Of a stretch of DNA of 64,000 nt, positions 1 to 64,000 are shown piece by piece. Made by a program: the position numbers and the translations under genes. The stretch spans positions 14,879,885-14,943,884 of the forward strand of contig NC_092705.1 of the NCBI RefSeq assembly GCF_964275005.1, given 5' to 3'. The notes below the pieces were generated by a model that saw only the letters and a program-made list of their open reading frames with translations, did no database searches and was not told the DNA's origin. Source of the DNA: Diadema setosum (lineage: Eukaryota; Echinodermata; Echinoidea; Diadematoida; Diadematidae). How positions within the stretch are numbered: the stretch's first letter is position 1; the number at the start of each line of letters is the position of its first letter.

Positions 1-1265
1 TATCAGAGGGGAGGATACCAGAGGCAGAGATAGGAGAAAAGCAAAATGAAACTACAATATTAGGCAAGGTCATCAAGATCCATTGTGTGCCCGGAAGAAT
101 GACGGTAATGGAAAAAAAACAAAACAACAACAACACACACTCAAAAAAACTTGCACTCCACATTGCTGGGCCAATCCAGATATAAAGAACTCACAGTGCA
201 GAAACAGGATATAATTTGATGGTCTGCTACTGTTCACACAATGCTCCCTAGACTGGACGCAGTGGTCTGTTATGCATGTTGTGTACAGATTTCAGCCGTC
301 TGTCTTCCAGTTTTTGCCACTTCTCTCAAGTTGAGTGTGTTGTGTGTGGGAACGAGCAGGACATTTATCTGATTAGTTTCTGAAGAGTTAGTACTTACCA
401 CTGTAAAAGATCTGTGCATTTTGCAGATCTTTTACACAGGTTGAAATTGTTGTGATTTGGACAACGTGCCCCTGTCAATTCGATCACCATGCCTGCATCG
501 GGATACACAGGAGCTCTCTTTGATTTCTTGAGGCGAGGTGAGATACAACTTTGCTGCACAAAGATAATTGGATGCTGGTGGTTGACAGCCAGATTTTAAT
601 CGTGTGATTGTTGTGTTGTGACAACACAGGTGACAATATGATAGGCGCTTTTTATATTGTTTAATGTTCCATACTAGTGGGCTAGCCTTTAGACCAGACC
701 CATAGTTATGTTTTTGTAGATTAATTTGAAGCAACTGTGCTGTACGTATATTAAGTAGAGACAAATTTGAGAAACCAAAACAAAACAAAAACAAAAACTT
801 TCAAAATATTCCTTTTACTAATTTCAGGCAAGCCCAAGGGATCATTACCTTTACATCAGAAGCACAAACAGAGAGACAGCGCATCGGTCATTAGTCTTTG
901 TGACTTGTTTCTTTTCCATTCAGTGTTGAGTAGGGCTTATACAAATTGTAATTGCTTTCTAAAACTATCTCGGTCTAAACTGCAATTTCCATTGTGAGGT
1001 TTAAAGTGAAGTCGAGTGGTTGTTGGCAGTACTTGACAGAAGTAGTTGTGGAATATTCCACAGCATTGTTGGGCTTGATTGTTTCTAGGAATGAATGCCA
1101 TGATTGTTACTCCTTGGCATGAGTTCTTGTTGGCCTTCACCCATATGAATGATATGTTATGACATGCATCCATTGTGATGATTGATGTATTACTACATAA
1201 ATCATGTTTGGTTACTAAGTGAGCAATGTGTGTGGCATGACATTGTGGGGGAGGGGGTTGTTTAA

Positions 1266-1677
1266 AGCGGCATTCCAGACGATTTTCATAGTTTCACATC
1301 ATGTATTATAAACCTTAAACTACAGTAATTACACTGAACAGTATTGATGACATACAGTAGGAGCCTCACATATTTCAGAAACGTAGCAGTGTAATTCCAT
1401 TAATACTGCTTGCGTAATTAACAAGTTCACCTACAAATCTATGCACGCCTTCTTCTTTTGTTCTGCTCCCTTGAGCCTCAACTTACGCATTCTTATGGTG
1501 AGGCTGACATGTCATCATCCTGCAAGCTGTAGTTCATTGCAATTTGTTATAAATTTTGAAAACATTCTTATTCCTCATCCCAGTCATTAAAGTTCTGAAA
1601 TTCTGTACTCAGTATAGATAAAGTGATTAATGGAATGTTCACATGTAAAAGTCTAAAAAATCATCCGGAGGTCTCCT
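1266..1677. mobile_element. Possible TTAA-flanked foldback element
   Basis: The two ends are imperfect inverted copies: the left end starts AGCGGCATTCCAGACGATTTT and the right end finishes ATCCGGAGGTCTCCT. Both are bordered by TTAA (1262-1265 and 1678-1681), the target duplication used by piggyBac and Kolobok transposons. No coding capacity is seen. The inverted repeats are diverged, so this is an old MITE if it is one at all; chance TTAA is common in AT-rich DNA. Confidence 0.35.
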
Positions 1678-4600
1678 TTAAGGGAGCAGATTTACAGTGA
1701 TAAATTTATGGCACATCTAGCAGATGTATCAGTGTCTCGAAATAAGATTATTCTGTGAAATCATAATAGATTTTTTTACTTTTACATGATCATGTTACTG
1801 TTAGTTTCATTTCATAGTTGTCTCAATAAAGGCATAATGTAATCTTTTGGAGCATGTTTGATATACAGGCAAAATGTGCATGTCCTTGAGTTGCATTATC
1901 AAAAACAATCATCGTCACTACAAATATTAGTCATCACATCTTGTATGTATGTTTATGCCTCGGTTTTGAGCTGTGTTGTGGTGTGTTTGTTTCATGTGCC
2001 TAATGGCTCACCCTATTAAAGCCAGGTGAATTCACCCAAATGATGTGTAGATTCAGTGAATGTAGAAATGTTAGCAGAACACTTTAATGGAGTTTGAGGA
2101 AAGAGGAAAGTGGAGCATTCTGTTTGAAAGTTGCAATTTTGGAAGTGCATTGGTTAAATCTATGATGTACCATCAATGCTGAATAAAAAGGCTATGACAG
2201 TTCCCCATATCACAGTTAGTAAAACAACATAAATAAGTTTAAGAAAATTTCACATAGACATGTGTACAGGTGTATATTTTCACATTTCTAGCAGAATGAA
2301 TGAGCATGTTACTTATTGCTTTTAGAAGGCAAGGGAAATTACAGTTGTACATTACCTTTAACTCATAGCAACAACACGATAAAGGAAAATTTGCATATAA
2401 ATCAAAGAATTTATTTTTTTTATTTTTTATAATAGTGCGGATTAATCATTATAGGGCTACTAATGTAGGTACCAATGATGAAGTCAACTACTTGCATTGT
2501 ACATGTTGTAGTGCATGCTTGATTATTTGTTTGTTCGTGTTTTTGTTTATTTAAGCGACTATTAAATTTCATTGTTTTTCCCGGATCCTTGTCATACATG
2601 CAGTATAGTTTGCTTTGAAGTATTCAAAAATATTGAACATCAAAAATATGTGTGTTTTTTTTTTTAATCTACAGTGTATTTGCAGATGTTTGATCTCATA
2701 ACATATGGCCCAGTTTGATATACATTATATATGATCACCAAATCTTCATGATTTTTTTTTTTATTTTTAAAGCAGAGTACAATATCTTTAACCTCAGTGT
2801 ACAGTATAGTGAAATGATACGTGTACAGTCGTGTATGTGTAACATTTCAATGATAAATGAATTTGTTTTGTCACATGACATAAGTTAAAATGTGTGAATT
2901 TTCCCTACTGAAGCACCATTCTCCCAATCGGGAAGAAAAAAAAATTACTTTTCTTTCATCTGTTCAGTTACATTTTATTTCTTTTTTAAGTGTGAAAGTT
3001 TGTATCCCCTTTTATCGATGGACATTGTCACATACAATGAACTGACAAAAATGGTACACAGATGATGGAAATATTGCAATGCCTTCAAAATACGCATTGC
3101 CGTTATTTTCTCATGCATATTTACGACAAGTTGAAAATACTGCCCAGAATACTCTCCTGTCTTATGGTTTATGTCACTTTAATGTTCTACCCTTTCTATT
3201 CACACCGTGAAATATATCAGTATTTCTCTGCATTTGCACTCAAGTTTTATTGATACTTTGAATATAAATGACACTTCTTATAATTCACTGTAATGTGTCA
3301 TTTCATAAAAAGCGAGTTAATTCCCTTGAAACTAATATGTACAGTGTAAGTTCAGCCAGGACTTTGAATTTGTGTTATCAGTAGGCTGTGCATGTCAGTT
3401 CCAGGATTGATGACTGCCAGTTTCCCCTAATTTTGCTGCTGTCATGCTGTTTGTTTGGAGCTCGAAGGTTTTCATCTAACGTCAGTGGTGTTCTTCCTTG
3501 CAAGGGAAACCAGTTTTGTTTGTCTATATAACAGCTACAACTGTTGTACAAGTAGGCATGGTAAAAAAAGATGAGTTTGCTTGATTTTGCTTTAATGTTT
3601 ATATTACTGTTTTGTGTGGTTTGTTTTGACATGAGGAATGACGAACACATGTAGCACCACCTTACCACTTCTTCTCTGATACTTCAACCAACTTTAGAAG
3701 GCCAGCTACACAACTCGTATTGAAACAGCTCCAACATCTGTGCATTTAAAGCAGTGTCTACACACCTGCATGCTCAAATATTGTAGCCTGACATGACTGT
3801 TACTGCATGTTTGTAGAATTGTACGTACACTTGTACATCCATAATGGCTGACAAGATTACTGTTTGCTGTTGAATACTGAGTTCATAGCCTACAATGTAT
3901 GAAATGCTGCTCCAGTGGGGCATCCTTTGTTAATAGTGTTTTGTTAAGGTGATGTACATGTATATGTACATTGTATACCAGACATTGAAAGTTATGAATC
4001 ATGCATTTCATATGCTTGGTGTTGTTCATTGGGAAAGCTTCCAGCAAGCTATCTACGGTTGTACAGTATATGGGTTTGTCACAGTAACTTGGCATGAATG
4101 CTCAATGCTCTTAAAAGCTTTCCATTTCCTATGCAATTCCCACTTTAAAAGGGCAAGAGAAGTTCATAATTTAGCATTTGCTGAAGTAGTGAAGTGGGTC
4201 CATTGTAAATACTGTAGTTGCAGAATACAGTAGTTTTGCTAAAAATTTTGTTTTACATTTATGGCATACATTGTGTGGCAAGCCTCAGAGAGGGGGCCTT
4301 TGGAGACCCATCCAAACTGTTTGGAACTTTATATGCCTTTAGATTACCAAATTATACTATAAGTGTTCAGCAGCGAAGATTACAGACAATCGGAGATCTG
4401 TTCAAAAAAAAAAAAAAAAAAAAGGAAGAAAGAAAAGCTTGGCAGATTCAGTTTACATTAGAACAGGTCAAGAAAATTATGCGATCTCATTTGTCGAGAG
4501 CTGAGTGTTGATTTTTACTGGCTGCATGTTGCCTCACTGATGAGAGCCACTTTAAACATGTTTCCATGCACTTGTAGCAAAAGTTGGTGCATTACACAAG

Positions 4601-5600
4601 CATTCGTGCGCTCATAGAGAAACGGCTATTGGCTAGCTAACCATGCATCCAGTAACTGGATGCGAGGCTTGAAGTACTGGATGCATGGTCTTGTGTACAG
4701 AGCCAAAAGGAAACTGCATCCTGTAGCTTTGCCATCAGGTTACATGAATATTAAAAAAAGAAAGAAAAAAAAAGATGGAATTTCTGGCATGAAAAGAAGA
4801 AGAAGAAATTGTCCCCTATTCTACAAAATAGATAGTGCATGTCTTTCTGTACGTCAGTTGGAATAGTGTACAATATGTGCGGTAACTATGGAATCCAGTC
4901 ATGGGATAAACATTCCATAGTTACCTGTACGTTCGTTATACACACAATTCCTACTGATGCTCTCAGACCTGTGCCTCATTTCTGTATGGATGGTTGCTGG
5001 ATGAATCGAACAATTCCATTGGTGGAAGTGAATTATTTAGTTACTGAATTATACAGCAGGAGTGGTGTGTGGATAGATTTTTCTTGGGCTCATAGATAGT
5101 GTGCACTCCAGTTATAACACTCAGACATGGTTATAACAGTACAAATTCAGATCTCAATACTATTATCTTTACTGACTTTATGCCCATACCTTCATATTAC
5201 TTTACCGGGTCAACTGAAACAAAGCTATAATGTAACATAGAAACCTTGCCAGTTCTGAGGACTTTGTTATAATGGAAGTTGCCTGTTGTGGTCAAACCTG
5301 CTGATCCCAAGCCCTATCACTGACGTGTCCACGATAACAGCTACAGTGTAGAGGGCCATTGAAAAGCAGTCTATGGAAGGGGAACGATTGCAGAGACTGA
5401 GTGTGTTCACACCTGACTCACGGTATGATGGTTTTCAGGAAATCAGACTTGTCCTGTTGACGTCTTTCGTAATACCCTAATATGCTTTGAACAGAGCTGC
5501 CTAATCTTCCTGATTCTGCACGGAAGGCTCTCTGTAAAAAGCAAACAAAGCAAACAACAACAATATTTTGCCAATTTAGAAATACCTATGATACATGTAA

Positions 5601-5633
5601 CCCCCCCCCCCCCCCAAAAAAAAAAAAAAAAAA
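5601..5633. repeat. Homopolymer C15-A18 tract
   Basis: A run of 15 C is followed directly by 18 A. It is low complexity, and its length is unreliable in sequencing. Confidence 0.9.
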
Positions 5634-5989
5634 TTGTGATTAACTTTTATGAGTTGAAATACACTAAAATCGGTATTTTCCTCGTTGCTAAATATTGGAA
5701 CCTTTCAGATTTTGATGTGTAAATGTAAGCCGCCAAGACACAGTACAACTGTACAGGTACCAGTACCAAGTACACTTTTCACTGTAGAGCAGCTGAGGTG
5801 TTCATCTCCCTTTGGGCTCACCCCTCCCACTAAGCAGTTGTTAGTGTAATTCTTAGCTATATACCATAAATGGATTACCAAAAATAAGAATTCCCCACTC
5901 TGATTGAAAGTGATGTAAAACATCTCCTTTGCCAGGAGTCATCTTTGAGCTGCCTCTGTAGAGTACAATAGGGACTTAAAGATTTCGTG

Positions 5990-6175
5990 TCCAGAACGTG
6001 GAGATGACGTGATGATGTCATTTCATGATACTGCACATGCTCCAGGTTCTCTGGCACGTCCACCGCCAGAATTGAGAGCGCGTCCTCGAAGGATTTCACG
6101 TCCTCCAAGATAGTGAACGGGAGTGACGATGGCAGCGTGTGGAGCGTGTATTTGGCATGACGATTATGACGTCAC
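5990..6175. promoter_or_regulatory. GC-richer patch with CRE-like palindrome
   Basis: This is a locally GC-rich, CpG-containing stretch in AT-rich surroundings. It contains the full CRE palindrome TGACGTCA at 6167-6174 and a nearby ATGACGTGATGATGTCAT at about 6004-6021. CREB/ATF proteins bind TGACGTCA. The minus strand also stays open across the patch with a coding-like composition (TILEDVKSFEDALSILAV, then more), but I recognise no family and see no well-placed splice sites. It may be an enhancer, an alternative promoter, or an antisense exon; evidence is weak. Confidence 0.25.
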
Positions 6176-7557
6176 CACATCTGTCGACTCATACTCACCG
6201 TTGACTGAAATCTGAAATGGTTTTACTCTGGTGTCGAGAGGAGTTACTGAGAACGTTGGCTTGCACTTTCAAGTGGCCGTAACACCGTCATGTCCACACA
6301 ATTATGTGATGTGGTAATCCCCCAACACATACAAACGTACATGTAGTCTTTTCATCATTGATTTTTGTGTGTGTGTTTTTTTTTATAAATATGATGTTCA
6401 TGAAAGAATACCATGATACATTTACCATACATGTAAGGTTGTTACAAGGAAAATAAGCTTGTGTATTCCAACTGTGTGTGAATGTGCACATCCTACATGT
6501 ATGTACAAGTTGTGTAATATTATTGTCAAGTATTTATGGTTGATAAATTTGGGAATCCCCTTTGCCCACTGTCAAAGCCTTGCATGTTTACTTTGCAAAG
6601 ACCTTTGAAAAGACCCATCCTGGTCTTGCCTTGTTTACTTCTGAGGTTTTGAAAACTTTTGTGGTACTTGTTTGCTCTTGGTGTGCATGCTTTTGTATTT
6701 GTGTAACATGAAACTTGGAAGTCGGGCTGTAGCATGTGCAAGGAATGATGGGTTGTGTTAAGTGATTGATTGTATTCAGTGTAATCGGCATGCACGGAAG
6801 CACTTAACTGGCATTCAAGAAGAGCTTGACTTTTTGAACTTTTTAAATGGTTGCCAGTATCTACATGTAGGAACCATCCATGAATGACTGAAAGCAAGTT
6901 TAACAAGTGGCACACATTTCTTTTTGTTGATAATGCTTTAAATAGCCATTTCAGGACATGGCAAAAGGAAGAAATTTTATAAATGAAATAAAAATATTTG
7001 ATTTTATGAATAAAATATTTCTATATCACTTGCTTTGAAGGGGTATTGAGGGGTATTGTGACAAGAGTTACGTATTTTGAACAGGCAATTGCCAATTCAT
7101 TTTAATTGCCCTACATTTAGGTTCAGTTGCCCTTGGCAAGTGGGTTTATGGTGCTCTGCAGCTCAGAAAAATGTTCACATTGATTTTAGAACAAGGTCAG
7201 AGGACATTTCACAAGGGGCCAAGGAAAATTTGTCATCATACAGCTGTAGCTCCTTTTACAAAGTACAGCTGTACAGTTTAAGTATTGGCTGGACAAGTGG
7301 GGCATATGAAAATTGCACGGCTGTGTATTGTGAGAAGAAAACACTGATTGGCAGACACATGCTACACATGGGCCACTTCCTCAATAGCTGGATGCCACCT
7401 GCCTGCTTCCTACCCCCCTCCCTACCTCATTCTGCCCCCACCCTGAGGGAAGTGATTGGCTCTGGCTGGCGCTAGAACTGATATACCACAGTGACACATT
7501 TCCATCGTACGCAATAAGCTGTTGCGCTAATTGCGCAGCAGCGCTACAAAAGCATTG

Positions 7558-7691
7558 GGTTGTGTATGTGTGTATGTACAGTTGTATGTGTGTGTATGTG
7601 TGTGTGTATGAGAGAGAAAGTGAAAGATGAAACAGAGGGCGGGGGGGGGGGGGGAGAGAGAAGGAGAGAGAGTTAGAAAGAGAGAGAGAGA
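7558..7691. repeat. Compound TG / G-run / GA microsatellite
   Basis: An interrupted TG/TATG repeat passes into a G14 run and then into GA repeats. Reading frames across it are low-complexity artefacts. Confidence 0.9.
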
Positions 7692-9048
7692 TCTTGCACA
7701 GTGGCATTGACTTGGTGTACTGCAATGAATGTGCTTTACATCACTGAGCCAAGGAGGTGCACTTGAAGTACACCACATAACACACATCTGAATGAGCTCG
7801 CTCCATGTGCTTGTTGTTGCAAAATTGCCTGTGTTGTCGGTTGTGTAAAAGTGGCGGATTTTGGAGAGTTAACCCTTTAAACATAGGGATGCATCACTCG
7901 TCTGCTGCAGTGATGTGGAATTCCATAGAGTAGGAGTGAGTTATGTAGCCGGATCCTCTACGTGTACAAGGCGTGGACAACTCTGTTGTAATCACTGGCA
8001 GTTACGAAGTGCATGATGTTGCTACTGGTTGTGTTCTTGAGAGAATGAGCACTGCCTGCTAGTCCCATGTGGTAGCAAGGGATGAACAAGATCTGGCTTT
8101 CCACTCCCTGTGAACCTGTTCCATAACCAGGGAGTCAAACACCGAGATTACGTACAGATAGCAAGGCCAAATTCCGTACTCGTGCCTTCAATATAATGAA
8201 GTGAGCTCCTGGTTGTTAGATTTGTAATCTCTTTTGTCGCCTTTTGGAAGTATTTTGCCTTCTTTCGTTTGTTTGATGCGTATGTTCCTGCCGGCCTGAA
8301 ATGTTAGAGCAGTACCTGGATGTTATACAGGAAATAGCATGTGTTGAAAGACTTCTGTGCCCCACTTTTTTTTTTTTGTATGGACTACGGCTACATTAGT
8401 TGGCTTCATTGTGAAGAACACCGGAAAGCTTGGACTGACCACTTGATGACGTCACTGCCCGAAGGGGGATCCACTGACTTCTTCATTCAAGTACTTCTAC
8501 TTTCTACTCCTCATTTCGCTAGTTCATTTCTGACATTCTGGTTGTGACGACTTCCGTGAAGGATGGTTGTTTAATTGTCAAGTGCTTCCATTAGCACAGC
8601 AGAATGTTCGACATAAACGGCAAGTATAGTCATTAGGAGAGGGCTTACTGATATCCGACCGTTGTAAAAGACACATGATATGTATGTGATACTGTACTCA
8701 AAATGGCAGGTGATTTCAATGTGTGTTAACACGACTGATGGGTGATAGTGACAGCAGATTTGCCTTTACAATGTTTCAATCTCCAGTCTATGTTTACTAC
8801 ATGACTGCTGTGAATGGGAATGCTTTATTTCTTTTCAATAGAATGATGTCAGGGTGCAGAATGTTATACACTGAACATTTCTGTTTTTATAACTTTCTTA
8901 TCTAATGATGGATGCACCAAAACTTTAAAAATTCCTTCTTTTTTGGGGGACAAAATAAGTAGGCATGGATGATATTCTCTTTTGACAAAGATAGCACGTA
9001 AACATTGTAGGTAAATTATTTTCAATATTCACGTTTTGTATAAAACAC

Positions 9049-9135
9049 TTTGATGCCTAGCCCTGTGTTTGGATTCTTTGGCTTTGAAAATAATTTTCAA
9101 AGCCAAAGAATCCAAACACAGGGCTAGGCATCAAA
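9049..9135. repeat. Perfect 87-bp palindrome
   Basis: Two 43-nt arms are exact reverse complements around the single base at 9092. The left arm starts TTTGATGCCTAGCC and the right arm ends GGCTAGGCATCAAA. There is no loop to speak of, so it could extrude as a cruciform or form a long RNA hairpin. No target duplication or transposon end is evident, and it overlaps no gene. A fold-back assembly artefact is also possible. Confidence 0.9.
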
Positions 9136-9565
9136 TATAATATTTTTGCATTATGAAGTTTTTCAATCTTTTAAGCTTTGGCACAGATACTTCAATACTA
9201 TATTGAACTGATGTCATTGATGGAAGGGAAATGAGAAAGTCGATAGGTGAATTGTGGTATCATTTAAAATGACCAGTTGTGAAGCATGCCTTCCTACAGT
9301 GCAGTGGAAACTTGTGCAGTGGACTCATCTCACATACATTGTTTATTGCAGTATTCCCCTGGTAAAACTTGGTCATTACAGAACACATTATTGGCATCTG
9401 CACTGTTTACTGTACATAATAAAGTTAATAGTCAATATATTTACATTTTAATTCTAGATTGCTTCTTAATGGATGGACAAGTTGTGATATTCCTCGCCAC
9501 TCTATCCCCAAAGTTTCTAGGCTTTCCTGTAAGATGGGAAGATGTTTTATACTTGTTTTCCTTCC

Positions 9566-9597
9566 GTGTGTGTGTGTGTGTGTGTGTTTGTGTGTTT
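9566..9597. repeat. TG microsatellite
   Basis: A TG dinucleotide repeat with one TTG interruption. Confidence 0.9.
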
Positions 9598-10200
9598 AAC
9601 TTGCCTTTACCTTCATTTATTTCATATGCCTTTGGTGTGAATGCAAAGCATCCACTCTCAGGAGAAGATACATGTCATACACCCCTTTCTTACTTTGAGA
9701 AACAGTCATAGTGCATGATCTACTTCAGGTGGTATGCATTACACCCGTCCCTTTTCACATTGTAGGAATTTGTGCGTCCTCTTCCCTGAAAAAGGCAGAT
9801 ATATTGTTACAGGTGCACAATGTATGATTCATCCCTTGGCTAGGAGATGAATGTCATTCTCAATGGCTTACATACGCACAAATTAATGTCGCGCACAAAG
9901 GAATGGGGGATTATTCACTGACACGACTGTAGTATCAGTGTCATTGCGGCATTGATTACAGCTTGAAATAGTGGCATCCTTAGTCATGTCTTTAGTCATA
10001 TGCAGAGAGAGACATAAATGCCACTTGTTGTACACTTGTAGATAACTAATTTCTGCTGATAGATTGCCTTACGAAGCCCATCATAATTGCGTTTTCTCTG
10101 TGGTGATTATTAATAACTTTGTGATTACCTGTGGTATTGCCATTGGTAAGGGAGGGTCTGTGAGTGTTTAAGTAGAAGATAACTTCTGGAGGAGAACTAA

Positions 10201-10373
10201 CAATAAGTAGCAATGCCACAAAAATCAGGTGTGTCTACAGGTGTATGTGTGTGTTTGTGTGTCTTAATTCTGTGTAGCAGGGCATACAATAAGTAGCAAT
10301 GTCACAAATATCGGGTGTGTCTACAAACAGTGTATGTGTTTGTTTGTGTGTCTTAATTCTATACAGCAGGGCA
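10201..10373. repeat. Tandem duplication, period 86 bp
   Basis: Two adjacent copies begin CAATAAGTAGCAATG (10201 and 10287) and each ends near AGCAGGGCAT. They share the run GTGTGTCTTAATTCT and differ at scattered positions and by small indels in a TG-rich stretch. No coding role is seen. Confidence 0.8.
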
Positions 10374-11042
10374 TAAATAATTGTAGCTCCTTTCTGTTGT
10401 GTGTCGTTGTGGCATATTTTTAGAGACTTGTAAATGCCAATGCATGACACATGTCACTGTCATCTGGAGCAATGAACATGCTAGCATCGTAAGATAAAGT
10501 CAAATAGGTCCCAGAAGCTACATTGCTGTGGTTTGTGCCACATCTTGTTTCCAAAAAAAATTCAAGTGGCTTCAGTTATAAGCCAGTTTACCTCGACCCA
10601 AGCCAAGAACATTTTCTGAGTGACGTTCATGGAAGCTTCTCTTACATGTGCAACAGATGCAAAACACTTTATACTGTAGGTGTACCATTCATTTGCAGTT
10701 ACATGCACACCAAGATAAGTAAAGACAATGACGGCTTATGAAAGCTGCTCACAGTGTGTAGATATAATACACCTCACTTTCACTCGAGTCGCTCTACTCC
10801 CTTTCAGGGGAGTGTTGAGAGCCTGGTGCATTCCATATTTTATAAGTGTGGTTTGTTCCCTGGGAAAAGATGCTAAGAGGAACCGCATGAATTTGTGATG
10901 GTTGGCAACCTGTCGTGGCATAAACCTGGCATACTGCTAGCCTTAATCCTGTAAATGTTCGCCAGTATGCTTTGATGGCTGGAATGGAGGATGTATGTTA
11001 GCTGCTACCAGATTGTATATGATGCCAGGCACACAGAATTCT

Positions 11043-11060
11043 CCCCCCCCCCCCCCCCCC
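11043..11060. repeat. C18 homopolymer
   Basis: An 18-base C run about 420 bp upstream of the Nck acceptor site. Confidence 0.9.
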
Positions 11061-11483
11061 CACCCAAGAGTTATTTTTCAGATTGATTCTCTCTTGCTGA
11101 ATTACAACATATGGACTGCTGTTGCAATACATTGAACACAATATATGCTTGGAGTCAATGGAGACTGTTCTTTCTTTTGTTGTCAGTCATTTCTTCCTGT
11201 GATTTCAATAACTGGTAGCTGTAGTTCATCAGAAGATGTTGCATATTAAAGAATTCATTATAAGCAGTCTTGCCCAAATAGTGATCTTGGACATACCAGT
11301 GGATTTCAAGCAGGCTGAATTCAAGCTCCGCATATGTGAAACAAAAATGATTACAGGAATACATACATTAGATACAATTAGACAGTCACTTTGACATTCA
11401 GTGTACATGCAGTGGTATAATGCTGTTACTGTATAATGCGGCTGATTTTAACGGAAGTGTCTGATTTTTATCTCACTGCAGAG

Positions 11484-13053
11484 ATGACGGAGGAGGAGGC
11501 CGTGCTGGTAGTCGCCAAGTGGGACTATGACTCCAAGCAGGACGAGGAGCTCAGCATCAAACGTAACGAGAAGCTCCGACTCATCGATGACTCCCGATCA
11601 TGGTGGAAGGTCAAGAAACTGACTGGCAATGGCCAGTGTGGCTATGTCCCCTCAAATTACGTGAAGAGGGACAAGCTAGGCTTTGTGGAGCGAATCCGAA
11701 AGGGCATATCGGGGAAGCGCGGCGGCCGGCCGACCAATCCACCCATGCCGCAGTCCCCCGCGGAGAACTTGCAGCCGCACAACGCGGTCCACCCCGGTGA
11801 TAACTCGTTTTCGCAGCTAGCGCAGGTCATTTTTCAGTACAAGGCAGCTCAGGATGACGAACTTAACCTGAACAAGGGGGACATGGTTAATGTGCTAGAG
11901 AAGTCCGGCGACGGCTGGTGGCGCGGTGAGTGCAACGGTGAAAGCGGGTGGTTCCCGTCAAACTATGTGAGCGAGAAAGACACAAGCTTGCCCAACAGTC
12001 AGATCTCATTAGGTAGTTCCAAGGGTGAGGAGAGCTACGTTCCAGAGGACTTTGTTCAAGGTGTGAGGACTCTGTACGCCTTCAAAGGGCGCAATGACGA
12101 GGAATTGAACTTTGAGAGTGGTGAGGCTCTGGATATCATCTCCAATTCCTCGGACGACCTCGACTGGTGGAAGGCTCGCAACAAGCACGGGCAGATAGGA
12201 CTAGTGCCCCGCAATTATGTGGAGGTGGTGCCCAATGCCGCCCCCGTCTTTAAGCAGATGTTCATCGAGGACGCCGTGCCAAAGCCTCCCGACCTGCCGC
12301 GAGACAACAACATGGTCCCTTCGGTGGGGCTCCTCGACAGGGATTGGTTTCATGGAAGGATAACGCGGCAGGAGTCGGAGAAGGTGCTCCACTGCCAGGG
12401 AGAGAGCGGTCTTTTCCTTATCCGAGAAAGTGAAACGATGGTAAGTCTCTCTGGTAAAAACAGCTAATTTTAGAAAAATCTTAACAATCTCTCTCTGTCA
12501 GCTCATTGGTGCATTGGAAAATGCCAGTAATGTCTTCTATTTGGTAAGGTGATTTGGAGGTTGAAGTTTTTGAGCACTTTGTTGATTAGCATCAATCAGA
12601 TGTGCTTTTGTGGGATAAACAAACAAAATAGTAAAGAACAAACATGCAGCAAGATTGCAGATGTAAATCCCTGACCTCGCATGGTTTCAGGTTTAAGAAT
12701 TTCTTTGTGGAAGTAGTTTAATTGAAAGTGAAAGAATGCTTGTTTTGTGCTGAACCCAGAATGGACACAGTAAACACATTATTTCGTATCATTTTATTTC
12801 TCCTTGGATGTACTTGAGATAGTATTTAAATATCTTGTTTTCTCTGCAGCCTGGGGATTTTGCTGTATCGGTCAAAGCCCCGGATAGAGTGAAGCATTTC
12901 AAGGTTACGCAGACAGACAAGAAATACTGCATCGGACAGCGCAAGTTTGATACATTAGATGAACTGGTTGACCACTACAAGCGCTCGCCAATCTTCAGCT
13001 CGGACGACGGTATGCTGAAACTTTATCTGACACGTCCTATCCCGGTAGATTAA
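11484..13053 (+). CDS. NCK: Nck-type SH2/SH3 adaptor protein (two coding exons)
   Basis: Exons 11484-12440 and 12850-13053 give 386 aa; human NCK1/2 are about 380. Known family role: a cytoplasmic adaptor that binds phosphotyrosine on receptors and docking proteins through its SH2 domain and passes the signal through SH3 domains to WASP/WIP, PAK and actin regulators. Seen here: SH3-1 about residues 6-61 (AKWDY, SWWKV, PSNYV), SH3-2 about 112-164 (DGWWRG, PSNYV), SH3-3 about 192-249 (LYAF, DWWKAR, VPRNYV), and SH2 from about 288 (DWFHGRITR, then FLIRESE with the phosphotyrosine-binding Arg). Exon 1 ends in phase 0 at GTAAGT; exon 2 follows CTCTGCAG and resumes [10 protein letters not shown], ending in TRPIPVD. 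The ATG at 11484 is chosen because it lies two bases after an AG acceptor and starts the Nck-like [15 protein letters not shown]; the upstream in-frame ATG at 11436 would be intronic. NCK1 and NCK2 arose within vertebrates, so a single pro-orthologue is expected. Confidence 0.95.
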
Positions 13054-16000
13054 TCTACAAAGCCATGGGCTATAGGATCGAACTGCGTGACAACACACAG
13101 GAGTGTTGCAAAGTTTTGCTGCATCAGAATGGAATGGAACATTCTGACTGAACAGAATCTTGGAACTGCCCCCTTCGTGAAATGGTCGTGCCCGTGCAAT
13201 TCCAACCTGCAAACTGTACTCCCCGTGGGATAGGCAGCGCCCCATCCCCGTCGGATTTTGAGTCTGGCCATTCCTATGAGTGTAGACAACGAACTGCCCA
13301 CAAATCTAGAACTCGTGTAGAATGTGGCTGGATCTAAGTACATGCAGGAGGAATGCAGAGATGCCCTTATTTGGCCGAGAAAATGTGCAGGATTTCCAGA
13401 TTCTCTGTGCTATGAACGCGTCAACCCGAGATGACATCTCGTGTAGGTGGTGGCCCTGTCTTTGCGAAGGAAAAGTTGATGGACATAGGTGATAATACAA
13501 CTCAACAGGAAATGGTATTTCATAAGGAGCATAAGTGTAAAGACGGAATGGAGCAGAAAGGGTCTGAGTATCATAGGAGATTGATCAAATTAAGGTGCAA
13601 TATAAGTCTTGCTACCCCAGTAGGATACAATTCATGTTGGCGTCGTCTCAATACGCATGATAAAAGAGTAGATATAGACATATGATAATTCAATACCGTG
13701 ATTTGATTTTTGACATGATAAAGATATATGGTTATATCCTTTTTTTATGATTCATATTGTACAGGACAGCTAGGGGTAATTTCTTTTCGTAACTTACGAA
13801 GGTCAAGAACGTGTAAATGACCTGCTTGTCCAAGTTTGGTATGTCTTCTTTCGTAGATTCTCCACTTCAGATTTTGTCCACCAGAAACCAGTGAATATTG
13901 ATACAAATCATGGTCCTGACAAAGATTTCAGTTAAGATACAACTCTGTCAACCACCATTGTGCATATATAACAAAACCACCAGGGAATGCTGGATGTTTT
14001 GTTTTTGTTTTTGTTTTCAAATCAAGGGCCTTGAAAGAAGACTAGGAGTGTGAATTATGTAGGATACTATGCGCATGATTTCAGGCCTGTTCTGAATAAG
14101 TGACTACAGTCTAACAGCAGCAGTCAAAGTAGCTGCAACTGTTTTTGTTTGTGTGCAAGGCTGAACGGAGGCACAGTGGTAATGTTCAAATGTTGTAGGA
14201 GATAAAAGCAGTGTCGTTGACTCATCAGGTACTTTCCACGTAGCCAGCCAAGCAAATGTTTAGATCCCTATTTGAGTGGAAGCCTTGAAACATGCCGACT
14301 TGGCTTTTTCACTCGGGGGGAAGGTCCCAGGAGCATGCATGCAAGGCACCGATAACTGTGTGCTGGGTTCAGCTAGGGAGAGAACTGGAGAGCACTGTCA
14401 CAACAGTTGGTCGTTGGGAAGAGTTGACTAGTGGGACATATGAGGGAAGAGTTTTGTGTGCTTTGTTTACACTGATGACAACTCCACAGTCATGGGGAAA
14501 TATTCAATTCTGCAGCCTCCCCTTCCCACCCATCCCCTTTAAATTTACTAGCAAGATGCAGCTACACCGTAGTGTCAGATGTAGTTTTTGTTGACACTGT
14601 TGGTTTGGACAGCTGCAGCAGTGGTCTGTCTTTAGAAAATGGATTATTCATAACAAGAAGCGGGAGAAAAGTATGTACTTCAGCTTTAAGGAAAATCTGA
14701 TTCGAGCAGTTTAGCAGTGGCTCACCCATTTGTTGGCAATTTGTCTTTGCCAGCTAGTGTAAAGACCCAATTTGAGGGAGTACATCCTTTGAGTGGCTTC
14801 TACTTAAGTACTCCCAGAAGGGTTGTAATCAAGTACAATAATGGTATTCTGGCACCCAGCATTAAGTGTCTCATGAGAGGCAATCTATATGTTTGAATTT
14901 TGAAAGATCACTTAAGTGGTGGTGGTTGTAGAAATCATCACATGGCTATTAGAGGCAATTTGATTCCGACTGTAATCGTTTTCCTGACCCCAGTGCCAAA
15001 TGACCAATGTCTGTCCGTAAAGTGTCCTGTTTGAGCGAGAAGAGGTAGAAACCTCAAAAATCTCATGTGGGAAGTCTTGATGCAGGAAAATTGAAATCTA
15101 ATTTACTCGATGAAACCAAATCTGATATTTTCTTTCCCAGGCTTGCCCTTGTGTGTGGAATGCCATGGGGGTTTGAGGGATCGCTTGTAGTACGTGCGGA
15201 GATTCCTCGGTGTCTTTTGGAATGAGGGTGATCTGCACTGCAAGTCTGAATGATTAATGATTGAGGAAAGAAAGGGGTATCTCTTGGTGTGTGTGTGTGT
15301 GTGTGCACATTATCCCTCTCTTACACAACCATGCACCCAGGCGCTATTTACGGCAGCGATTATGGGATCATGTGGCCCACGTCACCGTGGTAACGGGCTG
15401 ACATTTGATGCTTGTCGCAACGCCTCCTGTGTGATTCATGAGGAAGAGTGATAAAAAGGTTTCAAGTTTTTTTAATCGTCCCGTGCGTGGAATTGCGCAC
15501 TAATTGACCAAATTTCGATTTGCTTGCCACAGAAAAAGGCCTCAGTGACACTGTTGCTGGGCACTACAGAGAGACAAGGGGGAGAAATCTTGGCAACGAT
15601 ATTTCAGGAAATCCCTTGCTGCCAGCTTGTGAATTGAGAAGGAACAGAAAACGACGATTGGGCATTAAAGCTAAAGTTGATTCCAATCCAAGTGTGTCAA
15701 GCACAAATCACCATTGAAAAAGAAAAGCTGTTTTTTCTTTATTGAGTAAAATTTTCTTTGGTTCATGAGTGGCTCCTTCTCATTGTGCTGTGCTGTTGTT
15801 ACCGCACGGTAGACTGCAGAATCATAATCGGCGTTCATAATCAGGTATTACTGCAAATTGCTTTGGTATGAACCCGTGAACAGATCAAATGAGATCATGT
15901 GCTGTTGACATGCTTATCCTCTTAAAAATTTTTCACAAAAGTTCTAATTTCTCCCTCAGTATTGAAAATAGGCACATGAAATTAAATGTAGAGCGACAAA

Positions 16001-19000
16001 GAAAAACCCCACACCCACACATGGTGGACAAAAAGAAGAAGAAAAAAAATGGGACCTTTCGCTATAGCAGTAGGAACAGCATGAAGGTGATTAAGATTCA
16101 AGGGAAGACTTGTCCCACTTTGTGCTGATCAGACTACAATACCACAGAGATCAAGTACTCTTTAACTCGACATCCTCTCGGTTTACAGGTTAGATCAGAG
16201 TCTCTGTGTGAGGGGCAAGGCTGGATTGGATTTGTGTCAGGTCATAACACCCATCATATCCAGGATAATCCTGCTACTACAGCAATGATGGTAATGACTT
16301 GTTTCCCCAACCCCCCCACGCGGCAGAGATTCTGTGGTACTGTAGTAGATTTCACCCTCGCGAGACAATGGTGATGAAGAAAGGATAGAATCAGACGGAG
16401 AGAAGATGGAAGAAATAGAACAGGTCGTCGCAGCGCTACATGGCATTGATTACACATGCCATTGGTGCTGGTGTGAATACCTCATTAGCGATGATTTATC
16501 CCGATGACTCCTCGCTTCCTTCAGTGACTCCCCACTCCCCCCCCCCCCCCTTTCCCCAATTTCCTGATTCTCCCTCACCCCTTCCTGGCAGCCATGGGCA
16601 CATTTTATCAGTTGCTTCCTACTCCACCATGTGTTGGAAAAACAAAAATTCCAAACGAGATAGTCCCGCACGACGCAAAAAAATATCCTGCGTACACTCA
16701 TTCCTTGTTTTACGGCTCACATCAAGATTTTTAAATGGAGAGATTTGCAAAAATTGGAGGTAGAAATAATTTATTATTGACGGCTTCTGATGCTTACGTT
16801 TAATAGCTGCTGCCTAATCAGCCCCCCCCCCCCCATGAGTCGGGGGGGGGGGGGCCTCTAAAGCCAAGCATTGTATTTTCCCCACAGGAAGGATAAATGT
16901 CAATCTGTCAGTTACATACTTTATGGAAAGTTTCAGTTATGGAAAGTTTCAGTTTTGTTTGTGGTTAAAGTTGCCTCTTTCAAATAACCAGAAGAATTTT
17001 TAAAGTGGAGACCTTAAGGTAATGTGATAAAGTTTCAGAGAAGTAGGGAAATTCACCATAGCTTCAATCTATTCTTGCTGTTTCCTGTACTTTGAATGAT
17101 AGATTCACACATGGCCTTTAGTGTAGATAAATGTGGATTGTGTGACTTTTTTCTATCTCTCTCTTCTTCTTTTTTTTTCTTTTTTCTTTTTTTGAAAAGT
17201 GGCATTATGACATATGTAAAAAAAAAAATGAGGTAAAATCTGACTTGGGTGGAGTGGGATGTACTCATTAGTTGTCTAGTGGATTTGTATCTATGCACAT
17301 GGGGTATGTTTCTTGAATAATGGTGCTCTTAAGAAAACTTGGTATATGTTTGCTCATTTTGTGTTTTGTTTTTTTAACCGAAACAACAGCTTTTCATGAT
17401 ATGGAATGATAAAAGATATATCCTGCAATCATTCAGCCTGTTTCCATGTGATGTGTACCATAATCTGTAAACCTCATGTAAATTAGTGTCTAAAGTGTAG
17501 AAACTGCTATTTATTTTGTTGTATATGTATAAATACACTTACCCAGCGTCATGCCCTTTCTCATGCCGATGTGTGTACATACAGTCATCATTATGTCATC
17601 CATCTCTTTAACTGTAAATATTTTTTGAGAACATTGTGAAATCTAGGATAATGAAAAGCTGCTAAATGTATAGCTCTCACTCACATCTTAAAGCATCGAT
17701 TGTGAGTCATAAAACATGTTAACTCTCCATCTAATCATTTAAATCGTCGCGCTCTTAGGAACCCCCGTTGTGATATTTTCAGTCATCAAAAGAGAGATGA
17801 AAATGTCATTGGTTGGTTTCTGCATCGTGATGGCCTAAAAGCCATCACAGAAAAACATTGTATCACTGCTGCAAGTAATGGATAAAGATTGTAAACCTAA
17901 TAGAAGTGTTTTTTTTTTTTTCCTCCAGTCTCTGGATTAATGAGATATTCCATCCCCTGAAATTGTGGTGGATTGTAACAACCTGTTTGTTCTCTTTCGC
18001 TTCTGTCCATCTAAAACATCTATGGTGTCCATGCCGACATCAAGATGTTATGGTGACCAAAACATGAACAAAAAGAGAAATATCAAAGTGTTACTATTTT
18101 CATGAATTCAAGGACTATACCTTCAGTCAACTGAATTATACAAATCTACATGAGTGGAAATTTTAAACTGCCAGTCAAACGTTTCTTTTTAAAGCCATCC
18201 ACTTGGAAGATATGTTACTGTGTGTGCTCCTTTCCCCTTATCGAGGAATATTCACAAGAAAACACCAGTCGCCTAATAAAACTTTGGGGTTTTCCCTCGA
18301 TGATGGGCAGTTATCAAGATCGTTAAGATCAAATTCTTGTTCTTTAAGGTCTTTGTGCATTTCTGTCTCTGAATGTGATATTGGTGCATTCTACATGGTA
18401 AGCCATATGACAATAAAATCATCTTTACCCCTAAATTTGTATGAAAATATAGGTGTAGGGGTAAAGAAATTCCATGTTTCCACAAGACTTGTCCTAATGC
18501 TTGTCTTCAGTCGAGGTTATGAAACCACAGTGGTGTATTAAATGATCCCAACAGCCTCAAACACTGCACTGCCATGATATCAGCAGATTTTTTATTATTA
18601 TTATTATTATTTATTTTTTTTTATCTTGCATGTGTAAAGAGTCAGTGTGTTATACAGCCAATCCACCTGTATATGTAGTATTTTATTACTAGTATAATAA
18701 TTGTTGTAATCATTATCATCATGTTAGTATAATTTTGTCTATAGATGTGTATTGCGATGAGGGAACCCTGCATCGTGTGAGATGATTGGGATATTGCATG
18801 TTTTAACAGAGAAAGAGAGAGAGAGAGAGAATTAAGAAGTCCAGGGCCTAGGTGGGATAAGTTTCACATCAAGTTTTGTTAGTTTGTGGTGCAGACATGA
18901 AAAGAAGCTATTCACTGCTATTTATTGCACCCTGGTATGAAACATGGGATTCAAATACATCGTCATGGTAACTCAGATGAGGGGAGCTGACATATCTTTT

Positions 19001-19740
19001 CTTTTTTTGTTGTTGTTTTGTTTTGTCTTGTCTTGTTTTAAATTGGGTTGTTGGTGTGATGGAAATGACGGTGAATCGCCATCAGATAACCCATGCGCTC
19101 TTTGCAGGTCACAAGAATAATTTCTTCTGACAAGTTCCGAAGGTGTTCAGGAACGACAGTACACAAATAGCATTTGTTGGTTTATTTTAGGACTGCAATT
19201 CTAATGTTAAAACTGCTTTGTAGTTTAAAAAAAAAAATTATTTATGCCATTTCAGGCTCCTGTGGTTATTGAAGCCATCTTGAGACACCATGAAACGAAA
19301 GGTTGGTGTATGTTCCATTCTACCCAAGCTGCATAAAGTCCTATTCTATGCCAACTATCTGTGTTATAGTTTATCTGATGAGAAGCACCCTCTGTGGTCA
19401 TGTTGTATCGGTGAGATCAGATTGGGTGGTCTTTGACAGCGTATATGCTTGTTAAAAAAAAGAAAGACTTTAATTGTTCATTTAATGGGACTTCGTAACA
19501 TATGGGAATATTATGCAGACATTTATGGAGATGTATTTGCATTAAAAACAAAATGTATTTGCTGATCACATGATGTCATTATGCCGAGTTCGAGAATTAT
19601 ATCAAGTGAGTGATGAATTAAAATTGTTGTTCATTTTCAATGGAGATAGCCTGCATTGTGTTCTATTTTTGTTCAAGCATTCTCTTCCGACATTGCACTT
19701 GTATAATGGTGTCCATGCCAATTCTGGTAGGATAGTGTGA
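13054..19740. other. Nck 3' UTR and downstream intergenic DNA
   Basis: After the Nck stop I find no further coding exon. The first part must be 3' UTR, but the cleavage site cannot be fixed; AATAAA occurs at 18275-18280 and 18412-18417 among other places. The rest contains T/A-rich runs, short GT and GA repeats and the C13/G13 foldback listed separately. Short open frames here look like chance. Confidence 0.5.
16822..16854. repeat. C13-loop-G13 self-complementary homopolymer pair
   Basis: C13 (16822-16834) is separated by 7 nt (ATGAGTC) from G13 (16842-16854). The arms can pair as a GC hairpin, and the G run could also take part in quadruplex structure. Confidence 0.85.
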
Positions 19741-19745
19741 ATATA

Positions 19746-19986
19746 CTGTAAAACCAGAAAAATTCACAGCATGAAACTTTTCCAAAATTGGAGCCGACAG
19801 ACTTTTTCATGGCATGAAACTTTTGCAGATTGCTGACAATGATGGTGTAGAGTGTGGTATTGGCGTGCAATGTATTGTTCAGACAAAAACATTGGTGCGC
19901 ATTTTACTCGCACGAATCTGAGCTCCTCACGATTTTGCAAAAAAAATAAAATAAAATCATGTGCGCAAAAATTTCTGGGTTTACAG
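19746..19986. mobile_element. TA-flanked MITE, CTGTAAA type
   Basis: The left end CTGTAAAACCAGAAAAATT and the right end AAATTTCTGGGTTTACAG are inverted copies bordered by TA on both sides (19744-19745, 19987-19988). Size about 240 bp with no coding capacity. TA duplication and CTGTA ends suggest a non-autonomous Tc1/mariner- or pogo-type element. It shares its terminal bases with three other elements in the window. Confidence 0.7.
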
Positions 19987-20639
19987 TATTAAAGGTATCG
20001 TATAGTTTTGGTTGAGACCTAGTTTCAGGTTTCTAACATTTTTTTGATGAGATAATGAGAAACCTCTCATGAAATATGAAAGAGCATGTAATTCCATGAA
20101 GAATTCAATGTTTATTTGATGAAAATTGGTTTTAAAATGGCTGAGATATCCAAATCAGAGTGATTCTAATAAAATGTAGGACCCACATTTTGTTATGATC
20201 TCTTTGTTTTGCTTTGTTTTTGGATGTTTTAGTAATTCCAAACCCGATTTTCATTAAATAAACTTTGAATTCCTCTTAAAATGGTATGCTCTGTACTATT
20301 TCATAAGTGTTTTCTTGGTATCTCGCAAAAACTTAAAAGCCCAATTCTCATCTCCACCAATACTGTACCATCCCTTTAAAATCTACCAAGTCTCAAGACA
20401 GGTTTTTGTTGTATGGTACTGTGTCGCTTTATTATAACATTTACTACTTGATATGTGCACAGGTGCGAGTACTGTTAGTTTAGATGCAGTGCACTCGAAG
20501 ATATTTATGATGGTGCAACATGCACAAAGTGCAGCCGAGTGCATGTTGCATATTATTTCGAACATGATGAGTGATCTGATTCTCCACTAACATTGCAAAC
20601 ACATTCATGTGCATTATTTATTTCATAAAATGGGTCTAT

Positions 20640-20880
20640 GAATTTTCTTTTTATTGATTGATTGATTGCTTTATTGTCCACTATGGAAATTTTTTGTACA
20701 TTGGATACTACAGCAAATATACCTAAAATACACTACAAGAATACCCAAATCAAAAAGTGCAACTGAAACAAAGTCATATTGACATATAATAAAACATACG
20801 CCATAACAATATAATACATTGACCTGACATTTACAACCCAAACAAACACTATTAAACATATATCTTACTTATTACATACC
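20640..20880 (-). mobile_element. Possible LINE 3' end (minus strand)
   Basis: On the minus strand the segment ends TAGTGGACAATAAAG followed by a CAAT-repeat tail at about 20655-20670. A short simple-repeat tail after a non-coding stretch is typical of CR1/L2-group LINE 3' ends. No reverse-transcriptase coding is visible, so this rests on the tail only. Confidence 0.3.
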
Positions 20881-20901
20881 TTTATGTGAGCTTACCAGTC
20901 A

Positions 20902-21085
20902 CAGGGGTGGACCCAGGAATTTTGTAAAGGGGGGGGGGGGGGGGGGGGGCGCAAGTAATATTTCTAGTGCTACTTCCGGGTTTCATTTCATTTTTTTTCT
21001 TTTTATTTCTTTTGTTTTTAACGAAAAATAAAGGGGGGGGGGGGGGGACGTGCGCCGGTTGCGCCCCCCTCTGGATCCGCCACTG
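20902..21085. mobile_element. hAT-type MITE with 6-bp target duplication
   Basis: The left end CAGGGGTGGACCCAGGA and the right end TCTGGATCCGCCACTG are inverted copies of the CAGNGGNGGANCCAG type seen in non-autonomous hAT elements. They are flanked by CAGTCA at 20896-20901 and 21086-21091. The interior is non-coding and contains a G21 run (20929-20949) and a second long G run near 21030-21045. Confidence 0.7.
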
Positions 21086-21821
21086 CAGTCAGCTACAGGC
21101 ACAACTTGCTCAGAAGCCAAGATGTCTCAAGCAATGTTCCAAACACAGTGAACGCCAAATTATGTACATTCTTCAATTAAAGCGTTGTGGTAGATGTTTT
21201 AAAGGTAATGAAAAATAGATAATAGAAATTGCTGAGTGCATGCTTGGAAATGATTAGGTTTGTGTCTGGAGAAGTATGGATATTGTGATGTCAGAGAAAT
21301 GCAGTTATGCTTTTTTTCGCTGCACACTTTCTGCATTGCTGTGCATGTTGGTGGGGAAAAAAGAGTGCACAGGACTAATTTCAGCACTTCTGAATAGCTA
21401 CATGCTTTAACCATTTACAATCTTTGTTATTGTTTTGCAAGGTAGAGTGAAAATTATTATTCATTTGAGCCTTGTAAGGTTCAGATTTGTTTGTGTTGGT
21501 TGAAGAATTTTCAAAATAACTTGAAAAAATTATGGTTATTGCTGAATTTATTTATAGTGCTTTTAAAATTGGCAAAACATTCAAGAAGATTCAGTTCTTG
21601 ATCCTATCTCATATTGGAAGTTTTGGTAAATTTCTTTAAACTTTTGTGCAAATTGATGAATTTGATTAGTTCTAATTAATCCTCTCCGATATAAAATTTG
21701 TAGCGAAATTTGATGGTAAAAGTTTTTTTTTATGATGACAAGATTGTAATTTCAGTGGCAAATTTTTCTGCAACCAGCGCTTGGCAGAAACGGAATAAAA
21801 AGAAAAGAAAGAAAAACAAGC

Positions 21822-21852
21822 AAAACACACACACACACACACACACAAACAA
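21822..21852. repeat. CA microsatellite
   Basis: A CA repeat in a purine-rich stretch. Confidence 0.85.
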
Positions 21853-21955
21853 ACTGCATTGTGAAAAGATGTGTACTCTGTGTACTCTCAGTTGAGCAGC
21901 AGAAGGTGATAAGTGCATACCAATAGTGTTTTTGTTTTGTTTTTGTTTTTGTTAA

Positions 21956-22311
21956 AGGGGATGGCTAGTAACTGATCAGTGGGAATGCTGGGGGATGATT
22001 GTTCCAATCCTTGTGGGATTCATTTAAGAGTACATTATGTCTATGTTGTGTGAAAATTATTTGTTTCAGAATGGTCTCATATTCAAATAATGTGCAGTTT
22101 AATGTTTCCAGGTTAGCATGCCTGTACAGTGACGGGGCATTAAACTGCACATTACTTGAATATGAGACCGTTCTGAAGCAAATAATTTTCACACAACAAT
22201 CAGTGTGACAATAGATATATAATGTGCTCTTAAATGAATCCCACAAGAATTGGAACAATTATCCCCCAGCATTCCCACTGATTCCCACTGATCAGTTACT
22301 AGCCATCCCCT
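21956..22311. mobile_element. TTAA-flanked foldback MITE (Kolobok/piggyBac-like)
   Basis: Nearly the whole 356 bp folds on itself. The left half starts AGGGGATGGCTAGTAACTG and the right half ends CAGTTACTAGCCATCCCCT, leaving a short unpaired centre near 22110-22135. Target duplications TTAA lie exactly outside (21952-21955 and 22312-22315). AGGG/CCCT termini with TTAA fit Kolobok better than piggyBac, which usually has CCC/GGG ends. It has no protein of its own and would need a transposase in trans. A short internal direct duplication, ATTCCCACTG, lies at the right end. Confidence 0.85.
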
Positions 22312-22377
22312 TTAATAGTTCAATGCATGTGGTGTAACATGTGGGGGGTTGTTAGAAGAGAGAGAGAGATAGAAAAT

Positions 22378-22381
<4 letters not shown>

Positions 22382-22436
<55 letters not shown>
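22382..22436. repeat. GA microsatellite
   Basis: A pure GA run of about 55 bp, 66 bp beyond the foldback element's right target duplication. Confidence 0.95.
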
Positions 22437-22439
<3 letters not shown>

Positions 22440-23381
22440 ACTTTCACAGCACAGCACTGGACAGAGAAATACATACATAGTAGAGTTAAGTGTCATGAAG
22501 TCTTTAAGATCAGACACAATCAAACTCGGGATATCAAAATTTCTCAAATGGCATTACTGGTTGTAACCACATCAGATGATGATGTCATATCCTCATTGGA
22601 TCCCGCAGAAAAATATCAGATACTCGGAATGTCTTTTGAATCATGCAAACTTCACAAACACATGATTTCGTCATCGTCAGTGTGGGTATGGGTTTGAATC
22701 ATTTAAGCGTGTAATGATAATGGGCACTGTATGTGACAGACTATGTTTTGGTATTTTATCTAGCAACCTCGACCCCATCCCTTTGTAAAAGTCAGTGTAG
22801 GTGGAAACCAAACAGCAATAATTGCACAGTTATCTTATTTCTGATTTCGATGCAACTTCTAACATTTAATCTTGGGGATTTTTACTCTTATCAAAGTACA
22901 TGTAGGCAATAGGATGAAATTGCCCTTTAGATGAGAATTCCCTCCCCTTTCAATCAGTATCCTGTGATATATGTGATCAAAACTTATTCTTAGAATTTAC
23001 GTCATGTTTCTTTATAATCGGTGTAAGAATGGAGTTTTCACCCTGCAATGAAGCGGAGTCATGCCTACAAAATAACGAGGCTGTGCTGATTATGTTATCT
23101 TGGTTGTTGCAGGAAAATTCAGATGGATCGTTTCGGGCTCAGATACAGGACCCAAATTGTGTGACTTTTGATTTGCGGAAAGCCCAAACTCTGTTGAATC
23201 TGACCTACCACTTATCATAATTGCAGAGTGTGTTCTGATCAAAATTTCCTGCCATGCTGCTTGAAGTGAATATTAAAAGTTTTGCATATCCCTATTCAGC
23301 TGTGAGTGTTCTGATCTAATTTTCCTGCTATATCCTACTTGAAGTGAATATCAAAAAGGTTTGTATATCCCTTTTCAGTCA

Positions 23382-23725
23382 TGAGTTTCTTCAATTTGTC
23401 TTCCTCTACAAATTAAATTTGATAAGATTGCAACTGCAATCTGTAAATTAACAAACATGTCAGCAAAAAGGAACCAGTGGGACTCGAACCTGTCATCCAC
23501 TGCTTCCTGGGCAGCGACACTACCACCGGGCTGTCCCTGGTTGCCAGCAATGACACGATGAACATGGAACAAATACCCAAGCTCCGAAATTCTGACATTG
23601 TTATGTTGAATAGTCCAAGGCGGACAAGGCATATTAAATGAAAGACATGTTTGTTAATTTACAGATCAGCAGTTGCGATCTTAACAAATTTAACTCATAG
23701 AGGGAGACAAACTGAAGAAACTCAC
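23382..23725 (-). mobile_element. Long-inverted-repeat element enclosing a tRNA-like unit
   Basis: Arms of about 80 bp (23382-23461 and 23644-23725) are inverted copies with roughly 85 percent identity by eye; the left starts TGAGTTTCTTC and the right ends GAAGAAACTCA. Between them the minus strand holds a tRNA-like unit (about 23468-23545) with a perfect pol III B box GGTTCGAGTCC, an A-box-like CCCGGTGGTAGTG, complementary ends AACCAG/CTGGTT and a TTTTT run after it. The T-stem is poorly paired, so it is degenerate. It may be a MITE that captured a tRNA-derived sequence, or a SINE landing in a MITE. A CA dinucleotide borders both outer ends. Confidence 0.65.
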
Positions 23726-24261
23726 ACCTGAACCTTCACTCCTCTGAATAATATCTTTCTTTCATATATCCATATTGTTCACAATTTTGTTGTCTGTTCC
23801 CAGTGTGAGAGTTTGAGGAGTATTTCATTTCCACATGTCATAAATTGTTGTCTCATAATATGGTGACAGAAAACATTGTTGACATGATTATGATATTCAT
23901 ACACCATTGTTTTGGATCAATTATTTGGTGTTTTCATTGATCATCTCCACATGACCGGATAACCTAATTTCGCTGGATTATGAGATTTGTCAAAAATATT
24001 GAACTTTTCATGCTCTGTCCTCATATATTTCTGGCACATTTTCTTGCATTTTTTTTGTCCGCTTGCCTCCTGATTAAAGAGCAATGCTGTGTGACTCAAA
24101 GTTTGATTGTTTAAAAAGAAAAAGAAAAAGATTGCCCTGGTACACGTATTCTTTCATGATCTTGAGAAAGGAGACAGTCTATGACAAGTTTTTAAGTACT
24201 GTTTTACAACCATATCAATTTGACACCAAAATTTTGATAATCATATCTCTCAGCATTATCA

Positions 24262-24387
24262 ATATTCAAAGAGCAATCATACCATATTCAGTTGTATGTG
24301 TTATCTTCAGTAAGTTTGTGTGACATATTCAAAGAGCAATCATACCATATTCAGTTGTATGTGTTATCTTCAGTAAGTTTGTGTGAT
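24262..24387. repeat. Tandem duplication, period 63 bp
   Basis: Two adjacent copies (24262-24324 and 24325-24387) start ATATTCAAAGAGCAATC and appear identical, so the duplication is recent or an assembly artefact. It is non-coding. Confidence 0.9.
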
Positions 24388-24575
24388 ACGGAATAACATT
24401 TTTTCCTGTGCTTGAAGTCAAATTTTACTAGGTAAAGAGACACAGAGAACCAAATTCAGTCAAATTGGCAATAGTTTTTAACTCGAGAGCGTAGTTTGCC
24501 CAACGTTTTCATATCGTATAGGCTCTACTGCTGAAGCTGATGGAATGTACAAATGAATGGCAGAAGTATGCAATA

Positions 24576-24795
24576 CTGTATATGCCGAATATTTTGAGGT
24601 TTTTATTTTCGCAAATTTCATAAGTCATGTGCTATTCACATATGTAAAGACACATGAAAATATGGACTCTGCATATGCATTTCTCCTTTCTGTACGGCAC
24701 TCCACAATCATGAATTTAACCACTCGCAAAATAAGACTTTGTTATGAAGTCCCGATTTGCGAAATTTGAACTCGTTAAATATATGGCGTATACAG
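24576..24795. mobile_element. TA-flanked MITE, CTGTATA type
   Basis: The left end CTGTATATGCCGAATATTTT and the right end AAATATATGGCGTATACAG are inverted copies, bordered by TA at 24574-24575 and 24796-24797. Size 220 bp, no coding. It belongs to the same loose CTGTA/TACAG group as the elements at 19746 and 30969. Confidence 0.7.
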
Positions 24796-25447
24796 TATAT
24801 TTGTTACACTTCAACAAATATCTGTTGGGAGAAGAAACCCTAAGTGAAACATGTACAGTGCGTCAGCTTATTACTCTTAGATAGAAATGTCAGGAATCTT
24901 TATGTTGAAATGATAAATGGTTATGTGCGGTAAGGAAGTTCATTAATCTTGGACAGAAACTGCAACACAGCTATGAGATGAAATCTTCATCAGATTCAGT
25001 ACTGTAGCTAGGGAGAATTGGGCAAATGGGTTTCACGATCCTGTTTGCGGTGAGCGGGGATATGTCAGGCAACCTCTGAGTCCTCTTCCGATAGTTCCTG
25101 TGATGCCGACGAGCACCCTTCTCAAGGCCCCCTGCCAGCCCCCTGGAGAGGGACTGAGTCACTGCTCAGGGCGGAAGCAGGTGAACAGTGGGCTGAGGTT
25201 ACCAAACTCTTGCAACTCCGGGAAGGATCGGATGGGGGAGGGGGCGGGGGAGGGGGAGGTGTTCTCTGGACGGTTTGGGGATGGGGTAGAGAACAAGGGG
25301 AAGAGAAACTAAAGACTGTATGCTTAATCTGCAATGACTTTTAGCATTACTTATTTCATAGGATTCAATACTTTTGCATCGGTCATGGTGAAGTTCAGAA
25401 CATTTGGAGGGGTGGGGGGAGGAGGGAGAGGGGGGCGTTGCCTTGAC

Positions 25448-25451
<4 letters not shown>

Positions 25452-25492
<41 letters not shown>
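25452..25492. repeat. GA microsatellite in a G-rich stretch
   Basis: A GA repeat of about 41 bp, flanked on both sides by G-rich low-complexity DNA. Confidence 0.9.
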
Positions 25493-25498
<6 letters not shown>

Positions 25499-26229
25499 AG
25501 GGGAAAATGGCTCTTGAATCTGCAATGACTTTTATAACATTGCTTATTTCATTATAGGTTAGGAATACTTTTGCATCTTGCAGTCATGGAGAGGTTCTAA
25601 ACTTTTGACTTGAAAAAAAAAAAGTTGGAATATCTGTACCAGTTGAAGTATCTTATACACTGTACATGTTCATGGTGATCAACTTCTGTAATATTCTGTG
25701 TTCCACTTGGAGAGGAAAATTATGTCAACTACATCTGTCATAGCAAAAACGAAGATACCCACAGCTGATTGGATGATGCCTTGCTGTTACCATAGTAACA
25801 GCAATAGTTAGAAGTGAATGCGAAGCAAAAGTAGATGAGCTTTGCTCAAAAACTTGCCCAAGTCTTTAATTCAACACAATTGTTGTAGAAAAATGTTGAT
25901 ACTGGATAGTGTTTCCTTACTTTTAGTGCTGTTTAAAAAACTATTGCTTTTGATTTTGCTTCATTGTAATATTTATATAGTGCTTAACACAAACTTGTTT
26001 TGAAGTGCTTTACAATTATCATAAAGGAACAAACAAACAAACAAACAAACATATAAATCAACTCCGAATACAAATAATCAACTATATAATGATATATAAT
26101 GATATAATGATGAGGATAAGCTGAACTTGGTATAACACACCTTTCCCATAAACACCTGCTCAGGACTAGTCTGCAATGGGTTACCGCAGTGTTTTTACAC
26201 CAGTTCTACAAATTGTGTGTGCATATATT

Positions 26230-26240
26230 ATATATGTGTA

Positions 26241-26292
<52 letters not shown>

Positions 26293-26300
26293 GGGGGGGG
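26230..26300. repeat. Compound TG-AG-G microsatellite
   Basis: TG repeats pass into AG repeats and then a G10 run. Confidence 0.9.
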
Positions 26301-26638
26301 GAGGAATGGTGCAAGCATGATGGGGGGAGGAGGGGTGGTGAAGGGAAAAACTATTGAATCAGCATTAACTCACAAATTGAACCAACCGACCTAGTTTTGA
26401 GAGAATATGTAACACCCGATTACAAAAGTATTATGAGACCCTATAGGCAGAAACAGCTTGAAGCTGTCATAACATACATGATTGTTCTTCAGACTTTAAT
26501 TCATATTTACATAATGGCTTTAGCACCAAATTTGTATGCAACGTGAAGGGAAATCTTTATGAATTTGATTTCTTTCAATTCAAAACTATTCAAGTGGTCT
26601 ATGCACTTCCAGTAAAAACAAGGCAAGTGCCAAATTGT

Positions 26639-27384
26639 GTCTCGCCCATTCGCGTACAAGGAATTAACATTTTTTATAACTCCCAGAAGTTAATTGACCT
26701 GCTTATGACCTTTGACCTTGTGGTGACCTTCAACACCCCAAGGGACATTTACCATTCAAGTTTGGTCACAAACGGACAAAGGGATCAGAAGTAATGAGCT
26801 ATAATCGAAATGCGCCATAAAAACTTAACATTGGGCCCTAAAAATTTGTTGACCCCTTTCTGTGACCTTTGACCTTGTGATGACCTTTAACTCCCCAAGG
26901 GACATCTACCATCCAAGTTTGGTCACAAACGGACATAGGGATCAAAAGTTATGAGCCACAATCAAAATGCACCCTAAAAACATAACATTGGGCCCTAAAA
27001 GTTTGTTGACCCCTCTATGTGACCTTTGACCTTGTGACGACCTTCAACTCCCCAAGGGACATCTTCCATCCAAGTTTGGTCACAAACGGACAAAGGGATC
27101 AAAAGTTATGAGCCATAAACGAAATGCGCCCTAAAAACTTAACATTGGGCCCTAAAAGTTTGTTGACCCCTGTCTGTGACCTTTGACCTTGTGGTAACCT
27201 TCAACTTCCCAAGAGACATCTACCATCACCCAAGTTTGATTGCCATTGTAGCAACATGTGCCGAGTTACGTGTGATAAGAGAGTCTTGCAAGTAAACTTT
27301 AACGTATGACCTCAAACGACCTCGGACGACGGACGGACGCCATTTGGCTCCCTTAGTCTCGCCTTCACCTCCGGTGGGCGAGAC
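26639..27384. mobile_element. HINE/pearl-like composite repeat 1
   Basis: The core is four tandem units starting at about 26694, 26849, 27006 and 27163 (period about 155-157 bp, the last incomplete). A short GACGGACGG tract follows (about 27325-27340), then a terminal hairpin at 27356-27384 with arms GTCTCGCC/GGCGAGAC. The left end GTCTCGCCCA (26639-26648) is the inverted copy of the right hairpin arm TGGGCGAGAC (27375-27384). Tandem core, ACGG tract, 3' hairpin and subterminal inverted repeats are the known plan of pearl/CvA-type elements, which have been interpreted as Helentron-derived HINEs. It has no coding capacity. Each core unit contains TGACCTTTGACCTTG. Confidence 0.65.
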
Positions 27385-27398
27385 AAAAAAAAAGAAAG

Positions 27399-27401
<3 letters not shown>

Positions 27402-27436
<35 letters not shown>
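27402..27436. repeat. TA microsatellite
   Basis: A TA run 18 bp past the hairpin end of the preceding composite repeat. Confidence 0.95.
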
Positions 27437-27441
<5 letters not shown>

Positions 27442-27591
27442 TACGTGAATCTCATTGGAAGATCCAGCTGAGGCACGCGGCTGGTTATTATTCATAACTC
27501 TGCCCCACAAAGGAACGTGTGCATAAAGTCAAAGAGTTGAAAGGTTGGTCCGTCGGGTATTCGAGCTTGGGTCTGCCTGAACCGCTATGAC

Positions 27592-27663
27592 GTCTCCGTG
27601 GCCGAGCGGTTAAGGCGTTGGCGTTCCATGCCAAAGACCCGGGTTCGAGTCCCGGCGGAGACC
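27592..27663 (+). tRNA. tRNA-like gene, anticodon loop reads TCC
   Basis: The 72-nt sequence folds as a full cloverleaf: acceptor GTCTCCG/CGGAGAC (7 perfect pairs), D arm GCC/GGC, anticodon stem TTGGC/GCCAA with 7-nt loop GTTCCAT, 4-nt variable region, T stem CCGGG/CCCGG with loop TTCGAGT. A T5 run follows three bases later as a pol III terminator. The loop places TCC at 27625-27627, which would read Gly GGA. The D arm GCCGAGCGGTTAAGGC is instead typical of Ser/Leu tRNAs, which have a long variable arm that is absent here, and the loop bases before U33 and after position 37 are unusual. It may be a tRNA-derived repeat or pseudogene rather than a working tRNA. Confidence 0.55.
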
Positions 27664-27761
27664 AATTTTTCAACTCTTGTGCTTTTCCGAAAAGGAGGAA
27701 CAGTAAGAGGAATAATAATGTCAAAGCTACGCACCGATTTTCTCCTTCCTTTCTCATATCT

Positions 27762-27764
<3 letters not shown>

Positions 27765-27814
<50 letters not shown>
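27765..27814. repeat. TA microsatellite
   Basis: A pure TA run of about 50 bp. Confidence 0.95.
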
Positions 27815-27822
<8 letters not shown>

Positions 27823-27839
27823 GTGCAATTTTCAATACA

Positions 27840-29260
27840 CCCCCAAAGAGAAGTTAAGATGCAATGTGTATTTGTGGACAGCATGTTTGTTTGTTTTCTT
27901 ATCTTCCACATGATAGTCAAAGCAATGTAATTTATATGCATGCCAGGGACCTTAACTTCCATTGTCAACAGAACAACAATTTCTGCCTGGCTCAAAAAAA
28001 ATAAGACCTTAAAAGTTTTAAAAATGGTAGCTGACAAATGACAGAAAGTTGTTAAAATAATCAAGGTATCAAGACTGATTTTGGGCAAGAGAAAGAAACA
28101 TAGAAAATCTATGTCCTTTGGAATGGACAGAATGACTTGGGTAATATAATTTTCAGGTTAGAAATGCACAAAGAATCAATTCAGAGTGTAGATTCATTTC
28201 AGGATGATGTATTTGAAAAAATTTTGGACCATTTTCTCAATCATGACAAGAGATTATGTATTGACGTTCTTCCTGGCTGCATGTTACACAATGAATCGTA
28301 ATCAAGAATCCTTTTGTTATTTTTTTCCTATGTATTCATCCATTCTTCAGTCTACATCACTTAAACAATGTCTGATCATTATTTCCTTTTGATGAATTGA
28401 TATGACACACACTGTTCTGAAGTCAAATGATTCTGTATAATTATGAAGAGTTTCATTATGAAATTTAATAAGCTAAGCACTATTTTAAAAACATTTTGAA
28501 GGAATACCATCATCAAGTAGGGCAATCTAAAACCTTACCAGTGATACCTCACTTATATATATATAAGTATATAAGAATATACCAGGGAATATTCTTGAAG
28601 TTATGATGAAAAATATCTTAGATTTTCTTATTCATTACATTGTATTTTCTCTCTTTTTCTTTAGCAGCTTTAATCACATATATCTCGACTTAACAAGAAC
28701 AGAGTTGGCTTGTTTCACGATAAAACTCTTCATATGCCACGTGGGAATGAGGCGAGTGTGCAAGAGAGGCCCTGCTATGATTGAACAACCAACCTTTACA
28801 TGCAGTGACACCGTGCCTGGTGATAACCCGGTAATGTTGAACGTTAATTCCACGCCAGGCGGATCTGTGGGTCATGTCCACAGGAAGTGTTTGTCTGAGC
28901 TGCGAGAGCAACATGTTTTTGTTTTTTTCCCCCTTGCCCCATGGACGGTCTCATTATGTCACAATATATGGGGACGTCCCCTTGATGTAACAGATTAGCG
29001 CTCGATGGCATTTAAAGGGGTTGCACAATGGTGGCATCACACAGTTTAACTTATACAATGTACAGTCTGAATGTGTGAAGACCATTTGTGATTCCTGATT
29101 CAGTATCATTCAGTAATCTTATGCCCTGCTCTGAGCTACTCTTTGTTTTCAGTTTTGCTGCTGTAAATAAAGAAAAAAAAAATTGCATCATAGACTTTCT
29201 TTGTTGATAGAAAGTTTTGATGGCTAATTAAAAAAAATAGATATATCACTACGGCAACTG
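27840..29260. other. Intergenic DNA, nothing recognised
   Basis: AT-rich DNA with short frames of no recognisable family. The 131-codon frame at 28603-28998 (+) shows no conserved motif and no supporting splice signals, and I do not call it. Confidence 0.5.
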
Positions 29261-29262
29261 AT

Positions 29263-30225
29263 ATGCCTCCGCCATAATGCATGGTTCTCCTAATAGGTCT
29301 ATAGTACAATGTCTTGACAATGTGTGATGACAGTTTCACACAATTGGCAAAATATTAAAATGACAGGTTTGCCACAAATGTGCTGAATGTTCACTTTCCT
29401 AGAACTAGGTTCAATTGGATGAATGATTAAAATGTCAGAGTGCAGGTATTTGGGGAACTGATGATTTTTACTTGACTTTTGACCCTTTTATAAGTTTATG
29501 CATTGAGTAATTTTCAAGGTACATTGAGAAAAAGTATAATTTCAGTATCAAATGGGAAAATAGCATTATCTAAACCTGGCCTTTGACCTTTGACTTCACA
29601 GTTCCAAAGAGAATCACTGTTAGGTTGAACATGCATAAATATGTAAGTTTCATGATGATACCTTGAGTTACTTTTGAGATATGGAGGAAAAAGTGCAATT
29701 CAGCACTTTCACTTGACCTTTGACCTTTTGGCAAGAAACTTCCCACAGAATATATATTGGATAATACATGCATACATCAAGTTAAAAAAAAAAACCTTCA
29801 GGCATTGCATAAATATAAGGAAAGTAGTGATATTTTGAGGAGTTGACCTTGACCTTTGACCCCCTGACCTTTGAACCATGACCCCCAACTTCCCTAGATA
29901 ATCACTGCCCATTGGAACAAGCATATATACTAAGTTCCATGAAGATACCTTGAACCATTTGCGAGATATGGAGAAAAACATGAATTTTCAACCTTTTTTT
30001 TTCACAAAATAACCTGTGACCTTTGACCTTTGACCCCGTGACCCTAAAATCCAAACAAAGTATTATCCCCCCAGGATATACCCTCATACCAAGTTTGATG
30101 TAAAACTACCACACGGTTCTTGAGATATCGACAAAAACAAAACGGGACGGACGGACGGACGGACGGACGGACGGACGGATGACCTGAAAACATAATGCCT
30201 CCGGCCACTTCGTTGGCGGAGGCAT
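29263..30225. mobile_element. HINE/pearl-like composite repeat 2
   Basis: It has the same plan as composite repeat 1 with different ends. The left end ATGCCTCCGCCA (29263-29274) is the inverted copy of TGGCGGAGGCAT (30214-30225), which forms the right arm of a terminal hairpin at 30195-30225. The core has about five diverged units, each with a TGACCTTTGACC-type motif (near 29470, 29580, 29714, 29843, 30010) followed by an AAGTTTCATGAAGATACC-like and a GAGATATGGAGAAAAA-like motif. An ACGG tract of eight to nine repeats (about 30144-30180) precedes the hairpin. Non-coding; it would depend on a Helentron/Helitron protein made elsewhere. Confidence 0.65.
30144..30180. repeat. ACGG tetranucleotide tract
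   Basis: A GGAC/ACGG repeat inside composite repeat 2, just before its terminal hairpin. It is part of the element's standard structure rather than an independent microsatellite. Confidence 0.9.
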
Positions 30226-30317
30226 AAAAAATCCCAATATGAGTCAGAGGAACATAAATGAACATGCTGTATGTTCATTCTTAGATAGACATATATATCA
30301 TATATATATATATATAT

Positions 30318-30563
30318 ATGAAGAGTTTGTTCGCAAAAAGCGATAAGTCCATTTTTGATGATTTTGAAGTACAGTCTCTGTCATAAAGTACAAAATAATA
30401 CCTTTTAAATGATATATTGGTCACTACATATAAAGGTGCATTTTTGAAGTTATGGTCAAAAGAAGCAAAATTTTTCTTATTATTCTCTTTATTTTTCTTG
30501 AACTTAAATCGCAACTATCTCCATTTGGCAAATATGGACTTATCGGTTTTTGCAAACAAACTC

Positions 30564-30568
<5 letters not shown>
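30318..30568. mobile_element. MITE inserted in TA repeats
   Basis: The left end ATGAAGAGTTTGTTCGCAAA and the right end TTTGCAAACAAACTCTTCAT are inverted copies of about 33 bp, continuing to a shared GATAAGTCCAT. TA repeats lie on both sides, consistent with TA target choice. About 250 bp, non-coding, AT-rich interior. Confidence 0.75.
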
Positions 30569-30617
<49 letters not shown>

Positions 30618-30636
30618 CATGTTCATATGTGTATAT

Positions 30637-30672
30637 AATAATAATGATAATAATAATAATAATAATAATAAT
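30637..30672. repeat. AAT trinucleotide microsatellite
   Basis: An AAT repeat with one interruption, close to TA repeats. Confidence 0.9.
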
Positions 30673-30968
30673 TTCAAAACAACAAACTCACACTCTCTCA
30701 AACACAAGAGCTATACATAGTCTTACAAAAGCACTTTAGACAGATGTATCAAATGTGTGGATATTTAATCAAATAATTATACTGTACATCATGAACAAAC
30801 TGCAGTTAGACAAATATTTCACAGCATAAATTGAAGGCACAATAGCAACACTCAGTACATACGGTTAACACATCAAATGATTGACAAAACTGATTGACTG
30901 ATCAATTTATGCAATTACAAATCAAAGATAGATATCAATTCATAATCCCATGGGCATGTTTTTGTATA

Positions 30969-31084
30969 CTGTATAAGCTGTTATTTTACGAATGAGGTCA
31001 CAGACATGAGTTGAATTTGCCGTCCAACAGTGATTCATGAAATTCATGTAAGTAAAACCCTCACGATAATAACAGATTATACAG
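30969..31084. mobile_element. Short TA-flanked MITE, CTGTATAA type
   Basis: The left end CTGTATAAGCTGTTATTTTA and the right end GATAATAACAGATTATACAG are inverted copies of about 20 bp, bordered by TA at 30967-30968 and 31085-31086. At 116 bp it is the smallest of this end-type in the window. Confidence 0.65.
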
Positions 31085-31086
31085 TA

Positions 31087-32823
31087 TGTAATGCATTAAA
31101 TGTGACTATTATTTCATATTTTGTTTTACTTCTATATCACAGCTGCACACTAACTTTTTAAATTTTTCCACTGGTCCGACCTGTCCCTTTTGGACCAGTA
31201 GACAGCCAATTTTTCCATTTTTTACTGGCCTGAACCTAAAATTTACTGGTCCCGTTGTTTTTTCGACTGGCCACTACAATATCTGTTTTATTTTTGTTTT
31301 TGTTTTTGTCTTTTTTTTCCAGTCATGTCGGTCTAGTAAATTTGGCAATTCCTGAAAAGTTACTGGCCCAACAGTTATCTTTACAGGTGTGGGCTACCGT
31401 AATGGTGCCAGTGTTAAGCGTTGCTAAAATCCAAGTACCCATTGTTTCCATGGCACAGGACAAATACCCTGTATATCATAAGTCCACACACATTGCTGTT
31501 GTGAGTACAATTTGCCCTGAATGATAAAACTGTGCCCATGGGTTTCTCTGGTACACTGGCAAGCAGTTTCTCTTTGCCTTCAGTTTACATCAAGAGCTCA
31601 ATATACACTTTTTACTTTGAAGTATTTGATGATTACTTCATTGCACTGTAAAAATCACTTTTTTATTCTCATACACTGTATGTATTAAATACACACACAT
31701 ATGAATGACTTTCCTTGATTTGAAGAAATAATTATCCACTTTCATCAATGTTTCTTGCATAGTTCATTCTTCAAAACTCACTGAGAGAAGTTAGATTGAT
31801 TTTTAAATTTATTTTTTTTTTTAGTTTCACGAAGAATCACGGAGCCTACTGATCACACCTTCATTATCTCTTTGCGTGACATGTTCCTGCACCTCACTCA
31901 GTCAATGACTTGCCAGTTTTTCATATCTTGCTCAAATGTGCAAGAATCTTACTGCCACGGTGCATTGAAAGCATCATGTGTGATTTCATTCTTCGCACAT
32001 ATCTACATCACACCATAGCTTGCAATTTTCTATGCATTTCAAGCATAAACTGCTGATCATACACATGTTTTGTTACATGGCTAATATGAAGAGCAGAATG
32101 TTTTCCAGAGGTGCTCCTGCCTTGTGGTCTTAGAATAATATGGCACACTGGGGGTTTACACCATGGCACACAAAGTGTACAACAACATCACAACTTTGCA
32201 ATCACACACAATTACAAAGATTAACTAATTAACAATGAACACCTAGATCTGCTGACTGAAGAATAAATACTTAATATTGACATAAATTCTGACAATTACA
32301 AAACACACAAATTTGGTACATGAAGTATTGTAAAAGTCCCTGCGTTGCTGACACTCTTGTTCCAGACAAAGCCCCAGATTACAGAATGCATGAAGAAACT
32401 GTTGGCTAGCATCTCAGTTCATTGCATACTGTCATAGTGCCCTCTATTGTCAATAAATTTATATCCAACAAAAGAGGTTACATACCTCTGTACTCTACCA
32501 CTACGAGGAAAAGATGTCTGCGAACATACAAATGGCCCATAGGTGGATAATTTCACTTGAAGCCAAGGAGTTGCAATGCATTATGGATACAGTCAAGTTC
32601 CCATTCTTAGTCGCAGAAAAGAATTCTTTGGTGCAAAGGTACTGAGAGTAGGTTATTTTTGCTTCTCTTAAGGGGGCATACACCCGTATGTACCTTAAAC
32701 AAATATGTTGAAAAAATGAAATTTCAGTTTTTATATGTATGTGAAAGAGCAGTATTCAGTGTATCAATTCCCAAAATTTTGGTCCATAATTACTGTCCTA
32801 AAGGTCATAAATTCAATCATTAG
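31087..32823. other. Intergenic DNA, nothing recognised
   Basis: AT-rich DNA. A stretch at 31160-31270 repeats ACTGGTCC/GGACCAGT motifs in both orientations and may be part of an old repeat. No exon or RNA gene seen. Confidence 0.45.
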
Positions 32824-33324
32824 TACCGTAAAGTTCTGTGTATAAGACGCACTTTTTTTCGTAGGAAAACATTGAAAATCGGGGGTGCGTCGTACACACA
32901 GAAAAAAATCTGTCATGTACACCCAATTTTATAAGGCCAACTTGGGGCCATGTATGCCCATCGACGTTTGGAAGGTAAGCAATCACTACAACTTACGGAT
33001 AAATGAGTGATCTTTCAATCTGGACAAACACAAAAGCTGCAAATACGAGATAAACTTACATTGACCTTGTGCAGTAACGATGTATCAATCTGGCCATAGA
33101 CAACAGCTGTAACAGCACTGCTGTATGCTACCGATGTCAGTCTACCAAGCTACCAACAGCCAACCTAGTAGCTGGAATACGCGATGTACAGGTATCATTA
33201 CTAAATTACCGATACCGTAAAACTTATCAATGCCTAGTATCAATATGGCCACAGACAAAAGCTGTAAAATACGGAGTAGGATCGACACTATGTCACCGTA
33301 AATATGAACGATGTGTGAAGCATG

Positions 33325-36300
33325 CAGGGTTGTCCATAAAAGCCGGGTACCGGGTATTTTACCCGTCTATTCATTCAGTTGTTGCCGGCTATCGAATCAG
33401 CTGCCAGTATTATTTTAAATTGGCTTTTATTGCACCACCTTACTTGTGAATTGTCTGTTTTCTGTTGTCAAGCATGCATGCGATATGGCCACATATACAT
33501 GGCGGTGATCGGTGATCGACGAGACGGTCGACAACTACAGTAGCTCGCAGCTAGTTCTCGATCTCGCCATCCGTGCTCCATCACACGATCACTGCAGTAT
33601 TTATAGTCTATGGTGCATGCAATACACAGAACGTCAAACAAACGTTTGACGCGCACGCGCGAGCTTACACACAGCTAGCTAGCTAGCCTCCGTACTGTGT
33701 AGAGAATTACCGTATACGTACCGCTATCGCGAGCCCAGCCTAGCCACCTATAGCGCCTATCGCGATGAGATGGAGGGGAAAAGGCCAAGGAAACGTCAGT
33801 CCCAGGCAACACTACAAGCATATTTTGCCCCGGCCCCAAAAACGAAATGCTCTGGTAAGTACTGTAAAACGAGGAATTTCCGCGTGCATTTTAATTTCAT
33901 GAATTTCGCGAGAGCCAAAATTTTTGGTCTGCATACACATACTAGTAATAGATGCGGAGATCCGATACAATGCAGTACACTGTACGGTTCGCTGACTTGT
34001 ATTGTACAGCTATACTACGTTGTACGAGTGCTTAGCACAATAGGAGAACACTTCAGTTTTGAGAAACAGAAGATTCACAGCTTTTATCACTGTAAAAAGT
34101 GTTCATCAATAAGCCAAGAGGAAGTGAACAGTCAGCGTTCTTTGAAATATAATTTCAACCACAACTGGATATCAGACAAAGTAACATTTTGCTCTGAAAC
34201 TGGCATTTATTGGCTTGTCTACAGTGAACAAGAACAAGGAATGTACTGTGTATTATGCAGGAAACACAATTCCCAGAATGACAGAAACAAGAGCAAAATC
34301 TTCAATAAAGATGCTGCAACTAGATTTCGCAGGGAAGCACTGCAGGGCCACGCTGTCAACAAGCAACACCGATCGGCCGTAACGTCTGAGTTGATTAGCA
34401 GGGTGTCCGTCTTTCACCATGAATATGTGGAACAGAGAGAGAACGTGGATACTGTACTTTCCAATGTATTTTCTTCCTGCTATTTTTTAGCTAAGGAAGA
34501 GATTGCCAACCGGAAGATAATTCCACTGACAAGCTTTCTTCAGGTAGTAGGACTGAATATGAAATCGTTCCACCACACTTCACAAAGATCGGTACGTGAA
34601 TTGTTCATATGTCTAGGTGAGACAATTAAGGAGATGGTAGTAACCAGAGCTGCAGAGGCTGGAATGTATGGTGTTTTGGTTGATGATGCGACAGACATTG
34701 CTGTTATTGAACAGATGGTCACCTTTGTGAGCTATGTGAATCAGGAGACTGCATCAACACAAGTAGACTTCCTCTCTGTAACAAATGTCCTTGAAGATCC
34801 CGATAGTGAAGGTGCAAATGCTAAAGTCCTCTTCACAAAGCTAATGAAAGAGCTTGATAAATGTGACTTAGATGTGGCTGATTTCATGGGATTAGTCACG
34901 GATGGTGCCGCAGTTATGACTGGAGCAAATGGTGGATTGGCAGCACTAATCAAAAAGGAAAACAAGGAAATGATATCTGTACACTGCATTTGCCACAGAC
35001 TATCACTGGCTTGTACCAGATCCACTGATGAAACAAACTATCTGCCAGTTGTTGAGACAATCCTGCGCCAACTGTGGAAATTCTACGAGAATTCTCCGAA
35101 GAGAACAGCGCAGTTCATGAAGACCCAACTGGAGTATAAAGCTGCTGTTACACCGACTCTGATTGGTGAAGCCAAGAAACTTGTTGTGCGCAAAATCCGC
35201 AAGGCATGCAGAACAAGATGGTTATCGCTAGATCATTCGGTGCAGGGTGTTTTCCATGACTTTGCTCCTTTGCTGCTTTCTCTGAATCATTTCGCTGAGA
35301 AGGATGCAGTTGCAACTGGACTCCTGAAGAAGATGAAAACAGCCAAATTCCTTGGGGCAATTCACATCTTGAAGGAAGTTCTACCAATTCTATCAACATT
35401 GAGCAAGATCTTTCAGTATGGGACTGTCAACTATGCAAGAATAGGGCCTGCATTGTCAGCAGCGAAAGCTGCTTTGAGAGAGGTCCTTGATTCGGGACGT
35501 GTGCTAGCAGACATGAGAAAGGACTTAGCAGAAGATGGTCGGCTGTCGACATGTGAACTTCACCCAACCGAACACCAGTACAATGAGGTTTCATCGATGC
35601 TCCAGAAGTATGTTTCTGCACTTGAAGAGAACCTCGACCACCGGTTTAAAGTAGCTTTACCGGTCCTACAGAGCTTCTCCATCTTTGACCCCATGTCTTG
35701 CTCTGAGGATTTGAGTTATGGTAGAGCTGAGATCAAAATCCTTGGAAAGCACTTCTTCCCAGATTGTACAGATTCTAGAAGAAAACTTGATGCCGAGTGG
35801 TGCAATTTCAAGTATGAGATGCTGCAATGGTAGTAGAACAGAACTGAATTGAGAACAGCCAAGTCACCCACCGAATTTACCACACACACTTCATCAGGAA
35901 CTCCAGTGAAAGAAAACACTCTGTAAAAGCCATCTCAAGTTACTGAACTCTCATGATTTCATCATAATTCATTTAATTTACTGTGATTCTCAACTCATTC
36001 AAATTTTACTGTTTTGACATGTACATGTAAGATTACTGTTATGAACACATCCAAGTTACTGGATTTGTGAACTTATCAGACTTATAGTTGTTACTCTGAC
36101 AAGTGAAGTATAAAAACAATAACAAATGCAAGAAACCAGAGTGAATGTAGTGCATGTACAGTTTATAATTTGCATAAGATGGCAGCTCATTTTTAATTAG
36201 ATGTCAAAGTCATTATCATTCCAACCTTGATGACTTTAACATAAAATAAAATGGGCTACCTATCTGTATAGCATATTTCAACTCATTTTATTAATGATAA

Positions 36301-36634
36301 ACAATCAGTCAGCTTATAAACCTAAATGTAATTGTATAACCTGCATCTTTCCAAAGCTTACTAACCAAAAATATGAACATTTACCCCCCCCCCACAAAAA
36401 AATGAAATAAAATAAAAGGCTCAGAATATGCAGTCATTTAGTAAAATTTGCACTGCTAGAATCATTTCCAGCCCACCGAAAAACACAAAAACCCTGTAGC
36501 TTCAGGGGGCCTTCGCCCCCCTGAACCCCCCCTTGACCCCACTGGGGGCCTCGCAGCCCCCAGACCCCCACTCACTTTGGTGCTGCCTATTCCAGTTAAT
36601 TATCCTGCTGTTCTTGGACTGAGGGACAACCCTG
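33325..36634 (+). mobile_element. hAT transposon with 6-bp target duplication
   Basis: The ends CAGGGTTGTCC (33325-33335) and GGACAACCCTG (36624-36634) are matching 11-bp inverted repeats. AGCATG is duplicated immediately outside (33319-33324 and 36635-36640). The element is 3,310 bp and contains one long transposase frame in the forward direction. GC-rich hairpins (GGGGGCC...GCCCCC) lie near the right end at about 36505-36570. It sits inside the older TA-flanked transposon, so it is the younger of the two. Confidence 0.85.
33770..35833 (+). CDS. hAT-family transposase, C-terminally shortened
   Basis: The frame is 687 aa. A zinc-finger-like module lies at C160-x2-C163 ... H194-x5-H200. The catalytic-domain signatures of hAT transposases follow: LVDDATD (about 304-309, candidate first Asp), LVTDGAAVMTG (about 376-385, second Asp), CICHRLSLAC (406-415) and CRTRWLS (480-486). 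It resembles the ZNF862/C17orf113 group of hAT-derived proteins. It ends at EMLQW without the C-terminal hAT dimerisation block normally carrying the catalytic Glu region, and the sequence after the stop does not restore it, so the protein is probably inactive alone. A GTAAGT at 33855 and an AG before 34044 could bound a 189-nt in-frame intron; the frame reads through it. The reaction of the family is cut-and-paste excision and integration with hairpin intermediates. Confidence 0.85.
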   Translation: MEGKRPRKRQSQATLQAYFAPAPKTKCSGKYCKTRNFRVHFNFMNFARAKIFGLHTHTSNRCGDPIQCSTLYGSLTCIVQLYYVVRVLSTIGEHFSFEKQKIHSFYHCKKCSSISQEEVNSQRSLKYNFNHNWISDKVTFCSETGIYWLVYSEQEQGMYCVLCRKHNSQNDRNKSKIFNKDAATRFRREALQGHAVNKQHRSAVTSELISRVSVFHHEYVEQRENVDTVLSNVFSSCYFLAKEEIANRKIIPLTSFLQVVGLNMKSFHHTSQRSVRELFICLGETIKEMVVTRAAEAGMYGVLVDDATDIAVIEQMVTFVSYVNQETASTQVDFLSVTNVLEDPDSEGANAKVLFTKLMKELDKCDLDVADFMGLVTDGAAVMTGANGGLAALIKKENKEMISVHCICHRLSLACTRSTDETNYLPVVETILRQLWKFYENSPKRTAQFMKTQLEYKAAVTPTLIGEAKKLVVRKIRKACRTRWLSLDHSVQGVFHDFAPLLLSLNHFAEKDAVATGLLKKMKTAKFLGAIHILKEVLPILSTLSKIFQYGTVNYARIGPALSAAKAALREVLDSGRVLADMRKDLAEDGRLSTCELHPTEHQYNEVSSMLQKYVSALEENLDHRFKVALPVLQSFSIFDPMSCSEDLSYGRAEIKILGKHFFPDCTDSRRKLDAEWCNFKYEMLQW

Positions 36635-36695
36635 AGCATGCATGCATATCCTTTTCGTTCGTTTGCTCTTCATTTCACGAGGCCAGCTAGTAAGT

Positions 36696-36855
36696 AAATA
36701 ATCAACGTTGGTGAAGGTGATGGGACAAACTATCACTTCCGAGGTGATCTGGATGTAGCTATCTTTCCGAAGCGCAGCTGAGGAAAGATAGCGTGCACAG
36801 ATCGCCGAGGAAGTGATAGTTTGTCTCATTGCCTGAAACTAAAAGTTGATTATTT
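36696..36855. repeat. Foldback in the right arm of the TA-flanked transposon (1)
   Basis: The arms pair from AAATAATCAAC at the left to GTTGATTATTT at the right, including GGGACAAACTATCACTTCC against GGAAGTGATAGTTTGTCTC, with a small loop near 36775. About 160 bp overall with some mismatches. Confidence 0.75.
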
Positions 36856-37003
36856 GCTTTATATTCCACATCTAGGGTCCTAGAAATTCCCATTTTATTC
36901 CACATCTGAAACCGTTTTAGCTGTCTTTAGGTATCCTTAGGGCTTAGGCTACGTGTGCACATAGATGACAAAACAATGAATTTGCTGCGCGCACCGCGTG
37001 GCA

Positions 37004-37087
37004 CCGAAGTGAAAATGCGTTGCACTGTGTACTATCAAGTGACCTAGGTCACATGATAGTCCACAGTGCAACGCACTTTTATTTCGC
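37004..37087. repeat. Foldback in the right arm of the TA-flanked transposon (2)
   Basis: The arms meet at the palindrome TGACCTAGGTCA (centre 37045/37046). AATGCGTTGCACTGTG on the left pairs with CACAGTGCAACGCA on the right. There is almost no loop. Confidence 0.8.
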
Positions 37088-37289
37088 GCGTACTCATCTT
37101 GCGTTAGGACTGTGTGGACTGTGTGGAGATCAGCGAAACAAATGGGACTATCAACATGGAGTGTAACAAATTTTTCTTCTCAGGTGATGTGATGGGCAAA
37201 ACTACGCTTTATCACGTGATCAGCTCTGGACCAATCCTATTGCAACATTCTTAGTATGTGGAATATAAGATAGCATAGCTACACTGTAG

Positions 37290-37470
37290 CTAGCTAGCTA
37301 GCTAGCAAGCCTTTTGCAAAGGCAGCAGCTGCAGAGAGGCTCTTGCAATGGACTCGCGTGCACACAGCGATCAGATCGGAGCGCGCTTGCCCATTGCGCG
37401 CTGTGTGTGCAAGTCCATTGCTCTCTGTGTGCATGTGCTGAAATTATAGCGAGCTTTTGCAAAAGGCTAG
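37290..37470. repeat. Foldback in the right arm of the TA-flanked transposon (3)
   Basis: GCTAGC repeats and CCTTTTGCAAAGG lie at one end, and GCTTTTGCAAAAGGCTAGC at the other. Inside, AATGGACTCGCGTGCACACAG pairs with CTGTGTGTGCAAGTCCATT. It is an imperfect nested hairpin. Confidence 0.65.
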
Positions 37471-38236
37471 CACTGTGCATACAAGCATGGTACAAGAGAC
37501 ACACATGTTACTGGTAATCCCTCTGGGCGAAACAACAGTGAGTGTAATTACTGTACGCACCGTACGTCTCGCCGTATGATCCCTCTGCTACACTTGTTGA
37601 TGTTTTTCTTATTTTTCGTAATGAACCTTCCAGTTTGACATGCGTCAATATGCGAGACACCCTCTGCTATGTATGACAGCAAAGATTGTACTGTACACTC
37701 ATGAGTACGATATGCATGACACAATCACAGTACCACGATTGAAAGGCGAAACAATAGCAAGTGAGTACCGAGACAAGTCTCGCATTTTGCGTCTTCCATA
37801 TTTTGCTGATGTCCAATGAATACCGTTAAAAGAACGTATAAAAGGAAACGAAAAATAGAGCAAATACATGCTGCATTCTAGGGAAATTTTGAGCTGAAAT
37901 AATATGTATGACACACGCAATATTTGCGTGGAAATTTTTTTTTTTTTTTTTTTTTTTGGTCCGAAAGTAGGGGTGCGTCTTATACACGGGTGCGTCTTAT
38001 ACACGGAACTTTACAGTAGACAAAAACAATGGTATTTAATGACCTTGAGCGAGTGGATTTTCATTGCATTGTGTTGAAACAAAAACTTTCAAAGAAAACA
38101 CATAATTTATCCTATTTTGTTGTATGATACCTCATTTTGTTGGGAAGGGTCTGATCTATCAGACTAGCACAAAACTGCACTAGTCCTATGCTGCCCTCTA
38201 TTGTCAGAGAGCATCATGCACAGTCTCCAGTTTCAT

Positions 38237-38905
38237 CTCAGCCAAAGAGAATAGAAGCTCGCGCTAAGAAGGACCGATAGAGGGCGTATATTACATGATC
38301 ATAGCAGTACCATATCACTGGGCCCTCATAGGGAGTGATTTCTGTCTCCCTTTCATTTTTTTCACCTTTTTAGGGAGCATACAGGGGAAGACATGTACTT
38401 AGGACCTCGTTTTGTCATACAGAAGTATCATTCCTGTCTAATCATGAAATGCAATTGAAGAAATGTCATCTATTTTCCAATATGCAGCCCCACAAAGTTT
38501 GAGCTAAAGTAGCACGAACTATATGTTTCGGGAGGGAGAGAGAAAAGAGATAGACAGCGTTTGTCAGCTCAAACACAAACTTTGAGGGACTACAGATTGA
38601 AAAGTAAAAACATTTGTACTTAAAAATTTTTTTTAACTTATCGACAGAAAATATGCTTCTGGTGATATTTTGAGGTCTGAAACACAGTTTTACAGCTGTG
38701 TGCCTCCTTAAAATGAAGAAAATTAAAGGAGGGTAGGGTTCGCTCCATAGGCTCACGTGTTAAAAAGCTCTCGTTATTATTACTAAAATGGCCGCCATTG
38801 GGCTCCATGTGGGGCTCCATGGCGTACTACACAAGTTTGGGTGCGAAATCGCGAGAGTACGCCCTCTTAGCGCTAGCTTCAATTCTCTTTGATCTCAGCT
38901 ATTCA
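38237..38905. repeat. Inverted-repeat pair upstream of the Mutator-like frame
   Basis: CAAAGAGAATAGAAGCTCGC (from about 38243) through AGAGGGCGTA (to 38290) is inverted at 38855-38898 as TACGCCCTCTTAGCGCTAGC followed by TTCAATTCTCTTTG. About 50 bp of each arm matches with a 10-nt gap. It may be a foldback MITE, or the right arm may be the terminal repeat of the element that begins with the next gene. I cannot decide. Confidence 0.5.
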
Positions 38906-38934
38906 CTGAACTTTCTATCGAGTAAGCAAGCAAA

Positions 38935-40235
38935 ATGGGTCGCAGCGGACACAAATATACGAAGAAGAGGAGGGGCTTTCATAATATTCAGTACCAGAAT
39001 ATCAAGAAAAGGAAGATTGAGGAGGCAGAGCCAGAGGAGGTAGAGACTGTGTCAAAATCAAAGATTGAATCACAAAGCCCAGTCACTGCAGACGGTTTCA
39101 CTACCAGTCCCACCTATAGGGAACCATGTAAACCACTGGAGGGGTTTTACTTGATCGATGGTTCAGCCCTCACAACTGCCCTAAAGGAAGCGCACGTTTT
39201 ATCCAGGAGGTAAGTATTGTGCAAATCTTGAATCTTTACGATATTTTTGATTGATTAGATAATACATTTTATGCATTAAGAACATCTATAACCTAGGATT
39301 TTGTACTAAATCTTTCATGGAACCCTTACTTGCTGAGTACATATTTTGTGTGACTTGACTCATCAGGTGTCTTGTGGATTGTGGATTTGTGACTTATTTT
39401 CAAAATCTTGGGTTCTTTCCCGTATAATATTGATCTGAACTCATGAGGCAAACAGTGCATGATAAAAATATGTGACATTGTTTACAGAATGCAGTGTATA
39501 TAAAGCAACATTCTGTTGTACGTGTTTCAGATCACTTGATTCCAATGGAAGATACCACGCGCCGTGACGGCATGTCTTGTACATTGCTCCTTCAATGCAG
39601 CACCTGCAAGAAGGAACACAAGTTCTCAACCTCCCCCAATGTGGCAAAAGGGCCTGGCACCTCTGCAGAGGTTAGCCGTCGCTCAACGTTGGCATCCCTG
39701 GAGGTTGGGCTTGGACCAGAGGGGCTACAGACATTTGCAGACCTTATGGACATGCCACCATCTGTCACGCCACTCAGCTTCCAAAAGCATGTTCACACCA
39801 TCTCGAAAGCAGCAAGACAGATAAGTAGTTTTAAATGTGTTTACTTTTATGTAAATGAATACATGTGTTTACTTTTATGTAAATGAATACATTATCTTGC
39901 AAACTGAATCAGTCATTAAACAAAAAAAAAACCCTTTTTTACGTTGTTGTTTGCAGGCTTGTGAAGAGCAGATGACAGAGACAGCGGATTGGCTATGACA
40001 GAAGGCCATGGAGAGGGACCCTTCCATTGGAAAGGTCGACATCGTGGATGTGGCAGTGTCATATGATGGCACTTGGCACAGTAAGGGCTACACTTCCAAT
40101 CATGGGGTGGGGGTGGTGACAGCTGAGAGAAGAAAGGGAGGCACCACGTTTCAGAGGATGCATTACAGATTACAGATTGACGATCCGCCCTCTAAAGACT
40201 CTTTTGGCATGTCACGTTGTTCACGATGCGGTTAG
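38935..40235 (+). pseudogene. Mutator-like transposase gene remnant
   Basis: Exon-like blocks are visible. The first starts MGRSGHKYTKKRRGFHNIQ at 38935 and ends at a GTAAGT near 39211. A second follows TGTTTCAG at about 39530 and carries CSTCKKEHKFSTSP, then SLEVGLGPEGLQTFADLM, MPPSVTP and FQKHVHTISKAA. A third follows TTTGCAG at about 39957 with the key motif DVAVSYDGTWHSKGYTSNHG. The cysteine pairs, the small-residue MPPSVT block and the DGTW(..)(R/K)G(Y/F)xSxHG motif are what I know from the Mutator-like transposase domain found in many invertebrate genomes. The gene is broken and incomplete, and its right side runs into unrecognisable sequence. It is not a working host gene as far as I can see. 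Confidence 0.6.
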
Positions 40236-41379
40236 TGCATTGTTTCAAAGCATCATAACACATATAATGGCAAACTCTGATAAGAGTGATGAGGTAGGCT
40301 TTGTCATATCGTCCCTAAATTTGAAGCAGGATACAGGCATACATTTGACAAGAAAGGATCAACTTGCAGTGGAACAAATCCTGTTCATCATACAGTAGAA
40401 CAAATTATGCAATCAAACAAAGATTTTTGGCTTCTGTCAGCCAAAAATCAGTCGAGCTCTGCAGCCTAACGACTTCATAACTCTGGAAGACGGAAGACCA
40501 TCTGGAATGGTAGACATTATCTGAACATATAACCCCGCCTTAGTGTATTAATATCAATTTTACATCTTCTTCGCTACATTTCATGAAAATCTTTTGGTAA
40601 GAGCTGGCGTCAGATATTGATGTCGAACTCAATGTCAGCTTTTCATTTTCCAGGAACGGATGCGAGAGTTCTACTGCCTTCAGCAGAAAGAAGAAAGACC
40701 CGCAAGCATTTCGCCACATTATGGAACCAGCTAGATTTAAAACCGAAAATCTGCAAGCGCAAGACAGATACCAAGCGGCTGGTATGGACACAACACAAAA
40801 ATGTGGTTTATCCAAGATAGAACAATTCCAGAGGCACCTCCATGACAAAGGCTACCAAATTGCTAGGTATGTCAATGGTGGAATACATGGTCTCATATGA
40901 AAGGAACCAGAGAATGGCAGATTGGTATTTTCTCAGTAGAATTCTGATATACAGCTAGTTATGACGTGGCAAACTGCACCTTTCCTACAGATACCACATT
41001 TTTGTAATATGTATAATGACCAGTTCTTGCAGAAATGTGATGGAGGTCCTCTGGAAGAAAAAACGAAATGCCTCCAACTCGAAAAAGAGAACGTGTAGAA
41101 ACTGAAAGTGAAGAAATTGACATGGCAAGTTTCTTACATTTGATTATTTCACATTCTTTCCTAGATCTAAGTCTTCAGAAATGAATAAATAAAATGTAAA
41201 GATAAATCAGCTAAAAGTTTCATTAAGTACATGAAAACCTTAGAAACAAGATTTTTTTTTAAAACCAAAGAAGGGTATCAATGTTTTATGAGAACTCTCC
41301 CTGATCCCAACCAATAGAACAAGAAAAAGAGTGGGAAAAAGGCAACATCCCAGAAACACAAATTTATCTTTTTTTATTT

Positions 41380-42140
41380 TGAATGTAGACAGGATGATGC
41401 AATATGACCACGGACCTGTCTTTAAACACATTCCCAATCTGTACATTGCACTGAGAGTGTGTCAAGACTGTTTTGCGGATAAGGGGGATGAAGTTTGCAC
41501 ATCCTGTGGTGTTAGGGAACACACTTTCAATGGGGGATGACATGCTTGACAAATTTTGCAAGCAGATGGTTATTTGAAAGTTATTTGACACAGACAAGGA
41601 TCACGAGGGAGTAACTGCCATCGCTCACAATGCCCGTTCATACGATACCCAGTTCCTGCAAGAATACTGTCACAGACAAGGCATTGTACCTGGAGTCATG
41701 AATGGTGCTAAGATTTTCAGCCTTTCCTTCAATGATGTTTAAGTCACTGACTCCCTGAGCTCTCTTGCCATGCCTCTATCTTCTTTTTCCCTCTACTTTT
41801 GGTCCCAAAGAGTTGAAGAAGGGGTTTTCCCCTCACTTTTTCAATAAGACCGAGTACCAAGACTACAGGGATCCACTTCCAGACAAATCTTATCAAAATC
41901 CCAAAGGAACATCTGAAAGCAAACATTTAGAATTCGAGGCCTGGTATTCAAAACACCAGAACAATCATTATAACTTTGAAGAAGAAATTTTGGCTCACTG
42001 TCGTTCCGCTGTTCAAATTCTCATGGAGGACAGTACGGCTTCCCGCATTTTTTTTCAGGAAAGCATCGGGCAATATTGACCCCTTCAGAAACATTACCAT
42101 TGCTTCGGCCTATAACACTGTCTTTAGTACCAAATTTCTG
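41380..42140 (+). mobile_element. Fossil of a Polinton-type DNA polymerase B
   Basis: Several short blocks match the exonuclease part of protein-primed family B DNA polymerases (DNA_pol_B_2) of Polinton/Maverick-like elements: a cysteine block (CxxC pairs), an AHNxRxYDxQF block, a GAKIFSLSF block, a KELKKGFxPHFFN block and an ITIASAYNTVF block. They lie in order on the plus strand. It is broken, with several interruptions, and only this portion is present; no capsid, integrase or protease gene was seen beside it. Old, judged by decay. Confidence 0.6.
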
Positions 42141-42930
42141 AAACCAAGAGACCAATTCCATACGTCTTTAGGACCAAATTTCTGAAACCATGAGACCAAT
42201 TCCATAGGTCTCACACATACCCAGGGGTACAGATTAAAAGCTTGGCATTTTATTCCGACACTGAAATGGTTTGAGTGGGCTATCCATTCTATCTTCACCC
42301 TCACCTCCATCAACTTTCCTTCAAGCAGCTGAACCCTCCCTCCACAAGAGAGAACACTCCCCTATCCACAACCAGAAGTCTCAAACAGCCTCCACCAGCC
42401 CGACCCTCATCTCCATCAATGCCACACCAAGACATGGAAAAAATGTCCAAAAGATATGCTAGAGAAACTATTAGCAGTAATGGTTGTGTCTGGATGAGCA
42501 AAGTTCTATTCTGTTTTATCATCACATCGGTATAGTGCCATAACAGTCATTACCATAAAGCCGAAGCTAACATTGCTACAATGAAACCTTGTTATAATTA
42601 AGAAGTTGGTTATAACAAGCCCCGTTATAACAAGTTGATTTTACTTTGTAGGTTTTTTTTTTCCCCTTTACATTGATATTACAATATGGCAATTTTCTTT
42701 TTTGGTCCCAAGGACCTCATTATTACAAAGTTCCATTATACCAGCAAAGTTCCATTATCACCTCACCAGGTGATGATAAAACATTATTCCAAATTTCCAT
42801 ACTTCATTTAGCATGCTTTGCTGTATGAAATTGGACAAGACGTTTATTCATAAATAAACGACCACCATGTAAATATGAGTTTGCAATGTTAAATGTGTTT
42901 TGTATCTCTTTGAGACTTTTTTTCTTCTGA
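42141..42930. other. Intergenic DNA, mostly unassigned
   Basis: A 40-bp stretch ending AAATTTCTGAAACCA is repeated twice at 42125-42190. The segment 42580-42780 has several GTTATAAC / GTTCCATTAT motifs in both orientations, perhaps an old dispersed repeat. No exon recognised. Confidence 0.45.
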
Positions 42931-43292
42931 ACAGAAAAAGAAGTCTAAGGAAAGACAACGGCAATATAGATCTCGAAGCATGGCCATCTCAATTTCGCAG
43001 GAAACAGCGTAACAACTGCGGGTCATCAGTTAAGAAAGTGTATGGACCTGATTTTGTGTTTGCATTGATGTCATTGATTTTCACCAAACTAAAGGTATTC
43101 ATGCAGTGGGGATGTGTAGCAATGCCTTCTGTAAGAGAGAGCATGTGCTGCAAGGAGATCGAGCAAATCGTAGCAAAAATTGACTCCTACAATGGAAACC
43201 TTGACGGCATCACGGAACATCCACGGTTTGTGACTGTGTGCCTGGATGTGTACAGGTATGTGCTGGAGACTGCATATTTCCAGTATCACTAA
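42930..43292 (+). pseudogene. P2X7 intracellular (ballast) domain-like segment, left edge of array
   Basis: After a TTCTGAACAG acceptor-like site the frame runs into GCVAMPSVRESMCCKEIEQI, then a Lys-rich turn, GITEHPRFVTVCLDVYRYVL and ETAYFQYH. The P2X7 intracellular domain family has the same spacing: a Cys-x-x-MP block, ESxCC, then ITEHPGF, VCL and L-x-TAY-x-QY. In P2X7 the cysteines of this domain bind zinc and the domain anchors the receptor cytoplasmic tail; in invertebrates the domain occurs alone or in transposon-like proteins. There is no P2X channel here (no transmembrane or ATP-binding part). The array homology starts at about 43030, so the first part of this frame is the pre-array flank. 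Later copies are partly open and partly interrupted. Confidence 0.6.
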
Positions 43293-43399
43293 CAGTATGG
43301 GGTGGAATAAATGCAGCATCGTTACAACTGGCTGAAATTCCATCAATTGTAGGATAGCTACGAATTGGTGGCTGGTCTTAAAGATAAAAATGATAAGAT

Positions 43400-44152
43400 A
43401 TGATATGTGACTCCAAGATGAACCACGTGGAGCATCTCTGGGCCCCCTGCACCAAGGCCTTGACCAGCGTCTACTTGCCGTCCACCTTACCCGGCGAGGA
43501 GCATTCCCCATGTCACCAGAGCATCACCGAACAGGAGAAGACACAGAAAGAGCGTACCATCTTTGATGCTGCAATGAGGAACATCAGAGACATTCACTGG
43601 TGGCACCTTTCTTTCTCAGGCAAGCGGGTGCTAGTTGACGCAGAGCCCAGCGGTGGAGAGCAGCAGCCATACGGAGCGGACTACGACTACGTCAACGCCA
43701 CCATCAGGGGATCAGCCAGGACACTGTGAGGGAGCACCATCGACGAGGAATATACCTTCATCCACCAGCACATGGACAGACGCATAGGATGCATCATCTT
43801 TACAAAGTGTAACACCTGTGACCACTGCACAGAACACCCTCCTTCGATGAATGCCGACGACCTACGCATCTTCAGGGAATTTCCTTCGCCATCATCATCT
43901 ACAGCAACACTGGGACACTTTGTCACATTCGCGGAAGCTCTTCAAGCGCACAGTGTACCACCATGCCAGCATATGCTCCTGTTCCAGGAGAAGGGGCTTG
44001 GTCGGTGCAACCGCGACGGATGCTGCTACGTCTTCACCAGTAAGAAAGATGTGAACGACCACCGACTGAAGTTTCACACTTTTGGCTTCTCACCTACAAA
44101 CTGCAGCCTGACAAGGTTAATATTGTCTGTAGGTAAAAGTGCATGGACCTGA
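43400..44152 (+). pseudogene. Array unit: unknown domain plus C2H2 zinc finger (representative copy)
   Basis: Two frames in the same phase follow each other: a 109-codon one (MICDSKMNHVEHLWAPCTKA at the start; later IFDAAMRNIRDIHWWHLSFS, GKRVLVDAEPSGG and YGADYDYVN) and a 126-codon one (RRIGCIIFTKCNTCDHC, TEHPP, then CNRDGC-x12-H-x4-H). The last motif is a canonical C2H2 zinc finger; the CNTCDHC block could be a second metal site. I do not recognise the remaining parts. Equivalent frames occur in all eight units, for example 44499-45251, 45599-46351, 47798-48550, 52012-52764 and 53112-53864. The conserved-looking protein content suggests an ancestral DNA-binding or transposon-encoded protein. 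There is no sign that the array copies are expressed. Confidence 0.6.
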
Positions 44153-47100
44153 ATTTGTGTTGGATTGATGTCATTGATTTTCACCAAATTAAAGGTATTC
44201 ATGCAGTGGGCATGTGTAGCCATGCCTTCTGTAAGAGAGAGCATGTGCTGCAAGGAGATCGAGCAAATCGTAGCAAAAATTGACTCCTAGAATGGAAATC
44301 TTGACGGCATCACAAGATACTCAGGGTTTGTGACTGTGTGCCTGGATGTGTACAGGTATGTACTGGAGACTGCATATTTCCAATATCACTAACAGTATGG
44401 GGTGGAATAAATGAAGCATCGTTACAACTGGCTGAAATCCATCAATTGTGGGATGGCTACGAATTGGTGGCTGGTTTTAACAATAAAAATGATAAGATAT
44501 GATATGTGACTCCACGATGAACCCCGTGGAGCATCTCTGGGCCCCCTGCACCAAAGCCTTGACCAGCGTCTACTTGCCGTCCACCTTACCCGGCGAGGAG
44601 CAACCCCCATGTCGCCAGAGCATCACCGAACAGGAGAAGACACAGAAAGAGCGCTCCATCTTCGATGCTGCAATGAGGAACATCAGAGACATTCACTGGT
44701 GGCACCTTTCTTTCTCAGGCAAGCGGGTGCTAGTTGACACAGAGCCCAGCGGTGGAGAGCAGCAGCCATACGGAGCGGACTACGACTACGTCAACGCCAT
44801 CATCAGGGGATCAGCCAGGACACTGTGAGGGAGCACCATCGACGAGGAATATACCTTCATCCACCAGCACATGGACAGACGCATAGGATGCATCATCTTT
44901 ACAAAGTGTAACACCTGTGACCACTGCACAGAACACCCTCCTTCGATGAATGCCGACGACCTATGCATCTTCAGGGAATTTCCTTCGCCATCATCATCTA
45001 CAGCAACACTGGGACACTTTGTCACATTCGCGGAAGCTCTTCAAGCGCACAGTGTACCACCATGCCAGCATATGCTCCTGTTCCAGGAGAAGGGGCTTGG
45101 TCGGTGCAACCGCGACGGAAGCCGCTACGTCTTCACCAGTAAAAAAGATGTGAACGACCACCGACTGAAGTTTCACACTTTTGGCTTCTCACCTACAAAC
45201 TGCAGCCTGACAAGGTTAATATTGTCTGTAGGTAAAAGTGCATGGACCTGAATTTGTGTTTGGATTGATGTCATTGATTTTCACCAAACTAAAGGTATTC
45301 ATGCAGAGGGGATGTGTAGCCATGCCTTCTGTAAGAGAGAGCATGTGCTGCAAGGAGATCGAGCAAATCGTAGCAAAAATTGACTCCTACAATGGAAACC
45401 TTGACGGCATCACAAGATATTCAGGGTTTGTGACTGTGTGCCTGGATGTGTACAGGTATGTGCTGGAGACTGCATATTTCCAATATCACTAACAGTATGG
45501 GGTGGAATAAATGAAGCATCGTTACAACTGGCTGAAATCCATCAATTGTGGGATTGCTACGAATTGGTGGCTGGTCTTAAAGATAAAAATGATAAGATAT
45601 GATATGTGACTCCAAGATGAACCCCGTGGAGCATCTCTGGGCCCCCTGCACCAAGGCCTTGACCAGCGTCTACTTGCCGTCCACCTTACCCGGCGAGGAG
45701 CATTCCCCATGTCGCCAGAGCATCACCGAACAGGAGAAGACACAGAAAGAGCGCACCATCTTCGATGCTGCAATGAGGAACATCAGAGACATTCACTGGC
45801 GGCACCTTTCTTTCTCAGGCAAGCGGGTGCTAGTTGACGCAGAGCCCAGCGGTGGAGAGCAGCAGCCATACGGAGCGGACTACGACTACGTCAACGCCAT
45901 CATCAGGGGATCAGCCAGGACACTGTGAGGGAGCACCATCGACGAGGAATATACCTTCATCCACCAGCACATGGACAGACGCATAGGATGCATCATCTTC
46001 ACAAAGTGTAACACCTGTGACCACTGCACAGAACACCCTCCTTCGATGAATGCCGACGACCTACGCATCTTCAGGGAATTTCCTTTGCCATCGTCATCTA
46101 CAGCAACACTGGGACACTTCGTCACATTCGCGGAAGCTCTTCAAGCGCCCAGTGTACCACTATGCCAGCATATGCCCCTGTTCCAGGAGAAGGGGCTTGG
46201 TCGGTGCAACCGCGACGGATGCCGCTACGTCTTCACCAGTAAAAAAGATGTGAACGACCACCGACTGAAGTTTCACACTTTTGGCTTCTCACCTACAAAC
46301 TGCAGCCTGACAAGGTTAATATTGTCTGTAGGTAAACGTGCATGGACCTGAATTTGTGTTGGATTGATGTCATTGATTTTCACCAAATTAAAGGTATTCA
46401 TGCAGTGGGCATGTGGAGCAATGCCTTCTGTAAGAGAGAGCATGTGCGGCAAGGAGATCGAGCAAATCGTAGCAAAAATTGACTCCTAGAATGGAAATCT
46501 TGACGGCATCACAAGATATTCAGGGTTTGTGACTGTGTGCCTGGATGTGTACAGGTATGTACTGGACACTGCATATTTCCAATATCACTAACAGTATGGG
46601 GTGGAATAAATGAAGCATCGTTACAACTGGCTGAAATTCATCAATTGTGGGATAGCTACGAATTGGTGGCTGGTCTTAAAGATAAAAATGATAAGATATG
46701 ATATGTGACTCCACGATGAACCCTGTGGAGCATCTCTGGGCCCCCTGCACCAAGGCCTTGACCAGCGTCTACTTGCCATCCACCTTACCCGGTGAGGAGC
46801 AACCCCCATATCGCCAGAGCATCGCCGAACAGGAGAAGACACAGAAAGAGCGCTCCATCTTCGATGCTGCAATGACGAACATCAGAGACATTCACTGGCG
46901 GCACCTTTCTTTCTCAGGCAAGCGGGTGCTAGTTGACACAGAGCCCAGCGGTGGAGAGCAGCAGCCATACGGAGCAGACTACGACTACATCAAAGCCATC
47001 ATCAGGGGATCAGCCAGGACACTGTGAGGGAGCACCATCGACGAGGAATATACCTTCATCCACCAGCACATGGACAGACGCATATGATGCATCATCTTCA

Positions 47101-48990
47101 CAAAGTGTAACACCTGTGACCACTGCACAGAACACCCTCCTTCGATGAATGCCGACGACCTACGCATCTTCAGGGAATTTCCTTTGCCATCGTCATCTAC
47201 AGCAACACCGGGACACTTCGTCACATTCGCGGAAGCTCTTCAAGCGCCCAGTGTACCACTATGCCAGCATATGCCCCTGTTCCAGGAGAAGGGGCTTGGT
47301 CGGTGCAACCGCGACGGATGCCGCTACGTCTTCACCAGTAAGAAAGATGTGAACGACCACCGACTGAAGTTTCACACTTTTGGCTTCTCACCTACAAACT
47401 GCAGCCTGACAAGGTTAATATTGTCTGTAGGTAAAAGTGCATGGACCTGAATTTGTGTTTGGATTGATGTCATTGATTTTCACCAAACCAAAGGAATTCA
47501 TGCAGTGGGCATGTGTAGCAATGCCTTCTGTAAGAGAGAGCATGTGCGGCAAGGAGATCGAGCAAATCGTAGCAAAAATTGACTCCTAGAATGGAAATCT
47601 TGACGGCATCACAAGATATTCAGGGTTTGTGACTGTGTGCCTGGATGTGTACAGGTATGTACTGGAGACTGCATATTTCCAATATCACTAACAGTATGGG
47701 GTGGAATAAATGAAGCATCGTTACAACTGGCTGAAATCCATCAATTGTGGGATGGCTACGAATTGGTGGCTGGTTTTAACGATAAAAATGATAAGATATG
47801 ATATGTGACTCCACGATGAACCCTGTGGAGCATCTCTGGGCCCCCTGCACCAAAGCCTTGACCAGCGTCTACTTGCCGTCCACCTTACCTGGCGAGGAGC
47901 AACCCCCATGTCGCCAGAGCATCACCGAACAGGAGAAGACACAGAAAGAGCGCACCATCTTCGATGCTGCAATGACGAACATCAGAGACATTCACCAGCG
48001 GCACCTTTCTTTCTCAGGCAAGCGGGTGCTAGTTGACGCAGAGCCCAGCGGTGGAGAGCAGCAGCCATACGGAGCAGACTACGACTACGTCAAAGCCACC
48101 ATCAGGGGATCAGCCAGGACACTGTGAGGGAGCACCATCGACGAGGAATATACCTTCATCCACCAGCACATGGACAGACGCATAGGATGCATCATTTTCA
48201 CAAAGTGTAACACCTGTGACCACTGCACAGAACACCCGCCTTCGATGAATGCGGATGACCTACGCATCTTCAGGGAATTTCCTTCGCCATCGTCATCTAC
48301 AGCAACACCGGGACACTTCGTCACATCCGCGGAAGCTCTTCAAGCACCCAGTGTACCACCATGCCAGCATATGCCCCTGTTCCAGGAGGAGGGGCTTGGT
48401 CAGTGCAACCGCGACGGATGCCGCTACGTCTTCACCAGTAAGAAAGATGTGAACGACCACCAACTGAAGTTTCACACTTTTGGCTTCTCACCTACAAACT
48501 GCAGCCTGACAAGGTTAATATTGTCTGTAGGTAAAAGTGCAGGGACCTGAATTTGTGTTTGGATTGATGTCATTGATTTTCACCAAACTAAAGGAATTCA
48601 TGCAGTGGGGATGTGTAGCAATGCCTTCTGTAAGAGAGAGCATGTGCTGCAAGGAGATCGAGCAAATCGTAGCAAAAATTGACTCCTAGAATGGAAACCT
48701 TGACGGCATCACGGAACATCCAGGGTTTGTGAGTGTGTGCCTGGATGTGTACAGGTATGTGCTGGAGACTGCATATTTCCAATATCACTAACAGTATGGG
48801 GTGGAATAAATGAAGCATCGTTACAACTGGCTGAAATCCATCAATTGTGGGATGGCTACGAATTGGTGGCTGGTCTTAAAGATAAAAATGATAAGATATG
48901 ATATGTGACTCCACGATGAACCCCATGGAGCATCTCTGGGCCCCCTGCACCAAGACCTTGACCAGCGTCCACTTGCCGCCCACCTTACCC

Positions 48991-50990
48991 TGAATATCAC
49001 TCTAAACAAGTTAATGACCGTGGAAAAGACACAAAGAAACTCCTTCAGGTTGTAAACAAGCTTCTTGGCAGAAAACAGAAATCCCCTCTACCTGAGTATG
49101 ATTCTGACAAAGAATTGGCTAACCAATTTAATCGGGTTTTCGTCGATAAGATAGCGAATATACGCTTATCCTTACCATGTGTTTGTGTGGTTAAAAATGA
49201 AGCTGAAGTTGCAACTACTTCAAAATTAGACTCACTAAATCCAAACTCTGTAACTGAGGTTAAGAATATGATTATGAAGTCTCCAAATAAGTCATGTAAA
49301 TTAGACCCTTTTTGTACGAATCTGATAAAAAAATGTGTATCAGTGACTGCCCCTGCCATTACGAGCATAATAAATGGCAGTTTTGCAACAGGTGTTGTGC
49401 CATATGAATTGAAAACAGCGGTGATATTTCCAACCCTCAAAAGACCTCATTTAGATAAGAACATGTTAAACAATCATCGACCAATTTCAAACCTGCCATT
49501 TGTTAGCAAAGTTATGGAACGTGTTTCCTTTTCATGCCTACGAGACTACTTGCGGGAGAATGATTTTCTTGATAGCCACCAATCAGCGTATCGCCCTGAT
49601 CATAGTGTAGAGACATTACTTACTGACCTAACTGATCAATGTTTGAGACAGATGGATGCTGGGAATATCACTGCAGTTGTTTTACTTGATATGTCGGCAG
49701 CTTTTGATACTGTTGACCATTCCATTCTCACCCAGACTCTCAGATCTGTTGGTGTCACAGGACTTGCATTAAAGTGGTTTCAATCTTACCTTACCAGCCG
49801 TTCACAATATGTTAAGATCAATGACAGTAACTCTGATCCAGCTGCACTACTTGCGGTGTCCCGCAAGGGTCTGTAGGTGGACCACTTCTATTCTCACTAT
49901 ATCTTTCAAGGATTAGACACATTATTGAAAGACACGACATTCAGTATCACTGTTATGCAGATGATATACAAATATTTGTATCTTTTTCACCAACCAGGAC
50001 TGAACTCTCTGAAGCTGTAAAACGATTGGAATTACGTATTGATGATGTTAAGGCATGGATGGAAAGAAATGGTCTCAAATTTAATGGCAGTAAGTCAGAA
50101 TTTATTCTGATAGTATCCAAACAGATGTTGTCTAAAGTGAATTCTGATACATGTTATTTAGAATTGGCAATAGTAATATCAAGCCTTCGAACAAAGTTCG
50201 TAATCTTGGTGTTGTTTATGATGCAAATCTGACGTTCAAAGATCATATTTCGTATGTATCCCAATCTATAAGATTTCATTTGCGTAACCTGGGCTCAATT
50301 CAGAGATACTTAACTAGATCAGCAGCAGAAAAACTGATGCATACTCTTATTTCGTCTCGTCTAGATTTCTGCAATTCTCTGTTTTGCAGCCTTCCACAAA
50401 AAGAACTCAGTAAACTGCAATGTCTTCAGAATTGTGCCGCTAGATTACTTACTTTCAAGAAGAAAACTGTGCATACCACCCCAATACTTCGGTCCCTACA
50501 CTGGCTTCCTGTAGAAAAACATATTAACTCAAGATTCTTCTTCTTGGTTACTGTACATTGCACAAATTTGCCCCTGTCTACTTTCAAAATACTCTTCATC
50601 TTCACCAACCACCACATAATCTCCGTTCATCAAACTCGCTAAAATTACAGGTACCTCGAATCAAGCATAATTGGGGGGATCGGGCTTTTTCATATATGGG
50701 CCTAAAACTACGGAATGGCCTACCAAAATCTCTTACAGAAGCATCTTCCATTGATGGTTTCAAAAAGAATCTTGAGACATATATTTTCAATTTAAATTGA
50801 CAATATTGTATACCTGTATGTATAGTATGTGTACGTATATAGGCCTATTGTTTGTTGGTTTATTGTCTTACTATTTTTGTGATACTGTTGTAATGTGACA
50901 CAATATGTACTCTGTTCTATAGCGCCTCGAGTATCTTTTTTAGGTAGAAATGTGCGCTTTATAAGAGTCTCACTATTACTATTATTATCA
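48991..50990 (+). mobile_element. 5'-truncated LINE (CR1/L2/jockey-like group) inside array unit 6
   Basis: The 2,000-bp insert is bordered by TTACCC at 48985-48990 and 50991-50996; other units have this sequence only once. It encodes reverse-transcriptase blocks in order: KSCKLDPFCTNLIKKC, NNHRPISNLPFVSKVMERVS, SHQSAYRPDHSVETLL, VLLDMSAAFDTVDHSIL (fingers/palm), a GVPQGS-like block, and the catalytic CYADDIQIF at about 49953-49980. A C-terminal part follows (SRLDFCNSLF, LHWLPV, RNGLPKSLTEASSIDGFKKN). The frame shifts near 49858, near 50150 and near 50545, so it is dead. There is no endonuclease domain: the copy is cut at its 5' end as LINEs often are. The 3' end is an ACT/ATT simple-repeat tail. 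Confidence 0.9.
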
Positions 50991-53868
50991 TTACCCAGCG
51001 AGGAGCAAAACCCCCATGTCGCCAGAGCATCACCGAACAGGAGAAGACACAGAAAGAGCGCACCATCTTCGATGCTGCAATGAGGAACATCAGAGACATT
51101 CACTGGCGGCACCTTTCTTTCTCAGGCAAGCGGGTGCTAGTTGACGCAGAGCCCAGCAGTGGAGAGCAGCAGCTATACGGAGCGGACTACGACTACGTCA
51201 AAGCCACCATCAGGGGATCAGCCAGGACACTGTGAGGGAGCACCATCAACGAGGAATATACCTTCATCCACCAGCACATGGACAGACGCATAGGATGCAT
51301 CATCTTCACAAAGTGTAACACCTGTGACCACTGCACAGAACACCCTCCTTCGATGAATGCCGACGACCTACGCATCTTCAGGGAATTTCCTTTGCCATCA
51401 TCATCTACAGCAACACCGGGACACTTCGTCACATTCGCGGAAGCTCTTCAAGCGCCGAGTGTACCACCATGCCAGCATATGCCCCTGTTCCAGGAGAAGG
51501 GGCTTGGTCGGTGCAACCGCGACGGATGCCGCTACGTCTTCACCAGTAAAAAAGATGTGAACGACCACCGACTGAAGTTTCACACTTTTGGCTTCTCACC
51601 TACAAACTGCAGCCTGACAAGGTTAATACCGGTATTGTCTGTAGGTAAAAGTGCATGGACTTGAATTTGTGTTTGGATTGATGTCATTGATTTTCACCAA
51701 ATTAAAGGTATTCATGCAGTGGGCATGTGTAGCAATGCCTTCTGTAAGAGAGAGCATGTGCGGCAAGGAGATCGAGCAAATCGTAGCAAAAATTGACTCC
51801 TAAAATGGAAATCTTGACGGCATCACAAGATATTCAGGGTTTGTGACTGTGTGCCTGGATGTGTACAGGTATGTACTGGAGACTGCATATTTCCAATATC
51901 ACTAACAGTATGGGGTGGAATAAATGAAGCATCGTTACAACTGGCTGAAATCCATCAATTGTGGGATGGCTACGAATTGGTGGCTGGTTTTAACGATAAA
52001 AATGATAAGATATGATATGTGACTCCACGATGAACCCCGTGGAGCATCTCTGGGCCCCCTGCACCAAAGCCTTGACCAGCGTCTACTTGCCGTCCACCTT
52101 ACCCGGCGAGGAGCAACCCCCATGTCGCCAGAGCATCACCGAACAGGAGAAGACACAGAAAGAGCGCACCATCTTCGATGCTGCAATGACGAACATCAGA
52201 GACATTCACAGGCGGCACCTTTCTTTCTCAGGCAAGCGGGTGCTAGTTGACGCAGAGCCCAGCAGTGGACAGCAGCAGCTATACGGAGCGGACTACGACT
52301 ACGTCAAAGCCACCATCAGGGGATCAGCCAGGACACTGTGAGGGAGCACCATCAACGAGGAATATACCTTCATCCACCAGCACATGGACAGACGCATAGG
52401 ATGCATCATCTTCACAAAGTGTAACACCTGTGACCACTGCACAGAACACCCTCCTTCGATGAATGCCGACGACCTACGCATCTTCAGGGAATTTCCTTCG
52501 CCATCATCATCTACAGCAACACTGGGACACTTTGTCACATTCGCGGAAGCTCTTCAAGCGCACAGTGTACCACCATGCCAGCATATGCTCCTGTTCCAGG
52601 AGAAGGGGCTTGGTCGGTGCAACCGCGACGGATGCCGCTACGTCTTCACCAGTAAAAAAGATGTGAACGACCACCGACTGAAGTTTCACACTTTTGGCTT
52701 CTCACCTACAAACTGCAGCCTGACAAGGTTAATATTGTCTGTAGGTAAACGTGCATGGACCTGAATTTGTGTTTGGATTGATGTCATTGATTTTCACCAA
52801 ATTAAAGGTATTCATGCAGTGGGCATGTGTAGCAATGCCTTCTGTAAGAGAGAGCATGTGCGGCAAGGAGATCGAGCAAATCGTAGCAAAAATTGACTCC
52901 TAGAATGGAAATTTTGACGGCATCACAAGATATTCAGGGTTTGTGACTGTGTGCCTGGATGTGTACAGGTATGTACTGGAGACTGCATATTTCCAATATC
53001 ACTAACAGTATGGGGTGGAATAAATGAAGCATCGTTACAACTGGCTGAAATCCATCAATTGTGGGATGGCTACGAATTGGTGGCTGGTTTTAACGATAAA
53101 AATGATAAGATATGATATGTGACTCCACGATGAACCCCGTGGAGCATCTCTGGGCCCCCTGCACCAAAGCCTTGACCAGCGTCTACTTGCCGTCCACCTT
53201 ACCCGGCGAGGAGCAACCCCAATGTCGCGAGAGCATCACCGAACAGGAGAAGACACAGAAAGAGCGCACCATCTTCGATGCTGCAATGACGAACATCAGA
53301 GACATTCACTAGCGGCACCTTTCTTTCTCAGGCAAGCGGGTGCTAGTTGACGCAGAGCCCAGCGGTGGAGAGCAGCAGCTATACGGAGCGGACTACGACT
53401 ACGTCAACGCCATCATCAGGGGATCAGCCAGGACACTGTGAGGGAGCACCATCGACGAGGAATATACCTTCATCCACCAGCACATGGACAGACGCATAGG
53501 ATGCATCATTTTCACAAAGTGTAACACCTGTGACCACTGCACAGAACACCCTCCTTCGATGAATGCGGACGACCTACGCATCTTCAGGGAATTTCCTTCG
53601 CCATCGTCATCTACAGCAACACCGGGACACTTCGTCACATTCGCGGAAGCTCTTCAAGCACCCAGTGTACCACCATGCCAGCATATGCCCCTGTTCCAGG
53701 AGGAGGGGCTTGGTCAGTGCAACCGCGACGGATGCCGCTACGTCTTCACCAGTAAGAAAGATGTGAACGACCACCAACTGAAGTTTCACACTTTTGGCTT
53801 CTCACCTACAAACTGCAGCCTGACAAGGTTAATATTGTCTGTAGGTAAAAGTGCATTGACCTGAATTT

Positions 53869-54105
53869 GTGTTTGGATTGATGTCATTGATTTTCACCAA
53901 ACTAAAGGAATTCATGCAGAGGGGATGTGTAGCAATGCCTTCTGTAAGAAAGAGCATGTGCTGCAAGGAGATCGAGCAAATTGTAGCAAAAATTGACTCC
54001 TACAATGGAAACCTTGACGGCATCACAAGATATTCAGGGTTTGTGACTGTGTGCTTGGATGTGTACAGGTATGTGCTGGAGACTGCATATTTCCAATATC
54101 ACTAA
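53869..54105 (+). pseudogene. P2X7 ballast-like segment, right edge of array
   Basis: This last copy of the domain is open from FGLMSLIFTKLKEFMQRGCV to LETAYFQYH. Array homology fades at about 54200, shortly after the CAGTACGGGGTGGAATAAATG motif, so the ninth unit lacks the zinc-finger part. Confidence 0.6.
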
Positions 54106-54615
54106 CAGTACGGGGTGGAATAAATGAAGCATCATTCCAACTGGCTGAAATTCCATCAATTGTGGGATAGCTACGAATTGGTGACTGGTCGTAAAGATGA
54201 AATCTTGAAAAAAGCATGAATCCCAACATATTATACCTCTATGGAAAGGTAATTTTATGAATATTATGTTTAAATAACGCTTTTACATCAAATTCAATCA
54301 GGTAAAACAGAAAACCTGATTTTAGGACTCGTTTCTGCATTGCACAGTTATATCAGTTTTGGAACAGTCCAGTAATTTTTTTTTATGATGTCACTGAAGG
54401 GAACTGTGCAGAACACAACGTCATTACACTACATGCTGTTCACAGTAAATCCATCAAAATCCCTACCTTCAAAGATCAGCTTTTTGAACCTCCATCTCCA
54501 GAAAAAATAGTTACTGGTCGATTATATTTCAATTTGAAGTGTACCTTGAATATTTCCTTGTTTCCTTCCCTCAATGCCCTCTAAACTATCCAAAATATTG
54601 ACTTAAAATGACCTA

Positions 54616-55059
54616 AATAAGCCAGTTCGTAATTAGCTCATGGGCACGTTGGTACAAATGACCTTTCTTTTTTCTCAGTTGGTTACGCACTTCAATCGTT
54701 TTCAGAGAGACATTATGAGTACCGGTAAGCTTGCCCGACGTAATAATTCATGGAATTCGTGTTCACACAATGAATGAACTTGCGTAGACCACGTGACCAG
54801 AATGGTCTGTCAATCAACCGTCGGGGAAGCATCCATTTCATTGTTTTGCATTGAATGCATTAAAAAACTGTTTTATTCTTATTGCCAAATACCAGGTTTG
54901 CTGTCAGGTGGATGTACTGGCAAGCAACATTTACAAGGATGCATGAATAATCATTGTATGACAGATGTTTATCTCAGTGAATTTAAAAACCAACTTGCCT
55001 CTTGGTACAAATGACCTTTTTTTGCTCATGCGCAAAGTGGAACTACGAACTGGCTTATT
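54616..55059. mobile_element. Inverted-repeat element (AATAAGCCAGTTCGTA ends)
   Basis: The left end AATAAGCCAGTTCGTAATT and the right end AACTACGAACTGGCTTATT are inverted copies. About 440 bp, no recognised coding. Inside, TTGGTACAAATGACCTTTCT (near 54650) is repeated in direct orientation near 55003. The target duplication is unclear. Confidence 0.65.
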
Positions 55060-56029
55060 GCCCGAACTGACGACGGCGAGAGGACAACCGCCGCGCACCC
55101 AGCCATTCACAGCCTGCTCAATCTCATTTGTTTTCCTCATGCAAGTGCATTGTTTTTCGTAACTTAAGTCAATGTCATCGAAAAAAATGTGTGTTTACAT
55201 GGAATAACACGAATAACCACAAAGCGTCAGTGGGTGCTATCTACAGCTGTACGGAGTGCTCAATTTCAGATTTTCTGCCGCAGTTTTGGAGGAGGTTTGA
55301 ACACTTGCCAGGCGATGATTCGACTGTGATAATAGCCCCACATGTACATCCACATGTATGTACACCAATTACATAATTCAGTCGAACCTGAAAAGCTGTA
55401 GATCCATATATCGTGACGATTTCACTTCAACACACTATAGGATGCACACATTATACTATCGATTTCCCGTGCACTCGCAATGGCTTCATCGTCATAAACA
55501 TAAATATAAACCTGCAATTATTGTATCAATGGTCATGATATTCATATGTCCAGAACGCTGACACTCTGATTATTTCATTTCCAGTACTGGATGTGTAAAA
55601 TTACAACATTTGCTATTCTTAATCCATGAATGAAAGCAAACAAACAAATTGATTTTGTAACTTTTGGATTACTGTACTTCACTTCTGCTGAGTACTATGA
55701 CTGCACTGTGCATTGAATGGCAGCATGTCATATACCATTTTAAAGAGAATTTTATCTTCTTTCAGATGACATATAACTTGTCTATGTTTTGTTCATTGCT
55801 TGCTAATGGAGAGTGATTGTTCAGAGAGTTGTCTGCCTGTTGGCATGTGTGCGCAAACGGTGCTGGGCCACTGCGGTGTTTGTTTACACAAGTACGTTGG
55901 CCCGATATGGGTTAATCTACATACATGGAGCTGTTACCAGTGGGAAAAAGTGGTTATACCCTAAAAAGGTTTTGTTTGATAAATACTAATAACTAAGTTG
56001 AATTTAGTAGGAATTGTTTGCTTGTTTGT

Positions 56030-56070
<41 letters not shown>

Positions 56071-56165
56071 TTTTTTTTTTTTTGGGGGGGGGGTATTTTC
56101 TTTTTTTTTAACCTGTTGGTGTAATCTTCGGTACAGAGTTCTATTATTTTTTTTTTTTTTTTCTT
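55060..56165. other. Intergenic or intronic DNA
   Basis: AT-rich with no recognised exon. A GTT trinucleotide repeat (56031-56068) and long T runs lead into the acceptor-like site before the THAP fragment. Confidence 0.5.
56031..56068. repeat. GTT trinucleotide microsatellite
   Basis: A GTT repeat of about 38 bp, followed by T and G runs. Confidence 0.9.
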
Positions 56166-56177
56166 CTCGTAATACAG

Positions 56178-56787
56178 GGTACGGAGAAGAAGAAGAGGTC
56201 ATCTAGGTTTCGCTGTATGGTGTATGGATGCAGCAACACCTACCAGGAAGGCTACTTCATCCACAACATGCCGGGAAAGATGCTGGGTGAGAATGAAAAC
56301 TTCTCGGCATACACCAAAAAGCTTGGTTAAACTTTAATGCAAAAAAAAGGAAATTGGAAATGAGAGATTTCCTGAGGTATAGGAAGATATCGATATGTAG
56401 TGGGCACTTCACTGAGGAGGACTACAAGACTACCCAGGTGCAAATGTTTCAGAGAGGGATTCGGTCCAAGACTCCATCCTTAAGTCCAGAAGCCGTCCCG
56501 ACAGTTGTCGATGCTGTCCATCCATTCCCCCCCCCCCCCCCCCATCATGGTTCATCCCATTAGCGTTGGCCTCTCCACTTCCAATGGATGAGACAGCATC
56601 AACATCCTCATCTGGACCGTCATCTTCAAGAGAGGCTGCACAAATGGATGAGGCTGGTCACGCCAGTGGAAGTGAGGCTGAACACCCAAGTGAGGCCGGA
56701 CAAACAAGTAGTGAGACTAAATCAAGTTCTCTGAAGCGTAAACGGAGTGACTCTAACTATATTAGGAGACAGGTAAAGCTGAATTAG
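56178..56787 (+). pseudogene. Broken THAP-domain gene fragment
   Basis: A T-rich tract and TACAG at 56177 precede EKKKRSSRFRCMVYGCSNTY. This holds the first C-x4-C pair of a THAP zinc module and is followed by GYFIHNMPGK. A second block in another frame (from about 56354) has ISICSGHFTEEDY, i.e. the C-x2-H half, then IRSKTPSLSPEAVPTV, the expected AVPTV-type C-terminal motif. The first block meets a stop (about 56328) before the second, so the domain is split by a frame change. THAP modules bind DNA in host regulators and in P-element and Kolobok transposases. A Ser/Glu-rich stretch follows (56566-56770) and reaches a GGTAAAG donor-like site at about 56771. A C17 run lies at 56527-56543. Probably a decayed transposon gene; a mis-sequenced host gene is less likely. 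Confidence 0.6.
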
Positions 56788-57348
56788 AACAATAAATGAA
56801 ATACGGCTAGAGCACTCTTTACCCTGAAACACCAGTTATTGAAATTTTCCTAACATCAATTTACCTAAAAACAGTTTGCAACTCGGTTGACAAGTTACAT
56901 TTAATTCTTTTATCCAGTGTATTCCAGTATTCTTTTCTATTTTGAAGGGTCCACAGCTTGCAAGCTGTGTTACTCAAGGACCTCTCCATTTCTTGGAAAA
57001 CAGATGATTTGTCTAACTTTGAAAAATTTATCTTTATTTGTTCATTGTTGTAGTTGTGATTCCCTAATTTGAAATCTTTTTACACTGCATTGCTGTGCAC
57101 CAAATGATTGATTTTGTTGATATTTGTACAATTGTACGTTTTCGTTATATTTCAATAAAGAAATTGTATGTTGAAAATTGAAATTGAATGTCAGAGTTTA
57201 TAATCCTATACCGCCTAATGATTTTATACAGATGTGAATGATTAGTGCTTGAAAAGATCCTAATGCAGTATGTTCATGTAGTTTTTGTTCAATACTTTGA
57301 AAGAATTAGAAACTTCATCAAAACCTTACATTTTCTTTTCCTTTTGCA

Positions 57349-57900
57349 GGGAAGTCAAGCTGATCTGTTCAGAGCATGATCGAAAAGTTGAGGAAGATCT
57401 GGCCAGAGAAAGAGCCAAGGATATCTTTGATCGGTCCAAAGGGGAGCAGTGTTCAGAAGAAGATAAGATATGAGTAGTAACATATGTGACTGCCATTGGG
57501 TCAGAAGCCCCAGATATTAACAACGTATTCAGGTCTGTTGCAGTCTGGAATAGTACTTCACTTGGAAGGCTATATCAACAAGGGTGAAAGGCTGTCCCAT
57601 CAAAATAACTTTAAGATCGTGGGTCTCAAGGAAGCACCAACTACATCTACAACCACATCTGCAACTACAGGCCAGGAAAATTGTGTTTCCATCTTGAAAG
57701 GGATTCTTCATGATTAGGTCAATGTAAATGTGAAGGTCGAGAGAGCCCTCCGTGATGGTGTCAAGCGAGACGATCGCCCATGCCACATCCTTATGAAGAC
57801 CCTCCCTTATGAAGATCATGAAAACCACTAGGGTCAAGCTGAAGAATGCAGGTTTCTTCTATGTTGATGATTTACATGAATATACATCGTGGGATTAAAA
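57349..57900 (+). pseudogene. Fragment with coiled-coil and L1-ORF1-like segment
   Basis: An exon-like block after TTTTGCAG (57342-57349) reads REVKLICSEHDRKVEEDLAR then a charged helix, ending at a stop near 57473. Further right, in other frames, HQNNFKIVGLKE, ENCVSILKGIL, VERALRDGVKRDDRP and CHILMKTLPYED appear in order. This is the pattern of L1-type ORF1 proteins (Transposase_22: RNNLRIxGxxE, then xERAHRxG, RPRxIxVKxxxYxD). Several stops and frame changes are present. Whether the two parts belonged to one gene is unknown. Confidence 0.5.
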
Positions 57901-58725
57901 GCATTACTTATACATCTAGTTATGATTTCAGTAACACCTACAATATTCTATAGAATCACTGAATGAAGGTAAGTATTCAGTAAATGAAGTCACCAGATTG
58001 ATTTTTCATGCTAACGTCAAGCCCTGATCAAACTTGTTGGAGCACAAAAAAGACAGAGATGCGTCTCTCTTAATAGTAAAGGCAGCATTGTTCTGCGGGC
58101 TCACAGAGCAATTGCACAGGGTATAATACCAGTCTGTCCTCTCATGTTATTAGTATGTAACCTCTTTGTATTTAACATGCACCCTTTTCCAAATTCACAT
58201 TTCCATTCACTGATAGCTGGTTGAAAAAAAAAAAAAAATCCTGGGGGCCTTTCACATAGAACTTTAAAGTTAATTACGATCAACTTCAGATTATTGTGGT
58301 ACGTTGTATACTGCTGTGTCTTCAATATCATTCTAACTTCAAAATGAAAATTTTTGAGACTTTCACATAGAGCCATTAATATGCAAAATGAAATAAATGA
58401 CACAGGATTTTTTTTTCTGTTAATCTTGATAACAATCTGAACTGGTTTCTTAAAACACTTAATATAACTGAACTGGGAAATCAATGACATACCATAATTT
58501 GAAGTTGATTTTGACCTTTAAAACCAATTTAAATTCTTTGTAAAACGTCCCCCTGATTAGAATAGAAAGAACAGCCTGCAGATGAGCTGATCACACAATG
58601 AAAGTGCATACAGGGAGCTGCCCGCTCTTTAAAATCCTCTACAATTGTACCTTACGCAATATATTTACTATTAGACAGAAAACTCACACACCATTATGCA
58701 TTCTTCTAAATTGCTTCATATTCAT

Positions 58726-58800
58726 GGGGGCGCTGTGGCATAGTGGCTAAGACTCTCGACTCCCGATCGGAGGACCCCGAGTTCGAATCCCAGGAGGTCT
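58726..58800 (+). mobile_element. tRNA-derived SINE head
   Basis: GGGGGCGCTGTGGCATAGTG begins the unit, with an A-box-like TGGCATAGTGGCTAAG and a B box GAGTTCGAATCCC at about 58776-58788. The cloverleaf is imperfect in the anticodon arm, and no T-run terminator follows, so a SINE promoter region is more likely than a tRNA gene. The body may extend to about 58870 but has no clear end. Confidence 0.6.
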
Positions 58801-58869
58801 ATCGTACCCTGAATTGATTACCCTGGTAACAAATGGTGAACCGAAGCCCTCGGCGATTGTGCAGAGATT

Positions 58870-59130
58870 TTAAATTCAACACCAGGGTACAGAAAGAGAG
58901 GGAGTCTCTCGCAGAGTTCTTGGCAGAACTGAAACAATTGGCTGTTTACTGTGAATTTGGTTCGATGCTGAAGGAGATGCTGTGAGATACGATGGTGTGT
59001 GGTGTGCGAGATGAATGAGTTCAAAGAAGGCTGCTGGCAGAACCCAACCTGAACTACGACAAGGCAAAGAAACTGTCCCTTGCCATTGAGATCGCAGACA
59101 AAAACACAGCAGATTTGTGTGGCACATGAT
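58870..59130 (+). mobile_element. Ty3/gypsy gag fossil
   Basis: Short blocks match the gag retrotransposon-type domain of Ty3/gypsy elements in order: RESLAEFLAELKQLAVYCEF, then a GVRDE-type block, RRLL, and an NLNYDKAKKLSLAIE block. The fragment is broken and small. No LTR, protease or polymerase was found around it. Old. Confidence 0.6.
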
Positions 59131-59919
59131 CTGTTCTTCATATATAACAGGCAGGATATTAAAGTTTTCCCCAAGACTTTTTGAAAGTATACCACAGTAC
59201 AACAGTCACTTTCTGGCACTGTTGTAAGCACTGTGCATATATGTGCATATCTCATTAACTCGTCCACATAAATTATCTAACAGACAGAAGTACTGATCAG
59301 AGAATGGTTTAAATCCTGAGCATTGTTCTTAAAAGACATAAAAGACTAAATTACAGTATGCTCACAGCAATCTTAAATTCATGACAAGAGACAGCACTGT
59401 AAATTCTAAATCAGTTTACATGATTTACAAAAGAAATCATTATTAATGACAGCCACAATGGTCTTTCTTTTTTGCATCAAATACTCACAGTGAAAATAGT
59501 TCTGATGTACTAAAGTGCTTGGAGCCACTCAGCAAGTGCTATGTTACTGTTGGCAACTGTTTATCATTTCAGAGAAAGCTCGATAAACCAATATCATTCT
59601 GAAGCAGATTTCACCTATTACCAAGTGCATAGATATTACATCATGCATCCAGCTAAAGGCATTCAAACACACACACAATACCTCCAATCAGCAAGTTAGC
59701 ACCTTTCTTGGTAGTAAAAATCTGCCAATACCCTTTTCCTAGCTGTTCTCTGGAAGTTACATCACACTCGAAACACTTTGGTTCCTAGGCAACGATCACT
59801 TCAGAAGCTGCATCTTTGACACGTTGGCAGTGAAATTCCTGAGAGCTTAGTGTGAGGTCATGATTGTGATATTTCTTTTCCCTCCAAGAACTGGGCATCT
59901 TCACAGGTTCACTGAACAC
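59131..59919. other. 3' flank of the acyltransferase gene
   Basis: This should contain the 3' UTR of the minus-strand acyltransferase. I cannot place its poly(A) site. No other feature seen. Confidence 0.4.
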
Positions 59920-62900
59920 TCACTTTATTTGCAATACTACCTCCTCTTTGACGCCAAACTTGACCTTGTTCTCCTCAAAAAGCTCCCGCAGAGCATTGGC
60001 GTATGTGTGCCACAGAGAGTCAATGGCCTCGGGTGTCGGTTCGGACATCTTTTCCACAGGGATTGGGCGACCGACTGGAAGATTAAAGGAGGGGAAGAAG
60101 GAGTAACAGAATGCTTGGCTTACTTTGCTGGCATGACCCCTTCTGCTAGGTCTGTCACCTCAACCAACAGCTTTTTCTGCCAGGTCCGAAATGTCGATCT
60201 AAACCATTTTCAACTAGGTCTGTGCTCTCTATCCCACTTTTTTCTGGGTGTGCAACAAACATCGTCTATAGACTATCTATCATTTATTTTTTTAATCCCA
60301 TCTCCCTCAAATTATACCCTTTCTTCTTCTCCACCTTTTCCTTCAATATTGCCCTGATCTGATGTATTACATTGGAATAAAGTTTGCCATGTTTCTAATA
60401 ATGCTATCGTAAACATGTAAAAGCAATGAAGGAATACAGTAACATCTTGAAAACTGTCCTGTTTCTATAGTAATTCTGTGCAGCTGTGATACTGCTTGAA
60501 ACAATGTTCAAAATTAAATGATTAAAAATAATGTCAAATGTTAAACTGATTATATTACAAATATCACTGGAAATAAAGTTACAGAATACATACAAATCAC
60601 GTTAATAGAATTCACACTTGAATACAATCAATATAATGTTTGTGCAGAAAAATTCTATGCATGAAATTATTCATGGGGTTAATCTTCCAATACATGTGAT
60701 TAAAAATTAGGCTTTGTCAGTATTCAGTAAAGTTGAAGAAATGCCAACTTATGAAATACTGTAAATGTGGTATACAATGTATTTTGCTGTGTAGAACCTG
60801 TTATGAATTTGTGCAAAACTGAACTCACTTGAAAATAAGAGCATGTACAAATATTTTTGGACATATCAAATATGTAAAAAATATTATTGTCTACAACAAT
60901 CACATCAACTGAATCTCACCCATATCGGCAGAGCGGAGCAAAAATTAAATCACATGAAAGTATTTTTTATCTTCTTGTGGTCACTATTATCATAATTCTT
61001 TGGAGTTCTTATTCTAACATGGTGCACATCTTGACCATTTGCTCACCAACTGTGTTGACTTCTCTGCGGAAGGGCAGAGGCCCAAAGCTGTAGTTGAACA
61101 CCCCTCTGCCATAGAAGAAAGGCGTGGCAAATCCTACGGCCTTCTGCATCTTTTCTTGCAGTCTGCGGGCGAGGGTTCCCTCCTCATTAGGAACCTGGTG
61201 GTAGAGGTCATTCTCACCAAAGGAGTAGCAGGGAACCAGATGGGCGCTGCCGGAAGAGGTTATCACCCAAAAATTTCATCTTCGAGCTCTCCTCCTTTAT
61301 TATTTTTCTTCACTCTTTGGTTACATACAACCATACCAATCAGACTTTGTTCTTGTAAGATTCATTTCACACTATGGAAACAGCTATCAAGTAATTCATG
61401 GACAAATTGCATCAAGCACATCTAATAGCTTCTATTTCAAAAGCTTGTATCTTGATACAGATTATAAAATTAAATACTCCCTCATTTGCTGCTGGATGGT
61501 GAAAAATTGGTACTGCTTTTTGGGCAATGTACATTTTCCCTACACCCTTACAGTTTCAGAGTGTAGGACAATAAAACTTTCATTTGCGAACTAGGAATTC
61601 GCTTAAAACTTTCACCATTACTAACAAATTATCTTCATATGTACGTCCATGGAGTTATCACACACATGACGTAGAACTCCTTTGTATACTTAGTGTCTTG
61701 TATTACAGTGTATATGGGTAACTCGATTGAACACTAGTAAGCATCAAAATTTTGATTTCACACTAAGTGTTAAAATACATGTCACAAGTTCTGAAAATCT
61801 ACAAATGAGAAATATCTACTGCACATAAATAGAGACATACTGTCAAAGAATACAATTTAGATAGAATGTGAATATCAACCACTTAAATCTTTTACGCATG
61901 CTGCAGTACATCATATGGGTCTAAAACCTATGCTTGTGTGTTCTTTCCTGATTGTGTGTTCTTTACAAATTAATGCCGTTTATCTGCCCACATTTTTTTA
62001 TTTTTTTTTTTTTAATAAAGCTAGATCAGTACAGTAGGCCTATATCCTTTGAATTCTAATCAGTAAGAATGTAAAACTTAATAGTGAGAAAATCTCACCC
62101 ATGCTGGAGAGCCTTTTTGATGAAACCTTTCCGTTGGGTCAGACACAGGACGTGGCGGCCAGCATGGGCCTCCAGAGACTCCCCTGCACCACCCAGTACG
62201 ATGACCGCCGCACTGCCCCGCCCGGGTCCACCCGCCAGGTAGTCAATACTCTCCTTACACACATCGCACATACCTGAAGGAGAAGCAGAGAATTAAGGGT
62301 TAGCCCTTTAAACAAAACTTTGTTATAAATACCAGTTAACGTTTACATTCACAGCTTCCAATAGACATGACTGGATTAAATGTAATGTCAAACCAGAAAT
62401 AAAGAGGAAACTGTTAATGAGGGAGATACATGTGTCCATGTATAGAGAAATCACCAATAGATAAGCATGATATGCATAGCATAGTATTGTTATGTAGAGA
62501 GAGAAAAAAAAATAACAAAAATAGAAGATGACCTAGAGAAAAGAAAAAAAAAATGGAATATACCTGAACAGAGAGGACAAACAGAGAAAAGACAGAATAT
62601 GAAAGTGGCATACCATGAATGATAAAGGAATGTAATAAAAAAAAGGCAAACAAACAAAGTTGCAGCAATATAAAATGGCAAAATTAATTTATATTCTTTC
62701 CAAGACATGCATCATGTTTTAATTAGAGTTAGTTACATCAGTTTTCCTTACAATGGAACTTGTCTACTCCAGGTTGGAGTTAAGATATAAATAGTTGCAC
62801 TAATGCAATATCTTCACAAAATTTGCATTCCAGTTGAAAGGCAATCAAGGATTATCAAGTATCTTTAATCAAATGAATTTTTTCTCACAAATACCACTGG

Positions 62901-64000
62901 TCATGTTTTGGTAAAAGACAGGGATAATGACATGGGTGTTATACTGTAGTCGCAAGGTTGCTTGCCAAGGTGCACAATATCATCATGGATTTGGGATATA
63001 AGCATTTTACCTCATGGCTACCACATGAGGATAGGGCAAAAGATAAAGGTGTTTACTGATTGGAACTGAGATTTCATATCTGTGACCTTTGCCATTTGTG
63101 AATGACAACTCTTTATCACCGTACGGCTGAATTTAATACTCTACTACTGATAATCATTTCATTGATCAGGGCAGTGCTTGTGCCATATAGTCTGTGCTAT
63201 GCTTTACCATGTAAGTAGTGCACAAATGTGTGCAAGTCTAGAACTTCTTTTTTATTTTTATTTTCACAAGACTTCAGATATTGAGATGCCTTTGCCATTG
63301 AGCAACTCCGCTTTCATATATGCAAAGAGCTACAAGAGTGTAGTCTGTATAAACACTCATCACAAAATGATAAACATGGACTTAAAGGTCCAGTTTACCT
63401 TTGGAAGCAGTGACTTAAAAAATGTTCAAAATATCACATTTGTTGCATATGCGTAGGTCTGTTGCATCACAAAACATCCTACCATATAAAATTTTTGCCA
63501 TAAAGCTTAAAAGCATAAGGAGATATCAGTGTTTTTCTCATTAAACTGTAGACTGTTCAGTCTGGAAACATTTTTATTATAACTATTGTTCATATTTTGT
63601 GTATTTCAAATTTTTGCAATGGTTGTAATGTTTCTATCCCTAACTCACATTTCAGAACTATTTTAAAGCACTAATGCTGGGTTTTTGTCTCATCTGCAAA
63701 TGGTAAATTATGCCTTTAAAGGTTGCTGCTTCTATTAGGCTTGAAGGTCACTAACCAAACACACAAAACCACCTGACCACCTGCCTGCAATGTGTGTTAC
63801 TGCACCAGTGTAAGAATGAAACAAAGCTTTCCTCACCTCCAGACATAAAGAAATCCCTGACAAGAGGGTATTTGTACATGACGGACAGAGTGCATAGATG
63901 GGAGCGAATGCCGGGAAAGATGGCGCTGAAACCTGTCCCCTCTGTTGAAAAGTTGACAAAGGCGCTAATGCTCATGATTCCATGGGGGTGGAAGCCAACA
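59920..64000 (-). CDS. DGAT2/MOGAT-family acyltransferase, last four coding exons
   Basis: Exons in coding order (minus strand): 63837-64000 (continues beyond the window), 62099-62273, 61047-61246, 59920-60074 with TGA at 59920-59922. Junctions are GT-AG and the phases agree (1, 2, 1). The first exon begins VGFHPHGIMSISAFVNFSTE and contains the catalytic HPHG of the family. Later blocks are VIVLGGAGESLEA, RKGFIKKALQHG|AHLVPCYSFGEND, FYGRGVFNYSFGPLPFRRE, NTV|VGRPIPVEK and LRELFEENKVKFGVKEEVVL. The family transfers a fatty acyl group from acyl-CoA to mono- or diacylglycerol at the endoplasmic reticulum membrane, in triacylglycerol synthesis. GRGVFNYSFG and SFGENDLY look closer to monoacylglycerol acyltransferases (MOGAT) than to DGAT2, but the family has many paralogues and the N-terminal membrane segment is outside the window, so I give no symbol. 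Confidence 0.92.

What the first reader, a model, noticed from the sequence alone, without database searches (positions are those of the whole stretch)
43030..54200. Kilobase satellite built from a P2X7-ballast-like domain and a C2H2 zinc-finger segment
Eight full units and a partial ninth, each 1,099-1,101 bp, stand head-to-tail. Each carries recognisable protein-coding matter: a P2X7 intracellular-domain-like block (MCCKEIEQI ... GITEHPRF ... TAYFQYH) and a conserved frame ending C-x4-C-x12-H-x4-H. Such a large-unit, coding-derived tandem array is unusual. The arrangement could be a satellite grown from a transposon gene, or a repeated exon set. The P2X7-type domain being joined to an otherwise unrecognised domain and a zinc finger suggests an undescribed transposon-encoded protein.
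Basis: partly seen in the sequence, partly recalled or inferred. Interest (0 to 1): 0.8.

Follow-up and report, generated by a model that had tools for sequence, protein, structure and literature searches.

The report
Tandem array of dead transposase-gene fragments
About eight head-to-tail copies of a 1.1-kilobase scrap, fusing a dead piece of a transposase-like gene with a dead piece of an exon related to the P2X7 receptor tail, sit on one animal chromosome and evolve like non-coding DNA; the array is real but is an ordinary kind of genomic debris.

Summary
The array is real: eight ~1.1-kb units plus a partial ninth at 43035 to ~54192, units 95.2-98.5% identical.

The P2X7-like block is supported only indirectly: it gives no Pfam hit itself but is 66% identical to an exon on C16 which, joined by me to the next exon, matches P2RX7_C at 5.6e-12. 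The "unrecognised domain" and zinc finger are one thing: the last ~225 codons of a family with DDE-transposase signatures, weakly ISAzo13/Zator-like.

Elsewhere the two parts were found apart: nearest pair 29,989 bp, and no ballast match in 22 loci around the family. The units share inherited disablements, and variation fits neutrality (nonsynonymous/synonymous 2.21, simulated 2.21, P=0.59).

Best reading: two dead gene fragments came to lie side by side, were duplicated in tandem and shuffled by unequal exchange. New member of a known kind; the recently copied parent family is the better lead.

The parts
43035..54202 (+). Tandem array: eight units of about 1.1 kb and a partial ninth (right edge somewhere in 54189-54202)
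   Evidence: blastn of one unit against the window; units and alignment
43035..44134 (+). Unit 1 (1100 bp); register inferred from the left edge of the array
   Evidence: first partial match starts at 43035
44135..45234 (+). Unit 2 (1100 bp)
45235..46333 (+). Unit 3 (1099 bp)
46334..47433 (+). Unit 4 (1100 bp)
47434..48533 (+). Unit 5 (1100 bp)
48534..51647 (+). Unit 6, split by the insertion (48534-48990 and 50997-51647 are unit sequence, 1108 bp)
48991..50990 (+). LINE-type insertion, 2,000 bp, reverse transcriptase in two frames; target duplication TTACCC at 48985-48990 and 50991-50996; 5' truncation inferred
   Evidence: Pfam RVT_1 4.5e-11 and 1e-15; junction letters
51648..52747 (+). Unit 7 (1100 bp)
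52748..53847 (+). Unit 8 (1100 bp)
53848..54192 (+). Partial unit 9; ends where a dispersed repeat begins
43098..43289 (+). Dead ballast (P2RX7_C N-half) exon piece in unit 1; repeated at 44198, 45298, 46397, 47497, 48597, 51711, 52811, 53911
   Evidence: genome search; 66% identity to exon L053; nine of nine lack one base present in L053 and nine of nine have TAA (alignment)
43397..44149 (+). C-terminal part of the DDE-type protein in unit 1, from ...MN[HP]VEHLWAPC to the finger, with an in-frame TGA in the middle; repeated in all eight units
44006..44077 (+). C-x4-C-x12-H-x4-H finger at the end of that region (unit 1)
   Evidence: letters; zf-C2H2 in unit 3 below cut-off (14.1 against 25.2 bits) and not reported for unit 1
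54192..55177 (+). Dispersed repeat abutting the array, itself interrupted by a ~440-bp repeat at about 54618-55057

Best explanation
A local, non-functional tandem array. Step 1 (inferred): the last coding part of a DDE-type (ISAzo13/Zator-like) transposase gene and a 5' exon of a P2RX7_C (ballast) gene came to lie about 110 bp apart and both died. Step 2 (inferred from the left edge at 43035): a stretch of 1,100 bp, from 63 bp upstream of the ballast piece to about 57 bp past the zinc finger, was duplicated head to tail. Step 3 (mosaic sharing of variants shown, process inferred): unequal exchange and/or gene conversion raised and shuffled the copies. Step 4 (insertion and abutting repeat shown, order inferred from their being in one place only): a LINE inserted in unit 6, and a dispersed repeat now bounds the right end. 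No step needs a protein product, and the variation shows no sign of one.
For: Shared disablements: one-base deletion in the block against L053 9 of 9 and TAA 9 of 9 (alignment; its text match printed TAA for 8 of 8 full units and missed the ninth through a neighbouring base), TGA between the two halves of the transposase piece 8 of 8. Neutral variation: 42 nonsynonymous, 19 synonymous, 2 stop variants in 753 bp; non/syn 2.21 against simulated mean 2.21, P=0.586; stops 2 against 2.5 expected; variant density 8.4% in the former coding part, 9.2% outside; codon positions 24/18/21. Mosaic pattern along the unit (positions in the 43140 register): U5 and U8 without a difference at 801-1000, U1 and U6 mutually closest at 1-200, tracts shared by U1, U2 and U7. 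Origin of the parts. Parts apart elsewhere: among 46 non-array block hits (those with E<0.001, of 141 non-array hits at E<=10) and 59 of 59 non-array transposase hits, the nearest pair of starts is 29,989 bp apart and the next 817,858 bp; no ballast match better than E 0.23 in 22 loci of the transposase family and its surroundings, 72,482 bp with overlaps, while the same queries find the ballast loci. Insertion with target duplication.
Against: The genome search scores only its best candidates, so a locus carrying both parts could be missed. Open frames persist: the 110-codon frame in 6 of 8 units and the 140- to 142-codon frame in 7 of 8, with 120 codons in unit 4; this is expected for a young dead array in which only 2 of 63 variants make new stops. 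The pooled nonsynonymous/synonymous ratio per site is 0.64-0.66, below 1; the simulation with the observed base changes shows this is what chance gives here. No expression data were seen, so an RNA role is not excluded.
Confidence: 0.85

Rival explanations
1. The units are exons of a working repeat-protein gene (a repeated exon set).
For: Open stretches of 110 codons in 6 of 8 units and 140-142 codons in 7 of 8; the family outside the array looks constrained (dN 0.30-0.43 among L024, L021, L020 and L027 with dS saturated).
Against: Shared stops and frameshift, neutral non/syn ratio, similar variant density inside and outside the former coding part.
Confidence: 0.04
2. The unit is the remains of one transposon whose protein or gene set united ballast domain, DDE core and zinc finger.
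For: A ballast-fold protein (KolX) is encoded by Kolobok Kol0 transposons (PMC9587614, passages), so ballast and transposase can travel together; both parts are on the same strand here.
Against: Outside the array the nearest pair is 29,989 bp apart and the next 0.8 Mb; no ballast match better than E 0.23 in 22 loci of the family and its surroundings. These loci do not reach the ends of the parent copies, so a ballast gene further out is possible. The transposase piece resembles ISAzo13; Kolobok was not tested.
Confidence: 0.08
3. Satellite with an RNA or chromatin role (for example a small-RNA source), kept for that reason.
For: Nothing positive; not excluded by sequence.
Against: No second array was found in 912.7 Mb, neutral spectrum, interrupted by a LINE and bounded by a dispersed repeat.
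Confidence: 0.03

Closest known systems
Satellite or tandem arrays that arise from transposable-element sequence (review PMC12628747: passages; PMC6947457: search listing and start of abstract only)
   Same: Tandem copies of part of a transposon-type gene; unequal crossing-over is a mechanism named in the passage seen
   Different: The unit is a chimera with a second dead exon; long unit (1.1 kb), few copies, one array found
P2RX7_C / ballast (zinc-coordinating cysteine) domain; KolX of Kolobok Kol0 (PMC9587614 and PMC7016195: passages)
   Same: The block aligns to the first exon of two-exon ballast genes in this genome
   Different: Only the N-half is present, frameshifted and stopped; no C-half in the unit
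ISAzo13 transposases and the eukaryotic Zator superfamily (pairing: PMC10045372 and PMC5718144, passages)
   Same: Parents show D-x-K-x-K, HDFP, DGG and N-P-[IV]-E-H in the same order as the ISAzo13 proteins read here; D2 and E aligned by profile comparison
   Different: Matches are far below family cut-offs; some parents are split into exon-like pieces and end in a C2H2-like finger; ends and 3-bp target duplication not seen; no Zator sequence was available

Membership tests
P2RX7_C / ballast domain (the block) | Direct match of the block to PF20478 | tested here: not met
   0 families at E<=10; no P2X7 chain in the PDB search
P2RX7_C / ballast domain (the block) | Homology to an exon of a gene that matches PF20478 | tested here: met
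   66% identity, 3e-27 to L053 exon 1; L053 exons, joined by me without RNA evidence: PF20478 5.6e-12 over residues 16-123 of 125, of which 1-78 are exon 1. Exon 1 alone does not match
P2RX7_C / ballast domain (the block) | Complete zinc-coordinating cysteines and C-half | tested here: not met
   No C-half in the three-frame translation of the unit; one-base deletion at the first cysteines
C2H2 zinc finger | C-x4-C-x12-H-x4-H spacing and Pfam cut-off | tested here: inconclusive
   Pattern in 7 of 8 units; PF00096 14.1 bits in unit 3, cut-off 25.2, and no hit in unit 1
ISAzo13 / Zator DDE transposase (parent family) | Profile similarity to ISAzo13 | tested here: inconclusive
   NF033519: L054 1.9e-4, L027 0.021, L021 0.078, L024 and L020 none (3 of 5, cut-off 200 bits not reached); trimmed L054 8.3e-5; PF07592: L054 0.042, L024, L021, L027, L020 none; hhalign of A5 against four ISAzo13 proteins: probability 55%, E 1.2e-4; home-made 4-sequence HMM: L027 and L054 rank first and second but at E 0.81 and 4.1, L021 among the shuffles
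ISAzo13 / Zator DDE transposase (parent family) | Three catalytic acids in the expected motifs | tested here: inconclusive
   DGGPD and NP[IV]EH in 5 of 5; first D (SADNK, SCDSK) in the 2 of 5 whose stretch covers it; no structure
ISAzo13 / Zator DDE transposase (parent family) | Terminal inverted repeats and 3-bp target duplication | tested here: inconclusive
   No ends found: C2/C15 identity runs to the limits of what was fetched; C3/C5 identity runs to the 5' limit and breaks up into repeats on the 3' side
ISAzo13 / Zator DDE transposase (array units) | Catalytic core present in the unit | tested here: not met
   Units hold about positions 356-580 of the 582-aa relative: the E motif but neither D; three unit pieces gave no NCBIfam hit

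The most novel reading that the evidence does not exclude
The array is a by-product of an undescribed, recently mobile animal lineage of ISAzo13/Zator-like elements: large (at least 5.6 kb for C3/C5, a span of some 12 kb for C2/C15), with a transposase that ends in a C2H2-like finger and occurs both as an intron-split gene and as a single-frame gene, and that can seed tandem arrays together with neighbouring exons.
Probability: 0.3. Interest if true: 0.4.

Novelty: new member of a known kind. Interest (0 to 1): 0.22.

Why it matters
For the array itself: little beyond a clean worked example of how dead coding matter becomes a tandem repeat, useful as a caution that open frames in a satellite need not mean protein. 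The parent family could matter more: no Pfam or NCBIfam model reached its cut-off on the members scanned, it looks constrained, and it has nearly identical copies on several chromosomes.

Tried and rejected
Direct Pfam and PDB searches of the block: no P2X7 hit; the best PDB hit was a calmodulin-like kinase at 0.16, taken as chance. PDB search with the 582-aa relative: nothing. Viral contig scan with the family: 27 pattern matches, none confirmed. Own-genome search with PF07592: one weak hit below cut-off, at a place not in the family's list. tblastn of L054 against plasmids: one chance hit at E 7, which only served as a door to a record that holds ISAzo13. The first profile comparison was uninformative (A3 against one 212-aa ISAzo13 piece lacking the E motif: E 0.036; hAT-like control 0.11); the better result came after trimming the alignment and using four full ISAzo13 proteins, and no unrelated control was run for that form. 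Home-made ISAzo13 HMM too weak. Element ends for the parent family: not found. Structure prediction was not used: the tool's description admits window proteins and loci from certain other tools, and the window holds no complete core. Organism not identified. Loci L010 and L011 (outer flanks of the window) were fetched and not analysed.

Literature: seven searches with P2X7, ballast and transposase or transposon, Zator with TP36 or ISAzo13, and satellite-from-transposase terms. None of the listed titles and abstract starts describes this array or a ballast-ISAzo13 fusion; the lists were cut (20 of 45, 20 of 57, 12 of 13, 10 of 262), and the library lacks most subscription papers.

Full report
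OBSERVATION. One unit matched against the window gives the array 43035-54202 with a period of ~1,100 bp. In the register that starts at the left edge it has eight units and a partial ninth. Identity among the eight units is 95.2-98.5%, with 108 variable columns including gaps. The tandem repeat program did not list the array; its longest period is 500. The window lies at G000:C22:14879885-14943884 of a 912.7-Mb assembly in 102 contigs. A 1,201-base array query found 11 places, 10 in this array and one on C4, 82% identical over query positions 507-1160.

THE ZINC-FINGER PART. The two open frames of the unit (110 and 140 codons, split by TGA) are one region. The second frame alone found 21 places in the genome, 8 in the array; of the 13 others, 7 lie in frames of 324-582 codons (some with stops inside). 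The 582-aa relative (L024) found 68 places, 9 in the array, which covers about its positions 356-580. Some relatives are split into exon-like pieces (C1, C2, C15, C19); others (C3, C5, C6) are a single frame of 582 codons, without a stop in C5 and with one each in C3 and C6. Five relatives share DGGPD and NP[IV]EH; the two whose stretch reaches far enough upstream share D-x-K-x-K and HDFP. These are signatures of DDE transposases, and recall pointed to ISAzo13. The test gave NF033519 (ISAzo13) at 1.9e-4, 0.021 and 0.078 in 3 of 5 members, with overlapping profile ranges (227-326, 259-328, 260-326), and none in 2. PF07592 gave 0.042 for L054 and nothing for the other four. Profile comparison against four bacterial ISAzo13 proteins gave probability 55%, E 1.2e-4, putting DGG on DGG and NPIEH on NKIEH. 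All are below family cut-offs, so I call it ISAzo13-like. Zator is the eukaryotic superfamily paired with ISAzo13 in two papers (PMC10045372, PMC5718144; passages); membership in Zator was not shown. Members look constrained: dN 0.30-0.43 among L024, L021, L020 and L027 with saturated dS.

THE P2X7 PART. Alone, the block matches nothing in Pfam at E<=10 and no P2X7 chain in the PDB. In the genome it has 150 listed matches at E<=10: 9 in the array, 46 others at E<0.001, and 95 weaker. The best, at C16 (L053), is an exon 66% identical to the block in a direct comparison. About 1.2 kb further on the same strand lies an exon that matches PF20478 at 2.7e-7. Joined by me, the two exons match PF20478 at 5.6e-12 over residues 16-123, of which 1-78 are the first exon, and three P2X7 chains of the PDB at about 3e-4 and a fourth at 0.04. 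At three loci (C1, C15, C18) a block hit lies about 900 bp before a PF20478 hit. In the array it is dead: nine of nine lack one base that L053 has near the first cysteines, and nine of nine have TAA where L053 has a glutamine codon (alignment).

ARE THE TWO PARTS ONE GENE? Comparing the 46 stronger non-array block hits with 59 non-array transposase hits, the nearest pair of starts is 29,989 bp apart (C1) and the next 817,858 bp; 34 of the 59 PF20478 hits were compared in the same way, nearest 29,089 bp, at the same C1 place. In 22 loci of the transposase family and its surroundings (72,482 bp with overlaps) the block, both exons of L053 and L052 and the L032 ballast protein gave nothing better than E 0.23, while the same queries find the ballast loci at 1e-6 to 1e-114. 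The C4 relative matches only the transposase part of the unit. The chimera is therefore, as far as these searches reach, peculiar to this array. KolX, a ballast-fold protein, is encoded by Kolobok Kol0 transposons (PMC9587614, passages), so a transposon origin of the ballast copies is plausible; it was not tested here.

IS ANYTHING CODED NOW? All eight units share the TGA. Among 63 variants in the 753 bp of former coding sequence, 42 are nonsynonymous, 19 synonymous and 2 create stops. Placing the same base changes at random gives a mean ratio of 2.21 against 2.21 observed (P=0.586) and 2.5 stops. Variant density is 8.4% inside and 9.2% outside. The array shows no protein constraint since it grew. 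This test counts each distinct variant once and does not model exchange between units.

HOW IT GREW. The left edge at 43035 is preceded by sequence whose genome search gave, besides itself, four short matches of 76-81% identity; the right edge is overrun by a dispersed repeat starting at ~54189-54192, three other copies of whose first part were listed. Variant sharing is mosaic: U5 and U8 do not differ over unit positions 801-1000, U1 and U6 share a cluster near positions 75-82, and U1, U2 and U7 share others. This is what unequal exchange or conversion produces. The insertion is in one unit only, so it most likely came after amplification.

VERDICT. A real, well-bounded tandem array of two dead gene fragments; a new member of a known kind. 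The family behind the zinc-finger half deserves its own look: C3 and C5 are 99.3% identical over 4.25 kb and 97.6% over the next 1.4 kb, and C2 and C15 98.0-99.8% in the three stretches compared (about 8 kb) within a span of some 12 kb, so large copies have moved or been duplicated recently. Whether they are transposons or segmental duplications is open, because no ends were found.

Noticed in passing
G000:C3:15840624, C5:19065843, C6:38558769 (L023-L025, L055, L058-L060): Three near-identical copies (99.6-99.9% over 2.1-2.6 kb) of a 582-codon single-frame ISAzo13-like gene, two with one stop each; C3 and C5 are 99.3% identical over 4.25 kb.
   Followed up: partly
G000:C2:33071228-33083728 and C15:3117000-3129500 (L021, L022, L062-L065): Relatives split into exon-like pieces, in copies 98.0-99.8% identical in three stretches compared within some 12 kb, with about 1.8 kb extra on C15; ends not found.
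   Followed up: partly
window 33683-35833: 716-codon frame resembling a hAT-type transposase by eye (label recalled), with a C17orf113 probable zinc finger (9e-9).
   Followed up: no
window 11421-12467: Three SH3 domains and the start of an SH2 domain, the order of NCK adaptors (recalled).
   Followed up: no
window 26706-27227: 157-bp tandem repeat, 3.3 copies, 90% matches.
   Followed up: no
window 43214-43221 (unit 1) against 44314-44321 (unit 2): Five differences within 8 bp separate units 1 and 6 from the other six full units; U1 and U6 are closer to the L053 exon there, a possible conversion tract.
   Followed up: partly
G000:C3:19670236-19674851: Five pieces covering about the same protein positions (202-263 of L024) within 5 kb, perhaps a second small array of this family.
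   Followed up: no
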